Source: Mogibacterium sp. (GTDB lineage Bacteria > Bacillota > Clostridia > Peptostreptococcales > Anaerovoracaceae). From it: DNA of 60,021 nt. Location: positions 1 to 60,021 of the forward strand of contig JAFRKO010000022.1 in NCBI GenBank assembly GCA_017431685.1. Reading direction: 5' to 3'. The notes under the pieces were generated by a model. That model was not told the DNA's origin. It saw only the letters and a program-made list of their open reading frames with translations, and ran no database searches. Positions 1 through 60,021 of the stretch are shown one piece after another. Both the position numbers and the translations under genes were made by a program. Position 1 is the stretch's first letter, and every line of letters begins with the position of its first letter.

Positions 1-29
1 GTTCTCAATACACTCTGACCAGATACAAC

Positions 30-893
30 TTAACCCTTAACAGCTCCTGATGTAACTCCCGCAACGATGTATTTCTGCAGGAAGAGATACAGGATGAGGA
101 TCGGCAGCATGGCCAGCAGAAGTGCAGCCATTACCAGACCGATATCTGTCGAATATGTACCATAGAACTGCTGTGTGGCAATTGGAATAGTGTAAAGCGA
201 CTTCTCTGTAAGTACTAAGCTTGGCAGGAGGTAGTCGTTCCAGAATGCCATAGCATCGATGATAGCTACTGTTGCAATAGTCGGCTTGAGCAGAGGGAAT
301 ACGATCTTCCAGAATGTCTGCCATCTGGTGCATCCATCGATCAGAGCCGCCTCTTCAAGTTCAAGAGGTATATTGGTATGGATAGCTCCGTGGAACATGA
401 ATGTAGCCATGGAGACTGAGAAACCAACATGCATGAGTATCAGTGTAATACGGTGATTCAGTACGCCGAAGATTCCTCCGTATACGGATACCAGTGGCAC
501 CATCAGTACCTGGAACGGAATTACCATCGATGCAACCATCAGAGCGAATACTGCGGTGCACATTTTCCACTTTCCGTTACGTACGATAACAAATGATGTC
601 ATTGCGGATACCAGTATTGTAAGTACTGTTGCGCATACTGTGATAATCAGAGAGTTCTTAAATACGTTGAAGAAATCCATCTTAGCCATAGCTTCAGGGA
701 AGTTCTTCATCGTGAATCCGTGTGCACCGATAAGTGCGAGCGGATTGGTTACGATATCTGCCTTGTCCTTAAAGACGTTGATTATTACCAGGATGAATGG
801 TGCAACGAAGAGGATAAAGAGCAGAATCAGGATGATGATCATGATAGCATGATTTCTCTTTTTAGCTGCTGCAGCTTTTTCGTTCTGAGTCAT
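30..893 (-). CDS. ABC sugar transporter permease, MalG type
   Basis: A 287-residue integral membrane protein that should form half of the channel of a carbohydrate ABC importer. A hydrophobic segment lies at about residues 16-40 and several more follow. The cytoplasmic EAA loop that docks the ATPase is clear (EEAALIDGCTRWQTFWKIV, about residues 179-198). Its start overlaps the stop of the upstream permease by one base (TAATG), so the two are probably translationally coupled. It is the last gene seen of a binding protein-permease-permease operon. No ATPase is encoded nearby, which is common in Firmicutes sugar importers that share an MsmK-type ATPase. The substrate is inferred, from the divergent alpha-galactosidase, to be an alpha-galactoside or related oligosaccharide. 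Confidence 0.93.
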   Translation of the reverse strand: MTQNEKAAAAKKRNHAIMIIILILLFILFVAPFILVIINVFKDKADIVTNPLALIGAHGFTMKNFPEAMAKMDFFNVFKNSLIITVCATVLTILVSAMTSFVIVRNGKWKMCTAVFALMVASMVIPFQVLMVPLVSVYGGIFGVLNHRITLILMHVGFSVSMATFMFHGAIHTNIPLELEEAALIDGCTRWQTFWKIVFPLLKPTIATVAIIDAMAFWNDYLLPSLVLTEKSLYTIPIATQQFYGTYSTDIGLVMAALLLAMLPILILYLFLQKYIVAGVTSGAVKG

Positions 894-1771
894 TATGCTT
901 CTACCTCTCCTTTCTTACCTACCCAAACCTGAGTAATACCTACTACAGCGCATACTACGAAGAGTATGAGCGCTTCAGCCTGACCCATACCATAGTTCTT
1001 GTATGTGAAGGCTGTGTTGTATACGTGCATAGCTGCCATGATGGACTGTCCGAACGGCTCGCCCTTTGTCAATGACAGGTTTACATCGTAGATTACGAAG
1101 CATCTTGTGATGCTGAGGAAGATGCACTGTACAAATGATGAACGCATCAGAGGAATGGTTACATTTCTCATAGCCTGCGATGGTGTGCATCCGTCGATCA
1201 TTGCGGCTTCCTTCAGTGAGTCAGATACACTCATGAAGCCCGCTACATAGATGAGCATCATATATCCTGCATATTGCCAGACTGATGCAAATATCAGACA
1301 GAACATGGCCCCTGATGGAGTTGCAAGCAGAGAAGTTGTAGGAGCTCCGGTAATTGCTGTTCCGATAGCTACAAATGCTCTGTTGAAAACGAACTTCCAT
1401 ACATAACCAAGTACGATACCGCCGATCAGGTTAGGGATGAAGAATCCTGCTCTGAAGAAGTTCTGTCCCTTGACACCGCTCGTGACCAGATATGCCATTG
1501 CAAAAGCAAGGACGTTGATCAGTACTACAGCAAAGACTGTGTAGATTACGGTTCTTCCCATTGCCAGCCAGTATTCGTGATCACCGAATGCAGCGATATA
1601 ATTTGCTATTCCTACAAATGGTTTGTGTGGCGATACGCCATCCCAGCTTGTAAAGGTCAGGTAAATACCATAGATGAACGGTACTACTACAACAGCAGCG
1701 AACAGGAATGTTCCGATACCGCCGAACATCAGGTATTGTTTGACCTTATAGCTCATTGTGTTCCTATTCAT
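893..1771 (-). CDS. ABC sugar transporter permease, MalF type
   Basis: A 292-residue permease with about six membrane segments, beginning near residues 15-38. An EAA-type loop (LKEAAMIDGCTPSQAMRNV) lies at about residues 186-205. It pairs with the permease that starts at its stop codon and with the lipoprotein encoded upstream. The start at 1771 is supported by AAGGGG seven bases upstream; an internal ATG five codons later is a weaker alternative. A long hairpin (1813-1853) separates it from the binding-protein gene. Family membership is clear; the substrate is inferred from context. Confidence 0.93.
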   Translation of the reverse strand: MNRNTMSYKVKQYLMFGGIGTFLFAAVVVVPFIYGIYLTFTSWDGVSPHKPFVGIANYIAAFGDHEYWLAMGRTVIYTVFAVVLINVLAFAMAYLVTSGVKGQNFFRAGFFIPNLIGGIVLGYVWKFVFNRAFVAIGTAITGAPTTSLLATPSGAMFCLIFASVWQYAGYMMLIYVAGFMSVSDSLKEAAMIDGCTPSQAMRNVTIPLMRSSFVQCIFLSITRCFVIYDVNLSLTKGEPFGQSIMAAMHVYNTAFTYKNYGMGQAEALILFVVCAVVGITQVWVGKKGEVEA

Positions 1772-1812
1772 ATTTACCCCTTATTGTTCTTTCAGCATTT
1801 GTCTTAAAAGTA

Positions 1813-1853
1813 TTTACGGTAAGAGGCGCAAAAGTGCGCCCCTTACCTGTAAA
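1813..1853 (-). other. intercistronic hairpin between binding protein and permease genes
   Basis: Arms 1818-1830 and 1835-1847 form a 13-bp stem (one G-U pair when read on the minus strand) with a 4-base loop. TTTAC/GTAAA (1813-1817 with 1849-1853) extends it past a one-base bulge. No real T run follows on the minus strand, so it looks more like an mRNA-stabilising or partial-termination element that raises binding-protein over permease output. Confidence 0.7.
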
Positions 1854-1881
1854 ATGTCAAGCAAATGCTTCGGTCAGAAAA

Positions 1882-3195
1882 TTAGTGCTCAACAGGTGTT
1901 GTGCTTGCCCAGTAATTCTGGATAGCAGCTGCGAGCTCTTCACGTGTGCACTGGTCACCGAGGTACTTCTGCATCTCGATACCGAGCTTTGAATAGTGAT
2001 CATCAGGGTCATAGTCATAGTTAGGAACGAGATTTCCAGCATCTACGTACTCCTTAACAACCTTGCCGATGTCATTTGTGCATGGAACTGTGTTGCTCTT
2101 GAATGGGGATACCATTCCGCATGTGTCGGATACGAATGTCTTACCTTCGTCAGAAGATGCGAGCCACTCAAGGAATGCCTTAGCAGCTTCCTGATCAGCC
2201 TCTGATGTGTACTCACTTCCGTCTACGTAGAAGTACTTGGAACCGCCGCCTACGAGCTTACCTGTGTAGTCATCCTGTACGTTCTGTGGAACAGGCATGA
2301 TTCCAACCGGACCATTGTAGTCATAAGTGAGAAGGTCGTTCCACTCCCAGCATCCGCCGAACTGGAATGCATCCTGTCCCTCGGACATAGCCTGGTGTAC
2401 GAGCTCATCCTCAGCGGAGATAGCTCCGGCCTTGAACATGTTGTACTCCTTGAGAACATCAAATGTGTCCATGAGAGCGTTAAACTTCTCATCCTTCATG
2501 AGGTCAGCCTTGCCAGCATAGAGGTCCTGAATGAATGCTTCAGGATCTTCTCTTTCCTCGTATACCTGCTGCAGATAGTGAGCAGCGAGTGACCAGTCTG
2601 GCTTGAGGATAGCTGTAGGAGCCTCCATGCCTGCTGCAACGAGCTTGTCGCACATTGCCTTGAAGTCATCAAGAGTCTTGATGCTTGCAGGATCGAAGTC
2701 CTCTCCGAGAGCATTCTTGATTGCTGCTGAGTTGTACAGGATACCTCTTGCCTCGATGCATGTCGGGAATCCGAGAACCTTGCCATCAACCGAGATGCCA
2801 TAGTCTGTGTCTTCCGCCCATGCAGCGCCTGTCATGTCAGCACCGTACTGCTTACCAAGTGAGTAGATGTCCTTAGCGTCAACCATGTTAAGTGTATATG
2901 GAGCCTTGGACGCATACTTGGTTGCGAGGTGAGCCGAAACTGTGTCCTGAGAATAGTAAACCTCGATATGAACACCTGTCTGCTCCTCATAAACCTTTGC
3001 GAGATTCTCGAAGTCTTCCTGAATCTCGTTCTTGGAGTTGAACAGGGTGATCGATGTTCCGTCTCCGGAGCCACCGCTAGCTGCTGCCTCTTCTCCGCCT
3101 TCGCTGCTGCCACCGCCGCCGCATGCTGTCATAGCAAATACCATGACGAACGCAAGCAGTGCAACCAACAGTTTTTTAGTTGTGCTTTTCTTCAT
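1882..3195 (-). CDS. extracellular sugar-binding lipoprotein of ABC transporter
   Basis: A family 1 extracellular solute-binding protein of 437 residues. The reading frame is open further upstream, but the start at 3195 gives a proper lipoprotein signal (MKKSTTKK, hydrophobic core, then lipobox ending in Ala-Cys at about residue 25, followed by a Gly/Ser-rich linker). It also has AGGAGG six bases upstream. The mature protein would be tethered outside the membrane and deliver sugar to the two permeases downstream. It is divergent from the alpha-galactosidase gene, which suggests a galactoside or similar oligosaccharide as ligand (inference). Confidence 0.92.
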   Translation of the reverse strand: MKKSTTKKLLVALLAFVMVFAMTACGGGGSSEGGEEAAASGGSGDGTSITLFNSKNEIQEDFENLAKVYEEQTGVHIEVYYSQDTVSAHLATKYASKAPYTLNMVDAKDIYSLGKQYGADMTGAAWAEDTDYGISVDGKVLGFPTCIEARGILYNSAAIKNALGEDFDPASIKTLDDFKAMCDKLVAAGMEAPTAILKPDWSLAAHYLQQVYEEREDPEAFIQDLYAGKADLMKDEKFNALMDTFDVLKEYNMFKAGAISAEDELVHQAMSEGQDAFQFGGCWEWNDLLTYDYNGPVGIMPVPQNVQDDYTGKLVGGGSKYFYVDGSEYTSEADQEAAKAFLEWLASSDEGKTFVSDTCGMVSPFKSNTVPCTNDIGKVVKEYVDAGNLVPNYDYDPDDHYSKLGIEMQKYLGDQCTREELAAAIQNYWASTTPVEH

Positions 3196-3327
3196 ATTAT
3201 TCCTCCTATAAAGACAACGAATAACTAAACTCTGCATAGCTACATTGCGACGCAGAGAGTCATTACTGTGTACATTTTATCATTTTCTGTATGGCTGGTA
3301 TACCTATTTTTAGTTTTTTTAAGGTAC

Positions 3328-3363
3328 AAAGCCTTCATGACAGTACATTTTCGAGGCTTTTTT
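3328..3363. other. hairpin in the divergent sugar-locus intergenic region
   Basis: AAAGCCT (3328-3334) and AGGCTTT (3354-3360) form a 7-8 bp stem with a long loop of about 19 bases, followed on the plus strand by further T residues to 3363. It lies between the binding-protein gene (minus) and the alpha-galactosidase (plus). It may be a weak terminator or leader structure for the plus-strand transcript, or an operator; the sequence alone does not decide. Confidence 0.4.
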
Positions 3364-3378
3364 ATTGTTTTGCCCGAC

Positions 3379-3406
3379 TTCACGAGTTAACATTAGTAGA
3401 GATAAT
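3379..3406 (+). promoter_or_regulatory. candidate promoter of the alpha-galactosidase/GH1 operon
   Basis: A -35-like TTCACG (3379-3384) and a -10-like GATAAT (3401-3406) are separated by 16 bases, about 30 bases ahead of the GH27 start. Both hexamers deviate from consensus, as expected for a regulated sugar promoter. A GTTAAC palindrome sits in the spacer. Confidence 0.35.
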
Positions 3407-3436
3407 AAAAGCAATGCATTCGGAAAGGATATAAAA

Positions 3437-4579
3437 ATGGATAACACTTTTGCTGCAGCACCTCCTATGGGATGGAACTCGTGGAATACATTTTTTGATA
3501 AATACGATGAAGACACAATTATTCAGGTAGCAGATGCCATGGTTGACGGAGGTTTCCTGGACTGCGGCTACCGTTATCTGATCATCGATGATTGCTGGAT
3601 GGAAAAGACAAGAAATGCGAATGGCGATCTCGTGCCTTCGCGTGAGAAGTTCCCGCACGGCATAGAACAGGTCATTGACTACGTGCACAGCAAAGGTCTC
3701 AAATTCGGCATTTATGAATGCTGCGGCGTACGGACATGCGCCGGTTATCCCGGCAGCTTCGAGCATGAACTCCAGGATGCCCGCCTCTTTGCGAAATGGG
3801 GTGTGGATTATCTGAAGTACGACAACTGCTTTAAGCCTGCAGCGCAGACTTCTGACATGCTTTACAGGCGCATGGGTTATGCTCTCCGCAACACAGACAG
3901 AGATATTTTTTATGCAGCCTGTCAATGGGGAAAGGACAATGTAGAAAAGTGGATCCGATCGACAGGAGCCAACTCATACAGAATGGCTATAGATATCCGT
4001 GACAACTGGAACTCTGTCAGATATACAGTATCAAAACGCCTTGAGCATTTGGAGGACGGATCCCGCGGATGCTTCAGCGACATGGACATGTTGGTAGTCG
4101 GAATGAAAGGCAGCTCATATAATCCGGAAACCGGGGCTGAAGGCTGCTCGGATGCTGAGTACCGTTCTCACTTTGCACTCTGGTCACTGCTTGCTTCCCC
4201 GCTGATCATCGGTTGTGACATAAGAAATATCGATGAACGCTCAAAAGCGCTGCTGCAGAACAGACATCTTATTGCTATCAATCAGGATCCTGAATCCAGA
4301 GCGTGCTTTAAACTCACATGTGATGAAAGCCCGAGCACATTTGCTCTGGTAAGGCCTCTTTCCGACGGCAGCTGTGCTGTTGGCGTATTCAACTTCGGCG
4401 ATGAAGCCATGAAATGTGTTTTCGCATTCTGGGATATAGGGCTCTCAGCCGCGGCCGGCCACGGAGTATCGATGTTTAACTGTCTTACAGGAGAAGATGA
4501 AGGCATAAGGGCAGAGTGCTTCGGCACAAAACTCGATCCTCACGACTGTGTTGTCTACAGGCTGAAACCGCTTATGTAA
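3437..4579 (+). CDS. alpha-galactosidase, glycoside hydrolase family 27
   Basis: A 380-residue intracellular enzyme (no signal peptide) that should release galactose from alpha-galactosides such as melibiose or raffinose. GH27 hallmarks are visible: PPMGWNSWNTF at the N-terminus, IIDDCW, the nucleophile Asp in YLKYDNC and the acid/base Asp in SDMDML. The frame is open 24 codons further upstream, but the ATG at 3437 follows GGAAAGGA at suitable spacing and starts just before the family's conserved N-terminus. It is the first gene of a plus-strand pair with the GH1 enzyme. Released galactose can feed galK and galT about 6 kb away. Confidence 0.95.
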   Translation: MDNTFAAAPPMGWNSWNTFFDKYDEDTIIQVADAMVDGGFLDCGYRYLIIDDCWMEKTRNANGDLVPSREKFPHGIEQVIDYVHSKGLKFGIYECCGVRTCAGYPGSFEHELQDARLFAKWGVDYLKYDNCFKPAAQTSDMLYRRMGYALRNTDRDIFYAACQWGKDNVEKWIRSTGANSYRMAIDIRDNWNSVRYTVSKRLEHLEDGSRGCFSDMDMLVVGMKGSSYNPETGAEGCSDAEYRSHFALWSLLASPLIIGCDIRNIDERSKALLQNRHLIAINQDPESRACFKLTCDESPSTFALVRPLSDGSCAVGVFNFGDEAMKCVFAFWDIGLSAAAGHGVSMFNCLTGEDEGIRAECFGTKLDPHDCVVYRLKPLM

Positions 4580-4610
4580 AAAAATATTTTTGTATCAGGA
4601 TGGTATATAG

Positions 4611-6681
<2,071 letters not shown>

Positions 6682-6685
6682 TGTA

Positions 6686-8287
6686 TTATCCTCTCTTTAT
6701 CCTTGAGACTGCGCATTCATATGCTGCGTATGTACCGTCTGCTGCATCTCTTCCAAGATTCGAAAGCGACGGTTTTTCACATTCAAATGGCAGTTTTATG
6801 CTGCGTTCTTTTTCAAAGTTGCATACAACAGCCCATTTTTCGTCACCCGATGTGCGAACGAAAACAAAGAAATCGTCTTCCGGTGCCGAGATGACCTCGA
6901 GGTCCCCCGTTGTGAAAGCGTCGTTATCTTTGCGGAGCTTCAGGAGTTTCTGATAAAACCTGTATACGGATTTCTCTGCAGCAAGGTCATTCTCTACATT
7001 TACTTCGGCTGCTCTTGAGTGAGGAAGGAGCCATGGCTTGCCTGTAGTGAAACCGCTGGTATCAGAGCCGTCCCAAGCCATCGGATGACGCGCGTTGTCA
7101 CGGCTTCCGAAGTTGACCTTTTCGAGGCACACCTCTTCGCTGTAAGTCTTAAGGAACTTTTTGTACCATCCAAGGCTTTCGATATCATCAAAATCATTTA
7201 TGTTTTCATAGTGCGCGGCAGGCATCCCTATCTCCTGCCCCTGGTAGATGAAAGGTACTCCTTTCATAAGGTATACCATTGTCGCGATATCTGTTGCAGA
7301 CTCGTATCTGAGTTCCCTGTCATTGCCTATGCGCGAGACCATCTGAGGCTGATCGTGATTCTCTATGAAGAGACTGTACAGCAGATCATGTTTTGACGTC
7401 TCTTCCTGCCAGCCGGTCAGATAATCCCTGAGAGTTTTCAGACTATCATTTTTATGAGTAAATTTGTCTGCCCTGCCGCACTCCATATGATCGAAAATGA
7501 AGATAGTAGAAAGCTCTCCTCTTTCCGAAGCACAGTGAAGAACGATATCGTTTATGTCTTTTGTCGCCCCTTCTCCGACGGTGAACAGATGCGATGTTAT
7601 GTCTCTGCCGAAAAGCGCGTTGATATATTTATGGAGCCGCGGGCCGTGTCCGTTCTTATCCTTCGGCAGGTCCTTGGATATGCAGTCTATCACATCGATC
7701 CTGAATCCGTCACATCCCTTATCGACCCAGAAGTCTACTACATCCTGCATTTCCTTTACCACAGCCGGATTGTCCCAGTTAAGGTCTGCCTGACCAACTG
7801 CGAAAGTATGCAGGTAGTATTGACCGCGCATCTCATCATACTGCCAGGCACTGCCGCCGAAAGCAGATTCCCAGTCGTTCGGTTTTTCGTCAAACCAGTA
7901 ATAATAATTACTGTATGGATTATCCTTTCCTTTTCTGGATTCCTGAAACCATTTGTGCTCAGTCGATGTATGGTTCGGTACAAGGTCGAGTATGAGCTTC
8001 ATACCACGGCTGTGAAGGCCTTCAATCAGTTCATTCATGTCGTCCATGGTTCCGAACTCATCCATGATGTCACAGTAATCCGCCACATCGTATCCATTAT
8101 CTTCATTTGGGCTTTTGAAGCACGGGCAGAGCCAAACTGCATTTGCCCCCAGATCTTTTATGTAATCAAGCTTACTGATCACACCCTGCAGATCACCTAT
8201 ACCATCGCCATTGCTGTCCATAAAGCTGCGCGGATAGATCTGGTAGATGACCCATTTTGTAAATTCTTTGTACTTCTCACTAAGCAT
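6686..8287 (-). CDS. alpha-glucosidase / oligo-1,6-glucosidase, GH13
   Basis: A 533-residue GH13 enzyme of the alpha-glucosidase group. Conserved regions are VPNHTS (region I), GFRIDVID with the nucleophile Asp (II), the acid Glu in TVGEGA (III) and IENHDQPQ (IV). No signal peptide is present, so it acts in the cytoplasm on imported alpha-glucosides such as isomaltose or isomaltotriose. It lies four bases upstream of the feruloyl-esterase-like gene and 13 bases downstream of the other esterase, and clearly belongs to the same transcript. Exact linkage specificity cannot be read by eye. Confidence 0.93.
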   Translation of the reverse strand: MLSEKYKEFTKWVIYQIYPRSFMDSNGDGIGDLQGVISKLDYIKDLGANAVWLCPCFKSPNEDNGYDVADYCDIMDEFGTMDDMNELIEGLHSRGMKLILDLVPNHTSTEHKWFQESRKGKDNPYSNYYYWFDEKPNDWESAFGGSAWQYDEMRGQYYLHTFAVGQADLNWDNPAVVKEMQDVVDFWVDKGCDGFRIDVIDCISKDLPKDKNGHGPRLHKYINALFGRDITSHLFTVGEGATKDINDIVLHCASERGELSTIFIFDHMECGRADKFTHKNDSLKTLRDYLTGWQEETSKHDLLYSLFIENHDQPQMVSRIGNDRELRYESATDIATMVYLMKGVPFIYQGQEIGMPAAHYENINDFDDIESLGWYKKFLKTYSEEVCLEKVNFGSRDNARHPMAWDGSDTSGFTTGKPWLLPHSRAAEVNVENDLAAEKSVYRFYQKLLKLRKDNDAFTTGDLEVISAPEDDFFVFVRTSGDEKWAVVCNFEKERSIKLPFECEKPSLSNLGRDAADGTYAAYECAVSRIKRG

Positions 8288-8300
8288 TATGCGCTCCCTG

Positions 8301-9098
8301 TTAACGGTTAAGTACTGTTTTTAATCCTCTGTCGATATACTCATTCCAGAACTGCCAGGTATGCCTGCCCGGTCCCTCTTCATAGAAGAAATCAGCCTTT
8401 TCTTTCTTCAGAAAATCGCGGAACGTGCGGTTGCTTTCGAGCAGGTTGTCGTCAACACCTATTGCAAGGTATATGAACGGCGCCTCCTTGCCTTGCTTCT
8501 TTATTTTCTTATAGAGCACTTCGGGATTCATGTCAGATCTGATCAGTTTTGATGGGCTTCCGAACAGTTCTTTCCTGAATTCCTTAGGGAGTACGCTTCC
8601 GACTTCCGAGTCAGGCTTTTTAGCAACATCTCTTACGACCAAAGCCGATGAAAGCGCTATACATGCGCTGAACTTTTCAGGATATGTAAGCGACGTGTGG
8701 AGAGAACCGTATCCGCCCATCGAAAGACCGCCTATCATGGTGTTTTCTCTTTCCATCTTTATTCCGAAGGTCTTCTGTATGTATTCAGGCAGCTCTTCCG
8801 CGATAAACTCGCAGTAGTTTCTCCCTTTATATCCCTGATCCAGATAGAAAGAGTTTCCGGTCGTAGGCATGAAAACATTCAGATTATACTGGATTGCCAT
8901 CAGCTGTGCCACACCGCCGTAAAGCCAGTCCGTATCAGTACCGGTAAGGCCGTGCAGCAATATGAGATTCATCGGATCTCTGTCATAATACTTAAGGTCA
9001 AAAACTTCCTCCATCGCTACATCGTTAGGCAGCACAAAGCTGAAGTTTGCATGCTGCATAATTGACTCTGCGTGGAATTCCATTCTTCCGCTTGCCAT
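8301..9098 (-). CDS. esterase of the FrmB / tributyrin-esterase type
   Basis: A 265-residue alpha/beta hydrolase. The nucleophile is in GLSMGGYGS (about residue 124), the acid in AIGVDDNLLES and the His in GRHTWQFW. This arrangement is typical of the EstA/FrmB group, which includes acetyl and short-chain esterases. GGGAGG upstream supports the start at 9098. It sits between galT and the GH13 gene, so de-acetylation of imported oligosaccharides is a reasonable but unproven role. No signal peptide is present. Confidence 0.87.
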   Translation of the reverse strand: MASGRMEFHAESIMQHANFSFVLPNDVAMEEVFDLKYYDRDPMNLILLHGLTGTDTDWLYGGVAQLMAIQYNLNVFMPTTGNSFYLDQGYKGRNYCEFIAEELPEYIQKTFGIKMERENTMIGGLSMGGYGSLHTSLTYPEKFSACIALSSALVVRDVAKKPDSEVGSVLPKEFRKELFGSPSKLIRSDMNPEVLYKKIKKQGKEAPFIYLAIGVDDNLLESNRTFRDFLKKEKADFFYEEGPGRHTWQFWNEYIDRGLKTVLNR

Positions 9099-9131
9099 GT
9101 TTTTCCTCCCAATTATAGTTAAAACTTACCC

Positions 9132-10634
9132 TTATTGTGCGGCAATACAGTCAATAAACCTTCTGAATGCCGCTCTGCCTTCTTCGGTTCTCCTGAATAC
9201 TCCCGCATCCTCAAGCACCTCTGCAAACACCTTTCCTACCTCCTGCTGCAGTATTTCACCCGCATTCTCTGTATTCAGTTCCGGATGTTCTGTCCTGATG
9301 CGGGCAGCCCACTCAGCATGAGATGCTGTCGCAGGATCTTCCGTAAGATCTTCGCCTTTCAGAAGTCCTTTCTCTACAGCTTCCAGCTCATCCTTGAGTC
9401 TTGCAGGCAGAACAGCCAGTCCCATCACCTCTATAAGTCCGATGTTCTCTTTCTTGATATGATGTTTTTCTGCATGCGGGTGAAAAACACCCAGAGGGTT
9501 CTCTTCTGTTGTTATGTTATTGCGCAGTACGAGGTCAAGCTCATAGTCATCACCCCTTCTGCGGGCAATCGGTGTTATTGTTGAATGCTTCTCACCGTCT
9601 GTCTCATGGAAGATGAATGCCTCAGGGTCGTCATAGACGCGCCACTTATTGAGTATAATCTCTGCCAGGTCGATGACTCTCTCCCTGTCGCTTCCTTTCA
9701 GACGGATCACAGACATAGGCCATTTCACAATGCCCGCTTCAACATCTTCAAATCCCGGTACGGTAAAGGATGGTTCAACTTCTGCCCGCGCCATGGCGAA
9801 TTCATAATTTCCGCCCTGATAATGATCGTGGCTCAGAACGCTCCCCCCAACTATAGGAAGATCTGCATTAGACCCCACAAAATAATGCGGGAATACTGTC
9901 ACGAAGTCCAGCAGATTGGTAAGCGCCTGCCTGTCTATGTGCATAGGTATATGCTTTTTGTTGAACACGATGCAGTGCTCGTTGTAATAAACGTAAGGGC
10001 TGTACTGCAGAAAGAAGTCCTGCCCTCCCAATTCGATCGGAATGATGCGGTGATTCTGCCTTGCGGGATGATCAAGTCTCCCTGCATAGCCTTCGTTCTC
10101 TGCGCAGAGCAGGCATTTCGGATATCCCGAGGCCTTTGCTCTGCCGGCAGCAGCAATTGCTTTAGGGTCTTTCTCAGGCTTGGACAGATTTATTGTTATA
10201 TCCAGAATTCCGTATTCTGTATTCACAGTCCATTTGCGGTCCTTTGCGATACGGTCTCTCCTGATGTAATTCGTATCTCCCGAAAACTCATAGTACCAGT
10301 CGGTCGCCTCCTTTGGCGAACATTCATATCTCTTATAGAACTCCTCCGTGATCTCGGAAGGTCGCGGCATAATCAGACCTATGAGCGCTGTATCGAGAAG
10401 GTCACGGTATGTTGCGGAATTGCCTTCAATGACGCCGTGCTCATAAGCATAGTCGCATAATCCATTCAGGATCTCCTGTATCTGCGGGAGTTCTCCTTTT
10501 ATGTCGGCCAGACCGTCAAAGCCATCCATGTGAAGGGCCTCGAGTATCCTGTTTGATGCCCATATTCTGTCAGAGTCTTCTATCCATTTTTTTCTTACAG
10601 CATATTCAATGAGTTGTGATATCAGCAGCTCCAT
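9132..10634 (-). CDS. galT: UDP-glucose-hexose-1-phosphate uridylyltransferase, Firmicutes type
   Basis: A 500-residue class II GalT that exchanges UMP between UDP-glucose and galactose-1-phosphate in the Leloir pathway. The length and the segment GGSVLSHDHYQGGNYEFAMA, carrying the catalytic His, are characteristic of the Firmicutes GalT family, which is much longer than the E. coli form. AGGAGG precedes the ATG. It is 37 bases downstream of galK. galE is not in this window, so UDP-galactose recycling must be encoded elsewhere. Confidence 0.95.
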   Translation of the reverse strand: MELLISQLIEYAVRKKWIEDSDRIWASNRILEALHMDGFDGLADIKGELPQIQEILNGLCDYAYEHGVIEGNSATYRDLLDTALIGLIMPRPSEITEEFYKRYECSPKEATDWYYEFSGDTNYIRRDRIAKDRKWTVNTEYGILDITINLSKPEKDPKAIAAAGRAKASGYPKCLLCAENEGYAGRLDHPARQNHRIIPIELGGQDFFLQYSPYVYYNEHCIVFNKKHIPMHIDRQALTNLLDFVTVFPHYFVGSNADLPIVGGSVLSHDHYQGGNYEFAMARAEVEPSFTVPGFEDVEAGIVKWPMSVIRLKGSDRERVIDLAEIILNKWRVYDDPEAFIFHETDGEKHSTITPIARRRGDDYELDLVLRNNITTEENPLGVFHPHAEKHHIKKENIGLIEVMGLAVLPARLKDELEAVEKGLLKGEDLTEDPATASHAEWAARIRTEHPELNTENAGEILQQEVGKVFAEVLEDAGVFRRTEEGRAAFRRFIDCIAAQ

Positions 10635-10671
10635 TTTGATCCTCCTGATTTATCAGAATTGCCTGTGTATA

Positions 10672-11967
10672 TCAGTCTATAAGTGTGCATCCGCCTACCG
10701 GACGTATATATGTGACCCTGCAGGCGCCTTCGCCAAGCACTGAGTCCATTCCGATCCTGAATTCATCCACCATGTCAAGCGGTACAAATGCCTGTATGGT
10801 ACCTGCGAAGCCGCCGCCATGCACTCTGCGCGCTCCGCGGCCGGCAAGATAGTAGCCTGCCATTGCAAGTGAAAGAGCTACCGGCTGGTCTGCCGGGTCC
10901 CTGTATGTGGCTACATTCTGCAGATACATATATGACGAATGTCCCGAACTGCTCACCAGTTTCAGGAACTTATCGAACTCATGTTTTTCAAGGGCTTCGA
11001 CCTGCTGTTCAACGCGGTGACAATCCGTGAAATAGTGTATTGCGCGCATCACAGCACGGTCTCCCAGCTGTTTTCTCAGTTTCGCGATAGAGCTGTAGAA
11101 TTCCTTTTCGTCCACCTCGCAGAGAACGTCCTTGCCGAATGCCTGAGCTACGGACTTCATTTCAGCAGGGACTGCCGCATAGTCTCCTGTGAGGTCAGCG
11201 TGATCTGCTCCTGTGTCTATTATGCAGAGCGCATATCCCGCAGATGCAAAATCAAAATCTACCGCGTGGTACTGCGGGTTTTCTTTATCCTGAAAGTCTA
11301 TGGCTACTATGCCGCCGAGTGCACATCCCATCTGGTCGAGAAGGCCGGATGGCTTCCCGAAATACACGTTCTCAGCATATTGTCCGATCTTTGCGATCTC
11401 TGCGAGAGGTATGCTGTTTTCGCAGAAAAGCCCGTTTACCGTAACACCTATCAGGACTTCGAAGCAAGCCGAAGACGAAAGTCCTGATCCTCCCGGAACA
11501 TCAGAAGTAACATATGCATCAAATCCTTTGACGTCATAACCTCTCGAAGATATGGCAGCCAGAGTTCCGCGGATTATGGCTTTTGTCGTATTCTCCTCTT
11601 CTTTTACAGGCTCGAGATTGCTGATATCCACCGTTGTAAGGCCGTAGCCCTCTGAATAGATGCGTACTGCACTGCTCCCATTAGGCGCAGCGCAGGCTAT
11701 GGCATCGAGGTCCACGGATCCCGTGAGAACCTTTCCCCTCTGATGATCCGTATGATTGCCGCCGATCTCTGTACGTCCCGGAGCGCTGTATACAGAAACT
11801 TCGGTATCCGGAGACGCGTCGAACTCCTTCATAAATCCGTCAAGGACCCTGACGATCCTGTCTCTGTATGGTCCAAGCATATCAACGGGACGGCAGTAGA
11901 GACTTTTGAGCATCATGTCATAACTGCCTGCAGAAAGTGATGTTTTGATTGATGTGATCGATCGCAT
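10672..11967 (-). CDS. galK: galactokinase
   Basis: A 431-residue GHMP kinase that phosphorylates galactose at C1 with ATP. The galactokinase signature GRTEIGGNHTDHQRG is at about residues 64-78. The ATP-binding motif PGGSGLSSSACFE follows at about residues 153-165, and a third motif near the C-terminus reads RRVHGGGFAG. It is somewhat longer than common GalK proteins because of an extra N-terminal stretch of about 45 residues before the usual start. AAGGAG is eight bases before the ATG. It heads galK-galT and lies 30 bases after the nuclease gene; no separate promoter is obvious in that gap, so either read-through or a promoter inside the nuclease gene drives it. Confidence 0.95.
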   Translation of the reverse strand: MRSITSIKTSLSAGSYDMMLKSLYCRPVDMLGPYRDRIVRVLDGFMKEFDASPDTEVSVYSAPGRTEIGGNHTDHQRGKVLTGSVDLDAIACAAPNGSSAVRIYSEGYGLTTVDISNLEPVKEEENTTKAIIRGTLAAISSRGYDVKGFDAYVTSDVPGGSGLSSSACFEVLIGVTVNGLFCENSIPLAEIAKIGQYAENVYFGKPSGLLDQMGCALGGIVAIDFQDKENPQYHAVDFDFASAGYALCIIDTGADHADLTGDYAAVPAEMKSVAQAFGKDVLCEVDEKEFYSSIAKLRKQLGDRAVMRAIHYFTDCHRVEQQVEALEKHEFDKFLKLVSSSGHSSYMYLQNVATYRDPADQPVALSLAMAGYYLAGRGARRVHGGGFAGTIQAFVPLDMVDEFRIGMDSVLGEGACRVTYIRPVGGCTLID

Positions 11968-11997
11968 AGTACATGCTCCTTTTTAGTAATTGATTAT

Positions 11998-13080
11998 TTA
12001 TGGTTCGCAGGCACCGCACGGTGTGTATCCCTGTGATGTCAGCTCCGTGCGTGTCGCCGTAACTGTCTTCTTGTTATGCTCCGACATTTCTTTTACGCCG
12101 TCGCATGTCGGATAGTGGAACACTCCGGAACGTGTATTTATTACGTACACTCTTGCATCCTGAGCAGCCTGTTCCTCTGTCGTCACGATACCCGTTCTGT
12201 AGTCGATCTCAGCACCCGGCGTAACGTTGAAGCAGTATACATTGAAAGATATGCCCTCGCCCTTGTCCTCTACCGACCAGGCTGTCATCTGCACCCCTCT
12301 GGCAACCAGCTCGTCATCTTTGAACCACGGCTTTATATAATACAGCACATGGTTTCCGGTGTCCCAGATATAATGCTCGACTTCCTCCTCTAGCGGTCTC
12401 ATGCCATCGTAATTCAGGTAGTGCGTGCCGGTGATCAGGTTGGATGGATTGGCGTTCTCTGCCGAGAGCGCCCATGCTATCAGATGGCATCGCTCCCAGT
12501 TCTGGGCCTTTGCCCATCCGGAAGGATGTACCGGCGAGATATCACCACGTTCCTGTCCTTCCTGTGGCATAGTCTCCTCTCCAAGCAGGCCGAAAGCGTA
12601 TGTGCACCTGCCAAGATCATCAGGACTGCCATAGCATTCGTATGGTGTGAGCTTGTTCGAATCCACCGTTCCGAAGAGATTACCCTGCGTTTTCCAGTCA
12701 TCGCCATCCTTTATCAGTCCGGCACGTTCGCAGACTTCATCAGGGAATACAGGCGTTCCGCCGCTCACCTTAACGTAATTCTGTCCGTTGTACTCCGGAA
12801 GTGCTGCAGGATCAATGTCTGAGGTGACATCCCATTCAGCGGGTATTACGTCACTGTTTTCAGCGCTGCTGTTTTCGCCGCTGCTCTCATTGCTGTCCCC
12901 CTGATCAATGGCTTCATAACCAAGCTTCTGCATCAGGGAATCTCTTGCGCTCTTTACGAACGACACATCAGACAATATAAAGAACGCAGCCGCGATGAGG
13001 AATGCGAGCAATAGAGCAAGAGCCGGCCTTTGCCGGCTCCTGTCTCCTGTATTCTTATTATTCTGACTTGCTTTTGCCAT
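11998..13080 (-). CDS. membrane-anchored DNA/RNA non-specific endonuclease
   Basis: A 360-residue protein. A basic N-terminus and one membrane segment (about residues 21-43) would place the rest outside the cell. A low-complexity Ser/Asn/Glu linker follows. The nuclease domain contains WERCHLIAW and NLITGTHYLNYDGM, like streptococcal DNA-entry nucleases, in which His and Asn are catalytic. The last 50 residues (FHYPTCDGV ... GYTPCGACEP) form a small Cys-containing domain seen at the end of other secreted nucleases. It is three bases after telA. Likely roles are DNA uptake or nutrient scavenging; the link to the telA pair is unexplained. Confidence 0.85.
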   Translation of the reverse strand: MAKASQNNKNTGDRSRQRPALALLLAFLIAAAFFILSDVSFVKSARDSLMQKLGYEAIDQGDSNESSGENSSAENSDVIPAEWDVTSDIDPAALPEYNGQNYVKVSGGTPVFPDEVCERAGLIKDGDDWKTQGNLFGTVDSNKLTPYECYGSPDDLGRCTYAFGLLGEETMPQEGQERGDISPVHPSGWAKAQNWERCHLIAWALSAENANPSNLITGTHYLNYDGMRPLEEEVEHYIWDTGNHVLYYIKPWFKDDELVARGVQMTAWSVEDKGEGISFNVYCFNVTPGAEIDYRTGIVTTEEQAAQDARVYVINTRSGVFHYPTCDGVKEMSEHNKKTVTATRTELTSQGYTPCGACEP

Positions 13081-13083
13081 TCC

Positions 13084-14331
13084 TTATTTCTGCTCTGTTC
13101 TTGCAGCAGCGATGTCCTCACCTGTCCATCTTGCATTAGCAGCGATGCCAAGCATCTTGTCTTTGAGCTCCTGCTCGATCCTTGCGAGCTCCTTCTCGGC
13201 CTCTGCTCTTGCGACCTTGCCGTCTTCCTGGACCTGAATGATTTCGTCGATAGCGGCGATCAGTTCCTGGTTGGTGTGCTGCAGTGTCTCAATATCTACG
13301 ATGCCTCTCTCGCTGGCCTTCGCTGTATCAACAGTGCTCTGATGCAGAGCCTCGGCGTTCTTCTTGAGCATCTCGTTGGTAGCCTCTGTGACTGCCTGCT
13401 GAGCTTCGATGGCCTTCTGTGTATGGTAGTTGTTGAGCGCCAGCACCATCTGTGTCTTCCACATAGGAATAACATTTACGATGGTGGAACGGATCTTCTC
13501 AGACATGATGGTGTCAGAGTTCTGTACCATTCTGATCTCCGGAGCAGACTGCAGGCATACTGTTCTGGAGAGCTCAAGATCATAGATCTTCTTCTCGAAT
13601 CTTGTGATCATGTCAGCGTAATCCTGAGCTGCCTGTGCATCTTCAACGGAACCTGTCTCTCTTGCCTTTGCCTCTAGCTCAGGGAGAGTTTCGTTCTTTG
13701 CCTTCTCAAGTGCGAGCTTGCCGGCCTCGATGTACATCGAAACTTCCTTGAAGTAGAGTTTATTCTTATCATAGAGTCTGTCGAGCTGAACGATGTCTTT
13801 GAGGAGCTGTTCTTCATGCTCTTCGAGCAGCTTAACGATTCTGTCAATATTGGCCTCGGTTGTGGAGTACTGTGTCTTCATTCTTTCGAAGTTCTTCTCT
13901 GCACTGCCGAACAGCTTTCCGAAAAAGCTCTTTTTCTCCTCACCGTTTGACTTGAGCTCAACAAGCAGGGATGTCAGTACCTGTCCGGTCTCGCCCATAT
14001 CCTTGGTTCTTACGCTCTGGAGAGCGCCGTCAGCGAAATCCGAAACCTTGCGCTGTGCACTTGCACCGTAGCTCAGCACTGCATTGCTGTCTGTTATGTC
14101 AATCTTATCTGCAACCGCTCTGATCTGTCTCTGCTCATCAGGTGTGAACTTTGCCAGCGGATCTTCTTTTTTCTCTTCTTCAGGTGCGAATTCAGGCGCA
14201 AAGTCAAAAGCCGAAGCCGTATCGATCGCAGCAGCCTGTGCCGCTACTTCCTGTACTCCTGCCTCCAGTTCAACTGCCTGTTTTTCTGCTGCTTCAACTA
14301 CAGCTTCAGGGTTAAGTTCAAAATCTGCCAT
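13084..14331 (-). CDS. toxic anion resistance protein, TelA family
   Basis: A 415-residue, mostly alpha-helical, charged soluble protein of the TelA family (tellurite and other stress phenotypes). Several coiled-coil stretches are visible. The most conserved part is around IPMWKTQMVLALNNYHTQKA (about residues 293-312), followed by TNEMLKKNAEALHQST. AGGAGG precedes the start. It forms a close pair with the XpaC-like gene 21 bases upstream, a linkage common in Firmicutes. The biochemical function of the family is not established. Confidence 0.9.
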   Translation of the reverse strand: MADFELNPEAVVEAAEKQAVELEAGVQEVAAQAAAIDTASAFDFAPEFAPEEEKKEDPLAKFTPDEQRQIRAVADKIDITDSNAVLSYGASAQRKVSDFADGALQSVRTKDMGETGQVLTSLLVELKSNGEEKKSFFGKLFGSAEKNFERMKTQYSTTEANIDRIVKLLEEHEEQLLKDIVQLDRLYDKNKLYFKEVSMYIEAGKLALEKAKNETLPELEAKARETGSVEDAQAAQDYADMITRFEKKIYDLELSRTVCLQSAPEIRMVQNSDTIMSEKIRSTIVNVIPMWKTQMVLALNNYHTQKAIEAQQAVTEATNEMLKKNAEALHQSTVDTAKASERGIVDIETLQHTNQELIAAIDEIIQVQEDGKVARAEAEKELARIEQELKDKMLGIAANARWTGEDIAAARTEQK

Positions 14332-14352
14332 CTTGTCCTCCTTTTATAACTA

Positions 14353-15924
14353 TTAGATGTCGAAATCTGAATCCAGCAGGCCCTTGCTCGCGAGCGTAGT
14401 CTGCAGCATTTTGATATCGGTGGTGATGTCCATGATGTCGTCTTCATGGAGCTTTTCGAGCAGGTTCTCTGACGCCTCAGTAACTGAGTCGATAAGGCTT
14501 ATAAGCTGAGCCTTGATCTCATCAGCCTGCTCCTGCAGATAATTCGGGTTGGTGTTGAGCACCGGAGCTCCCGAAGAATCAGTCGTAACTTCTGCCTTAG
14601 GCATTTCCGAAGCGAATTTGCCCATGTCTGCAATCTTTTCGTTGTAGTCATCGGTCAGTCGCACTACCTCAGGGTAATACTTTTCCCTGAAGTCCTTGAC
14701 CTGCTTCTCGAGCTCTGGCACTGCTTCGACTCTCGCGTCGATCTTCTTTGTTATCGTTCTGAGAGCCTTGAGCTTGTTCTTGAGCTCGGTATCATCAGTC
14801 ATTACGATGAGATCATCAAGCGACTCAGGTGCACCTCCGTCACGTGATTTTTTACGCTTCGCCGCTTTCACTTCAGCTGCTGATCTTTCTACCGATTCAA
14901 GAGGAATACCATTCCTGGTCATGACGAGCATGCGGTTATTGATGTCTACATAAGCTTCCGGGAAGAATCCGTCGGCGATCATGGCCTGAAGCTCGTCAGC
15001 TACCTTGTTGAAAGGTTTTCCGACAGCCGCGGCAAGATCATCTATTGATGTGTTGCCGTTCCTGTTGATCTTCGCCTCGTATGTTCTGATTCTCTTTGCT
15101 CTTGTATTCAGTACCAGCTTCATGATGCCCGCAGCAGCAATCAATACAGCTCCGACTATTGCAACGCCGAGTCTGAACTCCGGGGAATCCGTCGATCCGG
15201 CTGCCGACATCAGGAAAATTATTCCCGTTACCAGCGACGCAACAGTCCATCCTGATTTGCCGAGTCTCTTTTTGTTAAGCTTCTTTTCGTTGCGGCGCTG
15301 GGAGAATGAGCTGTTCTGATTTGCCGGAGCAGTGTTCACAGTACCTGAATTAGGCTTTCTTGTAGTTGTTGTTGTAGTTGTTTTTCTGGTAGTAGTACCG
15401 TTGGCATTCCTTGTAGTGGTGGTTCTGGTTGTCACCGTTTTACCGGCAGAATCAGGCATACCGCCCGTGCCGAACAGCTCGCCAAAAATTCCGCCGCTTC
15501 CGTCCGCGCCGCTGATGGCATCTCCGAAATCCTGAAGCTTTCCTGAGTATTCCCTTACGACAGGGACTACGCCGTCTGCAGGTATTGCTGTATAGTCTAG
15601 TGAATTGGCATACATTACAAAGGACAGGTTCCTTACACCGGCAGGTATGGCCAGACGCGATTTAAAGTTTTTCTTTTCTCCGCTTGCCCACTTGCCTGCG
15701 TTTATGGACGCAGTGCCGATTTCAACATTGTTTGTCCTGTCTATCACTTTGATTTTGAACGAGAAGTTTTCAAAGTCAAAGCCCGAATTATTAACAACTG
15801 AAAAGCTGTAACTCAGTCTTCCGTCATCAAGCCTCGATGTCTTTGTAGTAGCCTTTGCCGAATCTTTGAAATCGGTTTCGAACCACTCCGCGATAGCCGC
15901 GCGTGCATCTATTGCGTTTGTCAT
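14353..15924 (-). CDS. XpaC-like membrane protein paired with TelA
   Basis: A 523-residue protein. Residues about 1-115 look like an FxLYD-type beta domain (RLSYSFSVVNNSGFDFENFSF). A Thr/Arg-rich low-complexity linker (about residues 165-195) follows. Then comes a pair of membrane segments (about residues 225-275), and finally a helical region resembling the XpaC / 5-bromo-4-chloroindolyl phosphate hydrolysis family. That family is typically encoded next to telA, as here. The function is not established. The N-terminal beta domain and Thr-rich linker are an unusual addition to the core. Confidence 0.7.
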   Translation of the reverse strand: MTNAIDARAAIAEWFETDFKDSAKATTKTSRLDDGRLSYSFSVVNNSGFDFENFSFKIKVIDRTNNVEIGTASINAGKWASGEKKNFKSRLAIPAGVRNLSFVMYANSLDYTAIPADGVVPVVREYSGKLQDFGDAISGADGSGGIFGELFGTGGMPDSAGKTVTTRTTTTRNANGTTTRKTTTTTTTRKPNSGTVNTAPANQNSSFSQRRNEKKLNKKRLGKSGWTVASLVTGIIFLMSAAGSTDSPEFRLGVAIVGAVLIAAAGIMKLVLNTRAKRIRTYEAKINRNGNTSIDDLAAAVGKPFNKVADELQAMIADGFFPEAYVDINNRMLVMTRNGIPLESVERSAAEVKAAKRKKSRDGGAPESLDDLIVMTDDTELKNKLKALRTITKKIDARVEAVPELEKQVKDFREKYYPEVVRLTDDYNEKIADMGKFASEMPKAEVTTDSSGAPVLNTNPNYLQEQADEIKAQLISLIDSVTEASENLLEKLHEDDIMDITTDIKMLQTTLASKGLLDSDFDI

Positions 15925-15956
15925 TTACGTTCCTTTCGTTCCGAAAAATCCTTTAC

Positions 15957-15962
15957 ATTATA
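15957..15962 (-). promoter_or_regulatory. possible -10 box ahead of the XpaC-like gene
   Basis: A perfect TATAAT on the minus strand, 33 bases before the XpaC-like start, in the 63-base gap after the lipoprotein gene. No convincing -35 was seen, so the call is tentative. Confidence 0.3.
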
Positions 15963-15987
15963 TTGTACCACAAACATCCCCGCTTCG

Positions 15988-16578
15988 TCAGAAGTCAAGG
16001 CTGAAATCAAGATCGATCTCCTCTCCGTCTTCAGTTATGCCGACGACTCCGTAGCTGTCTTCATCTTCAGCAGGCCGTTCTTCGACGGAAACATATGTGT
16101 CTCTTCCGGTAAGATTGTCCCATATTACGGTTATATGATCGTTAATAAGCTCTTTCGCGCTCATGGCTGATAGCGAACCGTCATCCATAAGGCATATAAT
16201 AGTTCTGTAGCCGCCGTTTCCGAACCTGACAAGAAATACATCTTTTACTTTGCCGCTGTCCTCGAACGGATAGATGGCACCGTCAACGAGTTCGTTGTTC
16301 GTCTCAGCATTTTTCAGCAGATCATCTGTAGGAACGATCCTGAGCGTTCCGTCCTCAAACAGCATAATCGATTCGATCTGAAGCGGGAGGGCATTAGCAT
16401 CTACGGTATCGATCTCGTCAATGACCTTAACAGCCTCTACGACAGGTTCCGGAGGTGTTTCCTGTTCAGCAGGCTCCACATCTCCCTCTCCGGCATCTTT
16501 TGCTCCGCACGCAGCAAACATCAATACCATCGCCAGCATTAGCAGAACAAGCCCCAATGATCTCTTTCTCTTTGTCAT
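15988..16578 (-). CDS. small lipoprotein of unknown function
   Basis: A 196-residue protein with a lipoprotein signal (MTKRKRSLGLVLLMLAMVLM, then FAAC lipobox near residue 24) and an acidic Glu/Pro-rich linker. The globular part was not recognised; it is rich in beta-like segments such as ESIMLFEDGTLRIVPTDD and acidic at its C-terminus. AGGGAGAA precedes the start. It lies just upstream of the XpaC-like/TelA pair and may be co-transcribed with it. Surface-exposed and membrane-tethered is the most that can be said. Confidence 0.75.
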   Translation of the reverse strand: MTKRKRSLGLVLLMLAMVLMFAACGAKDAGEGDVEPAEQETPPEPVVEAVKVIDEIDTVDANALPLQIESIMLFEDGTLRIVPTDDLLKNAETNNELVDGAIYPFEDSGKVKDVFLVRFGNGGYRTIICLMDDGSLSAMSAKELINDHITVIWDNLTGRDTYVSVEERPAEDEDSYGVVGITEDGEEIDLDFSLDF

Positions 16579-16612
16579 ATATAATTCTCCCTAAATAAAA
16601 AGTTATCAAGTA

Positions 16613-16618
16613 ATAATA
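16613..16618 (-). promoter_or_regulatory. possible extended -10 promoter of the lipoprotein gene
   Basis: The minus strand reads TGG-TATTAT, an extended -10 arrangement, about 35 bases before the lipoprotein start and just after the liv operon terminator. The -35 region is poor. Confidence 0.4.
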
Positions 16619-16635
16619 CCACAGCATACAAAAAC

Positions 16636-16660
16636 AAAGAAACGGCAGAGCCGCTTCTTT
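16636..16660 (-). terminator. terminator of the liv operon
   Basis: AAAGAAACGGC (16636-16646) and GCCGCTTCTTT (16650-16660) form an 11-bp stem with a 3-base loop (one G-U pair on the minus strand), followed on the minus strand by GTTTTTG. It is about 50 bases after the livF stop. Confidence 0.88.
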
Positions 16661-16711
16661 GAGTGATTTTTTGATGAATATTAAGTGTATAACCTTTAAT
16701 ATGTCCTTATG

Positions 16712-17421
<710 letters not shown>

Positions 17422-17422
<1 letters not shown>

Positions 17423-18498
17423 CACTCACCCCCCTTTCTGTCAGGCTTTCCGGAAGCAGCTGATTCCAGTCTGCCCTTTCTTAGGGCTTTCTCGATGTCT
17501 GCTTTCTCCTTCTCTTCTTCCTCTTCCATCTTGCCGCGGCTCTTGCCAAGGTATGCCTCGATTACCTTAGGGTTGCTCTGGATCTCTTCAGGCCATCCCT
17601 TTGCAATTACTCTTCCGTAGTTGAGTACCACGATGCCCTCGCAGATTCCCATTACCAGGCTCATGTCGTGCTCGATAAGAAATACCGCTATCTGGAACCT
17701 GTCACGGATCTCCTTGATAGTATCCATCAGCTCAGATGTTTCGGACGGGTTCATGCCCGCTGCCGGCTCGTCGAGAAGCAGCAGTTTTGGCTTTGTAGCC
17801 AGCGCTCTCATGATCTCGAGCCTTCTCTGCGCTCCGTAAGGGAGCGATCCTGCTCTGTAATCAGCAGTCTTTGTCATTCCGAAGATCTTGAGGTATTTCA
17901 TCGCCTCCTTGCGGATACGGAACTCCTCATGTCTGTACTTCGGAGTGTGAAGCATTCCGTCAATAAGGCTGTAGTTGGTCGTATGATGGAGAGCGACCTT
18001 GATGTTTTCTTCTACCGTGAGCTTGTCAAAAAGCCTGATGTTCTGGAATGTACGCGCCATTCCGGCTTTATTGATATCTACCGTGCTCATGCCCTTGGTG
18101 CTCTTGCCGTCAAAGAAGATCTCTCCTCTTGTAGGCTCATACACCTTAGTGAGCATGTTGAAGATGGTAGTCTTTCCGGCGCCGTTAGGGCCGATAAGTC
18201 CGCCGATCTCCGTACGGCCAAGAGTCAGGTTGAAGTTGTCTACAGCGGTAAGTCCGCCGAAATCGATACCCAGATTCTTGACCTGAAGGATAGGCGCTTT
18301 GCCTCTGTCCTTTTCAGGGATGAAGACCTCATCGTTATATGGCTCGTCAGGATCATACTGCTCTTTCGAGTCAACGAATACAGCTCTTCCGCCGACGTTA
18401 TCGTTATAGTAGATCTCCTGTCTGTTTTCGTAAGCGTGACCGGAGTCGGCGATGCTGATATCGCGAAGTTCTTCGCGCTTGTCTTTTTTATCTGCCAT
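17422..18498 (-). CDS. livG: branched-chain amino acid ABC transporter ATPase LivG, extended
   Basis: A 358-residue ABC ATPase with Walker A GPNGAGKTT, an LPYGAQRR signature and Walker B LLLLDEPAAG. The LivG family is usually about 255 residues. Here about 70 hydrophilic, acidic residues precede the domain (ending near KAPILQVKNLG) and about 35 charged residues follow it. The start codon comes directly after the livM stop (TAGATG). The extensions are not recognised domains and may be regulatory or specific to this lineage. Confidence 0.93.
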
Positions 18499-19641
18499 CT
18501 ATGCCGCCTCCTTTCTGCTCTTTCTCTTTTTGCCCTTGCCTTTTCCGCCGGACCGGTTCTTGAAAGGATTTATCTTCGTCCAGACTCCTGTGATCCTTGC
18601 CTTAATAGCAGGATTGTATGTGCATATCATTACCAGGATGAGTACGATGGCGTATGTCAGCATTCTGTAGTCCGCAAACTGTCTGAATGTTTCAGGCAGT
18701 ACTGTCAGCAGTGCTGCAGCGATGATGCCGCCCCAGATGTTTCCTACTCCTCCGAGTACCACGAATACAAGAATCAGCACCGAAGTGTTGAAGTTGAACT
18801 TCACCGGTACAAGTGTGCTGTAGTTGAGTCCGAAGAGACAGCCGGCCATGCCGGCAAGAGCAGCACTTACGACAAACGCCATGAGTTTGTACTTTCTGAC
18901 ATCAAGTCCGATCGATTCACCCGCGATGCGGTTGTCTCTTATGGACATGATAGCGCGCCCCTGCTTGGAATTCTTAAGGTTGAGCACGATGAAAACAGTG
19001 AAGAGGCACAGCAGAAGTCCCCATGTGAACGTTGCCATGGTCTTGGTTCCGGTCGCTCCAATGGCGCCGGTGATTATCCTGTCATTGTTCTCAACGCCTT
19101 CTATCGTGTGGTTGAACGCGAATCTCAGGCGTCCGCTGCCGTCGAATCCGAAGTAGAGGACGTTCATGAAGTTTCTAATGATCTCGCCGAAAGCGAGCGT
19201 CACTATGGCCAGATAGTCTCCGCGGAGTCCCAGGATAGGGATGCCGATTATGAATCCGGCGATCGAAGCTATAAGCGCTCCGAACAGCATCGAGATTATG
19301 ATAATAGCAGGCTCAAACGACATGCTCTGTCCGAGAATACGCGACATCAGTATTCCGCTGAACGCGCCTACAGCCATAAATCCCGCGTGTCCCAGCGAAA
19401 GCTCTCCCGATATGCCTACTACGAGGTTCAGGGAGACCGCCAGTGAGATGTACACGCAGATAGGTACGAACTGTCCCTGCAGGTTGTGGCCGATGAGTCC
19501 GGCAGCGGTGAGGATCTGGAACAGAACATAACCGCCTATAAGTATGCCATACGAGATAGTGGCTTCCTTACGGTAGTCATTGCCTCTCAATGCGTTTTTG
19601 AGGCCTCTGCTGCTTATGTTTTTAAGTATTCTTTCTGCCAT
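18499..19641 (-). CDS. livM: branched-chain amino acid ABC transporter permease LivM
   Basis: A 380-residue permease with about eight to ten hydrophobic segments. LivM features include GELSLGHAGFMAVGAF and GLRGDYLAIVTLAFGEI, with the ATPase-contact region around SIRDNRIAGESIGLDVRKYK. The C-terminal 25 residues are very Lys/Arg/Gly-rich, an unusual cytoplasmic tail. It lies between livH and livG with very short gaps. Confidence 0.95.
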   Translation of the reverse strand: MAERILKNISSRGLKNALRGNDYRKEATISYGILIGGYVLFQILTAAGLIGHNLQGQFVPICVYISLAVSLNLVVGISGELSLGHAGFMAVGAFSGILMSRILGQSMSFEPAIIIISMLFGALIASIAGFIIGIPILGLRGDYLAIVTLAFGEIIRNFMNVLYFGFDGSGRLRFAFNHTIEGVENNDRIITGAIGATGTKTMATFTWGLLLCLFTVFIVLNLKNSKQGRAIMSIRDNRIAGESIGLDVRKYKLMAFVVSAALAGMAGCLFGLNYSTLVPVKFNFNTSVLILVFVVLGGVGNIWGGIIAAALLTVLPETFRQFADYRMLTYAIVLILVMICTYNPAIKARITGVWTKINPFKNRSGGKGKGKKRKSRKEAA

Positions 19642-19648
19642 GGCGCAC

Positions 19649-20533
19649 CTACACTTTCTCGCTGATCTTCTTGCCCAGCAGGCCCGTAGGCTTGACGAGC
19701 AGCACGATGATCAGGCACGCAAACACGATGGCATCCGAGAGCTCTGTTGAGATATATGCTCTCGAGAAAATTTCTATTATGCCGAGGATAAGTCCTCCAA
19801 TCATAGCACCCGGTATTGAACCGATACCTCCGAATACGGCAGCGGTGAACGCCTTGATACCAGGCATGGCACCTGTTGTAGGCATGAGTACAGGGTATGC
19901 TGAAAGCATCAGTACTCCGGCTACAGCAGCAAGTCCGGATCCGATGGCGAACGTCAGCGAAATTGACTGGTTGACGTTGATACCCATCAGCTGGGCTGCT
20001 CCGTTATCTTCAGAAACAGCTCTCATTGCTTTTCCGGCCTTTGTTTTGTTGACGAAGAGTGTCAGCAGGATCATGATGATGATGTTTGCCAGGATCGTAA
20101 ATACTGACTCCATCGTGATGGTGAGCTGTCCGCCCGCAGCATGAATAGGATTCATACCTTTAAACAGACTGGTGAACATCTTCGGGTTCGCGCCCCAGAT
20201 CAGGAGCGCTATATTCTGCAGAAAGTATGAAACACCGATAGCCGTGATCAGGACAGCCAAAGATCCGGTTCCTCTCAGCGGTCTGTAAGCAAGTCTTTCG
20301 ATAGTAATACCGAGAAGAGTGCAGATAGCCATCGCCACCAGAAGAGCCAGCCATCCGTTAAGCCCCATATACATAGTCATTACGAACGACATGTATCCGC
20401 CGATCATAATAACATCACCATGAGCAAAGTTGAGCATCTTGGAGATACCATATACCATTGTGTATCCAAGCGCTATGATCGCATATACGCTTCCCAGGCT
20501 CAGGCCCGAGATGATATTTGTCAGTAAATTCAT
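19649..20533 (-). CDS. livH: branched-chain amino acid ABC transporter permease LivH
   Basis: A 294-residue permease starting MNLLTNIISGLSLGSVYAII. The frame is open 27 codons further upstream, but that stretch is not hydrophobic in the LivH manner and crosses the intercistronic hairpin, so 20533 is preferred. GYTMVYGISKMLNFAHGD and the EDNGAAQLMGINV loop are typical LivH segments. It is separated from livK by a 106-base gap with a hairpin. Confidence 0.94.
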   Translation of the reverse strand: MNLLTNIISGLSLGSVYAIIALGYTMVYGISKMLNFAHGDVIMIGGYMSFVMTMYMGLNGWLALLVAMAICTLLGITIERLAYRPLRGTGSLAVLITAIGVSYFLQNIALLIWGANPKMFTSLFKGMNPIHAAGGQLTITMESVFTILANIIIMILLTLFVNKTKAGKAMRAVSEDNGAAQLMGINVNQSISLTFAIGSGLAAVAGVLMLSAYPVLMPTTGAMPGIKAFTAAVFGGIGSIPGAMIGGLILGIIEIFSRAYISTELSDAIVFACLIIVLLVKPTGLLGKKISEKV

Positions 20534-20575
20534 GGTTTTTCTTCCTAATAATAAGTTGTGCAATAATACGGCTTT

Positions 20576-20603
20576 GGGGTGCCGCACCTGAATGCAGCAC
20601 CCC
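20576..20603 (-). other. intercistronic hairpin between livK and livH
   Basis: GGGGTGC (20576-20582) pairs with GCACCCC (20597-20603), and a small inner GCA/TGC extension is possible. No T run follows on the minus strand. As at 1813-1853, the hairpin sits exactly between a binding-protein gene and its permease gene, so differential mRNA stability or partial termination is the likely role. Confidence 0.65.
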
Positions 20604-20639
20604 TGGGCCAACAACTATACACTTAAGTCAGTCAGTGTA

Positions 20640-21809
20640 TTACTTAACCGGAACGTATACGCCGTTCTCGATGACCATAGCGTTCGGAGTCTTGTTGACT
20701 TCGCCTGCCTCGTTCCACTGCATCTCTGCACCGGTAACTCCGCTTGCTGTGAAGTCGCCTGCGAATACCTTGATGAGTGCTTCGCAGATATCCTCGTGTG
20801 ATGCTGATGCATCGAGACCAGCTTCGTTCATTGCCTTGTATACAGCGTATACGCAGTCATATGCGTCAGCTGCGAACTGGTTAGGCTCTTCGCCGTAAGC
20901 TTCCTTGTATGCTGCTACGAAGTTCTGTGTAGCTTCGTCCTCAGCTGTAGCGATGAACGGTGTCAGGAGCATAACGCCCTCTGCCAGCTTTGTATCGAAT
21001 CCCTCAAGTGTGAGGATTCCGTCCATACCGTCAACTCCGAAGAATGTTGGAGCGTATCCGATCTTGTCTGCCTGGATCAGGATGTTCGAAGCCGGTGTGT
21101 AGTAGATTGGCAGGAAGACGAAGTCTGCGCCTGCGTTCTTCATGCTGTTGATCTGAGCCTGGAAGTCTGTGTTGGCATCATCAGAGAATGCCTCTACTGC
21201 TACGAGCTTCTTGCCTGCTGCTTCATATTCTGCTTTGAACTTGTCGAAGATTCCTGCGGAGTAGTCGGATGCGTTGTTGTAGATAACTCCAACCTTAGCA
21301 TCTGCCATGTTTGCTACTACCCAGTCAGCTGCAGCGACACCCTGGTTAGGGTCGGAGAAGCAGAGCTGGAATACGTTGTCCTTACCCTCTGTAACTGCTA
21401 CCTGGGAAGCTGAAGGTGTGAGCTCGAAAACTCTGTCTTCAAATGCCTTTTCGGAAGCTGCTACGCAGGAACCGGATGTTGTGGATCCGATGAACACCTT
21501 CATTCCGTCATCCATCAGCTTGTTATAAGCGTTAACTGCCTTCTCGCCGTCAGCTTCATCATCCTCTGCCTGCCATGCAAGCTGGATGCCGTCAGGATTT
21601 GCTGCGTTGATCTCATCAACCGCGAGCTGTCCGCCGTTCTTTACTGCATTTCCGTAAATAGCAGCAGGTCCTGTGAGAGGCCCTGTATTACCGAGCAATA
21701 CCGGGCCAGCTTCTCCCGAATCACTGCTTCCACCGCCACATGCTGCCAGCATGAATGCCATCATGCAGGAGAGTGCTACAACTACGACTTTTGTCCATGT
21801 CTTTTTCAT
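20640..21809 (-). CDS. livK: branched-chain amino acid-binding lipoprotein LivK
   Basis: A 389-residue periplasmic-binding-type receptor (type I fold) with a lipoprotein signal ending LAAC at about residue 24 and a short Gly/Ser linker. GPAAIYGNAVKNGGQLAVDEIN is the typical start of the binding domain. It would capture Leu, Ile, Val or related amino acids and deliver them to LivHM. It is the first structural gene of the operon, about 145 bases after a hydrophobic leader ORF. Confidence 0.94.
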   Translation of the reverse strand: MKKTWTKVVVVALSCMMAFMLAACGGGSSDSGEAGPVLLGNTGPLTGPAAIYGNAVKNGGQLAVDEINAANPDGIQLAWQAEDDEADGEKAVNAYNKLMDDGMKVFIGSTTSGSCVAASEKAFEDRVFELTPSASQVAVTEGKDNVFQLCFSDPNQGVAAADWVVANMADAKVGVIYNNASDYSAGIFDKFKAEYEAAGKKLVAVEAFSDDANTDFQAQINSMKNAGADFVFLPIYYTPASNILIQADKIGYAPTFFGVDGMDGILTLEGFDTKLAEGVMLLTPFIATAEDEATQNFVAAYKEAYGEEPNQFAADAYDCVYAVYKAMNEAGLDASASHEDICEALIKVFAGDFTASGVTGAEMQWNEAGEVNKTPNAMVIENGVYVPVK

Positions 21810-21895
21810 TTTCTTTCTCCCTTTCTCTTCTGATTATTGGATCTGACTGTGTTATAGTTGATAGTTGCCTGTTTGCCTTAGCCGGGCATTTAATA

Positions 21896-21915
21896 AGCCC
21901 GCATTGCTGCGGGCT
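21896..21915 (-). terminator. leader terminator-like hairpin before livK
   Basis: On the minus strand an 8-bp stem AGCCCGCA/TGCGGGCT with loop GCAA is followed by TATTAAAT, a weak U-rich tail. It lies 38 bases after the leader ORF stop and 87 bases before livK. The 3' arm (21897-21901) could instead pair with GCCCG at 21883-21887, giving two mutually exclusive hairpins. Confidence 0.6.
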
Positions 21916-21952
21916 CCCAAGCTCAGGTTTATGACCTTTGTACTCAATCGCC

Positions 21953-22039
21953 CTACAGCATAACATCGCCCTCTACCAGTCTTACGACCAGAAGGACGCT
22001 GATAATACCGATGACGATAATGCTTGAGCTAAAGTACAT
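21953..22039 (-). CDS. Ile/Val/Leu-rich leader peptide of the liv operon
   Basis: A 28-residue ORF, MYFSSSIIVIGIISVLLVV followed by RLVEGDVML. Fifteen of the 28 residues are Ile, Val or Leu, concentrated in one run. AGGAGA lies five bases before the ATG, and a consensus promoter starts transcription about 30 bases upstream. A terminator-like hairpin lies between it and livK. The closest known analogues are the ilv leader peptides of enterobacteria and actinobacteria, in which ribosome stalling at scarce branched-chain charged tRNAs prevents termination. The alternative is a short single-span membrane peptide, which the composition would also allow. A leader role is favoured because the operon transports these same amino acids. 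Confidence 0.7.
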   Translation of the reverse strand: MYFSSSIIVIGIISVLLVVRLVEGDVML

Positions 22040-22077
22040 ATGGTCTCCTTTTGTGCACAGGTTTTGTATACAGTGCG

Positions 22078-22106
22078 ATTATAGTATTGTGAAGATTGTG
22101 TGTCAA
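22078..22106 (-). promoter_or_regulatory. consensus sigma-A promoter of the liv operon
   Basis: TTGACA (22101-22106 on the minus strand), a 17-base spacer and TATAAT (22078-22083): both hexamers match consensus exactly. Such a strong promoter fits control by attenuation downstream rather than by weak initiation. Confidence 0.9.
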
Positions 22107-22190
22107 CCTTTTTGTGAAAAAAGTCAATTTTCGGGCTCTAAATTGTGTACATTATACAAAACAATCGGTTTTTGTATATAAAAACACAAA

Positions 22191-22213
22191 AAACCTCCCA
22201 AAAAGGGAGGTTT
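22191..22213 (-). terminator. terminator after the phosphoribosyltransferase gene
   Basis: AAACCTCCC (22191-22199) pairs perfectly with GGGAGGTTT (22205-22213), and the minus strand continues TTTGTGTTTTTATA. It insulates the gene from the liv promoter 85 bases further on. Confidence 0.88.
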
Positions 22214-22239
22214 AATCGCGTTGTTTTTGTTCTCTTAAA

Positions 22240-22788
22240 CTATTGCGGAGTACCGTCCGAATTGAAGAGTGGCAGATATTCAAGGAAAGTGATATCTGTG
22301 CGGTCAGCCGCTTCTCCCTCGGCAAGTACGGTAAACTTGCCTACGATTTCTCCGCCGACAGTCTCAACCAGAGTCTCGAGAGCTGCGAGGGATTCGCCCG
22401 TGCTTATAACATCATCGACGATCAACGTGCGTTTCCCCTGAATATGTTCTCTCTCATCTCTTCCGAGGCAAAGTGTCTGAACGTGGTCTGTAGTGATCGA
22501 ATTGACCTGGACCTTTACGACATCCTGCATGTAAAGCTTTGCTCCCTTACGGGCTACGATATATGGCTTTCCGGACTGGCGTGCCATCTCATAGCACAGC
22601 GGAATGCCTTTGCTCTCTGCAGTGATGAGTACGTCGAACTCAGGAGCCTGCTTCAGGAGGTCGCGCGCTGCTGCCTCAGTTATCTCTACATCATTGAACA
22701 TAATGAAACCTGCGATATACAGGTCGTCTGTGACCTTGCAGAGCGGCAGATGCCTCTCGAGGCCCGCTATAGTCATCTTATAATCCAT
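22240..22788 (-). CDS. purine-type phosphoribosyltransferase (adenine/xanthine PRT family)
   Basis: A 182-residue type I phosphoribosyltransferase that should transfer ribose-5-phosphate from PRPP to a purine base. The PRPP loop TLIVDDVISTGESL lies at about residues 121-134; LITAESKGIPL and KPYIVARKGAKLYM are further family segments. Length and these motifs suggest adenine or xanthine PRT; which base is used cannot be decided by eye, so no symbol is given. No purine riboswitch fits in the 89-base gap upstream. It is monocistronic or follows the sortase gene. Confidence 0.8.
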   Translation of the reverse strand: MDYKMTIAGLERHLPLCKVTDDLYIAGFIMFNDVEITEAAARDLLKQAPEFDVLITAESKGIPLCYEMARQSGKPYIVARKGAKLYMQDVVKVQVNSITTDHVQTLCLGRDEREHIQGKRTLIVDDVISTGESLAALETLVETVGGEIVGKFTVLAEGEAADRTDITFLEYLPLFNSDGTPQ

Positions 22789-22825
22789 GTCATTTCCTTT
22801 CGATTAACACATTACCAACAGAAAG

Positions 22826-22831
22826 ATTTTA
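22826..22831 (-). promoter_or_regulatory. possible extended -10 ahead of the phosphoribosyltransferase
   Basis: The minus strand reads TGA-TAAAAT about 38 bases before the ATG, in an AT-rich gap. No clear -35 was found. Confidence 0.3.
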
Positions 22832-22877
22832 TCACAACACACAATAGTTTTGTAGTATTTTTGTTTCCTCAGGCTAT

Positions 22878-23627
22878 CTATTCAAGCGGAACCATCTTGC
22901 ATACGATTATGTATCGCGCGTCTTCAAACTCATATGCGCATGTTGAGAGCATCACCAGCCTGTCTTCAGTGGTGACCTCCACATCCGTTGTGTAACTGGC
23001 AAGGCTTTCAGCCAGATTTAAATACATCTGCTTGTCTTCCTCGCTATAGATATTGGTCAGATAAATGTTGCTGTCCGCCGGTTCGTTCAGAAATGCCCAG
23101 ATCTCAAGATCGAAAGCCCCTTCCGGAGTTATAAGCTTAAGCTTCGGATTTTTTTTGCAGTACTCGGGATCCCTGAGTTCCTTAAGACACGCAAACATTG
23201 TGCCGTCTTTCATATGGTGCCCGTATACTATCGTATTGAACTGCCTGAACGGAGCTTCTGTAATGCAGTCAGCAAACAGTGTACCGCAGCCGCCCCAGGT
23301 GCGGTCAAACAGCATGCTCAGGTACATTTCGTTATTCTCTCCCTGCACCACCGGATAGTCTATTATCGTATCCTTGTAGTAAAGCCAGCCAATGACATCC
23401 GGATTGATCTTTCTGAGCGCATCAAAATCCACACCGGTTGCCAGATTCCCTGCCTGCTCGGCTATATTACTGTAAACCGACCTGTCAGCGAGATAACCTT
23501 TTACTATCTTATAGACATTCCAGCCCGATACAAGCATTATGCCCACAAGGCATATCATGATTATATTTCTGGATATGCGTCTTATCTTTTTACCTGTTGA
23601 AGGTGTTTTTTTTGTTTTTTCGTCCAT
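22878..23627 (-). CDS. class B sortase
   Basis: A 249-residue membrane-anchored transpeptidase. A basic N-terminus is followed by one membrane segment (about residues 22-42). The catalytic His is in YGHHMKDGTMF, the Cys in LSTCAYE and the Arg in EDARYIIVCK near the end, as in SrtB-type enzymes. No protein in the window carries a recognisable sorting signal, so the substrate is encoded elsewhere. It is 32 bases downstream of the phosphohexomutase gene. Confidence 0.9.
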   Translation of the reverse strand: MDEKTKKTPSTGKKIRRISRNIIMICLVGIMLVSGWNVYKIVKGYLADRSVYSNIAEQAGNLATGVDFDALRKINPDVIGWLYYKDTIIDYPVVQGENNEMYLSMLFDRTWGGCGTLFADCITEAPFRQFNTIVYGHHMKDGTMFACLKELRDPEYCKKNPKLKLITPEGAFDLEIWAFLNEPADSNIYLTNIYSEEDKQMYLNLAESLASYTTDVEVTTEDRLVMLSTCAYEFEDARYIIVCKMVPLE

Positions 23628-23659
23628 TATCCTGTTTCATCCCCGGTCGGTTTTCGGTC

Positions 23660-25153
23660 CTAAGGGAGCTCAATCTCCTTGTAATCTTTCATAAAATCAT
23701 AGATGGCAGCCAGAGCCCTGTCAACACCTCCGGCATTCTCCGACTCAATATTGAGCGGCATAACAGGATCATGGAGTGACATCCTCAACAGGAACCATCC
23801 TTTGTATCCGTCAAGATCGTAGTTGACCCTCACGCCCTCGTAGTTTGGCTCTACCACCTCCAGGCTGTTTGAATACTCAGCCCACTTGCTGAAATCCTCG
23901 AGCACGCCTTCAGCGTATTTCCGGAAGTCTTCAGCCTTTATCTTCAGTCTTACTTCTTTCGATTCTGCCGGCGATTCCAGACCCTCAAGGAGAGACATGA
24001 TGTCTTTTCCCTGCGCCCTGAGTCTTGCTGCGTTGATTACTATCTGCACTGCAAGGAATGCTCCGTCATCCAGATAATAGTTATCAGAATATGCGGCATG
24101 ACCGGATGTCTCTATCGCCAGAAAAGCCTGCTCTCCCGCAGCGCTGAGTTCTTTTGCCTTGTTTATGACGTTCCTGTAGCCCCTTTTGTATCTCAGATGC
24201 TTAAGCCCAAGCTTCCCTTCGAGGAATTCGTGAAGTTCATTGGACGTGACGCTGTCGGTTACAACCGTTCCGCCCGGATAGTCGTCTGCAGCGAGAGCCG
24301 CGGCAAGAGCTACTATCTCGTTGCGCGCGATCGGAACACCTCCGGGCGCGACAGCTGCTGATCTGTCTCCATCAGTGTCGAATATTATACCGAGATCGGC
24401 GTTATTGTCCTTTACTGCTTTGCATATGGCAGCCATAGCTTCGGCATTTTCCGGGTTAGCCGGATGATTCGGGAAGTGTCCGTCAGGCTCAAGATAGAGG
24501 CTGCCGCTGATATCAGCGCCCATGCGCTCTAGAACTTCTTTCGCAAAGAACCCCGCGGCTCCGTTGCCTGCATCTACAACTATATGCATTCCTTTCAGGT
24601 ATCCCGGCACATCTCTGAGTCCCATGGATATCATCTGACGGAGGTATGCCGCATACATCATGCGTACATTCGTCTGATTCTTTTCGTAAACACCTCCGAT
24701 AAAGTTATAGCGGCTTGCCAGTCTGAGTATCTCGGCAATATCTTCCTTATCAGTACCGCCTTCAGCTGTGAAGAATTTGAATCCGTTCCTTTCATATGGC
24801 AGATGGCTGGCAGTGATCATTATAGCCCCGTCAAATTCAAACTGAGGCATCACGGTAGCCATGAACATAGCAGGAGTAGTCGCAAGCCCTGCATCATAGC
24901 CTTCAGCACCCCACAGCGCTATAGCTTCAAGCACGCCCTCCTTAAGCTCATCACCCGACAGTCTTGGATCCTGTCCTACGCAGATCTTCAGCATCACAGG
25001 GTTCTTCTGTACCTTTTTGGAAAGCCAGTATACAAACGAACCTGTAATCTGACCTGCAACCTCTCTGGTAAGATTTACCTCAGGCCCGCCTTCAGTCTGT
25101 ATAGCGACCCCGCGGATATCACTTCCGTTCTGCAGTTTTTTAAAATCTATCAT
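23660..25153 (-). CDS. phosphomannomutase/phosphoglucomutase family protein
   Basis: A 497-residue alpha-D-phosphohexomutase. The phosphoserine loop is in MITASHLPYERNGFKF (about residue 103) and the metal-binding loop is IFDTDGDRSA. The open frame extends 12 codons further, but the ATG at 25153 has AGGAGAGG at good spacing and a natural N-terminus (MIDFKKLQNGSDIRG). It interconverts hexose 1- and 6-phosphates. It could link Leloir-derived glucose-1-phosphate to glycolysis or feed cell-wall sugars; the true sugar is not known. Confidence 0.9.
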   Translation of the reverse strand: MIDFKKLQNGSDIRGVAIQTEGGPEVNLTREVAGQITGSFVYWLSKKVQKNPVMLKICVGQDPRLSGDELKEGVLEAIALWGAEGYDAGLATTPAMFMATVMPQFEFDGAIMITASHLPYERNGFKFFTAEGGTDKEDIAEILRLASRYNFIGGVYEKNQTNVRMMYAAYLRQMISMGLRDVPGYLKGMHIVVDAGNGAAGFFAKEVLERMGADISGSLYLEPDGHFPNHPANPENAEAMAAICKAVKDNNADLGIIFDTDGDRSAAVAPGGVPIARNEIVALAAALAADDYPGGTVVTDSVTSNELHEFLEGKLGLKHLRYKRGYRNVINKAKELSAAGEQAFLAIETSGHAAYSDNYYLDDGAFLAVQIVINAARLRAQGKDIMSLLEGLESPAESKEVRLKIKAEDFRKYAEGVLEDFSKWAEYSNSLEVVEPNYEGVRVNYDLDGYKGWFLLRMSLHDPVMPLNIESENAGGVDRALAAIYDFMKDYKEIELP

Positions 25154-25220
25154 TTTTAATGCCTCTCCTTGATTATCCTGACAGGACATATTATTTCATT
25201 GTTATTTTACCATAAAAGAA

Positions 25221-25240
25221 GCAGGGGCAAATGCCCCTGC
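25221..25240 (-). terminator. terminator of the V-ATPase operon
   Basis: GCAGGGGC (25221-25228) and GCCCCTGC (25233-25240) with an AAAT loop form a GC-rich stem, followed on the minus strand by TTCTTTTATGG, 35 bases after the subunit K stop. Confidence 0.88.
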
Positions 25241-25274
25241 ATCAAGATTATTTAACGGATGTTTATATGATAGC

Positions 25275-25709
25275 TTAGCCTGCACTATTGAGCAGCAGCA
25301 GACCGAATACCAGTGTAAACAAAGCTACTGTTTCTACGATACCGATAACGATGAAGTAGTTAGCAGTACCTTTGCCTGTTGCTCCGAGAGCATCAGATGC
25401 AGCAGCTGCGCATCTGCCCTGGAAAAGAGCTGACATTCCGATAGCGAGTCCGCCGAAGAGGCCTACGCCAAGAGCCATGCCGGCATCGCAGTTTGCACTG
25501 TTGATGAAGTTCATCAGCAGGAATCCGTAGATTGTCTGTGTGAGCGGAGCACCGGTGAAAGCGATCATGATAAACGGAGCTGGCTTTCCGGCAGCATAGC
25601 ATTTCTTCCATGCGCCTACCGATGACATACCGGCAAATCCGGCACCAAATGCAGAACCAGCAGCAGATAAACCAAGGGCCGCAGCCATACCTATAAATGC
25701 AAGATTCAT
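25275..25709 (-). CDS. ntpK: V-type ATPase subunit K (proteolipid, c-ring)
   Basis: A 144-residue, four-helix tandem proteolipid, the ion-carrying rotor ring. The second hairpin has the essential Glu (GIVETVALF, about residue 127). The first hairpin carries Gln instead (GAPLTQTIYGF), the usual V-type loss of one carboxylate. The TQ pair, a Gln in ALFQGRCAAA and the Glu correspond by eye to sodium ligands of Enterococcus hirae NtpK, suggesting sodium rather than proton transport (inference). It is the last gene of the operon. Confidence 0.94.
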   Translation of the reverse strand: MNLAFIGMAAALGLSAAGSAFGAGFAGMSSVGAWKKCYAAGKPAPFIMIAFTGAPLTQTIYGFLLMNFINSANCDAGMALGVGLFGGLAIGMSALFQGRCAAAASDALGATGKGTANYFIVIGIVETVALFTLVFGLLLLNSAG

Positions 25710-25725
25710 AATAATTTCTCCTTTT

Positions 25726-27549
25726 CTATTTGTTTAACTTCTTAAATGGTTCATATGGCAGTCCTGTCCACTCGAGGCCGACCTGACCCGAGAACTCGAG
25801 TACGTTCAGACGCACGCCGTGAACGACTACCGACAGGAAACACATTATTATGTTGAGTGCATGGCCTATAAGTACGACCAGTACACCGAGGATTATCAGA
25901 GGGCCGTGCATACCTGCCGCGATTCCGTTGAAGCTCTGTGAAATCGCAACACCGGCCATACCGACTGCAAACAGTCTTATGTAACTCATTACATTTCCGA
26001 AGCAGCTTATCGTATCCAGGAAGTCCGTAAATGCATTTGCCAGACCTGCTTTAAGCCCCTGTCCGAAGGTCTTGTCAGGTGACATTCCACCGAACAGCAG
26101 CACAAGGACGAACGCAACGCCGATCAGAGCAAACACCGGCACAAGGCTGATGTTTTCATGGATGACCAGGTTGAGCGCCAGCAGGTACATCGCTACTACA
26201 GCGATAGCCCAGCCTAAGTTTGAAACCCATGACAGATCCTTTTTAGGAATCTTCTCCTTAATAGCAAGGATGGATCCGAGTACCATCTGTATCGCGCCTA
26301 TTGAGAACGAGAACTTCATTATCGCGTTCTGAGTCACATTCGAAGTAAGTCCAAAGTACTCCGGATATGTGGCCAGGCTCGGTATTACGAGGTTTTTAAG
26401 CAACGGCACCTTCATGGCGCTTTCCATTCCGAACCACGTACCGGTAACAGCTCCCCATATTATGGTTGCTATCGACAGCACGAAGAGCAGGAATGTGACT
26501 GTGCTTCCCTCCTTCTGCTTTATCCTGAGTGCGATCGTTCCGATCAGAATGAGCACACCGTAACCTCCGTCTCCGATTATCATCGCGAAGAACAGTGTGA
26601 AGAACAGGAAGAACCAGAGCGATACATCCTGCTCTCTGTAGCCAGGCAGAACGCCGAGTATGTTGAATACCGGCTCGATGAGTTTCGACACCTTGTTGAA
26701 ACGAAGCTTAGTAGGTATCATGTCATCGTCTTCGGCTACATCATCTGCCGCCCACGCGCAGCTTTTCTCTGCTGCCATGGCTTTGACCTTATCGAGTTCG
26801 ACTTCAGGGACATAACCGGATATCCACACGAAGTCATCATCCCCCTGAGCAGTAGCATTTGCCGATGAGTAGTTAACCTCATTCTGCACCTTGAACAGCT
26901 GATCTTTAAAGCTGGCGTCATAGATGGATGCGGCTTTAAGAGTATCGTCACATTCAGCTATGCCTTTCCTGGCATCTTCAATCTTTTGCTCAAGCTCGCT
27001 TATGCTGCTTTCACCAGGTATAAACTCGGTTGCCTGAATGGATGCAGGAAGTGTTCCGAAGACAGCTACCGCATCCTGCTTATCGACAGGAGCGAGATGA
27101 ATGTACCGCACGTCTTCTTCGGCCTGAAGAGCCTGGAATTCTTTGCTGCCCATGCGATAGAAGTGGAAATCGTAGCCGGCTTCCTTAAGATCTTTCAGCT
27201 CAGCAGGTGAAAACTCACCCCATGCTCCGATCCTGTCTATCTCTGTGTTGGCAGCACTTATCTCCTGCCCCAGGGCCGACTTGCGGTCTATTGCCTCAAG
27301 CACCCCATCGTACATTGTTTTAAATTCATCGTCTGTGAGGACCTCGCTGGCCTGTGCCTGTTTAGGATCGGCATAGTCCTTAAGGGCCATTTCCGTCTTT
27401 GACAGTGTCTGGAAGCGATCGGTTACCTCACGGTCCGCACTTTGTTTTTCAGCGAGATGCAATACGCCAATATCTCTAAGGCCTTTCAGCATCTCATCTT
27501 TAGCAGAGGCAGTTGTGACGATGTGCACCATTTTCATTTTTTCTACCAT
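25726..27549 (-). CDS. ntpI: V-type ATPase subunit I (stator membrane subunit a)
   Basis: A 607-residue subunit. About 290 N-terminal soluble residues, partly coiled coil, connect to the peripheral stalk. The C-terminal half has about seven to eight membrane segments forming the ion half-channels against the K ring. GGAGG lies seven bases before the ATG at 27549. MSYIRLFAVGMAGVAIS contains the conserved Arg needed for ion transfer. The gene lies between subunits D and K. Confidence 0.93.
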   Translation of the reverse strand: MVEKMKMVHIVTTASAKDEMLKGLRDIGVLHLAEKQSADREVTDRFQTLSKTEMALKDYADPKQAQASEVLTDDEFKTMYDGVLEAIDRKSALGQEISAANTEIDRIGAWGEFSPAELKDLKEAGYDFHFYRMGSKEFQALQAEEDVRYIHLAPVDKQDAVAVFGTLPASIQATEFIPGESSISELEQKIEDARKGIAECDDTLKAASIYDASFKDQLFKVQNEVNYSSANATAQGDDDFVWISGYVPEVELDKVKAMAAEKSCAWAADDVAEDDDMIPTKLRFNKVSKLIEPVFNILGVLPGYREQDVSLWFFLFFTLFFAMIIGDGGYGVLILIGTIALRIKQKEGSTVTFLLFVLSIATIIWGAVTGTWFGMESAMKVPLLKNLVIPSLATYPEYFGLTSNVTQNAIMKFSFSIGAIQMVLGSILAIKEKIPKKDLSWVSNLGWAIAVVAMYLLALNLVIHENISLVPVFALIGVAFVLVLLFGGMSPDKTFGQGLKAGLANAFTDFLDTISCFGNVMSYIRLFAVGMAGVAISQSFNGIAAGMHGPLIILGVLVVLIGHALNIIMCFLSVVVHGVRLNVLEFSGQVGLEWTGLPYEPFKKLNK

Positions 27550-27551
27550 CG

Positions 27552-28160
27552 CTATACCTCCACTAATTTCTTCTTTGAGATCTTGCCGCGGACTACCGCC
27601 GCCGTCTGCTGGTCACCAAGGTATACCTGGATGACACGGATATTCTCCTTGGCTTCAGGGATCTTGACCTTTTCAAACAGGTTTACCCTCTGTGAAGTCG
27701 TACGGAGTTCTTTTTCCAGAAGCTCTGTCTGCTTCCGGAGTGTTGAGACTAAAGCGTCCAGTATGGCGATCTCACGAAGTTTGAAGACTGCAGTGTCTAC
27801 CCAGAGCGGATAGTCGTCCACATCGTAATTGATGTCTTTGAACGTGAGCTCTTCGAAGGCAGGTATCGTAACACCCGCGATGTTATCGTCTTTGACGATT
27901 ACCCTGTCAGGCTGCACGAGCTGATCAAGTCTTTTCTTTTCTTCAAAGAGTTCGTTTTCTGCGAATACAGCTACCCAATCGTCCAAATCACCGATCATCT
28001 GAATGCGTTCGGCTTCCTTGCGCTCGAGCTCAGCACGTATCCCCATTATTACCGTCTGCAGCTGCTGTTTCTTGAGCTGAAGGGTCGGAAGATAGCGCTG
28101 GAACTGCTTAAGGTTGTCCTTCTGCTTCTTCAGTTCATTCTTTGTAAGTTTGATAGCCAT
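27552..28160 (-). CDS. ntpD: V-type ATPase subunit D (central stalk)
   Basis: A 202-residue coiled-coil protein starting MAIKLTKNELKKQKDNLKQF, typical of subunit D, the rotor shaft inside the A3B3 head. It follows subunit B by 15 bases and precedes subunit I by two. No subunit F gene, its usual partner in Firmicutes operons, is present. Confidence 0.93.
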   Translation of the reverse strand: MAIKLTKNELKKQKDNLKQFQRYLPTLQLKKQQLQTVIMGIRAELERKEAERIQMIGDLDDWVAVFAENELFEEKKRLDQLVQPDRVIVKDDNIAGVTIPAFEELTFKDINYDVDDYPLWVDTAVFKLREIAILDALVSTLRKQTELLEKELRTTSQRVNLFEKVKIPEAKENIRVIQVYLGDQQTAAVVRGKISKKKLVEV

Positions 28161-28175
28161 GACCCGCTCCTTTTG

Positions 28176-29471
28176 TTAGTTCAACGCATCCTTTTTCGGC
28201 CATCTCTCCTCGATCAGACTTGTCTTCATTCCTGTTTCAACAGGGTCGAAGCATTCTGCGAGGATATCCCAACCGAGGTCAAGTGCATCTTCAAGCGGAA
28301 TGTTCACGGAAAGATCCATCATCTTTGACTCGAACATCTCACCATATTTAAGGAGCTTGTCATCCCACTCAGTCATCATGAATCCCATGGATTTCTTCTC
28401 GAGGGATTCCTTGTACTGAGCGTAAAGCTTGATCATACCGTCCATCAGGGCACGGTGGTCATTTCTCGTTTTGCCGTTTACGTTCTGTTTAAGACGTGAC
28501 AGCGATCCGAACGGCTCGATACGGCCGCCCTTGAGGTAGTACTGACCTTCCGTGATATATCCTGTGTTGTCAGGTACCGGGTGAGTTACGTCATCACCAG
28601 GCATCGTTGTAACACCAAGGATAGTGATGGATCCTGCACCTTCGATATCTACTGCCTTTTCATAACGCGAAGCCAGGCAGCTGTAAAGGTCTCCCGGATA
28701 TCCACGGTTCGACGGTACCTGCTCCATCGTGATAGCCATTTCCTTCTGCGCGTCAGCAAAGTTGGTCATGTCTGTCAGAAGTACGAGAACTCTCTTTCCT
28801 GTAAGAGCAAACTGCTCAGCAACTGCCAGCGACATATCTGGCACCAGTGTGCACTCTACGATAGGATCCGCAGCAGTGTGTATGAACATTACCGTGTGGC
28901 TCATGGCTCCGCCCTTCTCGAGGGTATCACGGAATTCCATGTAGTCATCGTATTTGAGTCCCATGCCTCCCAGGATGATGACGTCTACTTCAGCCTGCAT
29001 CGCGATTCTCGAGAGCAGCTGGTTGTAAGGTTCTCCGGAGATGGAGAAGATAGGGAGCTTCTGGCTCTCAACCAGCGTGTTGAAAACGTCGATCATCGGA
29101 ATTCCGGTACGTACCATCTTATTAGGAAGGATACGCTTTGCCGGGTTGAAGGACGGACCTCCGATTGGGATCATGTTCTCGGTCAGAGCCGGTCCGTTGT
29201 CTCTCGGAACTCCCGCACCGTCGAAAATACGGCCGAGCAGGTGGTCAGAGAACGAAACCATCATAGGTCTGCCGAGGAAACGTACAGGGTCAGTGGTGCT
29301 GACGCCCTGTGCGCCGGCGAATACCTGGAGCGAGACGATGTCTTTATCCAGTTTGATTACGTTCGCGTAACTGTCGCCTACGAGAGCAAGGTCGCCGTTC
29401 TTGACGCCAGGCGCACGTACGGTTACTACGTTACCGACTATTGATTCTATTTTTGTATATACTTTTTGCAT
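28176..29471 (-). CDS. ntpB: V-type ATPase subunit B (non-catalytic)
   Basis: A 431-residue nucleotide-binding-fold subunit without a Walker A motif, as expected for B. Family segments include [20 protein letters not shown] and [15 protein letters not shown]. It is shorter than the roughly 460 residues of many B subunits. AGGAGG is upstream. It alternates with subunit A in the catalytic hexamer. Confidence 0.94.
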
Positions 29472-29484
29472 GTTCTTCGACCTC

Positions 29485-31215
29485 CTACTCTACGACTTTT
29501 GCCATATAAAAGTCTGAGATCTTTTTCTCCTGTGCTTCGAACTCCGGAGTCTCGAATACTGTGCCGTGCCAGTCAAGGAATTCCTGTCTGAGCTGGTTGA
29601 AGAATGCACGGATCTCTCTCTTGTCTGTGATATCGTATTTCTTAGTCAACGCATCATAGAGCCTGTTGAATTCCCTGCGCTGTCTCTCAGGCACGCAGGC
29701 CTCATCGATAGGGTCGAAGGAGTTCTGCTGCAGATATACCGCATCGAGAAGTTCACCCTTCTGATAAATTGTGTAGTCTTCAGATGAAGTACCTTCTTCT
29801 CCGACTACCTTCATCATCTGGTTGACTTCTGTACTCCTGATGAGGATGCTGCGGGCTTTGTTGACAAGATCCATGTCGACTACGCCTTTGTACTTTGACC
29901 AGGAATCAACCGGATGGATCGCAGGATACTTACGGGCATCAGAACGTTCTCTTGCGAGTCCGTGGAATGCTCCTACTACCTTCAGTGTCGCCTGTGTTAC
30001 AGGTTCTTCGAAGTTACCGCCGGCAGGTGATACTGTACCGCCGATAGTGATGGAAGCAATCTGTCCGTCATCAAGACGTACTCTTCCGGCTCTCTCATAG
30101 AACGCAGCGATCGTGGATTCGAGGTAAGCAGGGAACGCCTCCTCGCCAGGGATCTCCTCAAGACGTCCGCTCATCTCACGCATCGCCTGAGCCCAGCGGC
30201 TTGTAGAGTCAGCGAGCAGCAGGACGTCAAGTCCCATCTGTCTGTAGTACTCAGCAAGTGTTACTGCTGTGTAGCAGGAAGCTTCACGGGCAGCAACCGG
30301 CATGGACGATGTGTTGCAGATGATGATGGTTCTTTCCATCAGTGAACGGCCTGTCTTAGGGTCGATCAGTTCAGGGAACTCCTTCAGTACTTCTACTACC
30401 TCGCCGGCACGCTCTCCGCAGGCAGCTACGATTACTACATCTGCCTCAGAGTTTTTGGCCTGCATGTGCTGAAGTACTGTTTTGCCCGCTCCGAAAGGTC
30501 CCGGTGTGCAGAATGTTCCGCCCTTTGCTACAGGAAGGAACGAGTCGATACAGCGGATCTTTGTTACGAGCGGTTCTGTCGGGCGCAGCTTTTCAGCATA
30601 GCACTTTACTGCCTGCTTGATAGGCTGTGTGAATATCATGGTAAGATCTTTTGTTTCGCCCTTTGCGTTTTCGATCGTGCAGACTGTGGATCTTACATTG
30701 TATTTACCCGCTTTGTTGATTGACTTCACAGTCCAGTCACTTCCTCTCAGTGTGAAAGGCACCATGATGTGGTGTGTGAACAGACCTTCAGGTACGGTAC
30801 CGATAGTCGAACCAGCTTTTACGTGGTCACCGACATTTGCTACCGGTGTGAAGTCCCAGTCGCGATCAGGGATCGCGTCGAGATATACTCCTCTGTCCAG
30901 GAAGAAGCCGCACTGCTCCGCCAGCTTAGGCAGCGGATTCTGCAGACCGTCGAAGACCTGCGTCAGCAGTCCCGGACCCAGATCTACGCTCATCAGCTCG
31001 CCGGTGAACTCTACCTGGTCACCGACCTTGATGCCGTTTGTCATTTCGTAGATCTGCATGCTTACTTCCCCGTTGTTGATACGGATAACCTCTCCTTTAA
31101 GGCGCTTATCGTCAACGAGGATGTAACCTACTTCATTCTTTCGAACGGAGCCATCGAAATCTACCTTTATAAGGTTGCCGTTGACTCCGGCTACAAATCC
31201 TGTTTGTGTTTTCAT
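29485..31215 (-). CDS. ntpA: V-type ATPase subunit A (catalytic)
   Basis: A 576-residue catalytic subunit. The Walker A motif is [12 protein letters not shown] (about residues 240-251), followed by [19 protein letters not shown] and the [20 protein letters not shown] segment that is nearly invariant in A subunits. The non-homologous region typical of A subunits is present between residues about 110 and 190. It drives rotation by ATP hydrolysis, or synthesis if run in reverse. Confidence 0.96.
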
Positions 31216-31227
31216 ATAGCACTCCTG

Positions 31228-31749
31228 TTACAAACTGTATACGCGCTGCTGTATCCCGTCGAATAGAGACTTGAATTCAGCCTTGCCCTTCGTATCCTCG
31301 AAGCAGTTCTGGCGCTCCAGCAATTTTAATTTGATCGCATATCCGAACAGCACATGATCATCAAACATATGCAGTCCGACCAGTGAGTCAAGAGCCTCGA
31401 ACTCATACTCCAGAAGCACCTTCTCCGCTTCAAGCGGATTCTTTGCAGACAGTGCGGCAGCTACTACCTGGGAGATCTGACCATCCTTATCAAAGGCTGA
31501 TGAATAACTCTTTCCGAGATTCATGCTTCTCTGATAATTCAGTTCTTTTGTCAGCATCCCGTAGAACTTTGCCCACTCGTCTACAAGCGGACCTTCGGTG
31601 GAAGAAAGAGTGAGGTCTTCCAGCAACTGATATTTTGCATCACTTACGTTTGACTGGCAGCATGACAGAAATTCGTCGTACGTTATTGGCATATCTCCGT
31701 CTGCTCTGAGGTCAGGAAGGCTTGCTATCAGATAATAATACGAAGCCAT
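31228..31749 (-). CDS. DUF2764-like V-ATPase-associated subunit
   Basis: A 173-residue helical protein starting MASYYYLIASLPDL, then DMPITYDEFLSCC. This N-terminus matches the DUF2764 family, encoded between subunits E and A in V-ATPase operons of spirochaetes, chlamydiae and Bacteroidetes. In those operons it occupies the place of subunit C, the collar that links rotor and ring; whether it does the same job is inference. It lies 12 bases before subunit A and 15 bases after subunit E. Confidence 0.8.
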   Translation of the reverse strand: MASYYYLIASLPDLRADGDMPITYDEFLSCCQSNVSDAKYQLLEDLTLSSTEGPLVDEWAKFYGMLTKELNYQRSMNLGKSYSSAFDKDGQISQVVAAALSAKNPLEAEKVLLEYEFEALDSLVGLHMFDDHVLFGYAIKLKLLERQNCFEDTKGKAEFKSLFDGIQQRVYSL

Positions 31750-31764
31750 ACCGCTCCTCCTTCT

Positions 31765-32328
31765 TTACTGGAAGTCAAGATCTCTGAAGTAAGGCATCAG
31801 CATTTCCATTATTCCGTCATCTGAACAGTCAAAATAACCGGATCCATCCTTAGCTGCAAGGCGGAATCCCTGCTGAACATCCTTTGTCGGCCTGATTTCC
31901 AGTCCTTTTTTGATTTCCTCTGCGAGCTCCTTTTTAAGAGCTTCGCCGACCTCGGATACTTCTGCTGCGTAATCTGCAACATTTTCACCGGCAACGGCCG
32001 CACGGATCAATTTGCCAAGCGCTGCACCAGAAAGCTCTTTTCCGATATCAGCAGCGAGGATTTTCTCAAACTCGCCCTGTATCTCGGTCTTAAATGCCAG
32101 GACAGCATCACGCTTAGCCTGCTCGGCACTGACTGCGGCACTTTCTCTAAGAATAGAAATTTCTTTCTCAGCTGCATCTTTGTACTGCTGTGCCTCAGAC
32201 TTTGCCCCGGCAACGATTGATTCGGCTTTCTTTTTTGCTTCTGCAATAATAGATTCCGCTTCGGCATTTGCCGCCTCTATCCCTTCTTTACGGATAGAAG
32301 AGACAAGGTCTTGAATCTGTAATTCCAT
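31765..32328 (-). CDS. ntpE: V-type ATPase subunit E (peripheral stalk)
   Basis: A 187-residue protein, Ala/Glu/Lys-rich and coiled coil in its first 90 residues (AEAESIIAEAKKKAESIVAG), then a small globular end that clamps the A3B3 head. The frame is open ten codons further upstream, but the ATG at 32328 follows GGAGGTGC and gives the expected MELQIQDLVSSI start. It is the first gene of the operon; no separate G/H stalk subunit is seen. Confidence 0.88.
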   Translation of the reverse strand: MELQIQDLVSSIRKEGIEAANAEAESIIAEAKKKAESIVAGAKSEAQQYKDAAEKEISILRESAAVSAEQAKRDAVLAFKTEIQGEFEKILAADIGKELSGAALGKLIRAAVAGENVADYAAEVSEVGEALKKELAEEIKKGLEIRPTKDVQQGFRLAAKDGSGYFDCSDDGIMEMLMPYFRDLDFQ

Positions 32329-32383
32329 AGGCACCTCCTGATTTTGAATCAATAACATTCATCACCGAAAACTTACATATTTG

Positions 32384-32401
32384 CCCTTGAAAACTCAAGG
32401 G
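32384..32401 (-). other. leader hairpin of the V-ATPase operon
   Basis: CCCTTGA/TCAAGGG forms a 7-bp stem with a 4-base loop in the transcript leader. A competing GGGG/CCCC pairing uses the same C residues just upstream. No T run follows, so this is not a terminator. Confidence 0.5.
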
Positions 32402-32420
32402 GCACATTTCCCCTATGCTA

Positions 32421-32449
32421 ATTATAGCGGCTGATTTGATGCACTTCAA
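32421..32449 (-). promoter_or_regulatory. promoter of the V-ATPase operon
   Basis: Minus strand TTGAAG (32444-32449), a 17-base spacer and a perfect TATAAT (32421-32426), about 93 bases before subunit E. Confidence 0.7.
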
Positions 32450-32510
32450 ACAAAACATAGTTAATTGCTTTGATAATCTTTTAACGCAGTTATTTCAAGG
32501 CATAAAAACC

Positions 32511-32526
32511 GGGTCCTGACGGACCC
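32511..32526 (-). terminator. terminator after the rlmH operon
   Basis: GGGTCC (32511-32516) and GGACCC (32521-32526) with loop TGAC, followed on the minus strand by GGTTTTTATG. It ends the long prfB-addB-yycJ-rlmH run. Confidence 0.8.
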
Positions 32527-32577
32527 TTCTGCAAAAAAACATAATTTCTGTCTTTATCTGCAATCTGACACTTTATA

Positions 32578-32733
32578 TCAATCCCAGAGGAACATGCCTG
32601 CGGAGATCACATAAAAGACCACCATCGACGCGACAAGTATCAGCGCCATTACTTTGGCACCCATGTTGAGACGCTTTCTGCTCTGCTCGTAGTCCTTCAT
32701 GGTTTTATTTGAATTGTTGTTTTTCTTAGCCAT
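32578..32733 (-). CDS. small single-span membrane protein
   Basis: A 51-residue protein starting MAKKNNNSNKTMKDYEQ, with one hydrophobic helix (about residues 27-48) ending AGMFLWD. The frame is open further upstream into rlmH, but the ATG at 32733 has a GAGG-containing site and lies 16 bases after the rlmH stop. The function is unknown. It is the last gene before the terminator at 32511. Confidence 0.65.
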   Translation of the reverse strand: MAKKNNNSNKTMKDYEQSRKRLNMGAKVMALILVASMVVFYVISAGMFLWD

Positions 32734-32749
32734 CTTTTTTCCTCTTTTA

Positions 32750-33229
32750 TCATTTATGGTATGTCTCGCCTGCGTTGATCTTGAACGCCCTGTATATCTG
32801 CTCAAGCAGCACTATCCTTGCCAGCTGGTGCGGAAGGGTGATCCTGCCGAAGCTCAGCCTCATAGACGCGCGTGATTTCACTTCCCTGCTGAGACCAAGA
32901 CTGCCGCCGATTATAAAGTCTATCGTGGAATTTGTAAAGGAGATTTCTGCTATCTTTGCAGCGAGATCCTCCGACGAAAGCTCACGCCCTCCGATATCAA
33001 GCGCAATAACATAGTCGCCCGTTCCGGTCTTATCGAGAATCGACTTGCCTTCTTTTATTATAACGTTCTCTTCATCTGCATGTGAAGCGTGCGCAGGCAG
33101 TTTCTCCTCTTTTACCTCAATAACCGAGATATTGCAATACGCGCCCAGCCTCTTCATATACTCAGCTGAAGCGGCCTCCCAGTATTTCTCTTTGAATTTT
33201 CCTACACAGATGATCCTTATGTTAAGCAT
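32750..33229 (-). CDS. rlmH: 23S rRNA pseudouridine-1915 N3-methyltransferase
   Basis: A 159-residue SPOUT-fold methyltransferase that modifies pseudouridine 1915 of 23S rRNA using SAM. MLNIRIICVGKFKEKYW at the N-terminus, the knot-forming FIIGGSLGLS and the C-terminal LARIVLLEQIYRAFKI are diagnostic. Its start overlaps the yycJ-like stop by eight bases, a linkage common in Firmicutes. Confidence 0.96.
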   Translation of the reverse strand: MLNIRIICVGKFKEKYWEAASAEYMKRLGAYCNISVIEVKEEKLPAHASHADEENVIIKEGKSILDKTGTGDYVIALDIGGRELSSEDLAAKIAEISFTNSTIDFIIGGSLGLSREVKSRASMRLSFGRITLPHQLARIVLLEQIYRAFKINAGETYHK

Positions 33230-34088
33230 CTTTTTCCCTTTTTACAATAAGTTTTCCGTCTTCCACATTCAGCGGATCGATGAAGGTAAGGCCCTCCCTG
33301 GCAGCCACTTCAAGCGTATAGTCTTCTCCCCTGTGAAACCCGGCAGCACTAAGAGCGTCTTCGACAGTCTGACGGGCAAACAGCGGAGCATTGTTATGGA
33401 AGCTCAGATGAGCAAGCATTATGCGGAGAGGTTCCATCACCCTGTTTGATTTTCTGTCCGCCAGAATACTGGCGATCACCTCTCCTGCATAATCGTTGGA
33501 CAGATGTCCTTTTTCGCCTTTTATCCTGACCTTTACCGGATAAGGATAGTCTCCGAACATCAGCATGTCCACATCGTGATTCGCTTCGAAAACGAGCACG
33601 CCGGCATCGCTTATAGCAGAGTATATCTCCTCGGTTACCACACCCGTATCTGTCACGACTGCGAGCTTTTCACCTCCTGATGTTACGGTAAACCCCAGTG
33701 GTTCGGCAGCATCATGACTCAGCGGAAAGGCCCCGATCTCCACATCATCATCATTATCGATCCTGACTATCTCCCCCGCGGACAGTAATACGATCCTCTC
33801 CTGAGGCACATGGCAGAAGCTTTCAGTGCTTTCTACCGTGCCGCGGCTCGCATAGAAGAACGCGTTGCGGCACTTGCGCGATATTGCTCTTACGCTTTTT
33901 ACATGGTCGATGTGTTCATGAGTTATAAGCACGGCATCGACATCGGCAGGATCTGTCCCAAGCTGTTCGAGAGCGCTGATTATCCTTTTGGCCGGAAGCC
34001 CTGCATCGATCAGGATGGTGCGGCCTTCCGTCATTATTATATAAGAATTTCCGGAGCTGCTGCTCCCTACTGAAACTATCTCTATCAT
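33222..34088 (-). CDS. metallo-beta-lactamase fold hydrolase, YycJ/WalJ type
   Basis: A 288-residue metallohydrolase with the metal motif THEHIDHV (about residues 56-63), further His residues in PLSHDA and ANHDVDML, and a C-terminal LAHLSFHNN. YycJ proteins are exonuclease-like factors linked to cell-wall signalling and mutation avoidance. The usual walRK neighbours are absent here, but the overlap with rlmH is retained. Confidence 0.88.
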   Translation of the reverse strand: MIEIVSVGSSSSGNSYIIMTEGRTILIDAGLPAKRIISALEQLGTDPADVDAVLITHEHIDHVKSVRAISRKCRNAFFYASRGTVESTESFCHVPQERIVLLSAGEIVRIDNDDDVEIGAFPLSHDAAEPLGFTVTSGGEKLAVVTDTGVVTEEIYSAISDAGVLVFEANHDVDMLMFGDYPYPVKVRIKGEKGHLSNDYAGEVIASILADRKSNRVMEPLRIMLAHLSFHNNAPLFARQTVEDALSAAGFHRGEDYTLEVAAREGLTFIDPLNVEDGKLIVKREKDA

Positions 34089-34091
34089 TAT

Positions 34092-37000
34092 TTATTCTTT
34101 CGGTTTTGTTTTGATCGGCCGGTATGAGTTTTTTACATATCCGCGGTCGCGCCTGCATATTGACTTATAACTGCAATAGCCGCAGGCAAGCCTGCTGTCG
34201 ACCCGGAGCGGATTAATGCCGATTTTCCCTCCCAGGATCCCTTCGGCTGTTTCTTCAATACGGGAGATCACTTCTCTGCGTACGTCTTCATACTCTTCGC
34301 GGCTGATCGCGTCTTTCGTTGATGAGAGTACTTTTTCAGGCATCGCTCCGAGCACGCCCTCTTCATTTATGAAAGCTCCCTTAAGCTTGAATTCGTCTGC
34401 CGCATCTTTAGCGAGCAGCGAATCGATCTGGTTCTCACTCTTGTCGTTGATCGATTCTATCGGATCTTTGATGTTGAAATAGAACATCCCGGCAGGAGTA
34501 AGATCTCCTGAGGTAGCGGAGATCATATAGATCATCAGCTGCATTTTGTATCCCTGGCGCATCTTCCAGAGATCAAGTTTATCGCTTCCTGTCTTGTAGT
34601 CAATGATGCGGACCCTGTTCTCACCGCCCACGTCCATGATATCTGCACGGTCTATCTTTCCCTCGACATACACCTCGCCATCAGAAGTGCTGACCCTGAG
34701 GGGCTCAAGTTCTGCATGTCTTCCAAACGGTTCTTCGAAAGACGCGCTTACCACAGATCCGGCAGCCAGCTGTGTGGCCATCGCCTTTGCAGCTGAAGCG
34801 CATATTTCACGTATACGGCTCATGCGGTATTCTTCACAGCCCGTAGATATGAAAAGTCCTCCCATGTAGTTCTCAGACAGCTCATCCAGAGCTGCTGTCA
34901 CCATCTCTTCGAGAGAATCATCATCAGGGATCTCGTCAGCTTTTATTATCTGCCTTGCGACAGCCATGAGACACTCATGGTAGACATCGCCTACAGAACG
35001 GGAATCGCTTGCGAATGCCCTCTCCTCTTTTGGCCTCAGGCCTCTGTCGATGAAATATCTGAACGGACAGTCTATATAATTGCCTATAGACGATGCGCTC
35101 AGTGACAGGCTGCCGTCTCTCCTGCAGAAAAGATCTTTTGCCGCAGCACGGCTGAGCGGATGCTGCACGTTATCGTAAGCTGCCGCTTTGAGCATGGTAT
35201 CAAGCTCATCTTTGCGGTTATCTGCATACCAGTGAAGCATAGCCCTCGTCAGAGCATCAGGCTCATCCGGAGCATTTTCATCTTTTATGCAGTTGATAAG
35301 ATGCCTCATGCCGTCACCGGCGGTGTTGATCTTATCGATCACGCCCGGGTTCAGGGTCTCACCGCGTCCCATGCTTATAATGTCTTTGCGTATCAGACCA
35401 TCGGCATCAATGCGAGGGAACAGCGTTCTCAGTGAATCTATAACAGACGACGGGCTTGTGTCTTTGCCCTCCGTGTCTGTCATGGCCCAGCTGATATATA
35501 TCTTTTCGGAAGGTCTTGCCATCATGCGGTACATGGCGGCATTCTCTTCATCCATCTTTATGTCATCAAGACTTCCGAGCGCAAAGCCCTTCGTCCTGAA
35601 ATAATCTTTCTCATCTATTGAAAACAGGCCTTCAGTCTGAGGGGAGAGCGGCATCACGCCTTCACACGCGCCGAGTATCACGGCAGCTTTCATCCGGCGT
35701 GGTCTGGTCCTTATCATAGTACCTATTGAAAGTCCATCGACAGATGGAGGAATTACTCCGACCTCTACATCAGATAATCCCGCAGTATATATATCCGTGA
35801 ACTCCGCAAGATCCATAGCTGCATCGCCCATTATAATGTCTATCTGATCCAGGAGCTCCATTGCTTTTGTAAAGCTCTGAGTCATGCGCTGAGCTTCATC
35901 ATGAAGGCCTGCATTATCCTGTGCCGAAGCGGCTTCTGCGACTTTATCCGCCAGCCTCCATTCATCAGCCAGGTATGTCCTGAACTTACCGATGAACTCA
36001 GTGACTGTTCCGGCTTCTGAAATCTCAGACAGTCTTGATACCGACTCCGATATGCCGGCTCTTATGGATTCGATTTTGTTGAATACCTTTTCGCCGATAT
36101 CATCCATACCGTACCTGAAAGGCTTGTCCCACATGGAGCCTTTGATGCGGTATCCTCTCGCGTAGTTCTCAAGATCTTCTATGTCGCAGTCATCATAGTC
36201 TGTGAGACCCGTCTTGAGCATCGCGAAAAGATACTGCGATGACTTGCGGTGCACCAGAAACTCCAGAAGATTGACGATAAAGCCAACAGCGGCGCTGTCG
36301 GTTATATCGCGCGATGTATCCGCGAAGACCGGAAGTCCGTATTCTGCAAAAACACGCCTTACTACGGGCTGCATCGCGCTTTCGTCATTGGCTATCAGCT
36401 GGATCTCGCGCATCTTGTATCCGAGGTCACGGATCAGATGCCATACGTATGCGGCCGCACTCTCCGCTTCATAATACGGATTGGCAGCGCATACGATAGT
36501 GAGATCCTCCGGAATAAAATCAGCATTCCGGGATCTTTCCGCCGGACTCATGACATCGTTCCACAGGGACTGCTCCATGCGCCTTATGGTTTCGCTCTTA
36601 TGCGCTTCGTATGATGCCGGTATCTCTTCGTGTCTATACTCTATATTATTATCTGCGCAAAGATGTGTCAGTGAAGCAATCAGGCGTTCATCCAGCCCGA
36701 AATCGCTTCTGTTTACTATAAAGTTGACAGATTCCGCAGTCTTTGCAAGCTCTGCTGCTGCTCCGGCAAACTTTGGGGTAATACTGTCGTATCCGTAGAT
36801 CCAGACCGTTTTACCGCGCACATGCTTCGAATCCTTTATAGCACTTACATACATGGCTATGTAATCTTCAGAGTCCGTGTATCTGCCTTCGATAGCCTCC
36901 TCATATGCCTGTATCACACCGCTGAGCTCTTTCAGTTTTGCTTCGAGTATAGGGTCTCCGCCGGTATCTCCTATCATCTCCTGAAGCATTTCCACAGTGC

Positions 37001-37382
37001 AGTCCTGCTGCTTGAACTCAGAGATGAAATCATTGAGCATGGAGGTGAAGGTCAGTTTGCCCGCTGCCCTGCTGAAGATCTCAAAGTCGTCGGCATGCTC
37101 GCGTATGAGCATGAAAAGCAGCATAAAGCGCCCGTACTTGTCGATCATTTTCACCGACTCGATCCCCTGCTCCATAAGAACTTTAAGTCCGAGACGGTTC
37201 ATCGATGTGATCTCAACGTTGAACAGGCAATCGGTTTCAAGATACTTAAGAGCCTGTTCTTCAGCCACTAAAGTGTACTGATCAGGCACCAAAACAAGCG
37301 TCTCACCCCCATGCTTCCTTACACGGTCATAGATGAAACGCTCCTTATCTATATTCTCTCTGCCTGCAAAAGACTTCAGCAT
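34092..37382 (-). CDS. addB: AddB-type helicase-exonuclease subunit with degenerate Walker A
   Basis: A 1096-residue AddB-like protein for double-strand break processing. The C-terminal RecB-family nuclease is intact (EGKIDRAD, then RIIDYKTG at about residue 928). The four iron-sulfur Cys are present: one in YIDCPFRYFI near residue 771 and three in CGYCSYKSIC near residue 1067. The N-terminal Walker A motif, normally GRxGSGKT in AddB, reads GRENIDKERF here, so two Gly and the Thr are lost. No addA gene is adjacent. It starts seven bases after prfB with only a weak ribosome site. Confidence 0.85.
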   Translation of the reverse strand: MLKSFAGRENIDKERFIYDRVRKHGGETLVLVPDQYTLVAEEQALKYLETDCLFNVEITSMNRLGLKVLMEQGIESVKMIDKYGRFMLLFMLIREHADDFEIFSRAAGKLTFTSMLNDFISEFKQQDCTVEMLQEMIGDTGGDPILEAKLKELSGVIQAYEEAIEGRYTDSEDYIAMYVSAIKDSKHVRGKTVWIYGYDSITPKFAGAAAELAKTAESVNFIVNRSDFGLDERLIASLTHLCADNNIEYRHEEIPASYEAHKSETIRRMEQSLWNDVMSPAERSRNADFIPEDLTIVCAANPYYEAESAAAYVWHLIRDLGYKMREIQLIANDESAMQPVVRRVFAEYGLPVFADTSRDITDSAAVGFIVNLLEFLVHRKSSQYLFAMLKTGLTDYDDCDIEDLENYARGYRIKGSMWDKPFRYGMDDIGEKVFNKIESIRAGISESVSRLSEISEAGTVTEFIGKFRTYLADEWRLADKVAEAASAQDNAGLHDEAQRMTQSFTKAMELLDQIDIIMGDAAMDLAEFTDIYTAGLSDVEVGVIPPSVDGLSIGTMIRTRPRRMKAAVILGACEGVMPLSPQTEGLFSIDEKDYFRTKGFALGSLDDIKMDEENAAMYRMMARPSEKIYISWAMTDTEGKDTSPSSVIDSLRTLFPRIDADGLIRKDIISMGRGETLNPGVIDKINTAGDGMRHLINCIKDENAPDEPDALTRAMLHWYADNRKDELDTMLKAAAYDNVQHPLSRAAAKDLFCRRDGSLSLSASSIGNYIDCPFRYFIDRGLRPKEERAFASDSRSVGDVYHECLMAVARQIIKADEIPDDDSLEEMVTAALDELSENYMGGLFISTGCEEYRMSRIREICASAAKAMATQLAAGSVVSASFEEPFGRHAELEPLRVSTSDGEVYVEGKIDRADIMDVGGENRVRIIDYKTGSDKLDLWKMRQGYKMQLMIYMISATSGDLTPAGMFYFNIKDPIESINDKSENQIDSLLAKDAADEFKLKGAFINEEGVLGAMPEKVLSSTKDAISREEYEDVRREVISRIEETAEGILGGKIGINPLRVDSRLACGYCSYKSICRRDRGYVKNSYRPIKTKPKE

Positions 37383-37389
37383 TTATTGT

Positions 37390-38506
37390 TTATCCGTTTG
37401 CCTTCGCTGCATCCTGCGAAAGTTTGGCCCTGACGAAAACATCGATGTCTCCGTCCATAACAGCCTCTACATTGCCTACCTCAGCTCCCGTACGTGTATC
37501 TTTCACCATCGTATACGGCTGGAAAACGTAGTTTCTGATCTGTGAACCCCATGTCGCCATAGACTGATCACCCTTTATCTCGTTTAGGTTCTCCTTGTGA
37601 GCTTCCTCTGCGATTCGCGTGAGTTTAGAGATAAGGATCTTCATTGCTACCTCGCGGTTCATTATCTGCGAGCGCTCATTCTGGCATGTAACTACTATAC
37701 CTGTCGGGATATGGGTTATGCGTACAGCCGAGTCAGTCGTATTTACATGCTGACCTCCCGCTCCTCCTGATCTGTATGTGTCTATCTTAAGATCGTTAGG
37801 ATCGATTGTGACCTCTACCTCATCTCCGATATCAGGCACAACTTCTACAGCGGCAAACGATGTCTGCCGCTTGCCCATGGCATTGAACGGCGAGATGCGC
37901 ACGAGTCTGTGAACGCCTGTCTCAGACTTGAGCAGACCGTATGCGTTATCGCCGCTGACCTCGATGGTAGAGCTCTTGATGCCGTAATCGACGTCGTCCT
38001 GCCTGTCGAGAATCTTTGTCTTAAAGCCCTTCTTTTCACAGTATCTCAGGTACATTCTCTCGAGCATCTCCGCCCAGTCATTGGCATCTACTCCGCCCGT
38101 TCCTGAATGTATGCTAAGTATACAATCCTTGCTGTCGTATTTTCCGGACAGCAGCATGCTGGTCTTTAAGTCCTCAAGCTCATCTGAAAGTCTGCCGAAG
38201 CCTGCGATAACGCTCTTCGCTTCAGCCTCATCCTCAAGTGCTTCTGCTATATCTATAAGCTCAGGAAGTTCATCCGCCTCGGAAGCAAGTTTTTCGTACA
38301 GGCCAAGTTTGTCCTCAAGAGATTTTTTCTCCTTGAGGACTTTCTGCGCCTTTTTCTGATCGTTCCAGAACCCTTCTCTGAGGCTTTCATCCTCAAGCTC
38401 TTTTATCCTTTTTCTGAGACCCTCCGGGTCAAAGATAACCTCCCACTTCCGCTATCTGCTCCTTCAGAGCCGGAAGCTGGCTTCTTATTTCATCAAGCTG
38501 TAACAT
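37390..38506 (-). CDS. prfB: peptide chain release factor 2, programmed +1 frameshift
   Basis: RF2, about 371 residues, decodes UGA and UAA. Frame 0 starts at 38506 (GGAGGAAC upstream) and runs 25 codons, MLQLDEIRSQLP to GGYL, to an in-frame TGA at 38429-38431. The site reads GGAGGT-TAT-CTT-TGA-C, the standard RF2 autoregulatory slippage site with its internal Shine-Dalgarno three bases before CTT. After the +1 shift, translation continues GAC CCG GAG (DPEGLRKRIKEL) to the stop at 37390. The GGQ catalytic motif (GGAGGQHVN) and SPF (VRISPFNAMG) are present. An annotation from the first long ORF would wrongly start at 38157 and lose a third of the protein. Confidence 0.96.
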
Positions 38507-38531
38507 TGTTCCTCCAATTGTGAAAAAGCAT

Positions 38532-40826
38532 TCAGCGTGAATTGTTTCTCGCGGAACTGTCCCTGATAAGGACAGCATGATTCAGAAGTCCCACGTGTTC
38601 CGCCTGCATTATCATGTCGAGATGCAGCATCATCTGGTTGGCTGCTGCTCCGAACGCATTGAACAATATATCAAATATCATAGCTGCTATAACATATTCT
38701 TTTCCTATGCCGAGCTGCCCTATTATGACGACATATGACAGCAGATTTACGCCCGGGATAGGAGGCGCGGCAACGAGCAGTATAAGTGCGAAAACTATCG
38801 CCTTCAGTATCCATACAGGCGATATCCCCACACCGCTCCTTAATGCGGCAAATATAACGAAAGATATCATCCCTATAATGCTCGCCGGCATATAGAGTAC
38901 CAGCCCGAGAGGGAACACTTTTTGTGTAAATATTTTTTGTATGCCGAGTTCCTTAATGCAGCACTTTTCAGCCAGTGCATATGAGTCGCTGTCAAGTCCC
39001 GTTTTCAGCGTAAGCATGAATGATGGCCATAGCTTTGTGAGCAGCACGTTCGGTTTTACTCCCGATCTGCTGCTGATAATAAGCAGTACCAACACCAACA
39101 TCAGTACGGAAACTATTATTGAGAACGGAATCACTATGAAAAGTGATGTAAGCAGCTGGGCGTTATGGCTGATAATAAGCTGTGCTGTCAGGAACACCGT
39201 AAACAAAGGCATAAGTCCGGCGATCCATTGTGCAAGCTGCGTGCTTACCAGATTCAGCTCGTGTATCAATGATACGATCCCGCCGGCCTGCTGGCCTACT
39301 GCCATGGCTGCATATGCGAATATTATACCCATAAGTATGAGCTGTGCCGTATTGAAATCTCTTATAGGATCGAGCATATTCTCAGGGACTATACTGAAAA
39401 GCCCCCTTATCAGATCAGAAAGGATATCCCTCGAGAACCCGTTATATGCGAAATGATTTCCGGAAATCAGCACTGCTGCTACGATGGTGATCACTCCCAG
39501 TATCAGGCTTATCACAAAATATCTTCCTGTGATGATACCCGCGTTTCCTCCTTGTTCCGACACTTCACGTGTATCGAGCATAGTAGACATGACTATAATA
39601 AGCATCGCAGGTGCTGACACGCTGTAAAGTATATTATTCCACAAATCATATACCGGCATCAGAAGTCCGTCAGTCACGTACCTGGCGTCACCCTCTGCCA
39701 ATGAGAGAAGAGCAACGCTGCCTACGATAATGCCGAACACGATAGCAAATATAACTACGATGACAGGATTCACGCTCATTCTGTGAAGCGGGATCTTCAT
39801 TATATTAACCCCGTGTGTATAGCTGTACGTCGGACTTATCCCTGCTGAAGAAAGCAGCCCTGTGCTCCACTCGTCAACTGAAGATTTCGTCTTACTGAAA
39901 GGATTATATGCGTCACCTGTATGCTCTATCCTGATCGAAGGTCTTCCGAATCTTATGCTCGCGATCACTTTCACCATGTTAAGATCGCCGAACTGTCTCC
40001 ATATGCTGAGCAGCGCTTCTTCGACCGTAAAACGTATTCTTATGCGATTCTGCCTTTCGGTGCCGGTACCTTTGAGGAAAACATCAAGATCATCTGATAT
40101 GCGCTCGACGCTTTCTCCATTCAGAATGAAGTTCCTCTTTACCGATATTTCATCAATGATCTCACGTATGAATACCGTTGTCATAATAATGACCGCAATG
40201 GAATTGCAGATATTTGCAAGCGATATGCCATAATACAGCGTCTGGGCAGCCATTCCAAGTACAGGAAGTACCCATATGCATATAAACGCGTTATATTCGC
40301 TTTCAGAAAGAGCCTCCCTCTCACTAAAAGTCCTGATGAGCAGAATAATGACAGCTACGGCTGACAATACCGGCAGTACAGGGAAAAGAACGCCTCTGTG
40401 ATAGAAGTTCTGATCGTCAAAACTGTACAGGAACCGGAAAAAAGCCGAAAGAACTACCAGCGCCGCACCGGCACCGCATATTGCGTAGACCGCATTGCGC
40501 TGTCTCTTGTCTTCGCCTGCGCCTCTTTCCTCCAGCATAGTATCGAGAAGCTTGTTTCCGAATGCAAGCAGCACAAACATGCCGACAAAAACAACAAAAT
40601 TGCTTATTCTGACCATGTTGTACCCGATGTTTGTCGGATCACCGCGATAAACATATGCCAAAGCATCAGCTATGTTGATAAACACACTCGTAAGCAGGGT
40701 CGCTATTATCACCTTTGTCGCTTTGCGCTCCTCCGTATCATACATGCGGATCGAAATAACAGCCAGAAGGCAGAACAGCGCAAATCCTGATTCAATTATT
40801 ACGTGCAGGAAAGTTATAAGATTCAT
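38532..40826 (-). CDS. 7TM / GHKL-like / dicarboxylate symporter-like fusion protein
   Basis: A 764-residue protein in three parts. Residues about 1-225 hold seven hydrophobic helices. Residues about 240-345 resemble a GHKL ATPase domain: an N-box-like RFTVEEALLSIW, a G1-like RIEHTGDAYNPF and a C-terminal YSYTHGVNIMKI, but the usual Asn of the N box is Ser and the G1 Asp is His. Residues about 350-745 match the sodium:dicarboxylate symporter (DAACS) fold, with VFPLG and LPPIPGVNLL-type segments. The NMDGT sodium motif is replaced by LYMPAS. By eye the helix 8 Asp and Arg that bind acidic substrates are Asn and Gly (FDILFNAFGAAAN, about residues 715-727). It could be a transporter of another substrate or a sensor; it lies between a HAD gene and prfB. 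Confidence 0.7.
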   Translation of the reverse strand: MNLITFLHVIIESGFALFCLLAVISIRMYDTEERKATKVIIATLLTSVFINIADALAYVYRGDPTNIGYNMVRISNFVVFVGMFVLLAFGNKLLDTMLEERGAGEDKRQRNAVYAICGAGAALVVLSAFFRFLYSFDDQNFYHRGVLFPVLPVLSAVAVIILLIRTFSEREALSESEYNAFICIWVLPVLGMAAQTLYYGISLANICNSIAVIIMTTVFIREIIDEISVKRNFILNGESVERISDDLDVFLKGTGTERQNRIRIRFTVEEALLSIWRQFGDLNMVKVIASIRFGRPSIRIEHTGDAYNPFSKTKSSVDEWSTGLLSSAGISPTYSYTHGVNIMKIPLHRMSVNPVIVVIFAIVFGIIVGSVALLSLAEGDARYVTDGLLMPVYDLWNNILYSVSAPAMLIIVMSTMLDTREVSEQGGNAGIITGRYFVISLILGVITIVAAVLISGNHFAYNGFSRDILSDLIRGLFSIVPENMLDPIRDFNTAQLILMGIIFAYAAMAVGQQAGGIVSLIHELNLVSTQLAQWIAGLMPLFTVFLTAQLIISHNAQLLTSLFIVIPFSIIVSVLMLVLVLLIISSRSGVKPNVLLTKLWPSFMLTLKTGLDSDSYALAEKCCIKELGIQKIFTQKVFPLGLVLYMPASIIGMISFVIFAALRSGVGISPVWILKAIVFALILLVAAPPIPGVNLLSYVVIIGQLGIGKEYVIAAMIFDILFNAFGAAANQMMLHLDMIMQAEHVGLLNHAVLIRDSSARNNSR

Positions 40827-40833
40827 TTTCGGT

Positions 40834-41526
40834 TCAGATCAGCTCCAGTAACTCTTCAGGTCTTTCTATATGGTAAACAGGCACAAAACCTTCAGCAAGC
40901 ATGGCTTCTTCATCAACATAGTGGCTCCAGCCTACCATTACACTGTCTACCCGTGCATTATTGGCGCAGCCAATATCATATTTAGTGTCCCCTATCATCA
41001 GAGCGGCATCCCGGACTGAGTCAGGGATCCCGTGATCGCTGTCATACGGTTCGTTATCATGTGCCATCATTTTAACGAGGACCGCGTCAATGGTCTCCGG
41101 ATCAGGCTTGTGTGAAGTCACATCATTCATAGTAACGACCTCATCCACATATCCGTCTATTCCGAGCTTTTTCATGTAATTCCAGAAGCTGTACGCGGTA
41201 CGCGAAGTACCGACGCCTATAAGGCATCCGCGCTCCCTCAGCTTTTCAAGTAATTCCTTCACACCTGCAAAGACATAGACTTCATACTCCTGCTGGTGCG
41301 AGTCCTGATAAGCCCTGTAATAATCTACTACCTCATTTACGGGAGCATCCGGTATCAGCCTGCCAATGGTGTTAACGAGAATTTCCCCGAAAGTCGCCTC
41401 TATATCCCTGACCGGCAGAGTATATCCCAGAAAGTGCTCAAAAGTCGCCTGCCATGACGCTATTATTATGTTGTTTGTATTGGCTAAAGTGCCATCAAAG
41501 TCAAAAATTATATACTTTTTATTCAT
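40834..41526 (-). CDS. HAD-superfamily phosphatase (phosphoglycolate phosphatase-like)
   Basis: A 230-residue HAD hydrolase of subfamily I with a helical cap. Motif I is FDFDGTLANT (about residues 7-16), motif II is GVGTSRT, motif III the Lys in TSHKPDP and motif IV MIGDTKYDIGCA. The ATG at 41526 is preferred; a TTG six codons upstream is also open, and neither has a strong ribosome site, so coupling to the DUF2207 gene is likely. The substrate is unknown: phosphoglycolate, PPi or a nucleotide are family possibilities. Confidence 0.87.
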   Translation of the reverse strand: MNKKYIIFDFDGTLANTNNIIIASWQATFEHFLGYTLPVRDIEATFGEILVNTIGRLIPDAPVNEVVDYYRAYQDSHQQEYEVYVFAGVKELLEKLRERGCLIGVGTSRTAYSFWNYMKKLGIDGYVDEVVTMNDVTSHKPDPETIDAVLVKMMAHDNEPYDSDHGIPDSVRDAALMIGDTKYDIGCANNARVDSVMVGWSHYVDEEAMLAEGFVPVYHIERPEELLELI

Positions 41527-41547
41527 CAATTTTGTAGCATGCAAGCT

Positions 41548-43500
41548 TTACCAGCCGCCGCCTCCGCCGCCTCCGGCACCGCCGCCGCTGAAACCGCCTC
41601 CACTGAAGCCGCCCCCGCCGCTCCAGCTGCCGCCTCCGCCGCTGAAACCGCCCCCGCTTCCGCCGGAGCCGCCATATGATGGTGTAGGAATAACTATGTT
41701 ATTGCCAACGCTCGCGCTGCAGTCACTCATCATTCTTCCCATCATGTAGTAGTCGAAGCTGTCGAAGCCGCGTGTGCCGCGATACCAGTGAGGAGCAACG
41801 ACAGGCAGATCCTCGAAGTTCTTGATCCACTTGTTGCTCAGACCAAACACATAAGCGTACGGCATTATATGATAGAAGTACTGAGGATCCTCCTCAACCA
41901 GTTCATTCAGCTTGTCAAGCTCAGCAGTCTTTATGAAATCTCTGAATCCGAGCACCCTGCCGAGGAGGTCTGTATACGTATCAGTCTTTGCTATTGCAAT
42001 GACAGCAAAGAACATGCTTATCAGCGTACCTATCACAAGATACATCACCAGCGCAATCGCTTTCGGCCTTGTGAGAAGGCTGAGCGCATCAGATGTTACC
42101 GGAAGTATACCGATTCCCATGGTAAAAAACCAGATTGCGCCGAGGCTCTTGATCACCGTCATCACCTTGGATGTAGAACGGATGTTGTCGTAAACGGAAC
42201 ACATGAGATATACCGATATAAGTATATGCGCTGCGGACCAGAACAGCAGAAAGCCTCCCATCTCATCACCGTTGATACCTGCCCATGTTATGTATGCCGC
42301 GGAAGGAATTATAGCCGCTACCGTGCAGCCCGCTCTTGACAGACGTGAATCCTGTCTGATTATGGCCCGGCTGCCCTGGAACATTTTCTCAAGCTGCTCC
42401 TTGGATTTCAGATACTTCTTTCCGAATGTAGTTGAAGATCCGAGCTGATCACTCGTTCTCACGGTCTTTTCACCCGGGAACATGCCGTCAAATATCGTGC
42501 GTACATATTGCGGGACTTCCGTGCCAGGCTCCCTTATTGCAATGAATCTGAATTTCTTTCTGTCCAGCTCTTCTATCTCGATATACCCCTTATCTGCCAG
42601 GTAAACGATTGTCGAGATCACATCCTGCTTGTCAGCCTTGCCGTCCACGAGGTAGCCTATCTCTCCCGGGCTCAGATCATCAGGCGGATAGAACTCGAGA
42701 GTCTTTACCATGTGCTTATCTCTGCCATACAGATACCAGAGCAGTACTGCTCCGACAGGTCCGAGCAGGAACAGAAACATATTGGCAATGCTGAGTTTTC
42801 CGAACTGAGGCGCACCTTCCCAGTATCCCTGCGGAAGTTCAAGCTGGAATGTCACACCGTGATGTGCGGGTATGTCCTTTGCAGTGACTGTTATGGTCTT
42901 TCCGTCACTTCCAGTCTTGAGAACGGCATTGTCTTCGTTGGAATCTGTGCCGTATGGACCCGAATAGACTTTAGCTTTGCTCAGATCAGCCTCTTTTGGA
43001 AGGTTGATCACGCATGTGCTCGAACCTATATCGGTCTCCCAGTCTGTCGGGAGCAGATTGAGAAGCAGCATATCTTTCTCACTGTTCTCATCCTCATACA
43101 TTGAGATTTTGTAGAGAATATCGTAAGGATTCTCACCTGTAAGAGTATAGCTGCCGCTTCCGATCTTTATGACCTGATATCCCGACTGGTTATACGTCTC
43201 ATAATCATAGTCAGGCACCCGTATCCCGGATATCTTCTGGCCCTGCATAGGCAGGTATCTGTAGATGCCGTGATGCGCAGTAACATAGTACATGTCAAGG
43301 TGCTCATGGAAATCATATGAATTGTTTTTCGCAACATCGACGGTAACATCATAGTTGATGGTATACATCGTATTGTCGCTTGCATAGCTGCCTGTTTCCG
43401 ATGCTGCGAAAGGCATCATCATTACCGCGACTGCTGCGATTGCCAGCACCGCAGCAGCCCTTTTCAGGATGCCGGTACTGCGAGTCTTGATAGTTTTCAT
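41548..43500 (-). CDS. DUF2207 membrane protein with Gly-rich tail
   Basis: A 650-residue protein. A signal-like N-terminal helix (about residues 13-30) is followed by an extracellular beta-rich domain of about 200 residues (YTINYDVTVDVAKNNSYDFH), a membrane helix, a cytoplasmic region and three further membrane segments (about residues 395-520). The tail of about 40 residues consists almost only of Gly, Ser, Phe and Trp (GGGFSGGGGSWSGGGG). This is the DUF2207 family, commonly linked with LemA as here. Function is unknown; the Gly-rich end is typical of the family. Confidence 0.85.
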   Translation of the reverse strand: MKTIKTRSTGILKRAAAVLAIAAVAVMMMPFAASETGSYASDNTMYTINYDVTVDVAKNNSYDFHEHLDMYYVTAHHGIYRYLPMQGQKISGIRVPDYDYETYNQSGYQVIKIGSGSYTLTGENPYDILYKISMYEDENSEKDMLLLNLLPTDWETDIGSSTCVINLPKEADLSKAKVYSGPYGTDSNEDNAVLKTGSDGKTITVTAKDIPAHHGVTFQLELPQGYWEGAPQFGKLSIANMFLFLLGPVGAVLLWYLYGRDKHMVKTLEFYPPDDLSPGEIGYLVDGKADKQDVISTIVYLADKGYIEIEELDRKKFRFIAIREPGTEVPQYVRTIFDGMFPGEKTVRTSDQLGSSTTFGKKYLKSKEQLEKMFQGSRAIIRQDSRLSRAGCTVAAIIPSAAYITWAGINGDEMGGFLLFWSAAHILISVYLMCSVYDNIRSTSKVMTVIKSLGAIWFFTMGIGILPVTSDALSLLTRPKAIALVMYLVIGTLISMFFAVIAIAKTDTYTDLLGRVLGFRDFIKTAELDKLNELVEEDPQYFYHIMPYAYVFGLSNKWIKNFEDLPVVAPHWYRGTRGFDSFDYYMMGRMMSDCSASVGNNIVIPTPSYGGSGGSGGGFSGGGGSWSGGGGFSGGGFSGGGAGGGGGGGW

Positions 43501-43512
43501 GACAATATCCTC

Positions 43513-43794
43513 CTAGAGGCCTTCATCAAATTCCTCAGTGTGCATCTTCGGAAAGTTGAACATGTTCGCGACAATGCTGGTCGGAAAGCTCTCGACCTTG
43601 TTGTTGTAGTCGCGAAGCACAGCGCTGTAGTACTTCTTTGCGTTGTCGATATCTTTAGGATCACCCGATTCCTCGTACTTGCGAAGCTCAACTTCGGCAA
43701 GCTCGATGCGGTTCTTTTCTTTTGTCAGTGAGTTGTAGGTAATCGCAAAGAATGCAGCCACTACTATCACCAGAATAATAACAAATGTCAACAT
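43513..43794 (-). CDS. short LemA-like protein
   Basis: A 93-residue protein with one N-terminal membrane helix (about residues 3-22). It continues straight into a segment like the C-terminal end of LemA: KKYYSAVLRDYNNKVESFPT, then ANMFNFPKM. LemA proteins are usually about 185 residues; the central long helices are missing here, so this is a natural miniature or a deletion derivative. AAAGGAG precedes the start. It lies 12 bases upstream of the DUF2207 gene, the usual LemA partner, which argues that it is functional. Confidence 0.75.
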   Translation of the reverse strand: MLTFVIILVIVVAAFFAITYNSLTKEKNRIELAEVELRKYEESGDPKDIDNAKKYYSAVLRDYNNKVESFPTSIVANMFNFPKMHTEEFDEGL

Positions 43795-43834
43795 GCCGGA
43801 CTCCTTTCATTCCTGGTGCTGTAACTTCTGTTTA

Positions 43835-46600
43835 TCAGGCATTTCTGCCGCAGCAGTTCTTGTACTTCTTGCCGCTTCCGCATGGGCAAGGATCGTTTCT
43901 GCCTACCTTAGGCATATCGCGCCTTATCGTCTCCTGCTTGCCTGTCTTTTCAGCTTTAGGAGCTGCCGATGGCATATTGCCGCCCTTTGACTTTGCCTGG
44001 GCAGCTGAATCATCCTTGTAATCTTCCTTTGCTGCGGATGTTCTGCCGGTCACTACATTACGTCTCTCAGTTCTTGTGGTCACTGTCACGTTGTAGCAGA
44101 ACTTGACGGTCTCTTCTCTGATATCAGCTACCATCTCATCAAACATAGCAAAGCCTTCCTGTGCGTAAGCCACAGCAGGGTCCTGCTGTCCGAGTCCTCT
44201 GAGTCCGATACCGTCCTTCAGCTGATCCATCGCATCGATATGATCCATCCAGCGGTTATCTACTACTCTCAGCATGATCATACGCTCGACTTCTCTCATC
44301 TGCTCACTGCCGATCTCAGCTTCTTTCTCTGCGTACATTTCATCGAAGATCTGCTTTATATCGTCCTTGAGCTTGTTTTCGTCAAGGCCTCTCATGTAGT
44401 CATCATCGACTTTAAGCCTGCCTCTGAAATTTGGCGTTATCTGTTCGAGGCCGTCAGTGATTCTCTTGATGTCCCACTCTTCAGGATACTTCGACTCCAT
44501 GACTACAGGATCGACTATGCCTTCGATCAGCTCGTATGTCATGTTCTTTATATAGCCTGAAACATCCTCTCCATTGAGCACCATACGCCTCTGATCGTAG
44601 ATGATCTCACGCTGCTTGTTCATTACGTTGTCGTACTGCAGCACGTATTTACGGATACCAAAGTTCTTGCCCTCTACTTTCTTCTGGGCGCTCTCGATCG
44701 ATCTGGACAGCATGCCCGCTTCGAGCGGCTCATCCTCATCCATACCTACCCTCTCGAGTATGCCCTGCATCCTCTCTCCTCCGAAGAGTCTCATGAGGTC
44801 ATCTTCAAGCGCGATGAAGAACTGTGTGTTGCCCGGGTCTCCCTGACGTCCGGAACGTCCTCTGAGCTGGTTGTCGATACGCCTTGATTCGTGACGTTCG
44901 GTTCCGACTATGCAGAGACCTCCGAGTTCTTTCACCTTCTGCTGCTCAGGAGCTCTCTCTATCTTGATCTGTTCGTGGAGCTCATTATATTTTGCGCGCG
45001 CCTCCAGCAGTTCAGGGTCATCAGATTTCTCAAAACCGGTTGCGAATGAGATCTGCTCAGGCGTATATCCTTCTTTGCGCATCTGCTTGCGCGCTTCGAA
45101 ATCCGGGTTGCCGCCCAGGATGATATCGGTACCACGGCCGGCCATGTTGGTCGCGATAGTGACCGCGCCGAGCCTGCCGGCTTCAGCGACTATCTCAGCT
45201 TCCTGCTCATGATGCTTGGCATTCAGCACGTTATGCTTAACGCCTCGCTTCCTGAGCATGTTGCTTATAAGCTCTGATATCTCTATCGAGATGGTACCTA
45301 CCAATACAGGCTGTCCCGTTTCGTGGGCTTCCACTACCCTGTTGACTATCGCCTTGTACTTAGCCTTCTGATGTGCGTATACAGAATCCTGTCTGTCATC
45401 TCTGATGACCGGCTTGTTAGTCGGTATAACAACGACGTCCATATTGTAGATGTCGCGGAATTCGTCTTCTTCGGTCTTGGCTGTACCGGTCATTCCGGCG
45501 AGCTTGTTATACATTCTGAAGTAGTTCTGGAGCGTGATGGTTGCGAGAGTCTTTGACTCCGATCTTACCTTCACGCCTTCTTTAGCTTCGATTGCCTGGT
45601 GCAGGCCGTTACTGAAGCGTCTGCCGTACATGAGACGTCCTGTGAATTCGTCTACGATGAGAATCTCGCCGTCTTTTACGATGTAGTCTACATCCTTCTT
45701 CATGAGGTAATTAGCACGGAGAGCCTGATGAACGTAGTGGTTGAGCTCCATGTTGTCAGGATCCGAGAAGTTGTCGATCTTGAAGTAAGACTCGCAGAGC
45801 TTGACTCCCTCGTCAGTAAGCGACACCTGGTTATCCTTTTCCTCTACCTTGTAATCTTCTCCCTCAACAAGAGTTTTTACAAAGGCGTTGGCATTTCTGT
45901 ACATCACGCTTGAATCGACTCCCCTGCCGGAAATAATGAGAGGCGTTCTTGCTTCATCGATGAGGATCGAGTCCACCTCGTCGACTATGGCGTAGTTGAG
46001 TTCTCTTTGTGTGAGCTGCTCTTTGTATGTGACCATGTTGTCGCGCAGGTAGTCGAAACCGAATTCATTGTTGGTTCCGTATGTAATGTCAGCCATGTAC
46101 TGTTCGTGTCTGGCTTCGCCCTCTACCGCATGTATAACGCACCCTACCTTGAGACCCAGGAACGAATAGAGCTTGCCCATCCACTCCGCGTCACGTTTGG
46201 CCAGATAGTCGTTGACCGTAACGACGTGGACACCGCGTCCCTCAAGAGCATTGAGGTATGCAGGCAGGGTCGCCACAAGAGTCTTACCTTCACCGGTCTT
46301 CATCTCGGAGATGCGGCCCTGATGGAGAACTACGCCTCCTATGAGCTGTACTCTGAAATGCTTCATTCCCAGCGAGCGCCATGCTGCCTCGCGGCATACA
46401 GCGAATGCTTCAGGCAGTATGTCGTCAAGAGTCTCGCCCTCAGCAAGCCTGGCCTTGAACTCCACTGTCTTATCTCTGAGCTCGTCATCCGATAGAGCCT
46501 GCATCGCTTCATCGTATGATTCGATGACATTTACTATCTTTTCGACTTTTTTGACTTCTTTAGCGTTAAGATCTCCAAAGATCTTCTCCATTAAACCCAT
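43835..46600 (-). CDS. secA: preprotein translocase ATPase SecA
   Basis: A 921-residue motor that drives secretory proteins through SecYEG. The first Walker motif is in [20 protein letters not shown], then [34 protein letters not shown] and [10 protein letters not shown]. The C-terminus ends in the zinc-binding SEC-C motif [17 protein letters not shown]. The frame is open 34 codons further upstream, but the ATG at 46600 follows GGATGATA and gives the classic [10 protein letters not shown] start. In many Firmicutes prfB follows directly; here four other genes intervene. Confidence 0.97.
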
Positions 46601-46667
46601 TGATATATCATCCTTTCGTTTTTTATCGAGCCGCGCTGCCGGAGCTGCGGCTTGTTTCAAAAGAGTA

Positions 46668-47927
46668 TCAGTCCTCGTCCTCAGGTTTGTCTGTGACAGC
46701 AATGCGCGTCATAAGAGCGCGTCTCGCGTCAGCCTTCGTTACCTTGACGTGGAATAATTTGTGCTTTGATTCATAATCAAACTCATCGCCTACTTTTGGC
46801 AGCCTGTCGAGCTCTATCATCACCCATCCGTTGACAGTTGTGGCATCAGCCTCGATTTCTTCGTCGAACAGCTCAAAGAAATCCTCAAGATTTGCGCCTC
46901 CGGCAACCATGTAAACATCGTCACCTGCCGGTCTCACATCCCTTGATGTTACCGTATCGTGTTCATCGTAGATGTCACCGACGATCTCTTCGATGATGTC
47001 TTCGAGCGTGACCAGTCCTGTCGTGCCGCCGTATTCATCGACGACTATCGCGATATGGGTCCTCTTTGCCTGCATCTTCTTAAGAAGAACAGCAGCCTTG
47101 AGAGTTTCTGCAACGTAAGCCACAGGCTTGATGATCTTTTCGGTGTCTTTTATGGTCTTTACATTATTATTGTAGAGATCCTTCTGGTTGATGACGCCGA
47201 TTATATTATCGAGGTCGTCTTCATAAACCGGCAGTCTCGAAAGGCCTGATTCCTTGAAGACCTTCTTTATATCTGCGACAGGGGTTCCTCTTTCGACCGC
47301 AACGATATCTACTCTCGGAGTAAGGATGTCGATTGCTTCAATGTCGTTGAATTCTATCGCGTTTGCGATGAGTTCGCTCTGCTCCTCGCCTATAGCACCG
47401 CCTGCTTCAGCTTCCTCTACGATGGTCAGCAGCTCATCTTCGCTGAATTCCGGTCCGTCCTTTTTGCCGAAAACTTTTTTAAGAAAGATTTTGAGTCCGT
47501 TGAAGATGAATGTCAGCGGTGTAAGAATGAGTATGAGCGCTCTGACAAAAGGCGTCAGGAAAAGAGCCACCTCCTCAGCGTACTCTCTGGCGAGGATCTT
47601 CGGTGAGATCTCGCCGAGTATGAGTACAAGCAGAGTGACCATGATAGTGGCGATGGTCGGACCGATCTTCGGGCCCCATGTCATGATACCGTACACAGTA
47701 GCTACGGTCGTCATGGTGATGTTGGAGATTGTATTTCCGACCAGCACCGCTGTGATCAGCTTGTCGAAATCCTCGCAGAGCCTGAGAGCATATTCTGCCC
47801 GCTTGTTGTCGTCAGCCGCGAGGTTCTTGAGCTTGATCTTATTAGCCGAGCTGAACGCCGTCTCGGTAGCCGAGAAGAACGTAGAGCTCAGCGTAAGAAG
47901 TATTATTGCTATAAGATATCCGTTCAT
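46668..47927 (-). CDS. HlyC/CorC (CNNM-type) membrane protein with CBS pair
   Basis: A 419-residue protein with an N-terminal DUF21/CNNM membrane domain (about residues 1-145, starting [27 protein letters not shown], of which the SATETA motif is diagnostic). Two CBS domains (about residues 200-325; [14 protein letters not shown] and [20 protein letters not shown]) and a C-terminal CorC_HlyC domain follow. Related proteins influence magnesium or cobalt efflux. Its ATG comes immediately after the giant gene's TAA, so the AAGGAA ribosome site is inside the giant gene. Confidence 0.92.
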
Positions 47928-50900
47928 TTATTCCTTTCCTGCGATCTCCCAGTCGATGGTAGTGTCGATCTCAGGTGCTTCGTAATTTTCATTATCGTAT
48001 GTCAGATACGCCTTGGCAGTATATTTACCCGGAGCGATAGCTCTGTTGTCTCTGTATCTGACAGCAATCTGCCAAGGAACACCCTTCAGCGTGATGTGCT
48101 TCTCGGTGCCGTCATACTCAAACGGCTCATCGTAATCCCAGTGAACTGCCGAAGTATCATACTTCGCTCTGAGTATCCTCCACTTGAGGTCAGGTATCTC
48201 TACGGCCTCGCAGTTGCGTGTATCATAGATCAGCCTTGCCCTTGCGGTATATGTACCGGCGTTGATCTTGCAGTTATCGGTGTATACTACCTCAATATCC
48301 TCAGGCACTCCCTCGAGCTTCACCTCTTTTGCCTTATCGTCGTATACGAAGACTGTATCATCGCCGTAGTTCCATTTAACTTCTGAGAGATCGAGTTCCT
48401 TCTTGGCGATCCTCCACCTGAGTTCAGGCACTGAAGGTGCTTCAAAGTTCTCTTTGTGTCTGTATCTGAGCTTTGCCTCAGCGGTATATCCGCCTGCCTC
48501 TATGCCCTTGTTGCCTACATATGCCTCCACTCTTACTCCTTCCGGAAGTCCGAGCAGTCTGACACTCTTCTCCTTGCCGTTATACACGAATTCATCTTCG
48601 TAATCCCAGCGCACTTCAGACATGTCGTAGCAGGCTTTGTCGATATGCCACCAGCATCCGCTTACAGGAGCCGGAGTCTCAAAATTGACAGGATCCTTTG
48701 CCTCAACAACGGCCATAGCTTCGTATTCTCCGGAGTTTACAGCTCTGTTATCAGTGTATGTCACTTTGACTGTATCAGGCAGACCGACGAGTTCGACGCT
48801 CTTCTCCTCACTGTCAAATGTGAACGGCCCCTCGTAATTCCAGTGAACACCGCTCATATCGATAGGTGCCTTCAGTATCTCCCACTTGAACGGCGGAAGC
48901 TCACGCTCCGTGTAGTTGCCCGGCTCCCTGTTCACGAGTTTTGCCGTTGTGTAGTAGACACCTGCATCGGTCGCTGTTTCGCCTTCGTAAACAACGTCGA
49001 AGCCCTCCGGGATTCCCGCGAGGTATGTCTCAGGCACTACTCTGCGCAGTTTCTCGAAGAAGCCGAGCGGACGTGTCTTTGTGGCTATGCAGACGCTCTT
49101 AGGCGTGCCGTCATACATATATGGACCGTCATAGACCCACTCTACTGCTTTGGTGTCAACATCTACGGCAGCCGGTGCGATGCTCCAGTTGCAGCCGCTG
49201 AATGTTGGCTTCTCATAGTTTTCAGCGTCGTATTCCAGAGTAACCGAGGCTTCATATGAGCCTGCATCAGTGGCTGTATTGCCGGAGTAGACCGGTGTGA
49301 TACCCTCAGGCAGTCCTGTGAGTTCGACAGTCTTAGGGCTTCCGTCGAATGTGAATCCGGTGACACCCTGCCATGCGGTCTTTGACAAGTCGTATGCAGC
49401 CTTGCTTATGCTCCATTCACAGCCGCCAATCTCTGGGGTGTGGTAGTTTTCGGCATCATATACCAGATCTGCTGATGCGCTGTAGCTGCCTACATTGACT
49501 CCTGTGTTGCCGTGATAAACCGCTGTGACTCCCTCAGGGAGACCTGCTATGTAGACAGATTTCTCGCTTCCGTCATATACAGACCTGAAGTCTCCTTCCC
49601 ATCTTGCGCCGGACATGTCATATGTAGATTTGATGATGCGCCAGTCGCAGTCTCTTATGGATGCGCCGTTGTAGTTTGCAGGGTCTTTCGGTGTAAGCTC
49701 TGCGTGTGCGGTATACTGACCGGCAGCAGCTGCCGTATTCCCTGTGTATGTAACATCAAGTGTTCCCGGAACTCCTTCTAGTTTCACAGTCCTCGTGTCA
49801 CCGTTATAGACGAATGAACGCGAGTAATCCCATCTTAATCTGCGGATATCCGGATCTGCCTTCTCAATAGCCCAGTCGCAGTACATTTCTTCAGGAATAT
49901 TGAAATCCGAAGTGTCGATGCCGAACCTTGCGACAGCTCTGTAGCTGCCGGCGTTTACGGCTGTGTTGCCTTCATAGCTGACACTGACACCTTCAGGAAT
50001 ACCTGTAAGCTGGATCCTCTTCGGCATTCCGTCAAATACGTAACTGCCGTCATAGTCCCATGCAGCTTCGCTCATATCGTAGTCAGCCTTGTTGATGCTC
50101 CAGTCGATCTTGATCGGTTCAGGAGCTCTGAAGTTGCTGTCAGATGTTGCAAAGCTGGCTGTAGCAACGTAATTGCCCGCTCTGTCGGCACTGTTCTCGT
50201 TGTACTCAGCTGTCACATTCTCAGGCAGGCCGCTCAGCTCGATGGTCTTTCTGCTGCCGTCATATGTGAAGCAGCCCGGCTCATAGCCCCAGCTGACAGC
50301 TGACATGTCGTAGTCAGCCTTTTCGATCTCCCAATCGCAGTCAGCCACAGACGGTGTATTGTAATTTGCAGGATCAGATACCGTGAGCAGCGCTTTGGCT
50401 GTGTATCTGCCGGCTTCCTTGCCTTCATTGCCCGTATAGTCCGCCTTGATGCCGTTCGGGAGCTGTTCGAGCATAACGCTCTGTTCTCTTCCGTTGAACA
50501 CTTTAGGGCTGCTGTAGTCCCACCTTACAACAGACATATCGTAATCAGCCTTCACTATCTGCCACTTGCAGCTTTCGATGAACGGCTGGTTGTAGTTATA
50601 TGAGTCATAAGGGATAAGTTCCGCAGCTGCCTCATATGAACCTGTATCAGCTGCTGCGTTGCCGGAGTATACGGCACGGACTCCGTCAGGAAGTCCTCTG
50701 AGCGACACCTCATGCATCCTTCCGTTGTAAACGAACTCACCTTCATAGTCCCAGGAAGCTCCCGACATATCGTATTCGGCTTTCCTGATCTCCCACTCGA
50801 GCTCCATCGGCTCAGGAGTGTTGAAATTGCGGCTGTCCGAAGCGGTAAACGTAACACTTGCCTTGTATGTTCCGGCATCGCGCGCTGTATTGCCTCTGTA

Positions 50901-53900
50901 TGAAGGCAGAGCGCCTTCAGGCAGTCCCTTCAGTACCACTCTGAACTCGCTGCCGTCATATGTGAAAGGCTTTTCGTAGTCCCAGCGGACGTGGCTCATG
51001 TCGTAGTTGCCCTTATCGATTCTCCATGTGAGATTCTCGAGTCTGGACTTTGTAAGGTTATCCGTGTCATCAGGGATAATCTCAGCAGCTGCTACATATG
51101 TGCCTGCCTGGTTTGCTTTTGCGTTATTGTATTTGACTGTTGTTCCTTCAGGAATGTTTCTGGCGGCGACAGTCTTCTCTTTGCCGTCATATACGAAAGC
51201 TTCATCATAGTCCCAGTTGACTGCTGAAATGTCTACCGGAGTCCTCTCGATTACCCAGTGGCATGTCGCAACTTCAGGCTTTCTGTAATTCCTCTCATCG
51301 TATTCGAAGCCGGCTCTTGCAGTGTATTCGCCTGCTTCAGAAGCCGAGCTGCCTTCGTACTCCGGTGTAAGCCCGTCAGGCAGTCCTGTCAGTCTGACAC
51401 TCTTGATTTCGCCATCATACGAGAATTCCCTGTTCTCCTGCCATCTGACTTCGCTCATGTCAAACGACGCTTTGTCGATGCGCCAGTCGAGCATCATGTC
51501 AGGAATATTGTCTTCATAATTATCAGGATCCATGACCCTGAACTTTGCAGTCGAAGTGTAAGAACCTGCATCAGTAGCGGATGCGTTGAAGTATTCGGCG
51601 AATACTCCGTCAGGGAGTCCCGCGACTTTAACGGTCTTAGAGATTCCGTCATAAATGAACGGCTCGCTGTAATCCCAGTAAGCTCCGCTCATATCAAATA
51701 CCGCCTTGTTAATGCTCCATGAAAATCCCTGTGGATCAGGCGCCCTGAAGTTATCGTCATCGACCGGCGAGAATACTGCTTTTGCGAAATATCTGCCGGC
51801 GCCAGTTGCAGTGTTGCCTGTGTAATCAACTGTAACAGCATCACCGAGGTCGTTTACTATGCTGACAGACTTCTCACTTCCGTCATAGATAAACGAAGAT
51901 GAATCCGTCCATGAGAGCAGCGGCAGTTTGTATTCCGCCTTGTCGATCGACCATGCGCATCCGTTTATCTCCGGAACTTCATAGTTGTTGGCATCAGTCG
52001 GTATCAGTACCGCGCTCGCAGCGTACATGCCCGCGCCGCTTGCTGTATTGCCTGTATATTCGACTTCGACGCCCTCAGGAACGTTTGCAAGGTAGATGCT
52101 GTGCTCATTGCCATCGTACACGAACGGCTCGGAATAATCCCAGCATACGTCTGAGATATCTATCTTCTTCTTGAGGATCCTCCAGCTGCAGTCCGCAGGG
52201 GACTCAACCTCGAGATTGTCTCCGTCAAATCTGAGATTAGCGTGAGCGTTATATATACCTGCATCATATGCCGAAGCATTCTCGTATTCGGCATAGACAC
52301 CCTCAGGCAGTCCTTCGAGTTCCACCTTTCTGACCTCACCGTCATAGGTGAAAGCTTCGGTGTAATTCCATCTGACACCTGACATATCAAGGCTCTTCTT
52401 GCCTATTCTCCAGTTGATGATCATATCATCAGGTGTATTGTAGTTGTGTGTGTCCGGATTGATGAAAGACGCGCGGGCTGTGTATTCGCCTGCTCTTCTT
52501 CCTTCGCATCCGCTGTATCTGACTTCGAGCTCTTCCGGGTACGACATGAGATGCACGCCATGTGTATCTCCGTCATATTCGAAGTCTGTCTGTCCGCTCC
52601 ATGCGGTGCGCGACATATCATAGGAAGCCTTTGCGATCTCCCATTCGTATTCCGCCTGACCCATGAAGCAGTAATTGCCTCCCAGAGAAGCTCTCGCAAG
52701 ATATTTGCCTGCCTGGGTTTCTTCTGCTCCGTCATATTCGACTTCCGCATCCGCAGGCAGATTCATGATGAACACTTTTTTCGGAGAGCCATCGTATACG
52801 AAATCCTCGCAGCCCGACCATTCGAGGTCTGAAGCGCTGATTCCGACCTTCTTAATCTCCCATACGCATGGAGCAACATCCTGCGGCTTCTCGTAATTAG
52901 CGCTGTCGTATTCAAATTTTGCTTTTGCTGTATAGACTCCGGCTTTAGAAGCAGCATTGTCTTCATAAATCGCCGTTACACCTTCAGGCAGCCCTTTCAG
53001 ACTTACCCCGTGATCCGCGCCGTCATATACGAACGGTCCATCGTAAACCCAGCTCACCTGCGACATATCGTAGGATCCCTTGCGGATAGTCCACTCATGC
53101 TCGCGAACGATGAGAGGTTCGTTGAAGTTGTCCTGATCGAAATCGAAACTTATTGTCGCAGTATATGTGCCTGCCTTGACACCTTCGTTTCCGATGTATT
53201 TCGGCACTACACCATCAGGCAGACCTTCAAGCCATACACGCTTTACGCTGCCATTGTATGTCATATCGTCTTCTTCTGCCCAGCGTACGCCTGACACATC
53301 TATGTTCGCTCTTCTGATATCCAGTTTTACGCTGTTTGAAACCGCTTCACCGATGCTGTTTGCGGCATGCAGTCTGAGGAGATATCCATTACATGATACA
53401 GGGAGGATCGCGTTATGATTTATAGCGCGCCATGTCCCCTCCTCACCGGTCTCGCTTATCTCGAGATAGCCCGTGACATCAGGATCATTGATCGAAATGA
53501 TCTCCGGAAGCTCAAACGGGATCGTCTCTCCGAATGAGAAGGCAGCCGGTTCCATGATCTCTCCGATCTTAGGAGCATGTCTCCACACCGCGTAAAGATC
53601 GATATCCCTGTCGACTGACTTTATCTCTGCTCCGGCAGGTATATCAGCGCCGGTACCGTCAGCCTGCGTGTTCCATGTTTTGAACGACCAGCTTTCATCC
53701 GGCCTTGTGAACATGAGCTGTTCTACCGGATATCCGCTGTTTGGTACGGTCTGTCTTTCTTCGACCAGTTCTTCGGCCTCACCATCAAAATTACTGTGGT
53801 AAAGCACTCTGAATCCTTCTACTCCAATCGGCTTTGCCTTTTTGTACTTGCCGCCGTATTCCTTAACGGCAAGTCTTCCGCAGTCCGTGCTGCCGTCACC

Positions 53901-54317
53901 TTCAGTATTGAATTCAGAACCCATCAGAATGTCGTCGAGCTTTGCGCACTGAGCAAACATTCTGCTCAGGTCTGAGCAGCGGCGCGTATCAAACGATGAT
54001 ATATCGAGCTCGCAGAGATTTGCGCATCCCTCGAACATCGAGTCCATACGTGTGACATTCGATGTGTCGAAGCCGCTCAGATCCGCCTTGACCATCTTCC
54101 TGCAGCCCTTGAACAGTCCTGCAAGCGATGCCCCGTCAGGAAAGCGCACATCGCGCGTTGCGACCACGGATCTGATTGCATCTTCAAAACCCTTCCACGG
54201 AGCACCTTCGTCTCCCAGGTCTGCAGCCAGTCCATTGTCTATAAGGAGGTTTCCATTCTCGTCCAAACCCCAGAGGCATTCGCCCCATTTGCCTACTTTT
54301 TTAAAGTTGCCTGCCAT
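47928..54317 (-). CDS. giant BspA/MBG-like tandem-repeat protein without signal peptide
   Basis: A 2129-residue protein starting MAGNFKKVGKWGECLWGLD. Residues about 1-130 look BspA/DUF285-like (ADLSGFDTSNVTRMDSMFEG, LDISSFDTRRCSDLSRMF). Residues about 160-250 contain a Listeria-Bacteroides-type repeat (KTWNTQADGTGADIPAGAE ... LYAVW), then an Ig-like stretch. From about residue 337 to the end there are 23 tandem repeats of about 78 residues, pattern YDMSxVxWDYxxxFVYDG, GLPEGV, YxGNxAxxAGxYxA, NYxxP, CxWxI. They resemble MBG/YDG-type beta repeats. No hydrophobic signal exists with this start or the in-frame ATG at 54380, and no sorting signal or membrane segment is present at the end. It is normally a surface architecture, but its export is unexplained. 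Confidence 0.85.
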   Translation of the reverse strand: MAGNFKKVGKWGECLWGLDENGNLLIDNGLAADLGDEGAPWKGFEDAIRSVVATRDVRFPDGASLAGLFKGCRKMVKADLSGFDTSNVTRMDSMFEGCANLCELDISSFDTRRCSDLSRMFAQCAKLDDILMGSEFNTEGDGSTDCGRLAVKEYGGKYKKAKPIGVEGFRVLYHSNFDGEAEELVEERQTVPNSGYPVEQLMFTRPDESWSFKTWNTQADGTGADIPAGAEIKSVDRDIDLYAVWRHAPKIGEIMEPAAFSFGETIPFELPEIISINDPDVTGYLEISETGEEGTWRAINHNAILPVSCNGYLLRLHAANSIGEAVSNSVKLDIRRANIDVSGVRWAEEDDMTYNGSVKRVWLEGLPDGVVPKYIGNEGVKAGTYTATISFDFDQDNFNEPLIVREHEWTIRKGSYDMSQVSWVYDGPFVYDGADHGVSLKGLPEGVTAIYEDNAASKAGVYTAKAKFEYDSANYEKPQDVAPCVWEIKKVGISASDLEWSGCEDFVYDGSPKKVFIMNLPADAEVEYDGAEETQAGKYLARASLGGNYCFMGQAEYEWEIAKASYDMSRTAWSGQTDFEYDGDTHGVHLMSYPEELEVRYSGCEGRRAGEYTARASFINPDTHNYNTPDDMIINWRIGKKSLDMSGVRWNYTEAFTYDGEVRKVELEGLPEGVYAEYENASAYDAGIYNAHANLRFDGDNLEVESPADCSWRILKKKIDISDVCWDYSEPFVYDGNEHSIYLANVPEGVEVEYTGNTASGAGMYAASAVLIPTDANNYEVPEINGCAWSIDKAEYKLPLLSWTDSSSFIYDGSEKSVSIVNDLGDAVTVDYTGNTATGAGRYFAKAVFSPVDDDNFRAPDPQGFSWSINKAVFDMSGAYWDYSEPFIYDGISKTVKVAGLPDGVFAEYFNASATDAGSYTSTAKFRVMDPDNYEDNIPDMMLDWRIDKASFDMSEVRWQENREFSYDGEIKSVRLTGLPDGLTPEYEGSSASEAGEYTARAGFEYDERNYRKPEVATCHWVIERTPVDISAVNWDYDEAFVYDGKEKTVAARNIPEGTTVKYNNAKANQAGTYVAAAEIIPDDTDNLTKSRLENLTWRIDKGNYDMSHVRWDYEKPFTYDGSEFRVVLKGLPEGALPSYRGNTARDAGTYKASVTFTASDSRNFNTPEPMELEWEIRKAEYDMSGASWDYEGEFVYNGRMHEVSLRGLPDGVRAVYSGNAAADTGSYEAAAELIPYDSYNYNQPFIESCKWQIVKADYDMSVVRWDYSSPKVFNGREQSVMLEQLPNGIKADYTGNEGKEAGRYTAKALLTVSDPANYNTPSVADCDWEIEKADYDMSAVSWGYEPGCFTYDGSRKTIELSGLPENVTAEYNENSADRAGNYVATASFATSDSNFRAPEPIKIDWSINKADYDMSEAAWDYDGSYVFDGMPKRIQLTGIPEGVSVSYEGNTAVNAGSYRAVARFGIDTSDFNIPEEMYCDWAIEKADPDIRRLRWDYSRSFVYNGDTRTVKLEGVPGTLDVTYTGNTAAAAGQYTAHAELTPKDPANYNGASIRDCDWRIIKSTYDMSGARWEGDFRSVYDGSEKSVYIAGLPEGVTAVYHGNTGVNVGSYSASADLVYDAENYHTPEIGGCEWSISKAAYDLSKTAWQGVTGFTFDGSPKTVELTGLPEGITPVYSGNTATDAGSYEASVTLEYDAENYEKPTFSGCNWSIAPAAVDVDTKAVEWVYDGPYMYDGTPKSVCIATKTRPLGFFEKLRRVVPETYLAGIPEGFDVVYEGETATDAGVYYTTAKLVNREPGNYTERELPPFKWEILKAPIDMSGVHWNYEGPFTFDSEEKSVELVGLPDTVKVTYTDNRAVNSGEYEAMAVVEAKDPVNFETPAPVSGCWWHIDKACYDMSEVRWDYEDEFVYNGKEKSVRLLGLPEGVRVEAYVGNKGIEAGGYTAEAKLRYRHKENFEAPSVPELRWRIAKKELDLSEVKWNYGDDTVFVYDDKAKEVKLEGVPEDIEVVYTDNCKINAGTYTARARLIYDTRNCEAVEIPDLKWRILRAKYDTSAVHWDYDEPFEYDGTEKHITLKGVPWQIAVRYRDNRAIAPGKYTAKAYLTYDNENYEAPEIDTTIDWEIAGKE
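47941..53306 (-). repeat. 23 tandem protein-level repeats of about 78 residues
   Basis: Twenty-three diverged copies, each about 230 bases, can be counted by the recurring Trp after a DMS/DIS-like start. Copy 19 has an insertion of about 20 residues (near 49020-49085), and copies 3 and 4 are the most divergent. Nucleotide sequences of the copies differ, so this is an old, diversified array and not a recent amplification. Confidence 0.88.
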
Positions 54318-54372
54318 TATTCTGTCCCTTTTTTTATCGTTAGTGTTATCTTTCCAGTGCTGCTTTGAGCAC

Positions 54373-54395
54373 ATAATCATACATAGTAGATTATA
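54373..54395 (-). promoter_or_regulatory. -10 box and overlapping inverted repeat ahead of the giant gene
   Basis: The minus strand has a perfect TATAAT (54390-54395) about 70 bases before the ATG; the -35 region is poor. An inverted repeat ATAATC (54373-54378) / GATTAT (54389-54394) overlaps the -10, so a repressor or activator could bind there. Confidence 0.45.
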
Positions 54396-54419
54396 CTAAA
54401 TATTCCGTGCAAAATAAAG

Positions 54420-54452
54420 AAATCCGCAGACCTATTTCAGATCTGCGGATTT
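54420..54452 (-). terminator. terminator of the met transport operon
   Basis: AAATCCGCAGA (54420-54430) pairs perfectly with TCTGCGGATTT (54442-54452). The minus strand continues CTTTATTTTG, 24 bases after the racemase stop. A T run on the plus side also exists, so it may work both ways. Confidence 0.9.
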
Positions 54453-54476
54453 TTGCTTTATATAATAAGTTGTTTT

Positions 54477-55175
54477 CTAGCGGTCCGCCTCAAGCAGGCT
54501 CCTGAACATTTCATCAGCAGGATCTATGACAGGCAGATCTGTCAGTCCAGCCAGCTCTTCCATGAAATACGGGAAGTGCGTGCAGCCCAGAACGATAGCT
54601 TCTGCGCCGCATGATTCCATGTACTTTACCATATGAGAAAGACCACAATGATCAATTACCCCGGCCGGTACCATTCCGTCCTCTATCGCACGGACAATCG
54701 CCATATTCCCGGTCCCGATCATATAGATATCAGGATTGGACGCCATCAGAGCTTCTTCAATCGCATAAGCGGAGAGATTGTTTGCTGCCATTACGCCGAG
54801 ACGGCTGTATTCACAGCCAAGTCTCCTGTAAACCTGAAGCGGCGTATAGACTCGGATGTCCACGTCTTTTTCCAGCGATTTCATGACCGCATATGTATCG
54901 AAATCAAATGAGCCCGACAGCGAATTGCAGTAGATGAAAAAGTCCCTCACACCTGCCTCTATCTCCGGATTGAAAATGTTATCCATTACAGCGCGCTTTT
55001 CATCATCATCCGAATACTGGAACTTGATCTGCGCGTCGCAGTCCACCGACACAGGGTCAGAAAGGGGCAGCAAACACTGCCCCTCTGTTTCAGAGTTCTT
55101 CTTATTTATATATTCGACACCCATTGCGGTATCGACCGGCGTGCCCGCCAGAACTGCTACTTTTCTTTCCTTCAT
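54477..55175 (-). CDS. aspartate/glutamate racemase family protein
   Basis: A 232-residue protein of the Asp/Glu racemase superfamily. Both catalytic Cys are visible, in FIYCNSLSG (about residue 98) and VLGCTHFP (about residue 198), as expected for two-base racemisation without cofactor. The substrate is not known. It starts three bases after metQ (TAAAGCATG), so it is translated from the met transporter transcript. A role in using D-amino acids taken up by MetNIQ, or in making D-Glu or D-Asp, is possible but inferred. Confidence 0.85.
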   Translation of the reverse strand: MKERKVAVLAGTPVDTAMGVEYINKKNSETEGQCLLPLSDPVSVDCDAQIKFQYSDDDEKRAVMDNIFNPEIEAGVRDFFIYCNSLSGSFDFDTYAVMKSLEKDVDIRVYTPLQVYRRLGCEYSRLGVMAANNLSAYAIEEALMASNPDIYMIGTGNMAIVRAIEDGMVPAGVIDHCGLSHMVKYMESCGAEAIVLGCTHFPYFMEELAGLTDLPVIDPADEMFRSLLEADR

Positions 55176-55178
55176 GCT

Positions 55179-56003
55179 TTAGAACTTAGGCTGAACAGCT
55201 CCGTTGTACTTGTCGAGAATGAAGTCCTTAACAGCATCTGTCTGGATAGCCTTTACGAGAGCCTGTGTCTTCTCACTGCTCTCGTTGCCTGCATTTACTA
55301 CGATGACATTTACATATGTCTCAGCAGCCTCAGAGTCTGCAGACTCGTATGCTACTGCATCGTCTGTTGTGAGGCCTGCACCGAGCGCGTAGTTTGCATT
55401 GATAACGCCGAGTGCCAGATCAGGGAGTGAAGCCGGGATTGTTGCAGCCTCGAGCTCAACGATCTCGATGTTCTTAGGATTGTCTACGATATCGAGCTTT
55501 GTAGCTTCGAGTCCAACACCGTCCTTCAGTGTGATCACACCGTTTGCTGCGAGCAGCTGGAGAGCTCTTGCTTCATTTGTTACATCGTTAGGAACGCCGA
55601 TCTTGTCGCCGTCAGCGAGTGCGTCGAAGCTGTCTTTCTGGCCCTTGTATGCTCCCATTGCCTCATAGTGTACGTTTCCTACTGCTACCAGGTCTGTGCC
55701 ATTCTCTGCATTGTACTGGTCGAGATACGGAACGTGCTGGAAGTAGTTGGCATCAACGTCGCCGTCTGTTGTAGCTACGTTAGGCTGTACATAGTCATCA
55801 AACTCTACAACTTCGAGAGTCCATCCGTCTGCCGCAAGTGCTTCAGAAATCGAATTGAGGATCTCTGCATGAGGTGTAGGAGAAGCTGCTACCTTTATAG
55901 TCTTGTCTGCGGAATCACCGCCGCCTCCGCCGCATGCTGTGAGGATGCCGAGTACAAGCACGAGTACTGCTGCAATAATGCTGAATCTTTTGATGTTCTT
56001 CAT
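55179..56003 (-). CDS. metQ: D/L-methionine-binding lipoprotein MetQ
   Basis: A 274-residue NlpA-family lipoprotein. The signal peptide ends at LTAC (about residue 24) and is followed by five Gly. PTPHAEILNSI, DYVQPNVA and DANYFQHVPYLDQYNAENG are characteristic of MetQ. It is the receptor for the MetN-MetI importer encoded just upstream. The ribosome site is GGGACAG, a form shared with metN and the giant repeat gene. Confidence 0.95.
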   Translation of the reverse strand: MKNIKRFSIIAAVLVLVLGILTACGGGGGDSADKTIKVAASPTPHAEILNSISEALAADGWTLEVVEFDDYVQPNVATTDGDVDANYFQHVPYLDQYNAENGTDLVAVGNVHYEAMGAYKGQKDSFDALADGDKIGVPNDVTNEARALQLLAANGVITLKDGVGLEATKLDIVDNPKNIEIVELEAATIPASLPDLALGVINANYALGAGLTTDDAVAYESADSEAAETYVNVIVVNAGNESSEKTQALVKAIQTDAVKDFILDKYNGAVQPKF

Positions 56004-56080
56004 TGTTCTGTCCCTTTCTACTTCTTAGTTATATTAGTGATATTTTCAGCTGTATTTATTATTACCCGCAGGGGGCTTAA

Positions 56081-56743
56081 CTAATTGATGCGGTTGTCGT
56101 ATTTGTTGACCACCTTTATTCCTATCTCCTGGAAGATCTGTACCATTATTACCAGGACCACTATCGTTATCCACATTATCGACGGCTGGAATCTGTAAAG
56201 TCCGTATCTGATGGCGATTTCTCCGAGTCCTCCGGCTCCGACGATACCCGCCATTGCGGTGTAGCCGAGTATGTTGATAGTGGCTACCGCTGCTCCGTTC
56301 AGCAGCGACGGCCTTGCCTCAAGCAGCATCACCTTGCGGATTATCTGCATGTTGCTGGCTCCCATCGCCTGTGCTGCTTCGATGACTCCCGGATCGACTT
56401 CCAGAAGCGACTGTTCCACAAGCCTTGCTACGAACGGTGCTGCCGCTACTATCAGGGCTGCTGTCGCCGCTTCCTTGCCTATGCCCGTTCCGATCAGCTT
56501 ACGTATGTAAGGCATCAGGGCTATCATCAGGATAAGGAACGGCACCGATCTCAGGATGTTGACTATGAAACCTACCACCTTGTTGTAGATGCCCAGCGGT
56601 CTTATGCCTCCCGGCGCTGTTACTATGAGTGAAACTCCTATAGGCAGGCCGATAAGGTACGATACCACCGTGCAGATGATGATCATGTACAGGGAATCAA
56701 GTGTCCCGTGTCCGAGTAAGCTAAGCAATTCATGAATATCCAT
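56081..56743 (-). CDS. metI: methionine ABC transporter permease MetI
   Basis: A 220-residue permease with five hydrophobic segments and the EAA loop VDPGVIEAAQAMGASNMQII (about residues 118-137). MetI-type segments such as LGYTAMAGIVGAGGLGEIAI are present. Its ATG overlaps the metN stop (TAATG), so the two are coupled. It forms a homodimeric channel with two MetN. Confidence 0.95.
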   Translation of the reverse strand: MDIHELLSLLGHGTLDSLYMIIICTVVSYLIGLPIGVSLIVTAPGGIRPLGIYNKVVGFIVNILRSVPFLILMIALMPYIRKLIGTGIGKEAATAALIVAAAPFVARLVEQSLLEVDPGVIEAAQAMGASNMQIIRKVMLLEARPSLLNGAAVATINILGYTAMAGIVGAGGLGEIAIRYGLYRFQPSIMWITIVVLVIMVQIFQEIGIKVVNKYDNRIN

Positions 56744-57786
56744 TATGCCTTCACCTCCTCTTCGATCTCATCCTCATCGATTTCAATGAATTCCACACCC
56801 TTCGCCGTGAGGTACTCCTTCTGTTTCTCAGCAGTCTCCTTGTCGGCCGCCAGGCATATCACCATCTGTCCTTTCTGAGCTCCGCCGAGCACGTCCAGGT
56901 TAGCATACAGGAAGTTCACAGGTGCCTTGAGCTCCATTATCATGTTGGCGATTATCGGTTCGCCCGCGTTCGCCTCGTCGAATACCAGTCTGACCCGGTT
57001 CTTCGTTGAGGTTTTCGTCAGCGGTTTTTCATGCGCCTGACCGTCAGGGAAGAAGAGCTTACGAGCCGCCTTGGTCTTAGGTTTTTTGAAGATCTCCGAC
57101 ACCTCTCCGCGCTCCACGATCTCACCGTTTTCAATGACCGCCACTTTGTTGCAGAGCTGCTTTATTACATCCATCTCGTGGGTTATGACTACGAGCGTTA
57201 TACCGCGCTCCTCGTTGATCTTACGAAGCAGGCTCAGAATAGAGCGTGTAGTCTTAGGGTCAAGAGCTGATGTAGCTTCATCGCAGAGGATGACTTCCGG
57301 ATCGGATGCCAGTGCTCTTGCTATCGCTACTCTCTGTTTCTGACCGCCCGAGAGCTGTGACGGGAATGAGTGCGCTCTGTCCTCGAGGTCTACGACTTTG
57401 AGGAGTTCCTGAGCTTTCTCAAGAGCTTCTGCCTTAGGCACTCCCGCGATCTCCAGCGGAAAAAGTATGTTGCCTATGGCGTCTCTCTGCATCAGCAGGT
57501 TGAACTGCTGGAATATCATTGATATCTTGCGCCTGTGGAGGTTGAGGTCTTTGTTTCTCAATCCGGTCAGTACACTGCCGTTGAAGACGACCTTTCCTTC
57601 TGTAGGCTGTTCGAGGAGGTTTATCGTTCTTACCAGGGTCGATTTGCCTGCGCCTGAGAGTCCGATTATACCGTATGAATCCCCTCTCTCAATGTCCAGG
57701 TCGATGTCCTTAAGTGCAACCACCTTGCCGCCCTTGGTATCGAACTCTTTCGTTACCCCCTGCAGTCTTATTATGTGTTCTGCCAT
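56743..57786 (-). CDS. metN: methionine ABC transporter ATPase MetN
   Basis: A 347-residue ATPase with Walker A GLSGAGKST, signature LSGGQKQR and Walker B VILCDEATSAL. Residues about 265-345 form the NIL/ACT-like regulatory domain that senses methionine and inhibits transport from inside. The first gene of metN-metI-metQ-racemase; it lies 35 bases after a terminator hairpin and about 120 bases after a Met-rich leader ORF. Confidence 0.96.
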   Translation of the reverse strand: MAEHIIRLQGVTKEFDTKGGKVVALKDIDLDIERGDSYGIIGLSGAGKSTLVRTINLLEQPTEGKVVFNGSVLTGLRNKDLNLHRRKISMIFQQFNLLMQRDAIGNILFPLEIAGVPKAEALEKAQELLKVVDLEDRAHSFPSQLSGGQKQRVAIARALASDPEVILCDEATSALDPKTTRSILSLLRKINEERGITLVVITHEMDVIKQLCNKVAVIENGEIVERGEVSEIFKKPKTKAARKLFFPDGQAHEKPLTKTSTKNRVRLVFDEANAGEPIIANMIMELKAPVNFLYANLDVLGGAQKGQMVICLAADKETAEKQKEYLTAKGVEFIEIDEDEIEEEVKA

Positions 57787-57821
57787 TCTGTCCCTTCCTG
57801 AAAAATATCTGAAAATAATAT

Positions 57822-57846
57822 GGGGCAGGTCTTAACGACCTGCCCC
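57822..57846 (-). terminator. leader terminator before metN
   Basis: GGGGCAGGTC (57822-57831) pairs perfectly with GACCTGCCCC (57837-57846) around a 5-base loop; the minus strand then reads ATATTATTTTC. It lies between the Met-rich leader ORF and metN, so it can only act as an attenuator of metNIQ. Confidence 0.85.
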
Positions 57847-57885
57847 GGCATCTCACACATGAGAAATATACACAGTTTTCGGATT

Positions 57886-57896
57886 TCGTTACGACC
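57886..57896 (-). promoter_or_regulatory. candidate antiterminator segment in the metN leader
   Basis: Minus-strand GGTCGTAACGA begins ten bases after the leader ORF stop. It is complementary to TCGTTAAGACC at 57828-57838 with a single mismatch in 11. That target covers the terminator loop and the loop-proximal part of both arms, so the two pairings compete. Confidence 0.6.
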
Positions 57897-57906
57897 TTAT
57901 CCTATG

Positions 57907-57972
57907 CTATTCATCGGCTCTGCACATGCACATGCCCATCATTCCCATTTCCATCATCATGTTTCTTGTCAT
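57907..57972 (-). CDS. methionine-rich leader peptide of metNIQ
   Basis: A 21-residue ORF, MTRNMMMEMGMMGMCMCRAD plus a final Glu. Ten residues are Met (nine after the initiator) and two are Cys. AGGAG is nine bases upstream of the ATG, and a near-consensus promoter lies about 45 bases upstream of the start. A strong terminator and a candidate antiterminator lie between it and metN. This is the arrangement of ribosome-mediated attenuation: stalling at Met codons when charged tRNA-Met is scarce would favour expression of the Met importer. A small Met/Cys metal-binding peptide is an alternative reading. No SAM riboswitch or T-box was seen. Confidence 0.72.
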   Translation of the reverse strand: MTRNMMMEMGMMGMCMCRADE

Positions 57973-58017
57973 GTGAATGTGCTCCTTTCATAGAATAAGT
58001 GAATAAGCTCAGTAGCT

Positions 58018-58046
58018 AATATAGCAACAATTAATGGTGTTGTCAA
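58018..58046 (-). promoter_or_regulatory. promoter of the met transport operon
   Basis: Minus strand TTGACA (58041-58046, exact consensus), a 17-base spacer and TATATT (58018-58023, five of six). The predicted leader RNA is about 220 bases. Confidence 0.88.
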
Positions 58047-58088
58047 CTAAAGAGTTTGCCAAAATTTGTTGTTTTTCACAAAGTGCAT

Positions 58089-58664
58089 TTATTTGCTGTC
58101 ATCAGAAAGCGTTCCGCCGGCTTCCTTGATCTTCTGTCTGATCAGCTGGTACGCCTCCTTCATCTCCGGCATACCGGCGAAAGCGTGCAGTGGAATTGGC
58201 ATTATCATCGTCTCGCTCATCCATACGTATATAGCCTCTTCAGTCAGGTCAACAAGCTGCAGATCCTTGTAGTCAAACGACTGATGATCGTCTCCTGCGT
58301 CTGTTGTGAGAGCATCGTCTCCTATTGTGACTACATTCTCCACCGCATGTACTCTTTCGATAGTGTCGTATGAATTTTTAATTGCTTTGTCCTGCTGCCT
58401 CAGCAATATCCTCTCAGCCATTATTGGGCCGCCTATACCAATGACTGCTGCCACAGCGTATGCGATCATGGTAAACTGATGATCCGCATGGAACAATGTA
58501 AACAATCCTGCGATCGCCAGTCCGCTGATTAAATATGTAAGCCTCTGCCTGTTTACCAGCTTGCGCCCGCCCGCAGTATAAAGGATGCGGTAGCGTCCGA
58601 ATGCCAGATAATCGTCATCGGTAAGCACAAACTTTATTACTCTTGGATTCTTTTTGGTTGCCAT
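58089..58664 (-). CDS. YcxB-like two-span membrane protein
   Basis: A 191-residue protein. A basic N-terminal stretch (FVLTDDDYLAFGRYRI) is followed by two hydrophobic helices (about residues 44-85), then a soluble domain with FDYKDLQLVDLTEEAIYVWM. This resembles the YcxB-like C-terminal domain: a beta-rich domain after a membrane hairpin. The function of the family is unknown. It stands alone between the met promoter region and gpsA and is transcribed away from gpsA. Confidence 0.7.
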   Translation of the reverse strand: MATKKNPRVIKFVLTDDDYLAFGRYRILYTAGGRKLVNRQRLTYLISGLAIAGLFTLFHADHQFTMIAYAVAAVIGIGGPIMAERILLRQQDKAIKNSYDTIERVHAVENVVTIGDDALTTDAGDDHQSFDYKDLQLVDLTEEAIYVWMSETMIMPIPLHAFAGMPEMKEAYQLIRQKIKEAGGTLSDDSK

Positions 58665-58764
58665 CTCTGTCTCCTTTTTGCCGGCAGATCACAGCCGGCC
58701 GTTTTCACGGTTAACAGTATACCACATGAATGGCTGCATAGTTTCATTTTAAGTACAAAAACAG

Positions 58765-58770
58765 TATAAT
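58765..58770 (+). promoter_or_regulatory. possible -10 box of gpsA
   Basis: A perfect TATAAT lies 64 bases before the gpsA ATG; the -35 region (around 58741-58747) is a poor match, so the call is tentative. Confidence 0.4.
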
Positions 58771-58834
58771 TACATGGTTGGACCCGTTAATGGAAATATG
58801 GAATCGTACGGAATGACGGAGAAGGGATAAAAAC

Positions 58835-59836
58835 ATGAAGACAGTTGCATTTATCGGCGGCGGAAGCTTTGGTACAGCTCTCTCAACAGTACTCGCAGGC
58901 AAAGGCTGCAGGATCAACATCTATGATATCGACCAGGATCACCTTGCCCGCATGGCAGCAGACATGGAGAACAAGGATTATCTTCCGGGCGTTAAGCTCA
59001 AAGGTGACTACCACTTCTGCAAAACCAACGAAGAAGCTCTGAAGGAAGCAGATTTCGTGATATTCGCGCTTCCTGCGCAGCATGTAAGAAGCGCCATAAA
59101 GGCAGCCGTCCCTTTCATCCGGGAAGACGCAATCATCACCTGCATCTCCAAAGGTCTTGAGCAGAAAACGCATAAAAGAATGTCCGAGGTCATAGGTGAA
59201 TACTTCGACCTCGACAGATACGTCTGCATAAGCGGGCCTTCGCACGCTGAGGAAGTAGGTATCGGCGTTCCGACGGTGGTGGCAATGTCATCAAGGAAAG
59301 AGTCAACTGCGATGGCCATGGCAGAACTCTTCAGCACAAACAAATTCAGAGTTTATCTAAACGATGACATGATGGGCATGGAGCTTGCAGCTTCTCTCAA
59401 GAACGTTCTTGCTGTAGGCTCAGGAATCGTTAACGGAGCCGGCTACGGAGACAACACCCTGGCTGCCCTGCTTACAATAGGCTGTGCTGAAGCAACATCG
59501 CTCGGTGTTGTGCTGGGAGCAAGACCTTCGACATTCTTCGGTCTAGCGGGTATCGGCGATATGATCGTAACATGCACCAGTATCCACTCCAGGAACTTCC
59601 GCTGCGGCAGACTTCTTGGTAAAGGGTATAAGCCTGAAGACGCGATCAAAGAAATCGGAATGGTCTCTGAAGGCATGTACACCGCAGAAGTGGTAAAAGA
59701 GCTGTCGGAGCAGACCGGCGTTGACATGCCGATCTTCACCGCTATCTATGACGTTATCAACGGTAAGATCACGGTTAAAGACGCAATGGAAGATCTGATG
59801 TGCAGACCGGTCGGGCACGAGGTCGACTACCTCTAG
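58835..59836 (+). CDS. gpsA: NAD(P)-dependent glycerol-3-phosphate dehydrogenase
   Basis: A 333-residue enzyme that reduces dihydroxyacetone phosphate to sn-glycerol-3-phosphate for phospholipid synthesis. The Rossmann motif is GGGSFGTALS (about residues 7-16). CISKGLEQKT and ISGPSHAEEV follow, then the catalytic Lys region in ASLKNVLAVGSGI and the substrate-binding AGIGDMIVTC. Length is normal. GAAGGGAT precedes the ATG. It is alone on the plus strand; an IS-like element begins about 45 bases after its stop. Confidence 0.96.
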   Translation: MKTVAFIGGGSFGTALSTVLAGKGCRINIYDIDQDHLARMAADMENKDYLPGVKLKGDYHFCKTNEEALKEADFVIFALPAQHVRSAIKAAVPFIREDAIITCISKGLEQKTHKRMSEVIGEYFDLDRYVCISGPSHAEEVGIGVPTVVAMSSRKESTAMAMAELFSTNKFRVYLNDDMMGMELAASLKNVLAVGSGIVNGAGYGDNTLAALLTIGCAEATSLGVVLGARPSTFFGLAGIGDMIVTCTSIHSRNFRCGRLLGKGYKPEDAIKEIGMVSEGMYTAEVVKELSEQTGVDMPIFTAIYDVINGKITVKDAMEDLMCRPVGHEVDYL

Positions 59837-59921
59837 AATTCGTATTACATATTTAAGATCAGCATTCAATTGAAAGAGCGCGAGACTGTGAGAAAAAGTC
59901 TGTAAATGTTAACTGAGATAG

Positions 59922-59956
59922 CCTCCTATGGTAGCATAAGAATGTACCATAGGAGG
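59922..59956 (+). promoter_or_regulatory. hairpin that sequesters the transposase ribosome site
   Basis: CCTCCTATGGTA (59922-59933) pairs perfectly with TACCATAGGAGG (59945-59956). The second arm contains the AGGAGG ribosome site seven bases before the transposase ATG. In read-through mRNA the ribosome site would be buried; transcripts starting inside the hairpin would be free. TTTTG follows, so it may also terminate incoming transcription from gpsA. Confidence 0.75.
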
Positions 59957-59963
59957 TTTTGTT

Positions 59964-60021
59964 ATGGCACGCAAGAAAAAAGAAGTATACCATGTAGGTC
60001 CACTGACCGAAGGAAAGAAAA
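59964..60021 (+). CDS. IS256-like transposase, N-terminal fragment at window edge
   Basis: Nineteen codons are visible, MARKKKEVYHVGPLTEGKK, continuing past the edge. The beginning matches from memory the N-terminus of clostridial IS256-family (Mutator-type) transposases, which read MARRKKEVHHVEMTEGKRN-like. With so few residues the family call rests on this resemblance and on the IS-like upstream structure. Confidence 0.6.
   Translation, partial: MARKKKEVYHVGPLTEGKK

Follow-up and report, generated by a model that had tools for sequence, protein, structure and literature searches.

How is methionine uptake controlled in a gut bacterium whose metNIQ operon is preceded, on the minus strand, by a short open reading frame (ORF) full of methionine codons and a transcription terminator? 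The question is raised by the window, i.e. the whole stretch of 60,021 nucleotides analyzed here. The sequence-only reading of this DNA had proposed a methionine leader-peptide attenuator. The element is real and conserved, and an attenuator based on a Met/Cys leader peptide is by far its best supported reading. Very probably, it is a ribosome-mediated transcription attenuator linking metNIQ expression to the charging of tRNA-Met, and probably also to that of tRNA-Cys.

Anatomy of the metNIQ leader

The features of the leader and the downstream genes are compiled in Table 1. The promoter (TTGACA-17-TATATT), the AGGAG, now placed within AAAGGAG (57988-57982), the 21-codon ORF, the 10-bp terminator and metN were all present on the minus strand at the places assigned to them before. 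Likewise, the 11-base segment behind the ORF is complementary to the terminator top with one mismatch (GGTCGTAACGA, 57896-57886, against TCGTTAAGACC, 57838-57828; 10 of 11 positions pair). The previously counted ten Met codons are reduced to nine, comprising the start codon and eight internal ones. In the 60-kb window, 737 ORFs of 10-60 aa begin with ATG, and none of the others has as many internal Met as the leader ORF with its eight. The runner-up ORFs, 44-60 aa long, have six, and the maximum in 20 dinucleotide-shuffled versions of the window was 4-6. The Met richness of the leader ORF is not a matter of chance.

Table 1. Features of the leader region and of the metNIQ genes in the window
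Feature	Position	Strand	Basis
-35 hexamer TTGACA	58041..58046	(-)	sequence; similar hexamer in many, not all, genus relatives
-10 hexamer TATATT, 17-nt spacer to -35	58018..58023	(-)	sequence
Shine-Dalgarno AAAGGAG of leader ORF	57982..57988	(-)	kept in nearly all genus leaders; lost in L016
Leader ORF MTRNMMMEMGMMGMCMCRADE, 21 codons, TAG stop, 2 Cys	57907..57972	(-)	translation
P1 5' strand CATAG, adjoining the leader stop codon 3'	57902..57906	(-)	alignment
Candidate antiterminator 5' strand GGTCGTAACGA	57886..57896	(-)	complementarity and alignment
P1 3' strand CTGTG	57871..57875	(-)	alignment
Small hairpin TCTCA-TGTG-TGAGA, between the antiterminator strands	57851..57864	(-)	computed fold
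Intrinsic terminator hairpin, 10 bp, 8 G-C, -22.0 kcal/mol	57822..57846	(-)	sequence and fold
Terminator loop and upper arms TCGTTAAGACC, complementary to 57886-57896	57828..57838	(-)	complementarity
U-rich tail ATATTATTTT, directly after the terminator stem	57812..57821	(-)	sequence
metN, ABC ATPase with NIL domain, ATG at 57786	56743..57786	(-)	PF00005, PF09383; TIGR02314 best match, below curated cut-off
metI, permease	56081..56743	(-)	PF00528; NF008049 below cut-off
metQ, lipoprotein	55179..56003	(-)	PF03180; NF008285 below cut-off

Just 5' of the Shine-Dalgarno sequence, the heptamer TTCTATG (57989-57995) is kept in most genus leaders; it is complementary, with one G-U pair, to CATAGGA after the leader stop, and a long-range pairing around the ORF is possible. 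At the other end of the operon, an Asp/Glu racemase-like gene (54477-55175, minus strand) starts 3 nt past the metQ end and possibly belongs to the same operon. On the same strand, 47928-54380 encodes a 2150-aa protein of many similar repeats that matches DUF285 and an MBG domain weakly and may be a large surface protein.

Conservation and distribution of Met-rich leaders

A search with the leader DNA gave matches in 45 of the 47 genomes of the genus. The next frame after the leader encodes MetN in 44 genomes (72-100% identity), and in G027 the contig ends past the leader. For the genus leaders measured, the distance to metN was 60-185 nt. In G016 and G026, neither the leader nor MetN (at E <= 1e-75) was matched; in fragmented bins, such an absence is not firm because the search had no positive control and the leader-bearing G027 likewise gave no match. 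G016 is listed as 95% complete, and the identical MetN query matched MetN in the remaining genus genomes searched. A comparison with relatives had been proposed as a check, and within the genus it bore the element out: the ORF frame, the Met codons, the terminator and the place before metN are all kept.

The peptide core M-x-M-G-M-M-G-M-C-M-C is nearly fixed in the genus down to the wobble bases, with GGC in 45/45, GGA in 44/45 and the two TGC codons in 42/45 and 44/45 leaders. Such a frozen core could reflect constraint at the RNA level or at the peptide level, or recent divergence. Individual genus leaders miss one part each, namely the ORF start (L016), the antiterminator segment (L026, L034) or the 3' arm of the terminator (L037), which may be either real losses or assembly errors. 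In three further loci (L033, L044, L057), part of the leader core occurs a second time, in degenerate form, just 5' of metN, suggesting tandem duplication and leader decay.

For a survey beyond the genus, metN loci were chosen without regard to any leader or Met motif. MetN was matched in 50 of 109 family genomes (E <= 1e-75) and in 51 of 198 order genomes (E <= 1e-85), and 85 loci were taken, leaving out G097 and G152, which lie near contig starts, and the window's own locus. The upstream region of L124 was too short, and the 84 regions scored included three repeats, giving 81 distinct ones. An ORF with at least five internal Met was detected upstream of metN in 19 of the 84 regions and on the opposite strand in none (0/84); upstream regions of metG, used as control, had none either (0/50). 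By eye, L133 (5 Met in 58 aa) was discounted and L147 and L290 (4 Met) were added, so that 20 of the 81 distinct regions were regarded as leader-like: 4 from the genus, 14 from the rest of the family (10 genera) and 2 (L289, L290; out of 29 loci) from another family of the order. No leader-like ORF was seen in 34 of the 52 family metN regions. The earlier suggestion that the Cys codons add cysteine sensing is supported by the presence of Cys in all 14 leader-like ORFs of the other family genera, but not by L289 and L290, which contain none.

Met/Cys-rich leaders of otherwise different sequence recur in other genera; between genera, hardly anything but the Met and Cys codons is common to them, and their spacing differs. 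This bears on the possibility of a nascent-peptide arrest sensor, in which MxMGMMGMCMC in the exit tunnel would stall the ribosome on a ligand (Met, Cys or SAM). Such a sensor would account for the near-frozen non-Met residues and wobble bases in the genus. However, the residues other than Met and Cys and the spacing differ in other genera, as expected if the codons matter, and the wobble conservation could also stem from RNA pairing, e.g. of AUGGGAA in the ORF with UUCUCAU. We consider arrest by the peptide quite improbable.

Among the 29 metN loci of the order outside the family, Rfam models assigned a SAM-I riboswitch to 23 and a T-box to 2 (L293, L318); 2 have the Met-rich leaders, and for L299 and L309 neither Rfam nor ORF inspection revealed SAM-I, T-box or leader upstream of metN. 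Within the family, SAM-I (RF00162) or T-box (RF00230) elements were found at 0 of the 49 distinct metN loci scanned with Rfam, a set without L103, L286 and L287 of the genus and without L124; the window had no Rfam match at all, including these two models. A SAM riboswitch is present in 44 of the 47 genus genomes, and in the three genomes checked (G000, G009, G024) it lies upstream of metK (named by NCBIfam for G000). Second SAM riboswitch matches (L281 in G032, L282 in G043) precede ORFs not recognized as Met genes. In G000, two T-box matches below the Rfam cut-off are located before thrS and a TrpB-like gene.

The RNA behind the ORF might itself bind a ligand, as a riboswitch or T-box-like element of a kind not described before, with the ORF incidental, but this is very unlikely. 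The high conservation of the segment CATAGGATAAGGTCRTAACGA and of the terminator top in the genus would fit such an element, but the Rfam results just given lend it nothing, and in most other genera the post-ORF sequence differs while the Met/Cys-rich ORF recurs.

Leader-like ORFs also precede other Met genes: metG for methionyl-tRNA synthetase in genus g39 (L089, L322, L323), genes of metQ-type lipoproteins (L211, L221 by Pfam; L090, L091 by eye), another metN (L208), and metY for O-acetylhomoserine sulfhydrylase (L218, L232 by NCBIfam; L238 by the same translation start), the metY-linked loci coming from records titled Oscillospiraceae or Clostridia. L323 was found through metG; the remaining loci from outside the survey came from searches with the motif MMGMxM, which are uninformative on motif-less leaders. 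A scan of genome contigs for the pattern MMGMCM gave at least 118 stretches; among the matches listed, 17 were taken as leaders, 10 of them genus-type, and the others listed were judged by eye to be long frames, Met-rich small proteins, frames not followed by a Met gene, or chance matches. We rejected metG as a second target used generally in the family: only 2 of 50 metG regions (taken from 104 genomes with a metG match) had a leader, both from g39, to which G226 of the same genus is added.

It is extremely unlikely that the ORF is an ordinary gene for a small Met/Cys-rich, e.g. metal-binding, protein that ends in a terminator of its own, with metNIQ expressed independently of it. The ORF does have its own promoter, Shine-Dalgarno sequence and terminator, and Met/Cys-rich peptides are able to bind metals, but its sequence apart from Met and Cys is not kept between genera, it tracks metN within the genus at 60-185 nt, and similar ORFs stand before other Met genes.

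Terminator, candidate antiterminator and proposed mechanism

Compensatory changes in terminator and antiterminator had been named as support to look for. The terminator covaries: 10 alignment cells are changed on both sides, and 0 of 500 shuffles scored as high. Its outer pairs vary with compensation, while the upper stem and the loop hardly change. On the 5' side and top, CAGGTCGTTA (window 57833-57842) is nearly invariant; since the A of its CAGG is kept in 45/45 hairpins even where unpaired (10 hairpins, one of these truncated), CAGGTCGTTA may have a second role beyond antiterminator pairing.

For the candidate antiterminator, compensatory signal was not obtained: its covariation in the genus alignment was not above that of shuffles, and a swap test of co-evolution with the terminator gave no difference (own -13.06, swapped -13.13 kcal/mol). 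The pairing itself is conserved. The segment GGTCRTAACGA starts 10 nt past the leader stop and is complementary to the terminator top. Compared with shuffles, z was -3 or lower in 34 of the 44 genus leaders tested (L026, which has no such segment, was left out) and above -3 in 10, including L034, L037, the deep-branching L050-L054 and also L030, the last with a mis-picked motif. The antiterminator helices are paired at 88.7% and 96.9%, and together with P1 95.7% of the cells are paired versus 21-41% when slid. P1 is paired in 42/42 aligned sequences with one-sided changes only. RNAalifold, applied to 42 leaders, returned P1 and an ORF-to-hairpin pairing, AUGGGAA:UUCUCAU; neither is proof because they are nearly invariant or changed on one side.

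Folds were computed for three sequences (L009, L020, L055) under the assumption that the front edge of the ribosome lies 11 nt beyond the A-site codon. When the ribosome was placed at the last core Met, the best fold was the antiterminator, until the 3' arm of the terminator was complete (-22.6 kcal/mol for L009, -22.4 for L020). A ribosome placed at the stop took away two outer pairs and left the antiterminator weaker (-17.4 for L009, -17.2 for L020); in L055 it was absent. Once the full terminator was present, the terminator won in all states modeled for the three sequences, and read-through would therefore need kinetic capture. Of the proposed pairing of 57886-57896 with 57828-57838 upon stalling, the conserved complementarity stands; the terminator was the stronger structure in every ribosome state modeled. 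The strands lie roughly as classical attenuation requires, with a putative antiterminator that a ribosome at the stop is predicted to mask only partly.

A strict terminator finder gave a match after 22 of the 26 leaders outside the genus leader set; the other four are not counted as losses because the finder also misses the window's own terminator. For leaders from other genera, the strongest structure competing with the terminator was mostly no better than shuffles, with the exceptions L090/L091/L211 (z -2.6 to -3.2), L208 (-2.8) and L111 (-2.3).

In the mechanism that we infer, translation of the leader would report on charged elongator tRNA-Met, and probably on tRNA-Cys too. When Met (and Cys) is plentiful, the ribosome would run through the 21 codons to the stop, where, with the front edge assumed above, it would cover CATAG and reach the first base of GGTCRTAACGA; the terminator would be favored and metNIQ be off. 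When charged tRNA-Met (or tRNA-Cys) is scarce, the ribosome would stall in the Met/Cys run, at least 12-15 nt before the stop, leaving GGTCRTAACGA free to pair with the emerging terminator loop and upper arms, and RNA polymerase would read through. Shortage of Met also lowers initiator tRNA, which could itself cut leader translation. Met starvation also hits initiation, and such an attenuator would have to work while initiation fails, a puzzle that can be tested.

A broader proposal is unlikely: that Met/Cys leaders govern Met uptake, methionyl-tRNA synthetase and homocysteine synthesis in several clostridial lineages, have displaced SAM riboswitches at metN, and that the MGMMGMCMC peptide of the genus is part of a sensor integrating Met and Cys.

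Relation to known regulatory systems

If the attenuator reading is true, Met is a further amino acid sensed through leader-peptide attenuation, here in a group for which control by SAM riboswitches was expected. The sensor of metNIQ would then differ between families (SAM riboswitch or T-box versus tRNA charging), metK keeping its SAM riboswitch, so that within one genome SAM synthesis would respond to SAM and uptake to charged tRNA. The leader also suggests what short ORFs of uncultured gut bacteria may do.

The his, trp, leu and ilv operons of Proteobacteria are controlled by leader-peptide transcription attenuators. They share with the metNIQ leader a short ORF rich in the amino acid of the operon, a Shine-Dalgarno sequence and a terminator before the first gene, and their competing upstream pairing has a candidate counterpart here. 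In contrast, the codons here are those of Met (and Cys), and the candidate competing strand, located just past the stop, would pair with the loop and upper arms of the terminator. The SAM-I riboswitch (RF00162) of metN controls the same operon, premature termination being its usual outcome, but it senses SAM; a scan of 49 family metN loci gave no match to it, though the three genus genomes checked have retained it at metK.

In Firmicutes, leader peptides are described for His before a hisS paralogue and hisZ (PMC2965389), with His attenuators in the Bacillus cereus group, Eubacteriales and Erysipelotrichales (PMC9413887), and for Ile/Leu before ilv-leu of S. aureus (PMC5794164). They resemble the metNIQ leader in mechanism class and phylum, and in that a leader peptide stands in for the T-boxes or other control of relatives; the amino acids are others, and the available parts of these three papers describe no Met case. 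The Cys leader peptides of actinobacterial cys operons also have sulfur amino-acid codons in an upstream ORF, but, according to the part of the source at hand, these are Cys only and come with no conserved terminator, and no conserved RNA structure is given for Met operons there (PMC1262725). A comparative study of Met regulation across Proteobacteria (PMC4239095) uses neither 'leader peptide' nor 'attenuat' in its main text. A search of the open-access full-text literature gave no description of a Met leader-peptide attenuator; an earlier description is possible in subscription papers, which were outside its scope. The mechanism class is known; the specificity for Met and the presence of such leaders where sister families have SAM riboswitches would be new.
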